This document shows, one piece after another, positions 1 to 22,617 of a DNA stretch of 22,617 bases; position 1 is the first letter of the stretch; each line of letters opens with the position of its first letter. Origin of the DNA: a virus; IMG/VR virus record IMGVR_UViG_3300025282_002210, positions 1-22,617 of that record; one strand, 5' to 3'. The notes beneath the pieces are model-generated. The model was not told where the DNA came from. It made no database searches and worked only from the letters and a program-made list of their open reading frames with translations. The position numbers and the translations under genes were made by a program.

Positions 1-732
1 AATCCAGCTTCAAAAGTTTCTATGAAACTTTTATCTAGTCCATTTGCATTGATAGGAGCAGGCTATTTAACTTACAAAAGTGGATTATTAGACACAGTGG
101 TCAAAGCAGACACGTTGAAAGAGCCTGGCGACGAGACACAAGAAGGTAGCGTCATGGGAGATGTTGCTAAAGGTGCGGGTGCTATTGCTTTAGGAACTGC
201 CATTGTTCATCCAAAGGAAACAGGAGAGTTAGCAAAAAAAGTACTAACAAAAGCAGGAAAAATTTTAGCCAAACCTATAGCTTTGACTGCATTGCCATTT
301 TGGAAAGCAAAACAGGTAATCGGGGAAACAATTAAATCAGTTAAAGAAAAAAAATTACCTGATTACAAGCTAACCGACCCTAACACTTGGATGCACGCTG
401 CATTTTGGAATTGGGCAGTTAAGGAATGGGGTTTAACGAAGACGTTAGACCAATTTTCTAAAGCTAACATTCCGGGGAAAGCAAAAATTTTAAGTCATGT
501 TGTTGCAAGAGGAGGTTTAAATCCAAATCTTGTAAAGTTTATTTCTTCTAAAGTCGCATGGCCGGCAACGGCTGCAGCATCTGTTTATGATGCTTATAAA
601 GATTATCAAAGACGTAAACCTTTCATTGAAGAACAAAAAGAATTAATAGAACAAGGGGTTGTCAAAGAAGAAGAGTTTGATAAGGAAGAGCCTATGTTTG
701 CCATGGGAGGAATAGCGAGTTTACTCAAATGA
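1..732 (+). CDS. 3' end of a probable virion-associated protein (5' truncated)
   Basis: The reading frame is open from the first base, so this is probably the C-terminal part of a longer gene. The first ATG is at position 22, but it has no Shine-Dalgarno sequence before it, so I treat it as internal. The visible 236 residues after that ATG include a small hydrophobic/alanine-glycine stretch (about residues 47-61), a lysine-rich middle and an acidic, charged tail. It ends in MFAMGGIASLLK, a glycine-glycine plus short hydrophobic tail of a kind seen on other proteins of marine phages, including the gene at 3697 here. Its place just before the portal block suggests a virion or DNA-ejection protein, but I recognise no catalytic domain. 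The stop overlaps the next gene's ATG (ATGA at 729-732), so the two are translationally coupled. Confidence 0.6.
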   Translation, partial: NPASKVSMKLLSSPFALIGAGYLTYKSGLLDTVVKADTLKEPGDETQEGSVMGDVAKGAGAIALGTAIVHPKETGELAKKVLTKAGKILAKPIALTALPFWKAKQVIGETIKSVKEKKLPDYKLTDPNTWMHAAFWNWAVKEWGLTKTLDQFSKANIPGKAKILSHVVARGGLNPNLVKFISSKVAWPATAAASVYDAYKDYQRRKPFIEEQKELIEQGVVKEEEFDKEEPMFAMGGIASLLK

Positions 733-1067
733 GGAATCTAGATGAGATCGTTAAGGATATTAAGACTGTGCTGGAAGAGAAAGTTGCCCCGTCCGTTGCG
801 GCACATAATGGTAGTATTGGTTTTATTGACTTTGCCCCCGATACTGGCGTGGCTACTTTAAAACTATCTGGAAGTTGTTCTGGCTGTGCAATGTCGAAAA
901 TCACGCTTCAGCGTGGAGTTGAGAATACCTTAAAACACTATGTACCTGAAGTTCAATCAATTGTTGGGAAAGATGATGAGGAAGCAGCGGAACAAGGCTA
1001 CGAGCCTTATATTCCTAAAGACAAAGAACCAGACTGGGAAAAACTAGTCAGACACAAGTATGAATAA
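729..1067 (+). CDS. Nfu/NifU C-terminal-domain iron-sulfur carrier
   Basis: This 112-residue protein consists mainly of one NifU C-terminal (Nfu) domain, roughly residues 4-80. The diagnostic motif is C50-S-G-C53 within GSCSGC, followed by a TL-x-x-G-V-E-N helix and HYVPEV, the arrangement found in Nfu proteins. In that family the CXXC pairs of two subunits hold a [4Fe-4S] cluster that is handed to client enzymes. The proline that commonly follows the second cysteine is replaced by alanine. The last 30 residues are an acidic/charged tail outside the domain. Start overlaps the previous stop (ATGA), and the end overlaps a small ORF at 1060. No Fe-S client is visible in this window; a client may be a host protein or lie elsewhere in the phage. 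The domain call is confident, the role in infection is unknown. Confidence 0.88.
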   Translation: MRNLDEIVKDIKTVLEEKVAPSVAAHNGSIGFIDFAPDTGVATLKLSGSCSGCAMSKITLQRGVENTLKHYVPEVQSIVGKDDEEAAEQGYEPYIPKDKEPDWEKLVRHKYE

Positions 1068-1206
1068 AACACTCGTTAAGAATATGAAGTATGTGAAATG
1101 GAGCCAGATTCCTCCTGTCAAAGGCCCTGAGCCTAGAGCCTTGATTAAAGAATCAAAACAGGATAAACCAGTAAGATTGGAGAAGAAAAATGGCAGAAAT
1201 CGATAA
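1060..1206 (+). CDS. Small basic protein upstream of portal, 48 aa
   Basis: A short ORF bridges the gap between the NifU-like gene and the portal gene: it starts at an ATG overlapping the end of the former by 8 bases and ends 17 bases inside the latter, in a different frame. It encodes 48 residues, lysine/arginine-rich, with a central VKWSQIPPVKGPEP motif. Without it the 122 bases between its neighbours would be the only gap in a densely packed stretch, which supports it being real. The overlap with the portal start suggests translational coupling. I cannot assign a function; a small protein next to the portal could be a packaging or portal-assembly accessory, but this is only positional inference. 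Confidence 0.6.
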   Translation: MNKTLVKNMKYVKWSQIPPVKGPEPRALIKESKQDKPVRLEKKNGRNR

Positions 1207-3697
1207 GTCTTTACCGAACGTAAAGCAGACTTTAAAAGTACCGTCGCATCAACAACAACTTGAAATTCAGGCTGAAGCTCAGGCTTCCACGCCAACTCAA
1301 CCCGAAGTCACGAAGAACGAAGATGGTTCTGCAGAAATTACCTTTGAACCCGGTGCAGTTAATCAAGAGGGCGGTCAGGACCATTACGCCAATTTGGCCG
1401 ACCTTTTACCTGATTCTGTTTTAGATCCTGTGGGATCAGAACTTTGGAATAATTACGATGAGTATCGTAGATCCAGAAGACAATGGGCTGATTCCTACAC
1501 GAAAGGATTGGACCTTTTAGGCTTTCAATACAAAGACCGAACACAACCGTTTCAAGGCGCAGCAGGTGCAACGCATCCTGTCCTGGCCGAAGCGGTCACC
1601 CAGTTTCAAGCGCAAGCGTATAAAGAATTACTACCTGCCGGAGGACCGGTACGGGCACAGATTTTAGGAAAGATTACAAGACAAAAACAGGATCAAGCGA
1701 CCAGAGTCAAGGATTTCATGAACTACCAGATTTGTAATGTCATGAAAGAGTACGACTCCGAGTTTGATCAGATGTTATTCTATTTACCCCTTGCAGGCTC
1801 AACCTTCAAGAAGGTATACTATGACGATTTACTTGGACGAGCGGTATCAAAGTTTGTTCAAGCGGATGACTTAGTGGTTCCGTATTCCGCTACCTCATTA
1901 GAGGATGCGGAAGCCATTTGTCATGTTATTAAAACAACCGAGAACGATTTAAAAAAACAACAGGTCTCAGGATTCTATCGTAACATCGATCTACAGGTTC
2001 CCTATAACGAAGAGAGCGAACTCAAGAAAAAAGAACGAGAGCTTGAAGGCATTCGTAAAGGTTGGAATGAAAAGATTTTCACCCTGATCGAATGTCATGT
2101 GAATCTGGATCTGGAAGGCTTTGAAGACGTGGGTCAGGATGGTCAACCGACCGGCATTAAGGTTCCTTATATTGTTACCATAGAAAATTCTACGCGAAAA
2201 GTTTTATCCATTCGAAGAAATTTTAAACTCGATGATCCATTGAAAAATAAGATTCAATACTTTGTGCATTTTCGATTTCTGCCAGGTCTTGGATTCTATG
2301 GTTTTGGACTCATTCATATGATTGGTGGACTCAGCAGAACGGCAACGTCTGCTCTCCGTCAATTATTAGATGCAGGTACGCTCTCCAACTTACCTGCCGG
2401 GTTTAAACAGAGAGGCATTCGTGTTCAAAACGATGCTGTCTCGTTACAGCCTGGGGAGTGGCGCGATGTCGACGCTCCCGGCGGTAACATTAAAGATGCG
2501 TTTATGCCACTGCCGTATAAAGAACCGTCTCAAACGTTATTACAATTGATGACGATTGTGGTTCAAGCGGGACAACGTTTTGCTTCAATTGCCGATATGC
2601 AAGTGGGTGATGGTAATCAACAGGCTGCTGTGGGTACGACTGTGGCTCTTTTAGAAAGAGGATCACGAGTGATGAGTGCCATTCACAAAAGACTCTATGC
2701 GGCTTTAAAACAAGAGTTTTCTTTATTGTCGAACGTGTTTGCTACGTACTTGCCTCCAGTCTATCCGTATGATGTGATTGGAGATCAAAAAGAAATTAAA
2801 CAAGCTGACTTTGATGACAAGATTGATATTATGCCGGTTGCCGATCCCAACATTTTTTCTCAGACTCAACGAATTGCAACAGCGCAAACAGAATTACAAC
2901 TGGCTCAATCTAATCCACAGATGCATAATCTTTATGAAGCCTATCGAGATATGTACACAGCGATTGGTGTCAAGAATATCGATCAGATTTTACCCCCTCC
3001 ACCTCCACCGGCTCCTAAGAATCCGGCGATTGAACATATAGATGCGATTGGTGGAAAACCTTTTCAAGCCTTTAGTGGCCAGGATCACAGAGCTCACGTT
3101 ACTGCTCACATAGCTTTTATGGCAACGAACATGGCACGAAACAATCCCATGGTCATTGCGGCTTTAGAAAAGAATGTCTTCGAGCACATTTCGATGATGG
3201 CTCAAGAACAAGTGGAAATGGAATTTAGAGACAAGATTCAAAAGGTTCAACAGATTCAGCAAATGATGACTCAGAATCCTCAGGCTCAACCCGATCCAAG
3301 AATTCAAGCGGAAGCTCAGAATCTTCAGTTACAAATTGAAGCACGTAAGGCTCAGTTGATTGCAGAGATGATGGAAGAATTCCTAGTCGAAGAAAAGAAA
3401 ATTACTTCTCAATTTGATCATGATCCAATTGCTAAATTAAGAGCGAGAGAACTCGATCTAAAGGCGCAAGACAATCAAAGAAAAATGCAAGAAGATGAAA
3501 ACAGAATTGCGCTTGATCGTATGAAGGCGATGATGAATCAAAATGTTCAAGAAGAGAAGATGGAACAAAATGAAGAGCTCGCTCATTTAAGAGCGGATAC
3601 CTCTTTAGAAAAACAAGCGATGTCCAACCGAGCGAAAATGCGTTCTGATGTTATGAAACGAAAGGATGTTAAAACGCTGAAAGGACCAAGAAGATAA
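1190..3697 (+). CDS. Portal protein, P22-like
   Basis: At 835 residues this has the length and architecture of P22-like portal proteins, which form the dodecameric ring through which DNA is packaged and which joins head to tail. The N-terminal 60 residues are acidic and Q/P-rich. The core begins with a helical segment containing GLDLLGFQYKDRTQPFQGAAG (split by position: about 107-128) and THPVLAEAVTQFQAQAYKELLP, recurring in portals of marine podoviruses. A proline run (seven prolines near residue 600) separates the core from a long, Q/M/E-rich helical C-terminus (about 680-835), consistent with a barrel or tunnel extension. A GGAG-type ribosome site precedes the ATG. The stop overlaps the next start as TAATG. 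The large terminase expected beside it is not in this window and presumably lies upstream. Confidence 0.88.
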   Translation: MAEIDKSLPNVKQTLKVPSHQQQLEIQAEAQASTPTQPEVTKNEDGSAEITFEPGAVNQEGGQDHYANLADLLPDSVLDPVGSELWNNYDEYRRSRRQWADSYTKGLDLLGFQYKDRTQPFQGAAGATHPVLAEAVTQFQAQAYKELLPAGGPVRAQILGKITRQKQDQATRVKDFMNYQICNVMKEYDSEFDQMLFYLPLAGSTFKKVYYDDLLGRAVSKFVQADDLVVPYSATSLEDAEAICHVIKTTENDLKKQQVSGFYRNIDLQVPYNEESELKKKERELEGIRKGWNEKIFTLIECHVNLDLEGFEDVGQDGQPTGIKVPYIVTIENSTRKVLSIRRNFKLDDPLKNKIQYFVHFRFLPGLGFYGFGLIHMIGGLSRTATSALRQLLDAGTLSNLPAGFKQRGIRVQNDAVSLQPGEWRDVDAPGGNIKDAFMPLPYKEPSQTLLQLMTIVVQAGQRFASIADMQVGDGNQQAAVGTTVALLERGSRVMSAIHKRLYAALKQEFSLLSNVFATYLPPVYPYDVIGDQKEIKQADFDDKIDIMPVADPNIFSQTQRIATAQTELQLAQSNPQMHNLYEAYRDMYTAIGVKNIDQILPPPPPPAPKNPAIEHIDAIGGKPFQAFSGQDHRAHVTAHIAFMATNMARNNPMVIAALEKNVFEHISMMAQEQVEMEFRDKIQKVQQIQQMMTQNPQAQPDPRIQAEAQNLQLQIEARKAQLIAEMMEEFLVEEKKITSQFDHDPIAKLRARELDLKAQDNQRKMQEDENRIALDRMKAMMNQNVQEEKMEQNEELAHLRADTSLEKQAMSNRAKMRSDVMKRKDVKTLKGPRR

Positions 3698-4995
3698 TGC
3701 CTTTCCAATCTGAAAAACAAAGACGTTACATGCATGCCAACCTTCCTGACATTGCTAACCGATGGGAAGCAAAATATGGATTGGGTGGAGTCGCTGGATT
3801 AAATGCACAGCTCAATAGTCTTCCAGAATACTATCTTCCTAAAAATCAAGGAGGTTTAATCCCTGCTCATCAAGCCGGTATCTATGGTTTGGCTGAAGGA
3901 GGAAAAATTATTGAGGGGAAACCTCATCAATTATCTTATATTACACCGGGCGAAGCTCAAACATTACAAAATTTAGGTGGAAGAAAAGTTATGACACCAG
4001 AAGGTATCCCTGCTTATCCACCGTGGGATAATCCACCTTCAGCAGGAGGAACTAAAGGAGAAACAACTAGCTCCGATCATGGCGGCCCATCAGGACCTCC
4101 AGGTGGAGGAGCAACATCAATGGGAAGTGGTAGAGATTATTCACCACCACCTTCAGATAGACAACCTGGCTTTGAAACATCTAATACAAGAACTACAACC
4201 CCAACAAGTGATAGTGGAGGGGATGGACCTGATCCTCATGGAGGAGATTGGGAAGAAGGTTGGTTGAATGAAGATTTAAAAAAAGTAAACGAGATTATAA
4301 ATGATCCCAATGCAAACAGACGAGACAAAGAACAAGCTTTGGTCTGGAAGGATCAGTTTAATAAACAAATTAGAGAGAGCCAGACACAGGTAGAAAAAGG
4401 AAATATTTGGAAAACTATCGGTAATTTGGCTGCTTTATATACTGGAGTGGGTCCCTTATTAGGACTTCAAGCTCCTAAAGCTGTTCAAACGGTAGCCCAA
4501 TTAAATTCTTTGTATAAAAAAATAGATAACACTATTTCTTTTGGAAAGAAGATAGGGTTGATAAATGAAAATATTACCACAGATGGTATAATTAAGGGGG
4601 TAAAAGATCAGGCATTAAACTTTAGCGCTGAACGTAGGAAGAAGATGGATCTTTATAATTCTCTTCCTGCCGGGCATCCTGAAAAAATAGCTTTATCTGT
4701 GGAACTAGAAATTGGTAAGAAACCTGAACATCTTAGAGATAATGGAGGAACAGAGGAAACCAGTATCAAAATTGAAAATATTGAAGATGTAAATCAAAAG
4801 AAAATGGAACTAGCTTCTTATGAAGCTCGTCAAATACAAGAAAAAGTAGAGAACGCTAAACGAAATGCTTATCTAGCTGCTTTTAGACAAAAGTATTTAA
4901 TGGGTCCTACGGCTATGGCTGCAGGGGGAGGAAGAGTTCCTGCAGGTTATAATACAGGTGGACTTTCTAATTTATTTAGGTTAAAAAACGTATAG
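3697..4995 (+). CDS. Glycine-rich protein with MPFxSEKQRR N-terminus, unknown
   Basis: This 432-residue protein starts directly on the portal stop (TAATG). Its first 28 residues, beginning MPFQSEKQRRYMHANLP and including a following W and YG, form a short module that recurs in phage proteins next to structural genes. Then come several GG-containing segments (GGLIPAHQAG, GLAEGGKI), a proline/glycine/serine-rich low-complexity linker at about residues 105-185, and a helical, charged C-terminal half with a small hydrophobic patch near residues 240-275. It ends in AGYNTGGLSNLFRLKNV. The mix of short modules around a disordered linker suggests a scaffold-like or injected virion protein, but no enzyme motif is visible and I do not assign a function. 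The position between portal and head genes supports a structural or assembly role. Confidence 0.7.
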   Translation: MPFQSEKQRRYMHANLPDIANRWEAKYGLGGVAGLNAQLNSLPEYYLPKNQGGLIPAHQAGIYGLAEGGKIIEGKPHQLSYITPGEAQTLQNLGGRKVMTPEGIPAYPPWDNPPSAGGTKGETTSSDHGGPSGPPGGGATSMGSGRDYSPPPSDRQPGFETSNTRTTTPTSDSGGDGPDPHGGDWEEGWLNEDLKKVNEIINDPNANRRDKEQALVWKDQFNKQIRESQTQVEKGNIWKTIGNLAALYTGVGPLLGLQAPKAVQTVAQLNSLYKKIDNTISFGKKIGLINENITTDGIIKGVKDQALNFSAERRKKMDLYNSLPAGHPEKIALSVELEIGKKPEHLRDNGGTEETSIKIENIEDVNQKKMELASYEARQIQEKVENAKRNAYLAAFRQKYLMGPTAMAAGGGRVPAGYNTGGLSNLFRLKNV

Positions 4996-5006
4996 GAGTA
5001 CAAATT

Positions 5007-5231
5007 ATGAGAAACGATTTCGGAACAAGACCTTATAATGTACGTTTCCCTTATTCAAAGGGAAGCAAGAAACAAGGTTATGATGACAGACTTGATGAAT
5101 CTTTAGGCGCAAGACGTGGCGCAGAGTCTACAAAGACTCAAAGCTTTAAAGCTCGAAGAGATGAATCTAAAGGCGCTGAAAAAGCTGCAGGTAAAAGAGC
5201 TTATTCGGCTGTCGGAACGATGGATAAATAA
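5007..5231 (+). CDS. Small basic protein, 74 aa, unknown
   Basis: A 74-residue, strongly charged protein preceded by an AGGAG ribosome site about nine bases from the ATG. It is rich in K, R, D, E, G, A and S with almost no hydrophobic core, and contains a loose internal repeat (DESLGARRGAES and ARRDESKGAEK), so it is probably largely disordered. It starts a run of four short genes joined by TAATG overlaps or a one-base gap. I do not recognise a family. Small basic proteins within virion modules may bind packaged DNA or act as minor virion components; that is inference from composition and place. Confidence 0.65.
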   Translation: MRNDFGTRPYNVRFPYSKGSKKQGYDDRLDESLGARRGAESTKTQSFKARRDESKGAEKAAGKRAYSAVGTMDK

Positions 5232-5497
5232 TGCCAGGATCAGAACTTAGAGGAACAGGCAGAGCGGCAACGTATCCTAATTCTAACAAAGGTTATAAAA
5301 AAGGTGGTCGTATTAAAGCTGCCAAAGGCTACAACACTGGAAGAGAAAATCTTTTAGAAGAAGTGGGTAGAATTGATGCTGAAAAATCTAACAGAAACCG
5401 TAGAGCTGAAAAGAAAAGAGTCGTATCTGAACTTAACAAAGGATACAAAGGCGGCGGTATTATCAAAGGTAACAAAGGAATGGGAGTTGCAAAATAA
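5231..5497 (+). CDS. Small glycine/lysine-rich protein, 88 aa, unknown
   Basis: This 88-residue protein starts on the previous stop (TAATG). It carries repeated KGYKKGGRIKAAKGYNTG / NKGYKGGGIIKGNKG type segments at both ends, separated by a charged helical stretch (about residues 40-65). The YNTG motif is shared with the C-terminus of the gene at 3697. The predicted protein is very basic. No domain is recognised; it belongs with its neighbours to a cluster of short, basic, glycine-rich proteins in the head region. The reverse-strand frame over this region is a shadow. Confidence 0.65.
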   Translation: MPGSELRGTGRAATYPNSNKGYKKGGRIKAAKGYNTGRENLLEEVGRIDAEKSNRNRRAEKKRVVSELNKGYKGGGIIKGNKGMGVAK

Positions 5498-5682
5498 TGT
5501 CTAAAGATTGGCAAATAGGTTCTAACTTTGTAAAAGAACCAAAGATTACTAAGGATCCCTGGAATACTAAAAGTGGTTATTCTGAAGCTAAAGAAATTAC
5601 ACCACCTGATATTCATGAATCTCAAACAGTAACCGTTAAAGGTACAAAAACTAGAAAACCCGTTAAAGCAACCTGGTACTAA
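5497..5682 (+). CDS. Small hypothetical protein, 61 aa
   Basis: Sixty-one residues, starting on the preceding stop codon (TAATG) and ending one base before the next ATG. The N-terminal part is polar with two tryptophans (W5 and W22); the end is a lysine-rich, threonine-rich segment ending in ATWY. No recognised domain, signal peptide or membrane segment. The tight coupling on both sides is the main evidence that it is translated. Function unknown. Confidence 0.6.
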   Translation: MSKDWQIGSNFVKEPKITKDPWNTKSGYSEAKEITPPDIHESQTVTVKGTKTRKPVKATWY

Positions 5683-5683
5683 T

Positions 5684-6070
5684 ATGGCCTGGTTTGGTTT
5701 AGCAAGAATAGCTCTACAAGCTGGCGCTAAAATTTATTCCAATAGACAAAGAACTAAGATGGCTATGTCTGATGCACAATTAATGCATGCAGAAAAAATG
5801 GCTCGAGGTGAGGAAACTTACCAGGGTAAGCTTTTAGAATCCCGAGATAACGATTATAAGGACGAGATAGTTTTGGCGATATTAACGTTGCCCATAATTG
5901 TGCTCGCATATGGGGTTTGGTCGAACGATCCGGGCGCTATGGAGAAGATAAACATCTTTTTTGAGCATTTCTCGAATCTGCCAAAATGGTTTACAAATTT
6001 ATGGATACTTGTAGTTGCCAGCGTTTTTGGTATAAAGGGAACACAGATATTTAGAGGAGGGAAAAAATAA
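5684..6070 (+). CDS. Membrane protein with two TM segments, possible holin
   Basis: The 128-residue product has an amphipathic, basic N-terminal half (residues 1-58) and two hydrophobic segments, about 61-79 (EIVLAILTLPIIVLAYGVW) and about 101-118, followed by a basic tail (FRGGKK). This layout of charged N-terminus, RDNDYKDE junction, closely spaced membrane helices and basic end resembles the holin family described for gene-transfer-agent and alphaproteobacterial phage particles (GTA_holin_3TM-like). Holins make inner-membrane holes that release endolysin. No endolysin gene is adjacent in this window, which weakens the call; it could instead be a membrane-inserted virion protein. The start one base after the previous stop and the TAATG join to the next gene show it belongs to the same operon. 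The codons of the membrane segments look slightly GC-richer than those of its neighbours. Confidence 0.6.
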   Translation: MAWFGLARIALQAGAKIYSNRQRTKMAMSDAQLMHAEKMARGEETYQGKLLESRDNDYKDEIVLAILTLPIIVLAYGVWSNDPGAMEKINIFFEHFSNLPKWFTNLWILVVASVFGIKGTQIFRGGKK

Positions 6071-6399
6071 TGGCAAAAGACGACAAGTGGATACAAAAAG
6101 CCTTCAGTACAATTAAAAAGAAAGGTACAGAAGGTAAATGTACGGGTAAAAAGTATGGCAGTAAAAGCTGTCCTGAAGGTTCTAAAGCTTATAACATGGC
6201 TAAAAATTTAAGAAAAATAAATAGAAAATCAGCTGCCGATGGTGGCAGTATCAGTCACGTAGGTGGCTATTCACCGGTCTTAGGAAACAATAGATTTGGT
6301 TATCCTAGTGGTGGTGTAGAAGTAAGAACTCCAGCTAAAAGAGGTGGAGCAGCTACTCATGGTTTAGGAAGAGCTTTCATGAAAGGTGGAAAAGTCTAA
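6070..6399 (+). CDS. Basic glycine-rich protein, 109 aa, unknown
   Basis: This 109-residue protein starts on the stop of the membrane-protein gene (TAATG). The N-terminal part (DDKWIQKAFSTIKKKG) has a WIQKA motif found at the start of small proteins in many marine phages. It also contains two cysteines (C24 and C35) in a lysine-rich stretch, which could bind a metal or be incidental. The second half is glycine-rich and ends GRAFMKGGKV. No catalytic motif is visible. It closes the chain of small basic genes that begins at 5007. Function unknown; virion or DNA-associated by position and charge. Confidence 0.65.
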   Translation: MAKDDKWIQKAFSTIKKKGTEGKCTGKKYGSKSCPEGSKAYNMAKNLRKINRKSAADGGSISHVGGYSPVLGNNRFGYPSGGVEVRTPAKRGGAATHGLGRAFMKGGKV

Positions 6400-6410
6400 A
6401 AGAAAGAATT

Positions 6411-6650
6411 ATGGACGGAGTCCAATTATTATTTAAACTAAAGAAGTTAGTCGAACTCAGACGCGATGATGTGGTTAATGGCATGATCGGTGGTGTTGAC
6501 AATTTTGAAAAATATCAATATATGTTAGGTCAGATACGAACGTATCATTATATTTTACAGGAAATCTCTAACCTGCTAAAAAACAAGGAGCCAAATGAAG
6601 ACGGAAACGTTGTTAAAATTAAAGCCGAAGATCACCCTACCCAAGACTGA
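6411..6650 (+). CDS. Small helical protein, 79 aa, unknown
   Basis: Seventy-nine residues predicted to be mostly helical, with a core QYMLGQIRTYHYILQEISN that has a heptad-like spacing of hydrophobic residues. It ends in a polar tail. The last 56 bases overlap the start of the GroES-like gene in another frame, so the two are probably coupled. The site before the ATG (AGAAAG) is only a weak ribosome site. Small helical proteins of this type commonly precede the co-chaperonin or scaffold gene in marine podoviruses, as far as I recall; the function is not known to me. Confidence 0.65.
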   Translation: MDGVQLLFKLKKLVELRRDDVVNGMIGGVDNFEKYQYMLGQIRTYHYILQEISNLLKNKEPNEDGNVVKIKAEDHPTQD

Positions 6651-7026
6651 TCTAGTGGGGTTAAAGAAACCCAAACAAATTACCAAAGAATCAACAAAGC
6701 TCCCGCAACCAACAGGTTGGAGAATTCTTATACTTCCTTTTAAAATGGGAGAAAAAACAAGAGGAGGTATTTTAATGGGACAAGAGACATTAGAAAAGCA
6801 ACAAGTGGCGTCTCAATGTGGAAACGTATTAGCGATGGGTCCTGATTGTTATCGGGACAAAGATCGTTATAAGCAAGGGCCTTGGTGTAAAGTGGGTGAC
6901 TGGGTTATGTTTGCTCGTTATGCGGGGTCTAGAATAAAAATAGAAGGTGGTGAAGTACGGTTGTTAAATGATGACGAGATCTTGGCAACCATCAAGAATC
7001 CAGAGGATATCTTGCATGAATATTAA
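6595..7026 (+). CDS. GroES-like co-chaperonin (Cpn10 fold)
   Basis: The 143-residue product has a Cpn10 domain at about residues 40-134. Visible landmarks are GWRILILPF (first strand), the flexible-loop equivalent with TRGGILM (residues 55-61, the hydrophobic triplet that in GroES contacts GroEL), GNVLAMGP, KVGDWVMFARYAGSRIKI and the closing NDDEILATI. Phage co-chaperonins such as T4 gp31 replace GroES on host GroEL to fold the capsid protein, and the location just before scaffold and capsid genes fits that. A 40-residue lysine-rich N-terminal extension is longer than in GroES. The start is supported by AAGGAG six bases upstream (6586-6591), even though this places it inside the previous gene. 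No GroEL-like gene is seen, so host GroEL would be the partner. Confidence 0.9.
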   Translation: MKTETLLKLKPKITLPKTDLVGLKKPKQITKESTKLPQPTGWRILILPFKMGEKTRGGILMGQETLEKQQVASQCGNVLAMGPDCYRDKDRYKQGPWCKVGDWVMFARYAGSRIKIEGGEVRLLNDDEILATIKNPEDILHEY

Positions 7027-7040
7027 CATAGGAGGAAACT

Positions 7041-8060
7041 ATGCCTGACGAAACAAAAAAGGCTGAAGAAGTCAAAGAAGAAAAAATAATTGATCTCGAC
7101 ACCAGTGGACCGGATGTTGTAGTCACATTACCAGAAGAAAAAGATAAAGCAGTAGTAGAAGTAAAAGAGGAGGTAAAAGATGAAAAACCTATTGAAGAGC
7201 CTGTTAAGTCCGATGACGCACCTACGAAATTGGATGAGCCAGTGGATGTTCGAGATAGTAAGGACGAGGAAAAACCTGAGACAGAAGACCAGAAACAAGA
7301 ACTAGAAGACTATAGCAAAGGCGTAAAAGTACGTATTGCTAAACTAACCAAACGTATGCGTGAAGCAGAACGTCAAAGAGAAGCTGCACTCATCTACGCT
7401 AAATCTGTGCAAGGAGAACAAAGATCTCTTAAAGACAGACTCTCTAAATTAGATACGGGTTATGTTAAAGAGATGGAAGATCGAATTACTTCCAGTGTAA
7501 CTGCCGCTGAAAGCAAACTTAAAAATGCTCGAGAAGCGGGTGATATTAGCGCTGAAGTCATTGCACAAAAAGAAATAGCTAAATTGGGTTATGAAGAAGC
7601 AAGACTTGCTGAAATGAAAGTAACTCAAAAGCAACAAGACGAACAACGTAAAACCTTAAGTGAAGGGACAATACCTCAAGCTCCACTTCAACCTACACCG
7701 GATGTAAGAGCAACCGAATGGGCACAAAAGAATGCATGGTTTGGCAAAGATAATGCTATGACCTATACCGCTTTTGATATGCACAAAAAGTTAGTTGATG
7801 ATGAAGGCTACGATCCACAATCAGAAGATTATTACTCTGAATTAGATCGAAGAATAAAGCTTGAATTTCCCAACAAATTTGGTAATACTACAGTACAAAC
7901 GTCCAGACCTAAACAAACTGTAGCTTCGGCTACGCGAACAGGTTACAGAGATGGACGCAGAACTGTGAAACTCACATCCTCACAAGTAGCAATTGCTAAT
8001 AAACTGAATGTGCCACTGGAAGAGTATGCGAAACAATTAAATAACGTGAAGGAGACATAA
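7041..8060 (+). CDS. Capsid scaffolding protein
   Basis: A 339-residue acidic, lysine/glutamate-rich protein placed directly upstream of the capsid genes, as scaffolds usually are. The first 95 residues are highly charged and probably disordered. Residues about 95-225 form a long charged helical, probably coiled-coil region. The C-terminal part has a conserved-looking segment WAQKNAWFGKDNAMTYTAF followed by YYSELDRRIKLEFPNKFG, a pattern frequent in scaffold-type proteins of marine phages, and ends with a basic helix suited to contact capsid subunits. A strong AGGAGG site precedes the ATG. It should guide procapsid assembly and then leave or be removed; no protease domain is visible in it. The sequence shows composition and order; the scaffold role is inferred from these and from position. 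Confidence 0.8.
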   Translation: MPDETKKAEEVKEEKIIDLDTSGPDVVVTLPEEKDKAVVEVKEEVKDEKPIEEPVKSDDAPTKLDEPVDVRDSKDEEKPETEDQKQELEDYSKGVKVRIAKLTKRMREAERQREAALIYAKSVQGEQRSLKDRLSKLDTGYVKEMEDRITSSVTAAESKLKNAREAGDISAEVIAQKEIAKLGYEEARLAEMKVTQKQQDEQRKTLSEGTIPQAPLQPTPDVRATEWAQKNAWFGKDNAMTYTAFDMHKKLVDDEGYDPQSEDYYSELDRRIKLEFPNKFGNTTVQTSRPKQTVASATRTGYRDGRRTVKLTSSQVAIANKLNVPLEEYAKQLNNVKET

Positions 8061-8064
8061 GCAT

Positions 8065-8526
8065 ATGGAAAATGATAAAGTGAAAAAAACCCCTCGCGCG
8101 TCCGAAACTAGAGCTAAAGAAGCTCGTGAAGTTGTATGGACACCGCCGTCATCTTTAGATGCTCCGCCTGCACCAGATGGATTTAGGCACCGTTGGATAA
8201 GATCTGAAAGTCTTGGTTTTGATGACCAAAAAAATATTTCAGGTCGGCTAAGATCTGGGTATGTACTAGTTATGGCTAGTGAATACAAAGATCAAGGTTA
8301 CCCGGTGGTTGAAACTGGTAAACATACAGGCGTCATTGGAGTTGGTGGGCTGTTGCTGGCCAGAGTGCCCAACGAGATCGCCGAAGCACGTCAAAAATTT
8401 TATGCTCAAAAAGCTAAAGACGCTGACGATGCTGTCAAAACAGATCTACTGAGGGATCAGCACCCGAGTATGCCTATCACTGTTGATAGACACTCGACGC
8501 AAACCTTCGGTGGTGGTAAGAAATAG
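8065..8526 (+). CDS. Conserved head-module protein, 153 aa, unknown
   Basis: This 153-residue protein lies between scaffold and decoration/capsid genes. It contains W25-TPPSSLDAPPAPDGFRHRW, then GVIGVGGLLLARVPNE (residues 89-104) and RDQHPSMPI near the end, a combination I recognise as recurring at this position in uncultured marine phages, but without a known activity. The N-terminus is lysine/arginine-rich. The GGAGA before the scaffold stop, nine bases from the ATG, serves as ribosome site, so the gene is probably coupled to scaffold. It may be an assembly factor or head completion protein; neither is shown by the sequence. Confidence 0.7.
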   Translation: MENDKVKKTPRASETRAKEAREVVWTPPSSLDAPPAPDGFRHRWIRSESLGFDDQKNISGRLRSGYVLVMASEYKDQGYPVVETGKHTGVIGVGGLLLARVPNEIAEARQKFYAQKAKDADDAVKTDLLRDQHPSMPITVDRHSTQTFGGGKK

Positions 8527-8530
8527 TTTA

Positions 8531-8560
8531 TTAACAATTTCTGCAATCAACGAATTTAAT
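8531..8560 (+). promoter_or_regulatory. Candidate sigma70 promoter for decoration/capsid genes
   Basis: TTAACA at 8531-8536 and TTTAAT at 8555-8560 match the -35 and -10 consensus at five of six positions each, with an 18-base spacer. They lie in one of the few true intergenic gaps of the window (8527-8598). A transcript starting about seven bases downstream (near 8567) would begin at the hairpin 8566-8582. This is a consensus match by eye in AT-rich DNA, so chance is possible. Confidence 0.4.
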
Positions 8561-8565
8561 TAACC

Positions 8566-8582
8566 GTCTATATTTTATAGAC
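8566..8582 (+). promoter_or_regulatory. 5' stem-loop before decoration/capsid genes
   Basis: A perfect inverted repeat, GTCTATA (8566-8572) and TATAGAC (8576-8582), with a TTT loop lies immediately before the GGAGG ribosome site (8586-8590) of the decoration gene. There is no U tract, so it is not an intrinsic terminator. If transcription starts near 8567 the hairpin would be at the 5' end of the message, where such structures can slow RNase E attack; alternatively it is an operator or RNA-processing site. Confidence 0.55.
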
Positions 8583-8598
8583 AACGGAGGAAACAACT

Positions 8599-9189
8599 AT
8601 GGCAAATCAAGATGCCGCTTTCGGTCTTAGACCGTTAAAAACAGTTGGTCAACAAGACGATTCCACGGGAATGGCTTCGTATAACATAGAACCTGGTGAA
8701 GCGAGTTTAATGTACCAGGGTTCTTTAGTAGGTTCGCTTGCTACAGGAACTGGTTATGTCGATATCATGACTGCTGGTCTGCTTCTTAATCTAGGAGCAT
8801 TCTGGGGAACATTTTATGTTGATCCAACTACGTTAAAACCTACGTTTAAAAACTACTATCCAGGCTCAATTACACCACCTTCAAGTGGTAAAGTTGAAGC
8901 TTTTGTTTATGACAGCCCTTACCAGATGTTTGAAGTTCAATCAGCTGCTACAGGTGCTTCAGATCAAGCCGACATTTTCAAATGTTGTGATCTGGCGTCA
9001 AACGGGGGTAGTACTGCAAACGGAGTCTCATCGCTTGAATCTGCTGATACTTTCAGCGCTCAAGCAACATTTAAAGTACTCGGAGTTTCTCGAGATCCAA
9101 AAAATAACGAAATCGGATCCGCTAATGTAAATTGGCGTGTGATGATTGACGAACATTTATTGGGCTCAGGATCTGCCGGTGCAGGTTAA
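8599..9189 (+). CDS. Putative capsid decoration (head stabilisation) protein
   Basis: A 196-residue protein directly before the major capsid gene, with its own strong GGAGG site and, probably, its own promoter and leader hairpin. The N-terminus MANQDAAFGLRPLKTVG is a hallmark of a protein family found next to capsid genes in many marine phages. The rest is rich in G, S, T, A and beta-forming residues with no signal peptide, membrane segment or catalytic motif, as expected for a trimeric decoration protein with a beta-tulip or similar fold. Decoration proteins bind the outside of the expanded capsid. The family is recognised by its N-terminus and context; the exact fold is inferred. The gene is followed 16 bases later by the capsid gene, probably in one message. 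Confidence 0.65.
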   Translation: MANQDAAFGLRPLKTVGQQDDSTGMASYNIEPGEASLMYQGSLVGSLATGTGYVDIMTAGLLLNLGAFWGTFYVDPTTLKPTFKNYYPGSITPPSSGKVEAFVYDSPYQMFEVQSAATGASDQADIFKCCDLASNGGSTANGVSSLESADTFSAQATFKVLGVSRDPKNNEIGSANVNWRVMIDEHLLGSGSAGAG

Positions 9190-9205
9190 TAGGAGTATAT
9201 AAACT

Positions 9206-10117
9206 ATGGCTATATCACGACAACAACTAGTTAAAGAACTAGAACCAGGTTTGAATGCACTATTCGGCCTGGAGTACAAAAGATATGACCAGGAACATAA
9301 AGAAATTTATGTAACTGAGTCTTCTGACAGAGCTTTTGAAGAAGAAGTTATGTTATCTGGCTTTGCTAACGCATATGTTAAACCGGAAGGTTCAGCAGTT
9401 GCTTACGACAATGCTCAGGAAACATTCACTGCAAGATATACTAACGAAACAGTAGCTCTTGCATTTGCTTTAACTGAAGAAGCAATGGAAGATAACTTGT
9501 ATGACAGACTCGCGTCTCGTTATACAAAAGCACTAGCTCGATCGATGTCTAATGCAAAACAACTAAAAGCAGTTGTACCTTTAAATCAAGGGTTGCCTAC
9601 TACAGACAACTATGATTCAGGGGACGCTGTTTCTTTGTTTTCAACAGCACATCCATGTATTGGGCCCGTGTTCTCAAACACGTTAACAACTCAAGCAGAC
9701 TTAAACGAAACATCGTTAGAGCAAGCAATGATTGACATTGCAGCAATGACTGATGAACGTGGCTTGAAAATTGCAGCTCGAGGAATGAAAATGATTGTTC
9801 CACCTGCTAATCAATTTAATTCTGAAAGATTGTTAAAATCTCAAGGAAGAGTTGGAACAGCTGATAATGATATCAATGCTCTGAAAAACATGGGGATGAT
9901 TCCTCAAGGTTACAGAATAAATCACTATCTAACAGATACTGATTCTTGGTACATCATTACGGACGTTCCTAACGGAATGAAACATTTCGATAGATTACCT
10001 ATCCAAACTAAAATGGAAGGTGATTTCTCAACTGGAAACGTAAGATACAAAGCTAGAGAAAGATACTCATTTGGAGTATCAGACCCTAGAGGTATCTTTG
10101 GCGTTGAAGGTGCTTAA
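9206..10117 (+). CDS. Major capsid protein, HK97 fold
   Basis: The 303-residue product fits HK97-fold capsid proteins without a long delta domain. The N-terminal helix (LVKELEPGLNALFGLEY) is followed by an E-loop-like, acidic region, a helix with LTEEAMEDNLYDRLASRYTKALARSM (the spine-helix type pattern; about residues 92-117), then SLFSTAHPC (about 143-151), a motif often found in this subgroup (Mu gpT-like capsid proteins), and a C-terminal beta-rich region with FDRLPIQTKMEGDF and RERYSFGVSDPRGIFGVEG. An AGGAG site precedes the ATG. It should form the procapsid shell with the scaffold at 7041 and be folded with the help of the co-chaperonin at 6595. It is followed by a hairpin terminator. 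This is one of the safest calls in the window. Confidence 0.9.
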   Translation: MAISRQQLVKELEPGLNALFGLEYKRYDQEHKEIYVTESSDRAFEEEVMLSGFANAYVKPEGSAVAYDNAQETFTARYTNETVALAFALTEEAMEDNLYDRLASRYTKALARSMSNAKQLKAVVPLNQGLPTTDNYDSGDAVSLFSTAHPCIGPVFSNTLTTQADLNETSLEQAMIDIAAMTDERGLKIAARGMKMIVPPANQFNSERLLKSQGRVGTADNDINALKNMGMIPQGYRINHYLTDTDSWYIITDVPNGMKHFDRLPIQTKMEGDFSTGNVRYKARERYSFGVSDPRGIFGVEGA

Positions 10118-10128
10118 TCAATAAATTA

Positions 10129-10160
10129 GAGATGAGGCGGCCACAAAGTCGCCTCATTTC
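10129..10160 (+). terminator. Hairpin terminator after major capsid gene
   Basis: GAGATGAGGCG (10129-10139) pairs with CGCCTCATTTC (10150-10160), giving an 11-bp stem with one G-U pair and a 10-base loop, beginning 12 bases after the capsid stop. The T-run after the stem is short (the Ts are partly in the stem), so termination may be partial, letting downstream genes be read at lower level. Confidence 0.65.
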
Positions 10161-10184
10161 GACAATACAGTAAGAAATTCTCAT

Positions 10185-10451
10185 ATGAAAAACTTCCGAA
10201 TACAAATTCGATATCATGGTTATTATGCTGATTTTAGCACTATGGCTAAGGACAGTGTTGAAGGTATTGAAAAATCAATCCTTGACAAACTGGGAAAAAA
10301 TGAGGTAAAGTTCGAATCTGATGGATTCACCAATAAAAAAGGTGGATGGATAACCTATGAGGAGGTTACAAATGACGGAAGACCTGTACACTACGAAACG
10401 GTCCTTGGAGTTAGAATGGCAACAAGAGCACCTGAAGGACGGGAAGCATAA
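10185..10451 (+). CDS. Small protein, 88 aa, unknown
   Basis: Eighty-eight residues beginning MKNFRIQIRYHGYYADFSTMAKD, alternating strand and helix, with FESDGFTNKKGGWITYEEV near the middle; it looks like a compact alpha/beta protein rather than a random frame. The ATG lacks a clear ribosome site. Its last 80 bases overlap the next gene in another frame. It follows the capsid terminator and precedes a non-coding leader, so expression may come from read-through. No domain recognised. Confidence 0.55.
   Translation: MKNFRIQIRYHGYYADFSTMAKDSVEGIEKSILDKLGKNEVKFESDGFTNKKGGWITYEEVTNDGRPVHYETVLGVRMATRAPEGREA
10360..10365 (+). promoter_or_regulatory. Ribosome binding site deciding the start at 10372
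   Basis: A perfect AGGAGG lies six bases before the ATG at 10372. The ATG at 10357 overlaps this site and has no site of its own, so 10372 is chosen as the start of the following gene. Confidence 0.7.
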
Positions 10452-10581
10452 TATCAGGATGATTGAGATTAATAAAAAAATCCAGGATGTTATTAAAGAA
10501 ATCATTGCCAAAGAGTTTGAAGCAGACACTCTTCAAACTAAAATAAACGAAGCCAAGCCCGAAGTTTCGATAGCCACTTAA
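10372..10581 (+). CDS. Small helical protein, 69 aa, unknown
   Basis: From the ATG at 10372, chosen for its perfect AGGAGG, this encodes 69 residues beginning MTEDLYTTKRSLELEWQQEH. The middle (about residues 27-52) is a charged helix with coiled-coil spacing (INKKIQDVIKEIIAKEFEA). It begins 80 bases inside the previous gene. A start at 10357 would add five residues. No family recognised. The overlap and the strong ribosome site suggest regulated co-expression with the 88-aa gene. Confidence 0.6.
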   Translation: MTEDLYTTKRSLELEWQQEHLKDGKHNIRMIEINKKIQDVIKEIIAKEFEADTLQTKINEAKPEVSIAT

Positions 10582-10617
10582 GAGCTATCAAAAATCATAC
10601 AAATTCACAGGGATACC

Positions 10618-10646
10618 TTGCGCTATACGCAAATCTGCGTTATAGA
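10618..10646 (+). promoter_or_regulatory. Candidate promoter for the virion gene at 10734
   Basis: TTGCGC (10618-10623) and TATAGA (10641-10646) with a 17-base spacer resemble a weak sigma70 promoter (three and four of six matches). It lies in the 152-base gap 10582-10733, the longest non-coding stretch in the window. The site also holds an imperfect direct repeat, TGCGCTATA (10619-10627) and TGCGTTATA (10636-10644), 17 bases apart, and a small TTGCG/CGCAA hairpin (10618-10632), which could be an operator. Confidence 0.3.
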
Positions 10647-10669
10647 TTAATTACTATACAATTATTTAA

Positions 10670-10712
10670 TGAATCTAGACGAGTATAGTCGACGGCCTAG
10701 AGACTAGATTCA
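10670..10712 (+). promoter_or_regulatory. Leader inverted repeat before gene at 10734
   Basis: TGAATCTAG (10670-10678) and CTAGATTCA (10704-10712) are perfect 9-base arms around a 25-base centre, ending eight bases before the AGGAGG site (10719-10724) of the next gene. The centre includes the palindrome GTCGAC. There is no U tract, so an mRNA leader hairpin or a protein-binding site is more likely than a terminator. Confidence 0.5.
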
Positions 10713-10733
10713 CAAACTAGGAGGATTATAATT

Positions 10734-11288
10734 ATGGCAACAACAACGTTTAATGGCTCGGTGAGATCCGAAAAAGGATTTCAACAGGTCAATAAAAACA
10801 CTTCAACAGGCGCTTATACTGCAAGAACTCTGGGACTAAAACCAGATCTTACTAGTTTAACTGCTACTACTGTTGCAACATCAGCTACATTAACTTATGC
10901 GGCTAATACAATCACAGTTAATGACTTTGACGGGGATGCAGCACAAGCTGTTACTTTACCGGCAGCTACGGTAGGAACTATAGTAGTACATTACCAAACA
11001 GATGACACAAATGGGGGAACTAATACTCTCACGTTTACATGTGCAGGAAGTGATGTTTATAGAACTGGTTCCAAAGTGGAAAGTAGAACCGCTGGAGCAG
11101 CATCAACTATAGATACGTCTACAGCAAGTGAAACGATATTAACGTATACACCTGCGGCGGCAGCAACTAATAGTTTAACTCATGGGTGTTTTATCTATTT
11201 CACGTGCTATGAAAAAGGCACTTGGGATTTTGCTTATGATTTCGCTAACGGCGCTACATTTGACACCGGCGCTGCGGCGTGGAGTTAA
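10734..11288 (+). CDS. Beta-rich virion protein, 184 aa
   Basis: A 184-residue protein rich in T, A, S and G with alternating short beta strands and no membrane or catalytic motif. The start MATTTFNGSVRSEKGFQQVN is a pattern I associate with minor virion or decoration proteins of marine phages. A strong AGGAGG lies before the ATG, and the gene is set apart by a long structured leader and a UUCG hairpin after its stop, arrangements expected for a highly expressed virion component. It may be a second capsid-associated or tail-associated protein; the sequence does not decide. Confidence 0.65.
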   Translation: MATTTFNGSVRSEKGFQQVNKNTSTGAYTARTLGLKPDLTSLTATTVATSATLTYAANTITVNDFDGDAAQAVTLPAATVGTIVVHYQTDDTNGGTNTLTFTCAGSDVYRTGSKVESRTAGAASTIDTSTASETILTYTPAAAATNSLTHGCFIYFTCYEKGTWDFAYDFANGATFDTGAAAWS

Positions 11289-11305
11289 TAAATAAATAAA
11301 ATAAA

Positions 11306-11327
11306 GTGAGCTCCTTCGGGAGCTCAC
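11306..11327 (+). terminator. UUCG-loop stem after gene at 10734
   Basis: GTGAGCTCC (11306-11314) pairs perfectly with GGAGCTCAC (11319-11327) around a TTCG loop, forming a 9-bp stem with the extra-stable C(UUCG)G tetraloop. It is preceded by an A-rich run and not followed by Ts, so it is a poor intrinsic terminator on this strand; a 3'-end stabiliser or RNase barrier is more likely. The A-rich run before it would become a T run on the opposite strand, but no opposite-strand gene is seen. Confidence 0.6.
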
Positions 11328-11346
11328 GACTAAGGAGATAAAAATT

Positions 11347-11658
11347 ATGACATTTACAAGTGACCAAACAACCGTAACTAAAACTACGGGAGCTGTTACA
11401 TTAATAAGAGCAGCTAGAACTAGAGTTACTTCTATTCAAGGTAGAGCAGAAGCAGGTTCTGTTTTACTTTTACATGATAGTGCTACGACTGGTGCAACTG
11501 CAGCAGGTAATTTAAAAGCTACGTATAAATGGGAAACAGAAGGCATACAACTCTATATTCCTGGCTCGGGTATCGTATTTAAGGATGGCCTTTGTGCTAC
11601 TTTAACTCAGACAGCTGGAGTAGACGGAAGCGTTACAATGACTATCACTGGAGCCTAG
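11347..11658 (+). CDS. Small virion protein, 103 aa
   Basis: One hundred and three residues, beta-rich, beginning MTFTSDQTTVTKTTGAVTLI, with a pattern of alternating hydrophobic residues and glycine turns and no charged helical regions. AAGGAG lies nine bases before the ATG. Its size, T/A/G-rich composition and place between head genes and adaptors suggest a small beta-sandwich virion component such as a decoration or tail-attached protein. No specific family recognised. Confidence 0.6.
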   Translation: MTFTSDQTTVTKTTGAVTLIRAARTRVTSIQGRAEAGSVLLLHDSATTGATAAGNLKATYKWETEGIQLYIPGSGIVFKDGLCATLTQTAGVDGSVTMTITGA

Positions 11659-11666
11659 GAGTTTAA

Positions 11667-12431
11667 ATGGCTAACACTACTTCCGGAACAGCAACGTTCG
11701 GTAAGAATTTTTCAATTGATGAAATTGTTGAAGAAGCTTTTGAAAGATGTGGCCTTCGGGGAGTTGCTGGTTACCAGTTAAAAACAGCAAGACGATCTTT
11801 AAACATTCTTTTTCAAGAATGGTCTAATCGAGGTTTACATTTTTGGGAAGTCGCAGAAACTAATGTCACATTAGTTGCGTCTCAAGCTATTTATACTTTG
11901 TATCGCTCTACGGCAGACGGAACCAGCGATGCTGGGGTAACGAATGCTGGGGTTGCGGAAAGTATTTATGGAGTAGAAGACATTCTTCAAATGTCTTATC
12001 GAACTAATAGAGGGGCTACAACTCAATCTGATACTCCTTTAACTAAAATTGATAGAGCCAGTTATGCTGCTAATTCAAATCGATTGGCGGAAGGGCAACC
12101 TTCAGAATACTGGGTCCAACGATTTATTGATAAAGTCACAATTACTTTATATATTACCCCAAGTTCAACACAGGCAGGAAATTATATACATTTTTGGTAT
12201 TTAAATAGAATTCAAGATGCAGGAGATTATTTTAATGCTACAGATGTTCCTTATAATTATATTCCGTCTATGTGTTCAGGTTTAGCTTATTACCTGAGTA
12301 TGAAATATGCACCAGATAGAACACAGAATTTAAAATTATTATATGAAGACGAATTAGTCAGAGCGGAGGCAGCGGATGGTTCTGCGGCAAGTACATTTAT
12401 TACGCCGAAAACATACTATCCTAATATTTAA
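11667..12431 (+). CDS. Head-tail adaptor, P22 gp4-like
   Basis: The 254-residue protein begins with a helical segment FSIDEIVEEAFERCGLRGVAG followed by LNILFQEWSNRGLHFWEV (about residues 15-62), the pattern of P22 gp4-like tail accessory/adaptor proteins: N-terminal helices that bind under the portal, including an LN...EW stretch. The centre is beta-rich and the C-terminal part (PYNYIPSMCSGLAYYLSMKYAPDR) helical again. Adaptors close the head after packaging and join the tail nozzle. AGGAG precedes the ATG, eight bases after the previous stop. The family call rests on motif resemblance and gene order. Confidence 0.62.
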   Translation: MANTTSGTATFGKNFSIDEIVEEAFERCGLRGVAGYQLKTARRSLNILFQEWSNRGLHFWEVAETNVTLVASQAIYTLYRSTADGTSDAGVTNAGVAESIYGVEDILQMSYRTNRGATTQSDTPLTKIDRASYAANSNRLAEGQPSEYWVQRFIDKVTITLYITPSSTQAGNYIHFWYLNRIQDAGDYFNATDVPYNYIPSMCSGLAYYLSMKYAPDRTQNLKLLYEDELVRAEAADGSAASTFITPKTYYPNI

Positions 12432-12433
12432 TT

Positions 12434-13294
12434 ATGGCACGATATGCACAGGGAAAATATGCACTTGCAGTTTCTGACATTAGTGGACAATCTTTTCCAT
12501 GGAATGAAATGCTTACTCAATGGAATGGTTTATTTGTTCATTATTCTGAATTGGAAACGAAACAACCTCAATTAAATCCTTATCCTCATCAAGCAGATCC
12601 TACTGCGCTTGGTAAAGTAAGAGTTCAACAACCTTCTCCAGATGCATTACGTTGGTTAGGATATAATCCTTTTCAAACTTTTGCTGCTGCTTCAGGAATT
12701 ATAATTGTTAATCAAGCAGATCATCAAAGGACCTATGGAGAAACCGTAAGATTTAGAGGATCTCCTACTACAGGAGGAACCACAGGCACTCTTGATGATG
12801 GTGTATTTGTATTTGCTAATATTGCTGATGAAGATGGAATCACTGGAGCTAATATGTGTTTAGCAGCTGGTTATTCTATTGTTCCAGGAAAATATACAAG
12901 TGTCACTACGACATTAGCCGCAGCCATTACCGATACAACTACAACAACCGGAATTACTTTAACCAGTTCAACCAATTTTCCAACGACAGGACCCGTAGTT
13001 CCTACAGCAACGAATCCGGTGGGAACTCCGACGAATGCAATTTTAGTAGACACAGAAATAATTAGTTACACAGGGATTAGTTCAAATGTTTTAAGCGGAG
13101 TAAAACGAGGAGCGAACGGTTCTACAGCTGCTACTCATCTTATTTCTGCAACAACACGTAGTTTAAAAACTCCTAGTGATTACTATTACTTTACAGTTAA
13201 TACTGACACTGCTACAACTGGAGGAATAAAGTTTGGAGGATATAGTGTATCTTCTGGACCTGTAACTTTAAAAGCGATAGGACCGCAAAGCTAA
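12434..13294 (+). CDS. Virion protein with EIISYTGI-RGxNGSTAATH module
   Basis: The 286-residue product starts MARYAQGKYALAVSDISG and has FPWNEMLTQWNG soon after, a beginning I have seen in structural proteins of marine phages. Residues about 164-240 form a threonine-rich beta module with EIISYTGISSN and GVKRGANGSTAATH, a motif combination common in phage tail/structural proteins. The C-terminus is beta-rich. No catalytic residues are evident. It sits between two adaptor-like genes, starting two bases after one stop and ending on the next start (TAATG), so it probably belongs to the head-tail connector or tail. Ribosome site before ATG is not visible; coupling is likely. Confidence 0.65.
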   Translation: MARYAQGKYALAVSDISGQSFPWNEMLTQWNGLFVHYSELETKQPQLNPYPHQADPTALGKVRVQQPSPDALRWLGYNPFQTFAAASGIIIVNQADHQRTYGETVRFRGSPTTGGTTGTLDDGVFVFANIADEDGITGANMCLAAGYSIVPGKYTSVTTTLAAAITDTTTTTGITLTSSTNFPTTGPVVPTATNPVGTPTNAILVDTEIISYTGISSNVLSGVKRGANGSTAATHLISATTRSLKTPSDYYYFTVNTDTATTGGIKFGGYSVSSGPVTLKAIGPQS

Positions 13295-14016
13295 TGGCAA
13301 CTAATTTTACATATGCAACATTGACGACAGCAATTCAGGATTACACTGAAGTTACGACTGACGTTTTTACATCTACGATCACGGATGGTTTTATTACAGA
13401 TGCGGAAACTAGGATTTTAAGAGATGTTAATATAGATGCGGATAGAAAATCTCAAACAGGATCTTTAGTCGTAGGTCAAGAATATATTAATGCTCCTGCT
13501 GGATGTCTCGCAGTAAGATCGGTTCAAGTTACAGAAGATGATACTTCTCCCAATACTTTAAAATATTTAGAAAAAAGAGATGTCACCTTTTTAAATGAAT
13601 ATAATAATTATGGTTCAGCCGGAACGACTGTAGCTACTGGCAGAGATATACCTAAATATTATGCAATGTTTGGAGGAGCAACAGGGTTTTCAGATACGAC
13701 CTCTGGCACAATTATGTTTGCTCCGTGTCCTGATAAAACGTATACTTTTCAAGTTAATTATGTGGCTATACCCGGTAGTTTAGTTAATAATATTAGTGGA
13801 ACGTATTTAAGCAGGAATTTTGCGAATGGCTTGCTTTATGCCTCTTTAGTAGAAGCTTTTGGGTATTTAAAAGGCCCCCAAGATATGTTGACATATTACG
13901 AGCAACGATATAATAAAGAGGTAGAGAAGTTCGCGATTGAACAAGTAGGTAGAAGACGAAGAGATGATTATGACGATGGAACCATTCGTATAAAAATTGA
14001 TTCACCTTCACCTTAA
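13294..14016 (+). CDS. Phage adaptor/connector protein, SU10-like
   Basis: This 240-residue protein starts on the preceding stop. It begins with FTYATLTTAIQDYTEVTTDVFTS and TDGFITDAETRILRDVNI, alpha-helical repeats like those of podovirus adaptor proteins (SU10 adaptor type or tail tubular A type), which form a ring between portal and nozzle. The middle is beta-rich, and the C-terminal part is helical (FANGLLYASLVEAFGYLKGP) with a charged end. The order adaptor, virion protein, adaptor matches a two-ring connector. Fold assignment is by pattern, not by search. Confidence 0.6.
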   Translation: MATNFTYATLTTAIQDYTEVTTDVFTSTITDGFITDAETRILRDVNIDADRKSQTGSLVVGQEYINAPAGCLAVRSVQVTEDDTSPNTLKYLEKRDVTFLNEYNNYGSAGTTVATGRDIPKYYAMFGGATGFSDTTSGTIMFAPCPDKTYTFQVNYVAIPGSLVNNISGTYLSRNFANGLLYASLVEAFGYLKGPQDMLTYYEQRYNKEVEKFAIEQVGRRRRDDYDDGTIRIKIDSPSP

Positions 14017-14030
14017 AAGGAATACAAACT

Positions 14031-14468
14031 ATGGCAATAACATCAGCAATTTGTAACAGTTTCAAACAAGAAATTTTAGAGGCGGAACATAATTTTACTG
14101 CACCTCCTACTGGAAATACTTTTAATCTGGCACTATACGACAGTGATGCAACTTTAAATAAATCTACAACCGTTTATACAACTTCAGAAGAATTAGCAGA
14201 TTCAGGAGGCTATACGGCAAAAGGAAACGCTTTAACGAGTGTAACTCCTGTGTTGGATAGTGATACAGCGATTTGCGATTTTGCAAATACGAGCTGGACT
14301 TCAGCTTCCTTTACTGCACGGGGTTGTTTAATTTTTAATGATTCACATTCAAGCGACGCTGCAGTTTGTTCCATTGATTTTGGTGGAGACAAGACCGTTA
14401 CAAGTGGAACTTTCACAGTAGAGTTTCCAGCAGCGGCAGCATCAACAGCGATCATCCAGATAGCGTAA
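14031..14468 (+). CDS. Conserved virion protein, 145 aa
   Basis: One hundred and forty-five residues starting MAITSAICNSFKQEILEAEHNF, followed by LALYDSDATLNKSTTVYTTSEEL and GGYTAKGNALT. This sequence type is common in structural clusters of marine and cyanobacterial phages, usually without an assigned name. It is beta-rich with a short N-terminal helix. AAGGA precedes the ATG. The next gene's ribosome site begins at its stop codon. A tail or collar component is most likely by position between adaptors and fibres. Confidence 0.65.
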   Translation: MAITSAICNSFKQEILEAEHNFTAPPTGNTFNLALYDSDATLNKSTTVYTTSEELADSGGYTAKGNALTSVTPVLDSDTAICDFANTSWTSASFTARGCLIFNDSHSSDAAVCSIDFGGDKTVTSGTFTVEFPAAAASTAIIQIA

Positions 14469-14482
14469 GGAGTTCTTCCTTA
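14466..14482 (+). promoter_or_regulatory. Start-site hairpin sequestering ribosome site
   Basis: TAAGGA (14466-14471) and TCCTTA (14477-14482) are perfect arms around a GTTCT loop. The left arm holds most of the AAGGAG ribosome site and the right arm includes the A of the ATG at 14482. The stem is short and AU-rich, so it would at most dampen or time translation of the repeat protein that follows. Confidence 0.4.
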
Positions 14483-15270
14483 TGGCTAATACTTGGAATC
14501 AAGCCTTAACAACCTGGGGTCAGAATGCTTGGGGAGAACAAGCTGACGTCACTCTTACATTAACCGGTTTATCAGCAACTACAACATTAGGAACTGTTGA
14601 CGCGTATGTTCAACCTGGTTGGGGTACTCTTGAATGGGGTTACAATGGTTGGGGATCGGTTGACGAAGCAATCGTTAGACCTAGTGGAGTTTCTGCAACT
14701 ACAACTGTAGGATCATTAAATATAGAGCTTGGAGTTCCTTTAACAGGAGTCTCGGCGACAACTGATGTAGGAGCACCTACTATTGTTGGAGATGTTACTT
14801 TTGCATTAACAGGTGTTTCAGCAACTACTGCCGATGGTTCATTAAATATAGAAATTGGAGTTCCTTTAACTGGAGTTTCAGCAACTACTGCCGATGGCAC
14901 TCCCACTATAAGATCTTATAACACAACAACCTTAACTGGAGTTTCAGCAGAAACGGATCTAGGAGCTCTTCATGTTACTTCTAATCCTACCGTTCAACCG
15001 GTTGGAGTTTCAGCAACAACTTCGATAGGTTCAGTGGTTACCATTATTGGAGTTCCATTAACAGGAGTTGCAGCTACGTCAAGCGTAGGAAGTCTTACGA
15101 TTTCGACCTATACGAATGTAGAATTAACTGGCCAGTCCGCAACTATTGGTCTAGGAACTTTAGGGATTCAACATTTTCAAGATGTTGACACAGGGTCAAA
15201 TACATCGTATTCTAATGTTGCAACTGGATCAAATACAACGTATACAGACGTAGATACGGAAGCAGCTTAG
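14482..15270 (+). CDS. Nine-repeat beta protein, probable tail fibre-associated
   Basis: The 262-residue protein begins with a tryptophan-rich head (WNQALTTWGQNAWGEQ and GWGTLEWGYNGWGS). From about residue 24 to 230 it carries nine copies of a 20-25-residue unit with consensus LTGVSATTxxGxxxI. Copies 2-5 are nearly identical and their DNA is too, so recent tandem duplication is likely. The end has two short repeats, GSNTSYSNVA and GSNTTYTDVD. No membrane segment or enzyme motif. Such units suggest a beta-solenoid or string of beta hairpins forming a fibre shaft; the actual fold is not known to me. It precedes the tail fibre genes, 13 bases after the previous stop. Confidence 0.65.
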   Translation: MANTWNQALTTWGQNAWGEQADVTLTLTGLSATTTLGTVDAYVQPGWGTLEWGYNGWGSVDEAIVRPSGVSATTTVGSLNIELGVPLTGVSATTDVGAPTIVGDVTFALTGVSATTADGSLNIEIGVPLTGVSATTADGTPTIRSYNTTTLTGVSAETDLGALHVTSNPTVQPVGVSATTSIGSVVTIIGVPLTGVAATSSVGSLTISTYTNVELTGQSATIGLGTLGIQHFQDVDTGSNTSYSNVATGSNTTYTDVDTEAA

Positions 15271-15279
15271 GAGAAAAAC

Positions 15280-16287
15280 ATGCCTTCAACATACACAGAT
15301 TTAGGAATTCAAAAAATGGCTACCGGTGAAAAAGCCGGTACATGGGGTACATTAACTAATACCAACTGGGATATTATTGAACAGATTGCAGGAGGCTATG
15401 TAACACAAGCTTTAACTGATAATGGAACTGTCACTTTAACAAAAAATGATGGAACTACAGGGGCTGTATTAGCGACTCGTGTTATTAAATTAACAGGAAC
15501 GTTATCTGTTGGAAATGCTATTGTAACGGTACCAGACAGTATTGAAAACTGGTGGCTTGTTAATAATGCGGAAGGCGGAAGTACCTATACCGTTACCTTT
15601 AAAACAGTTTCAGGCACAGGAATTACTTGGGCTGCAGGTGTTACAGGAACAAAATTACTTTATACCGATGGAACAAATGTTTTAGATGCGAGTGCTGATT
15701 TTGGATCAGTAGCAGGATCTACAACAGAAGTTCAATATAATAATGCAGGAGCTTTCGGGGGGGATGCGAATCTAACTTGGGTTGCTGCAGATGGTTTAAA
15801 TATCGGATCACAGAAAGAATTAAGATTACAAGACACTTCAGGAGGACAGTACTTTGGAATGAAAGCATCAGGTACAACGACATCTTATACAATAACGTTG
15901 CCGGCGGCCGTTGCTACTGCTAATGATCAAATTTTAACATCAACAACAGGTGGTGTTTTATCATGGGTGGATAACTCAGGTGGAACATCATGGCAAGCAG
16001 TAGAAACAGGAGCAACTATGACTGCTGTTGCTGGAGAAGGATATTTTATTGATACAACTTCAAATGCTTGTAATGTAACCTTACCCGCAGGAACGCTGGG
16101 CGATGAAGTTACTCTAGTAGATTATGCAGGAACATTTGATTCAAATGCTTTAACAGTCACTCCAGATAGTGGAGAAAAAATTCAAGGCGGTTCAGCCGAT
16201 GCTACATTAACATCTAGTGTTGAACGTTCAGCTTTTACCCTAGCTTATTCAGGAGCGGCACAAGGTTGGCTATTAAAGGATAAATAA
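15280..16287 (+). CDS. Tail fibre protein
   Basis: The 335-residue product starts MPSTYTDLGIQKMATGEKAG then TWGTLTNTNWDIIEQ, an N-terminal module found on many marine phage tail fibres, where it presumably anchors the fibre to the tail. The middle is beta-rich with GSVAGSTTEVQYNNAGAFGG, TSYTITLPAA and LTSTTGGVLSWVD segments that are typical of collagen-free phage fibres. The C-terminal 100 residues (VAGEGYFIDTTSNACNVTLP; GDEVTLVDYAG; LTVTPDSGEKIQGG) resemble fibre end domains known from other phages. AGGAG precedes the ATG. Confidence in a fibre role is good; receptor unknown. Confidence 0.8.
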   Translation: MPSTYTDLGIQKMATGEKAGTWGTLTNTNWDIIEQIAGGYVTQALTDNGTVTLTKNDGTTGAVLATRVIKLTGTLSVGNAIVTVPDSIENWWLVNNAEGGSTYTVTFKTVSGTGITWAAGVTGTKLLYTDGTNVLDASADFGSVAGSTTEVQYNNAGAFGGDANLTWVAADGLNIGSQKELRLQDTSGGQYFGMKASGTTTSYTITLPAAVATANDQILTSTTGGVLSWVDNSGGTSWQAVETGATMTAVAGEGYFIDTTSNACNVTLPAGTLGDEVTLVDYAGTFDSNALTVTPDSGEKIQGGSADATLTSSVERSAFTLAYSGAAQGWLLKDK

Positions 16288-16290
16288 TAC

Positions 16291-17286
16291 ATGGCTACTT
16301 ATAAAGGTATACAGGGTTATTCAGTTCAAAGTTTAGCATCTGATCCTCCCGCTGAACAATCAGTGGGACAACTTTGGTATAATTCTGCTAGTAATGTTTG
16401 GAAATTAGCCACTCAAGGTACAGCAGCGTGGGCTTCGGCGCCGGCCAGAGTAACTGGCACAAATTCAGGAGCTGGTTGCGGTACTCAAAGTGCCATGGTT
16501 ACTTTTGGAGGTAATGCTGCCCCGAGTTATAGCACTTCAGGAATTACGCAAACCTATAATGGTACTTCCTGGTCTGTTTCGCCAGTCACTATAACCGCAC
16601 GTTATTTAATGGCTGGATTTGGAACATCGACTGCAGCAATATGTGCAGGAGGTGCGGCTCCAACAACAGGAGCGACTGAAGAATTTGATGGATCTAGCTG
16701 GACGGCAGTTAATGCTTTAAATAATTTATGTTCTCATACAGCGGGATGTGGAACAAGTACGGCTGGAATAAAAACTGGAGGAGATACTCCTCCCAAAAGC
16801 CCAAACCTCAGCGGAAATTCAGAAAAATGGAATGGAACATCTTGGACAGAAGTCACTGGCTTCACTAGTGGCAGAACAAATATGGCAACAGGAGGTACTC
16901 AAGATTCATGTTTAGTTATGGGAGGTACTCAAGTTCCTGCTCATTTGGGTTTTGTTGAGGAATATAATGGAACGTCTTGGTCAGAAAAAGCCGATCTTCT
17001 TACGGACCGTTCTCACGTTGGATGTTCTGCTAACGGGACAGTTACCTCTATGATTCTTATTGCAGGATCACTACAACCTCCTGCAGCTGCCCAAGCTCTA
17101 ACTGAATCATGGAATGGAACTTCGTGGACAGAGGTAGCTGATTTAGCAAGCGCTAATAATTATAATGTAGGTGGAGGAACTTCAACTGCAGCTATTAATG
17201 TGGCGGGAGCTCCGAACCCTGTTAATACTGTAGTAGAAGAATACAATGACCCATTTTATTCAATCAAAACGGTGACAACAAGTTAA
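16291..17286 (+). CDS. Kelch-like beta-propeller tail adhesin, copy 1
   Basis: The 331-residue protein has an N-terminal module of about 40 residues (MATYKGIQGYSVQSLASDP ... GQLWYNSAS) followed by six repeats of 43-50 residues of the form GxGTxxAxxxGG ... EEYNGTSWTE (about residues 55-331). The di-glycine, tyrosine-asparagine and tryptophan positions are those of Kelch-like blades; six blades would make a propeller. The last blade lacks its W-strand, while a W-strand (AAWASAPARV) precedes the first, consistent with ring closure by the N-terminus. It probably sits at a fibre tip and binds a host surface glycan or protein. No ribosome site is obvious; the gene follows the fibre stop by three bases, so coupling is likely. 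Confidence 0.75.
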   Translation: MATYKGIQGYSVQSLASDPPAEQSVGQLWYNSASNVWKLATQGTAAWASAPARVTGTNSGAGCGTQSAMVTFGGNAAPSYSTSGITQTYNGTSWSVSPVTITARYLMAGFGTSTAAICAGGAAPTTGATEEFDGSSWTAVNALNNLCSHTAGCGTSTAGIKTGGDTPPKSPNLSGNSEKWNGTSWTEVTGFTSGRTNMATGGTQDSCLVMGGTQVPAHLGFVEEYNGTSWSEKADLLTDRSHVGCSANGTVTSMILIAGSLQPPAAAQALTESWNGTSWTEVADLASANNYNVGGGTSTAAINVAGAPNPVNTVVEEYNDPFYSIKTVTTS

Positions 17287-17318
17287 AAATGAATTATAAA
17301 AAATAAAAGGAGGAAACT

Positions 17319-17603
17319 ATGGCAAACTTATATTGTACAGCGACTAACACAGGGAAAGGGTTCTTTACGCATCAAGATCGTAATGACTTTTATCTGTCTG
17401 GTCATGCTGGCGATGTCTGGGTTGTAGGGGATAATAGTAAAGGGTCTGCTTGGATTAGCCGAGTCAATGGTACTTCTAAAACAAAAGTAGAAGCACAAGC
17501 TATTGTTGATGCGCAGATTGCAACAGATGAAGCAGTATGGAATGCACTACCGGCAGGGCGGAAAGAATTTAATCCACCACCTAGTCCAGATCCATTACCT
17601 TAG
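17319..17603 (+). CDS. Small protein between adhesin paralogues, 94 aa
   Basis: Ninety-four residues with its own strong AAGGAGG site, placed between the two Kelch-like paralogues. It has a compact beta-rich first half (FYLSGHAGDVWVVGDNSKG), a helical segment (KVEAQAIVDAQIATDEAVWN) and a proline-rich end (PPPSPDPLP). No domain recognised; similar short proteins occur beside tail fibres in marine phages, as far as I recall. Fibre chaperone or small tail component are both possible. Confidence 0.6.
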   Translation: MANLYCTATNTGKGFFTHQDRNDFYLSGHAGDVWVVGDNSKGSAWISRVNGTSKTKVEAQAIVDAQIATDEAVWNALPAGRKEFNPPPSPDPLP

Positions 17604-17612
17604 GAATTAACT

Positions 17613-18638
17613 ATGGCTACTTACACAGGCATTAAAGGTTTTAAAGTTCAGAGCCTAGCTTCTGATCCTACTACTGATATAGAAGGACAAATTTGGTATA
17701 ATACAGCTAGCAGTGCTTTAAAATATACTGGCCCTGGAACAGGCGCTTGGACTACCGGAGGAAATATGGCAACTACTCGTATAACAACCGCAGCAGGTGG
17801 AACTCAATCTGCATCTTTTGCCGGTGGCGGCGGAAACCATACGGGTGGTACTGCCACTGAAGAATATGATGGAAGTACTTGGGGCTCCGGAGGAGCAATG
17901 CCTACAGCACTTTCTGCTGCTGGTGGAGCAGGAACAATAGCAGCAGGTTTAAGTTTTGGAGGGTATGCTCCTACTCCAGTACCTAGTCCAAACACGAATC
18001 TATGTTTTGAATATGATGGATCAACCTGGACTGCAGGTGGATCTCTAAACACGGAACGGGCTGCTGGAGCAGGTTTTGGAACTCAAACGGCGGCGATGTA
18101 TTCTGGAGGTCAAGGAGATGCAGTACCAACACCCGCGCCAACTTCTAATGAAGAATATAATGGAGTAGGTTGGACTATTACAGGTATTATGAATCAAGCC
18201 GCACAACTAGGTGCAGCTTGTGGAACAACCACAGCAGGACTTTATGCTGGATATTCTCCAGCGACTCCGACTCAAACTTGTACCTGGAATGGAACATCCT
18301 GGACTCAAGTTTCCCCGGGAGCTTTTTCAGTTGATATGTATAACGTAAATATGTTTGGAACAACATCTTCTGCACTTAGATGTAGTGGATTGCCTCCAGG
18401 TACTGATACAGCTCCCAACCTGAAATCAGTCGACGAGTGGGACGGTTCAACTTGGACTGCAACGACATCTAAGACTTATGGAGGGGCGGCAGGAAATGGA
18501 ACAGGAACTACAACGTTAGGACTATCTTTTGGAGGATATAATCCTCTTAACAACCCTCCTTCTTATTATACAGATGCAAATAAAACAGAAGAATGGGCTA
18601 AACCAGTCTTTGCAACTAAAACGGTAACGGTGAGCTAA
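17613..18638 (+). CDS. Kelch-like beta-propeller tail adhesin, copy 2
   Basis: This 341-residue protein is a paralogue of the product of the gene at 16291: the N-terminal module is almost the same (MATYTGIKGFKVQSLASDP, GQIWYNTAS) and six blades with GxGTxTAxxxGG ... EEYDGSTWT follow. Outside those motifs the blades differ strongly from copy 1, and the loops carry proline-rich inserts (PTPVPSPNTN, PTPAPTS). Both copies end in a short KTVT(T/V)S tail. Conserved attachment module plus diverged propeller suggests two receptor-binding specificities on one particle or a pool for switching. AGGA before the ATG. It ends on the start of the next ORF (TAATG). Confidence 0.75.
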   Translation: MATYTGIKGFKVQSLASDPTTDIEGQIWYNTASSALKYTGPGTGAWTTGGNMATTRITTAAGGTQSASFAGGGGNHTGGTATEEYDGSTWGSGGAMPTALSAAGGAGTIAAGLSFGGYAPTPVPSPNTNLCFEYDGSTWTAGGSLNTERAAGAGFGTQTAAMYSGGQGDAVPTPAPTSNEEYNGVGWTITGIMNQAAQLGAACGTTTAGLYAGYSPATPTQTCTWNGTSWTQVSPGAFSVDMYNVNMFGTTSSALRCSGLPPGTDTAPNLKSVDEWDGSTWTATTSKTYGGAAGNGTGTTTLGLSFGGYNPLNNPPSYYTDANKTEEWAKPVFATKTVTVS

Positions 18639-18790
18639 TGGCAACTTATATAGCAGTAAAAGGAATTACAATACAAGTAATTGCAGGGGATCCAGCAAAT
18701 CCTGCAGAAGGACAGGTTTGGTTCAATAGTACAAGCGGAACTTTAAAGGGATATAACGGTACATCAAACGTAACCTTTACAGCTTCATAA
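18638..18790 (+). CDS. Orphan adhesin N-terminal module, 50 aa
   Basis: A 50-residue ORF starts on the stop of the second adhesin (TAATG) and encodes MATYIAVKGITIQVIAGDP ... GQVWFNSTSGTLKGYNGTS, ending in NVTFTAS. It aligns along its whole length with the N-terminal modules of the two Kelch-like paralogues, but stops before any propeller blade. It is either a natural stand-alone anchor protein or the remains of a third adhesin whose propeller was lost. A clean stop and overlap-start argue that it is translated. The -35 box of the next promoter lies in its last codons. Confidence 0.65.
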   Translation: MATYIAVKGITIQVIAGDPANPAEGQVWFNSTSGTLKGYNGTSNVTFTAS

Positions 18791-18804
18791 AATTAATATA
18801 TAAT
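18776..18804 (+). promoter_or_regulatory. Near-consensus sigma70 promoter for the oxygenase operon
   Basis: TTTACA (18776-18781, five of six) and TATAAT (18799-18804, six of six) with a 17-base spacer form the best promoter-like sequence in the window. It overlaps the end of the orphan-module gene and lies just before the ATG at 18814. A start seven bases after the -10 box (about 18811) would leave only about three leader bases, so the first gene might be translated from a leaderless message. Confidence 0.55.
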
Positions 18805-18813
18805 AGAGAAAGA

Positions 18814-19482
18814 ATGAATAAAGGAAAACGTAATATTCAACCGCACGCTGATAAGGAAGTCAAACACCTTATGGTTTTATTGGATAAGTCTCAGGCATCC
18901 GAATTTAAAAAGATGGTTCCAGAGCTTCAGGATACTTGGGTCAAGAAACAAATGTTTAGAACAGAAACTGAAATGCGTTTCTCAGTTTTATCGGATAATA
19001 AATATGGAACCAATGCTGCTAAGTATTGGCAATCAGTTCGTGAACAAAATACCCATTTTGAAAACTTGATGGGTCTTTCATTTGAATATCGAAAGAACGA
19101 TGTTGAGATTGAAAAGATTCAAAGGGACATTAAAAAAGAAAAAGACCCTTTAGAAAAAGAACTGGAACAAATTAAATTAGAAGAAAAACTTTATGCCCGA
19201 GCAAATATGGAACTTGTAGCTAAAGCAAGAATGAAAGAGATTTCAACCTGGTCTAAACTCAAAAAAGAATTTCACGATGGCAAGTTTGATGATCGAGATG
19301 TGAACACGCATCAAGCGGAATCGTACATGCATCAACTCGAACAGAAGAAATTAACTTTAACGCAGGGTACTTCACAGCCTGAAGTGTTTAATGTCCTAGG
19401 TCAATTGGAAACTTTAAAAAGAGTTAGAAAATCAGGAGAACTTCTACCTAAAGGCAAGAACAAAAAACAAATAAAGAAATAA
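18814..19482 (+). CDS. Coiled-coil protein, 222 aa, unknown
   Basis: A 222-residue charged, mostly helical protein. A central motif (DTWVKKQMFRTETEMRFSVL; KYWQSVREQNTHFENLMGLSF) recurs in similar genes of marine podoviruses, as I recall, without known function. Residues about 94-150 have K/E/L heptads typical of a coiled coil, and the end is lysine-rich (KGKNKKQIKK). It is the first gene after the strong promoter and is separated by one base from the first oxygenase, so it is expressed with the oxygenases. It could be a regulator, adaptor or DNA-binding partner of the operon, but the sequence shows no DNA-binding motif. The start lacks a strong ribosome site (GAGAAAG at best). Confidence 0.65.
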   Translation: MNKGKRNIQPHADKEVKHLMVLLDKSQASEFKKMVPELQDTWVKKQMFRTETEMRFSVLSDNKYGTNAAKYWQSVREQNTHFENLMGLSFEYRKNDVEIEKIQRDIKKEKDPLEKELEQIKLEEKLYARANMELVAKARMKEISTWSKLKKEFHDGKFDDRDVNTHQAESYMHQLEQKKLTLTQGTSQPEVFNVLGQLETLKRVRKSGELLPKGKNKKQIKK

Positions 19483-19483
19483 A

Positions 19484-20146
19484 ATGCAATTCGAGATGCA
19501 ATTTGAGTCTGTATTTTTAGGACAATCGGTTATAAAATATCAGGTTCCTCTTGAAATTTTTGTTGGACTCAACGAAATTTACGAACATAATAAAAAACAT
19601 CTACCCAACGCCAATAAACAACTCGCTGGAAAGATTCCCGATGAAGCTTCTCTTTTTTATTCTGGGCCTCCTAACAATAAAATGCGGTCGCATAGTTATA
19701 TATCAGAAGATATTTTGAAATGGTTCTATTCTATTTTTGATCATTATTTAGAATGGAATAAGATTCAAGAATATAAAATGGACATTAACTCCATCTGGGT
19801 CAATGAAATGAAAGCAGGAGACTATAATCCAGTTCACATTCATCAAGGAAAACTCTTCACTGGACTTTCTTCCGTAATGATTCTTAAACTTCCCAAGGAT
19901 ATGGGACCTGAACTCGCTCGTCCTGATCAACCGATGAACGGGCAACTGCAAATATTAGGAAATGTTAGTGGTCAGTTTGTGACTTCTGATTATTCACCTA
20001 AAATGAAGATTGGAGATTTTTATATCTTTCCCTATGATATGAGACATGTCGTTTATCCCATGACGAATAAAAAAGCAAAAAGAAGAACACTGGTTTGTAA
20101 TGTTGATGTCGCATATCACCCTGTTAAATCAAGGACGGCTCAATGA
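19484..20146 (+). CDS. 2OG-Fe(II) oxygenase, HxH type (oxygenase 1)
   Basis: A 220-residue protein with the features of a double-stranded beta-helix 2-oxoglutarate/Fe(II) dioxygenase of the 2OG-FeII_Oxy_5 type: MKAGDYNPVHIHQGKLF with H118 and H120 as the proximal pair, a GDFYIFPYDMRHVVYP strand with distal H188, and R200/R201 before TLVCNVD as candidates to bind the co-substrate carboxylate. The proximal motif reads HxH instead of the common HxD. The start is ambiguous: a 12-base duplication (19484-19507) gives two in-frame ATGs, MQFEMQFE. The substrate is unknown; such enzymes hydroxylate proteins, nucleic acids or small molecules. It is coupled to the following oxygenase by ATGA overlap. 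Confidence 0.72.
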   Translation: MQFEMQFESVFLGQSVIKYQVPLEIFVGLNEIYEHNKKHLPNANKQLAGKIPDEASLFYSGPPNNKMRSHSYISEDILKWFYSIFDHYLEWNKIQEYKMDINSIWVNEMKAGDYNPVHIHQGKLFTGLSSVMILKLPKDMGPELARPDQPMNGQLQILGNVSGQFVTSDYSPKMKIGDFYIFPYDMRHVVYPMTNKKAKRRTLVCNVDVAYHPVKSRTAQ

Positions 20147-20724
20147 TAACAGAACCTAAATGGAAATCTTTACTGGCCAATACTATTGGTCCTTTGTTCA
20201 CTCCTCAACAGTGTCAGGACATTATTGATATGGGTCATCAGCAAAAAGCAGAAAACGCTAAAGTAGGAACTTCTAAAAAAGAAGGTGCTTATGATACCAA
20301 AAAACGAATCACGACCATCAGTTGGATTCCTTTTACAGCACTACCCGATATGTATAAAATGATTGAACGCAGTATGCTTCAAGCCAACGGAAATCATTTT
20401 GGTTATGAGGGCATGCAACTTACCGAGCCAGCTCAATTTACCGAATATCCTAAAGGAGGGTTTTATGATTGGCATATGGATGCTGATGTCAGCGGTCAGT
20501 ATGAACCTCCCGTTAGAAAAATATCAATGACAATTTTACTTTCTCCTGCGAATGAATTTGAAGGAGGGGATCTAGAATTTATGACTCACGGTAATAAACC
20601 TCCTCAGCTCTTACAGGGACAAGCCATTTTCTTTTGTAGTATGATTCGTCACCGGGTGGCTAAAGTTAAGAAAGGTGTCCGACGCTCTTTAGTAATGTGG
20701 TTCGGAGGCCCTCCGTTTAAATGA
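20143..20724 (+). CDS. 2OG-Fe(II) oxygenase, PKHD/prolyl-hydroxylase-like (oxygenase 2)
   Basis: The 193-residue product has a clear prolyl-4-hydroxylase-like core. FYDWHMDAD gives the HxD pair H111 and D113; RKISMTILLSPANEFEGGDLEF (about residues 125-146) is the typical strand-turn after it; GQAIFFCSMIRHRVAKVKKGVRRSL gives distal H170 and the 2OG-binding R180. This is the layout of PKHD-type hydroxylases (YbiX/PiuC-like), whose Fe(II) and 2-oxoglutarate use is established for the family. The ATG overlaps the preceding stop (ATGA) and its own stop overlaps the next ATG. The target is unknown; protein hydroxylation or modification of a nucleobase or sugar are both possible. Confidence 0.86.
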   Translation: MITEPKWKSLLANTIGPLFTPQQCQDIIDMGHQQKAENAKVGTSKKEGAYDTKKRITTISWIPFTALPDMYKMIERSMLQANGNHFGYEGMQLTEPAQFTEYPKGGFYDWHMDADVSGQYEPPVRKISMTILLSPANEFEGGDLEFMTHGNKPPQLLQGQAIFFCSMIRHRVAKVKKGVRRSLVMWFGGPPFK

Positions 20725-21323
20725 ACCGAGAAATTTTATTTCCGACTCCTGTCTATATGAAGATGGTGAAGGATCCTCAAAAATTAAATAAATATTTATT
20801 CCCCCTGATTAAAGCCTGGAGTAAAAAAGATAAGGGTGAAACCAAAACAAATGCGGGAGGAGGTTGGCACAGTCCCACCGATATGAATTTTAAAGACGAG
20901 TATAAACCCTTGACTGATGAACTCTTTAGTATGCAAGATGAAATTTTTAAAGATTATGGTATGGAACCTAAACCAGGACTCGGTAATATGTGGGCGAACA
21001 TTAATTATCCAGGTGCTTATAACAAACAACACATTCATCCTAATTCTCAATGGTCGGGTGTTTATTATGTAAAAGTCCCTAAAAATTCAGGAAATTTATT
21101 TGTAGAAGATCCAAGACCTGGACCTAATATTATACTTCCTCGAAGAGTTAAAGGAATACCCAGGGCCTTATGGCGCGTGGTGATCTATCCAGCAATCGCA
21201 GGACAAATGATTATGTTTCCCGCATGGCTCCCTCATGGTGTAGAAATAAATGAATCCAAAGAAAAAGGAGAAAAAAGCTGGCGCGTGTCGGTTTCTTTTA
21301 ATTTTATTCAGGTGGATAAATGA
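20721..21323 (+). CDS. 2OG-Fe(II) oxygenase, HxH type, TIGR02466-like (oxygenase 3)
   Basis: Two hundred residues. The start EILFPTPVY, the GGGWHSPTDM segment (about 46-55), then NKQHIHPNSQWSGVYYVKVP with H104 and H106, and FPAWLPHGVEIN with H172 followed by WRVSVSFNF with R188, reproduce the arrangement of the putative 2OG-FeII_Oxy_5 / TIGR02466 family. Like oxygenase 1 it has an HxH proximal pair. Sequence beyond the motifs differs strongly from oxygenase 1, so they are not recent duplicates. ATGA overlaps couple it on both sides. The family is common in marine phages and bacteria, but substrates are not established to my knowledge. Confidence 0.82.
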   Translation: MNREILFPTPVYMKMVKDPQKLNKYLFPLIKAWSKKDKGETKTNAGGGWHSPTDMNFKDEYKPLTDELFSMQDEIFKDYGMEPKPGLGNMWANINYPGAYNKQHIHPNSQWSGVYYVKVPKNSGNLFVEDPRPGPNIILPRRVKGIPRALWRVVIYPAIAGQMIMFPAWLPHGVEINESKEKGEKSWRVSVSFNFIQVDK

Positions 21324-21745
21324 TCCAAACTATTTATGCAAAATTACCCCGAGAAAAGATTACTTATTTAGAACGTGCTGAATTTATGAATGGCCAAGAG
21401 CAATCTTTTCGGGATGCTTTAACAGCCTCGATGTCCAAACATGGATTTAGAGATCCTGTTTATTGTTGGTATCATAGTAAGAATTGGAAAGATAAAATAA
21501 AAGTTATTGTGGGCAACAATCGTATGGTAGTAGCCAAAGAATTAAATATCCCAATTGTTCCAGCTGTTATTACAAATTTTAAAGCGGATCAGTTTCCTCT
21601 AGAAGGAAAGATTCTAACTACAGATGAAGAGGTAAAGGCCTTATTTTATTTACCTAAAAAACTTCATGTCAGACGAGATGAGAATGGGGATATTGATCAA
21701 GTCACACCGGCTTATTTTCCAACGGTAAAACAACACTATGTTTAA
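21320..21745 (+). CDS. ParB/Srx-like domain protein
   Basis: The 141-residue protein carries a ParB/sulfiredoxin-like fold motif: HGFRDPVYCW (about 41-50) followed by KVIVGNNRMVVAKELNIPIVPAVI (61-84), matching the GxxRxxAAxxL ... PVxV signature, with G65, N67 and R68 in the nucleotide-binding region. It lacks the helix-turn-helix and C-terminal dimer domain of chromosome-partition ParB, so it is unlikely to be a partition protein. Stand-alone domains of this fold include sulfiredoxin, ParB-like nucleases and CTPase/kinase-like enzymes. It lies between oxygenases 3 and 4, coupled by ATGA upstream and an 8-base overlap downstream, implying a joint process with them. Confidence 0.75.
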   Translation: MIQTIYAKLPREKITYLERAEFMNGQEQSFRDALTASMSKHGFRDPVYCWYHSKNWKDKIKVIVGNNRMVVAKELNIPIVPAVITNFKADQFPLEGKILTTDEEVKALFYLPKKLHVRRDENGDIDQVTPAYFPTVKQHYV

Positions 21746-22379
21746 AACAAAAAAATATCAAGTCATACGTGGAGCGCTTTCCAAAGAGCTAGCAAATTTT
21801 ATCTTTAATTATATGATGCTGCAGCGAGATGCTGTGGATTGGATGGTGAAAAATAATAAAGTTAATGCTTACAATCCCTTTGCTGGGACTCGTGCAGATA
21901 GACAAGTACCCGGGGTCTATTCTAAATATGGCGATTGGATTATGGAAACTTTACTCATGTACATGATTCCTATTATGAAAACTAAAACAGGAATGGATTT
22001 GGTTCCAACGTATTCGTACACCCGACTCTATGAAAAAGGAAATATTCTCAGACGGCACAAGGATCGACCGAGCTGTGAAATTTCTACAACCCTCCATCTA
22101 GGAGGGGATGAATGGCCTATCTTTCTAGACCCAACAGGGGGTAACTTTGTTATTGATGAAGATAAACAAACCATTAAACCTGGAGCTCCGAAAGGAATCC
22201 GCGTGGATTTAAAAGTAGGAGATATGCTGATTTATTCAGGTTGTGAACTCGAGCACTGGCGTGAACCTTTTGAAGGAACCGTGTGTTCTCAAGTCTTTCT
22301 ACATTATAACCATGCCAACGGTCCATTTGCCAAGACGAATCTCTTTGATAAACGCCCCATGCTAGGTGTAAGGAGTTGA
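21738..22379 (+). CDS. 2OG-Fe(II) oxygenase, HxD type (oxygenase 4)
   Basis: A 213-residue protein with the motif YSYTRLYEKGNILRRHKDRPS, giving HxD (H107, D109), STTLHLGGDEWPIF (116-129), VGDMLIYSGCELEHWREPF with distal H173 and candidate 2OG-binding R175, and SQVFLHYN. This combination is common in marine phages and cyanophages and belongs to the 2OG-Fe(II) dioxygenase superfamily. The C-terminal tail after residue 192 is outside the core. It begins within the ParB-like gene and ends the operon; a promoter-like gap follows. It shows no close resemblance to the other three oxygenases outside the catalytic motifs. Substrate unknown. Confidence 0.85.
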   Translation: MFKTKKYQVIRGALSKELANFIFNYMMLQRDAVDWMVKNNKVNAYNPFAGTRADRQVPGVYSKYGDWIMETLLMYMIPIMKTKTGMDLVPTYSYTRLYEKGNILRRHKDRPSCEISTTLHLGGDEWPIFLDPTGGNFVIDEDKQTIKPGAPKGIRVDLKVGDMLIYSGCELEHWREPFEGTVCSQVFLHYNHANGPFAKTNLFDKRPMLGVRS

Positions 22380-22402
22380 TTCCTATTAAGATGTAGTATA
22401 TT
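22376..22402 (+). promoter_or_regulatory. Weak promoter-like site before the last gene
   Basis: TTGATT (22376-22381) and TATATT (22397-22402) are spaced by only 15 bases; with a 17-base spacer the -10 would be TATTTG. Either could drive the tail gene at 22425, leaving a short leader with ACGGAA as a weak ribosome site. The 45-base gap 22380-22424 holds no other feature that I see. Confidence 0.25.
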
Positions 22403-22424
22403 TGTAATAGAAACGGAATTTTCT

Positions 22425-22617
22425 ATGTTACATAAAATCAGACTTAAACCTGGACTGGATAAACAATCTTCCGATACAGGAGCTGAAGGGAAATGGGTTA
22501 ATGCAGATTATGCTCGTTTTCGTTATGGCTTTCCTGAAAAAATAGGAGGATGGTCTCAACTCGTTGCAGATAATTTAATCGGAGCTGGACGTGATCAACA
22601 TACCTGGGTCGATTTAG
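22425..22617 (+). CDS. N-terminus of tail/virion protein (3' truncated)
   Basis: The last gene runs off the end of the window; 64 residues are visible, from MLHKIRLKPGLDKQSSDTGAEG to QHTWVDL. The pattern of LKPGL, then WVNADYARFRYGFPEKIGGW, then GAGRDQHTW is typical of the start of a large tail protein in marine podoviruses, in my recollection similar in style to tail nozzle / DNA-stabilisation proteins of the P22 gp10 kind. If so, it would attach below the adaptor ring coded at 11667-14016. Only the family style, not a specific fold, can be supported from this fragment. Its place shows that the structural module continues after the oxygenase operon. Confidence 0.6.
   Translation, partial: MLHKIRLKPGLDKQSSDTGAEGKWVNADYARFRYGFPEKIGGWSQLVADNLIGAGRDQHTWVDL

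Follow-up and report, generated by a model that had tools for sequence, protein, structure and literature searches.

Organization of the locus

Six open reading frames lie head to tail on the forward strand at positions 18814-22379 of the window, i.e. of the whole stretch of 22,617 nucleotides that was analysed (IMG/VR virus record IMGVR_UViG_3300025282_002210). They code for a coiled-coil protein (A), three oxygenases (B, C and D), a ParB-like protein (E) and a protein whose family is labelled 'ferrochelatase' (F). One base separates A from B, and the subsequent genes overlap by four bases (B/C, C/D and D/E) or by eight (E/F). The run is preceded by a sigma-70-like promoter (TTTACA-17-TATAAT, 18776-18804, forward strand) which matches the consensus at 11 of 12 positions and is the best of the window. 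The genes, their spacing and the promoter are all as an earlier analysis of this DNA, hereafter the sequence-only reading, had described them. Of 55 loci related by descent, 17 have a site matching 10 or 11 of the 12 positions within 100 bases ahead of A, against 77 of 3000 random stretches of 100 bases (2.6%), a comparison that involves related sequences and is hence no independent test.

The upstream region (16291-18638, forward strand) codes for the k proteins, which are repeat-containing and fibre-like. They are probably fibres and candidate substrates of the enzymes encoded downstream. A k-family ORF also precedes A in the relatives, immediately so in all 56 loci with room for it. The family averages 3.8% of proline and is hence not proline-rich, which led us to reject a proline-rich fibre substrate. 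Between the k proteins and A, just ahead of the promoter, a short ORF (18638-18790) is similar to the k proteins over their N-terminal part and is perhaps the remnant of a fibre gene. On the other side lies the start of gene T (22425-22616, forward strand), a putative tail gene that is cut by the end of the window and matches at the DNA level the gp75 region of Pelagibacter phage HTVC027P. The capsid and portal proteins of the window are 77% and 64% identical to those of the same phage, placing the virus near the HTVC023P-type pelagiphages. By this kinship, its host would be that of these SAR11-infecting relatives. The structural region of the window also carries genes for a NifU-like iron-sulfur scaffold domain (729-1067) and for a GroES co-chaperonin (6595-7026).

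The Pfam oxygenases B, C and D

2-oxoglutarate (2OG) oxygenases are abundant in marine phages. Gene B (19484-20146, forward strand) belongs to the 2OG-FeII_Oxy_5 family (PF13759, E 8e-10), gene C (20143-20724, same strand) is a PKHD-type member of 2OG-FeII_Oxy_3 (PF13640, E 4e-13), and gene D (20721-21323, same strand) matches 2OG-FeII_Oxy_5 and TIGR02466 (PF13759, E 4e-23). These Pfam families imply a double-stranded beta-helix fold for the three proteins, to which solved relatives add for C (PiuC structures, E 2.5e-6) and for D (3bvc and 2rg4, E about 1e-12). The likeness of C to the PKHD hydroxylase PiuC covers only part of the sequence, and substrate specificity cannot be transferred from it. 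Catalytic residues are near-invariant in the family alignments of B, C, D and F. B carries H118xH120...H188 and D carries H104xH106PN...H172, i.e. the HxH...H arrangement also found in 3bvc and 2rg4, which differs from the HxD/E...H iron triad of the superfamily; the latter, as HxD...H, is invariant in C (H111xD113...H170) and in F. After the distal histidine, where the superfamily has an arginine or lysine that binds 2OG, an arginine is invariant in B (R200), C (R180) and D (R188).

Among the four oxygenases, pairwise similarity was found between B and D alone (E about 4e-4 over 46 residues). Mutual similarity is thus nearly absent and we rejected recent gene duplication as the source of the set, which bears out the earlier view of divergent enzymes. 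None of the four matches a TET/JBP or DNA-modification family in Pfam, PHROG or NCBIfam.

Gene F and the 'ferrochelatase' label

Gene F (21738-22379, forward strand) falls in a PHROGs family labelled 'ferrochelatase' (phrog_2954, 1.7e-49). It has no match in Pfam, including to the ferrochelatase family, and its profile has no meaningful match among PDB sequences; the search by fold alone succeeded. The AlphaFold2 model of F (pLDDT 92) has as top Foldseek match the prolyl-4-hydroxylase of P. putida (4iw3, 1.5e-9), with 651 matches under 1e-3. Of the best 50 of these, 49 are 2OG-oxygenase entries, one is a subunit of an RNA-editing complex and none is a ferrochelatase. The structural neighbours also include antibiotic-tailoring oxygenases. 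The family alignment shows an invariant H107-x-D109...H173, and no arginine or lysine at the usual spacing after the distal histidine. Together, predicted fold and motif indicate that F is a divergent 2OG oxygenase, and they led us to reject a haem or iron reading of F. The fold resembles that of 4iw3, but identity is about 14% and the substrate specificity of the latter is not transferable.

The same label (phrog_2954 or phrog_3531) is borne by F, by cyanophage E3SI68, by syn9 gp54 and by AGE60402. In a Foldseek search of viral structures E3SI68 shares the fold of F, so that the label seems a misannotation: judging from the modelled folds, what is called 'ferrochelatase' in pelagiphages and cyanophages is very probably one more 2OG oxygenase. 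This matters, since the label underlies published arguments on haem, iron and seasonality in two papers. We observed a similar case among cyanophage genes annotated as 'DNA endonuclease V' or denV, which match 2OG-FeII_Oxy_3 (L226 7879-9586, L235 6395-6895, L231 79-678). Most of the matches under this name are weak or below cut-off, one is above it, and other genes have none; going by these matches, the label may in part be a misannotation too. Genes annotated as 'minor coat protein' contain the DUF6445 family, which overlaps weak Oxy_3 matches.

Genes A and E

Gene A (18814-19482, forward strand), the first of the run, has an all-helical AlphaFold2 model (pLDDT 85) and no confident match to a known family. 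Phrog_1409 weakly matches 33 of 38 members of the A family, a similarity that is coiled-coil in nature, and phrog_1409 genes lie in the fibre region of cyanophages, S-ShM2 among them. Foldseek found nothing under 0.001 for A among viral structures. Its profile matched none of seven phage records, in a search run without a positive control, and tblastn of A and E against cultured phages gave no match.

Gene E (21320-21745, forward strand) has a single ParB/Srx-like N-terminal domain with a GNNR motif. The match to ParB_N is weak from the single sequence (E 0.019), and the profile search retrieves a ParB structure (7bnk, 2.4e-10), sulfiredoxin (2e-3) and SbnI (0.03). G65 and R68 of the ParB/Srx GxxR motif are invariant in the family. 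At 107-141 residues its members match this N-terminal domain alone, and the central HTH and C-terminal dimerisation domains are absent.

A co-inherited cassette in ocean phages

We collected IMG/VR contigs in separate searches anchored on E, on F, on B and on A, with the best 80 matches kept for each. Naturally, the relatives so counted are mostly close ones and the contigs share ancestry. Among 45 non-redundant loci spanning from k to T, 41 have all four oxygenases and 35 have them in the exact order BCDF. In the 51 non-redundant loci collected with A alone and having at least 3.3 kb downstream of it, C, D and F are always present, B is found in 49, E in 38, and T lies downstream of the cassette in 45. 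Overlaps of four bases recur across loci (68 of about 85 for B/C, 79 of about 96 for C/D, 62 of about 71 for D/F). The recurrence in dozens of non-redundant contigs indicates that the arrangement is not due to chance. Hence, the outcome that the sequence-only reading had named as refuting it, scattered or randomly present genes or oxygenase clusters without the ParB-like gene, was not observed. As a partner, this gene is frequent but optional, and its position shifts: in the A-anchored set it lies before B in 21 loci (A-E-B) and between D and F in 18 (D-E-F).

The genes of the cassette are under purifying selection (median dN/dS between 0.085 and 0.17). Protein distances within A-B-C-D-F correlate strongly between genes (r 0.73-0.92; 0.78-0.92 for A with the oxygenases), whereas their correlations with the flanking k, T, t9 and t11 are weak (r 0.19-0.49, except for 0.66 between A and t9, in 14 loci). 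We conclude that A-B-C-D-F is one co-inherited cassette. T tracks its own neighbours (r 0.91 with t9, 0.71 with t11) and not the cassette (r 0.18-0.31, or 0.28-0.43 with stricter columns), so that cassette and tail genes form separate blocks. The correlation with the adjacent k proteins is weak as well (r 0.19-0.33), which speaks against co-evolution of fibre and cassette; k correlates with little else. In L061, L076 and L092, partial cassettes adjoin T4-like neck and sheath genes, so that the block has moved between phage backbones.

Some cassettes carry further genes. A sulfotransferase is present in 19 of the 51 A-anchored cassettes, 18 of which also have E. It belongs to one of two families, S1 (PF00685) and S2 (PF03567, just above cut-off). 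Other inserts are an APS-kinase-like protein (K), an HxGH nucleotidyltransferase (N) and additional oxygenases, including a DUF6445 protein. In five loci (L068, L081, L084, L089, L099) a sulfotransferase, the APS-kinase-like protein and the small HxGH nucleotidyltransferase form a trio between A and B, which could supply activated sulfate or another activated group. Supply of PAPS by the K/N pair is possible, but N is more like NMN adenylyltransferases.

Oxygenase arrays in other phages

The sequence-only reading held that oxygenases of this class usually occur singly or in pairs in phages, and this proved wrong. In the cultured Pelagibacter phage HTVC008M, five consecutive overlapping genes (AGE60406-AGE60402) code for four Pfam 2OG oxygenases and a homologue of F. 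Yet, this phage is a myovirus, its array lies beside neck genes and lacks a ParB-like gene, and a profile search without a positive control found no A. The HTVC023P-type pelagiphages, the lineage of the window phage, also have 2OG genes colocated with the F family, but in HTVC023P three genes are consecutive and one is distant. The cyanophage syn9 has a run of overlapping 2OG-type genes (gp41-gp54), at least eight of them oxygenase-like when weak matches are counted; it differs by its other member families, which include two tryptophan halogenases and a JmjC protein, and by having no annotated ParB-like gene. The overlapping oxygenase-like genes stand close behind the two halogenases (L226 1-10125). 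In S-ShM2 (SShM2_038-042), tail-fibre genes are followed by a phrog_1409 (A-like) gene and then by three or four oxygenases, but their families differ and no ParB-like gene is annotated. In Mosig, the array lies behind a tail-fibre region; its several 2OG genes are accompanied by a homologue of F, a phycobilin-reductase-like gene and one for a haem oxygenase.

Clustering is also in print. The pairing of 2OG and 'ferrochelatase' genes in HTVC023P-type phages has been noted and read as ferrochelatase chemistry (PMC9599517), in a paper whose main text contains neither "ParB" nor "sulfotransferase". The pairing is enriched in seasonal viruses (PMC11561400). In the open-access literature we met with no description of a cassette that combines A, the ParB-like gene and sulfotransferases. 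Oxygenase arrays as such were already known; new, as far as this literature goes, is the exact cassette, A-B-C-D-F with optional E, and the sequence-only reading likewise knew of no described system with this composition.

Discussion

That four non-redundant oxygenases keep a fixed order, are coupled and are inherited together argues that they serve one process. As many ocean phages pass on the block in one piece, it probably encodes one protein- or metabolite-modifying pathway. We propose that the six genes make up a translationally coupled enzyme cassette, placed in a structural and probably late region and exchanged as a block between marine phages. The oxygenases would be distinct hydroxylases, or other oxidative enzymes, that share a target and modify it in successive steps or at more than one site. 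The likeliest target would be a tail-fibre or tail protein of the phage, and we put the probability of stepwise modification of a shared target, most likely this one, at about 0.45. A virion protein leads because fibre-like genes precede the oxygenases in several types of phage, because the context is that of the structural module, and because F and C have protein-hydroxylase-type enzymes as their closest kin in structure or sequence. Yet, the distances of the cassette do not track those of k, whereas tracking might be expected for a specific fibre substrate, related clusters elsewhere also adjoin neck genes or auxiliary metabolic genes, and the likeness of A to phrog_1409 is weak. The weak correlation with k and the lack of proline enrichment keep our confidence at this level. 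The sulfotransferase of some relatives may act on the hydroxyls so made, or on another site. A might display the target to the enzymes or anchor the latter, and E might bind a nucleotide and act as a regulator or kinase-like accessory. An elaborate version, in which fibres are hydroxylated sequentially, sulfated in some phages, with E as regulator or kinase, and the cassette is exchanged to alter host recognition, is unlikely as a whole.

The main rival to modification of a virion protein is an auxiliary pathway tailoring a surface glycan or lipid of the host, e.g. to change the envelope during infection, or a small metabolite. Tailoring sets resemble what we see, i.e. oxygenases with sulfotransferases, and in syn9 with tryptophan halogenases. 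The antibiotic-tailoring neighbours of F fit this reading, as does movement between backbones, typical of auxiliary genes. But the conserved cassette has no biosynthetic core enzyme (glycosyltransferase or synthetase) and its place behind fibre-like genes is fixed, so we regard such tailoring as possible but somewhat doubtful. The varied content of the otherwise similar cyanophage clusters and the variable presence of E, S1, S2 and additional oxygenases might rather suggest independent genes gathered at a recombination hotspot, without a common pathway. The fixed order of four families in nearly all loci and the tight correlation of their distances make this quite improbable.

Phage DNA oxygenases exist, and with a ParB-like domain nearby one might speculate that the enzymes modify phage DNA to which E guides them or binds. 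This we consider the most improbable reading of all, as the oxygenases match no DNA-modification family in Pfam, PHROG or NCBIfam, E has neither an HTH nor a dimerisation domain, and the operon lies in a structural, fibre-linked region with recurrent sulfotransferase partners. Of the stepwise pathway that the sequence-only reading had inferred, the non-redundant families and their fixed order are thus in favour, whereas DNA as the target is without support beyond the ParB-like fold. Published work offers two other readings: modulation of 2OG was proposed for cyanophages (PMC3037559), and a 'ferrochelatase' partner was proposed for the oxygenases (PMC9599517). Four non-redundant conserved active sites would be superfluous just for consuming 2OG, and the modelled 'ferrochelatase' has an oxygenase fold; a cluster that drains or tunes 2OG, or serves iron or haem metabolism, is therefore very unlikely. 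Modification of a virion protein remains our preferred reading. With A-B-C-D-F as its co-inherited core, and E and the sulfotransferases as optional members, the cassette of ocean phages is a defined unit, and tests of its function can treat it as a single pathway.
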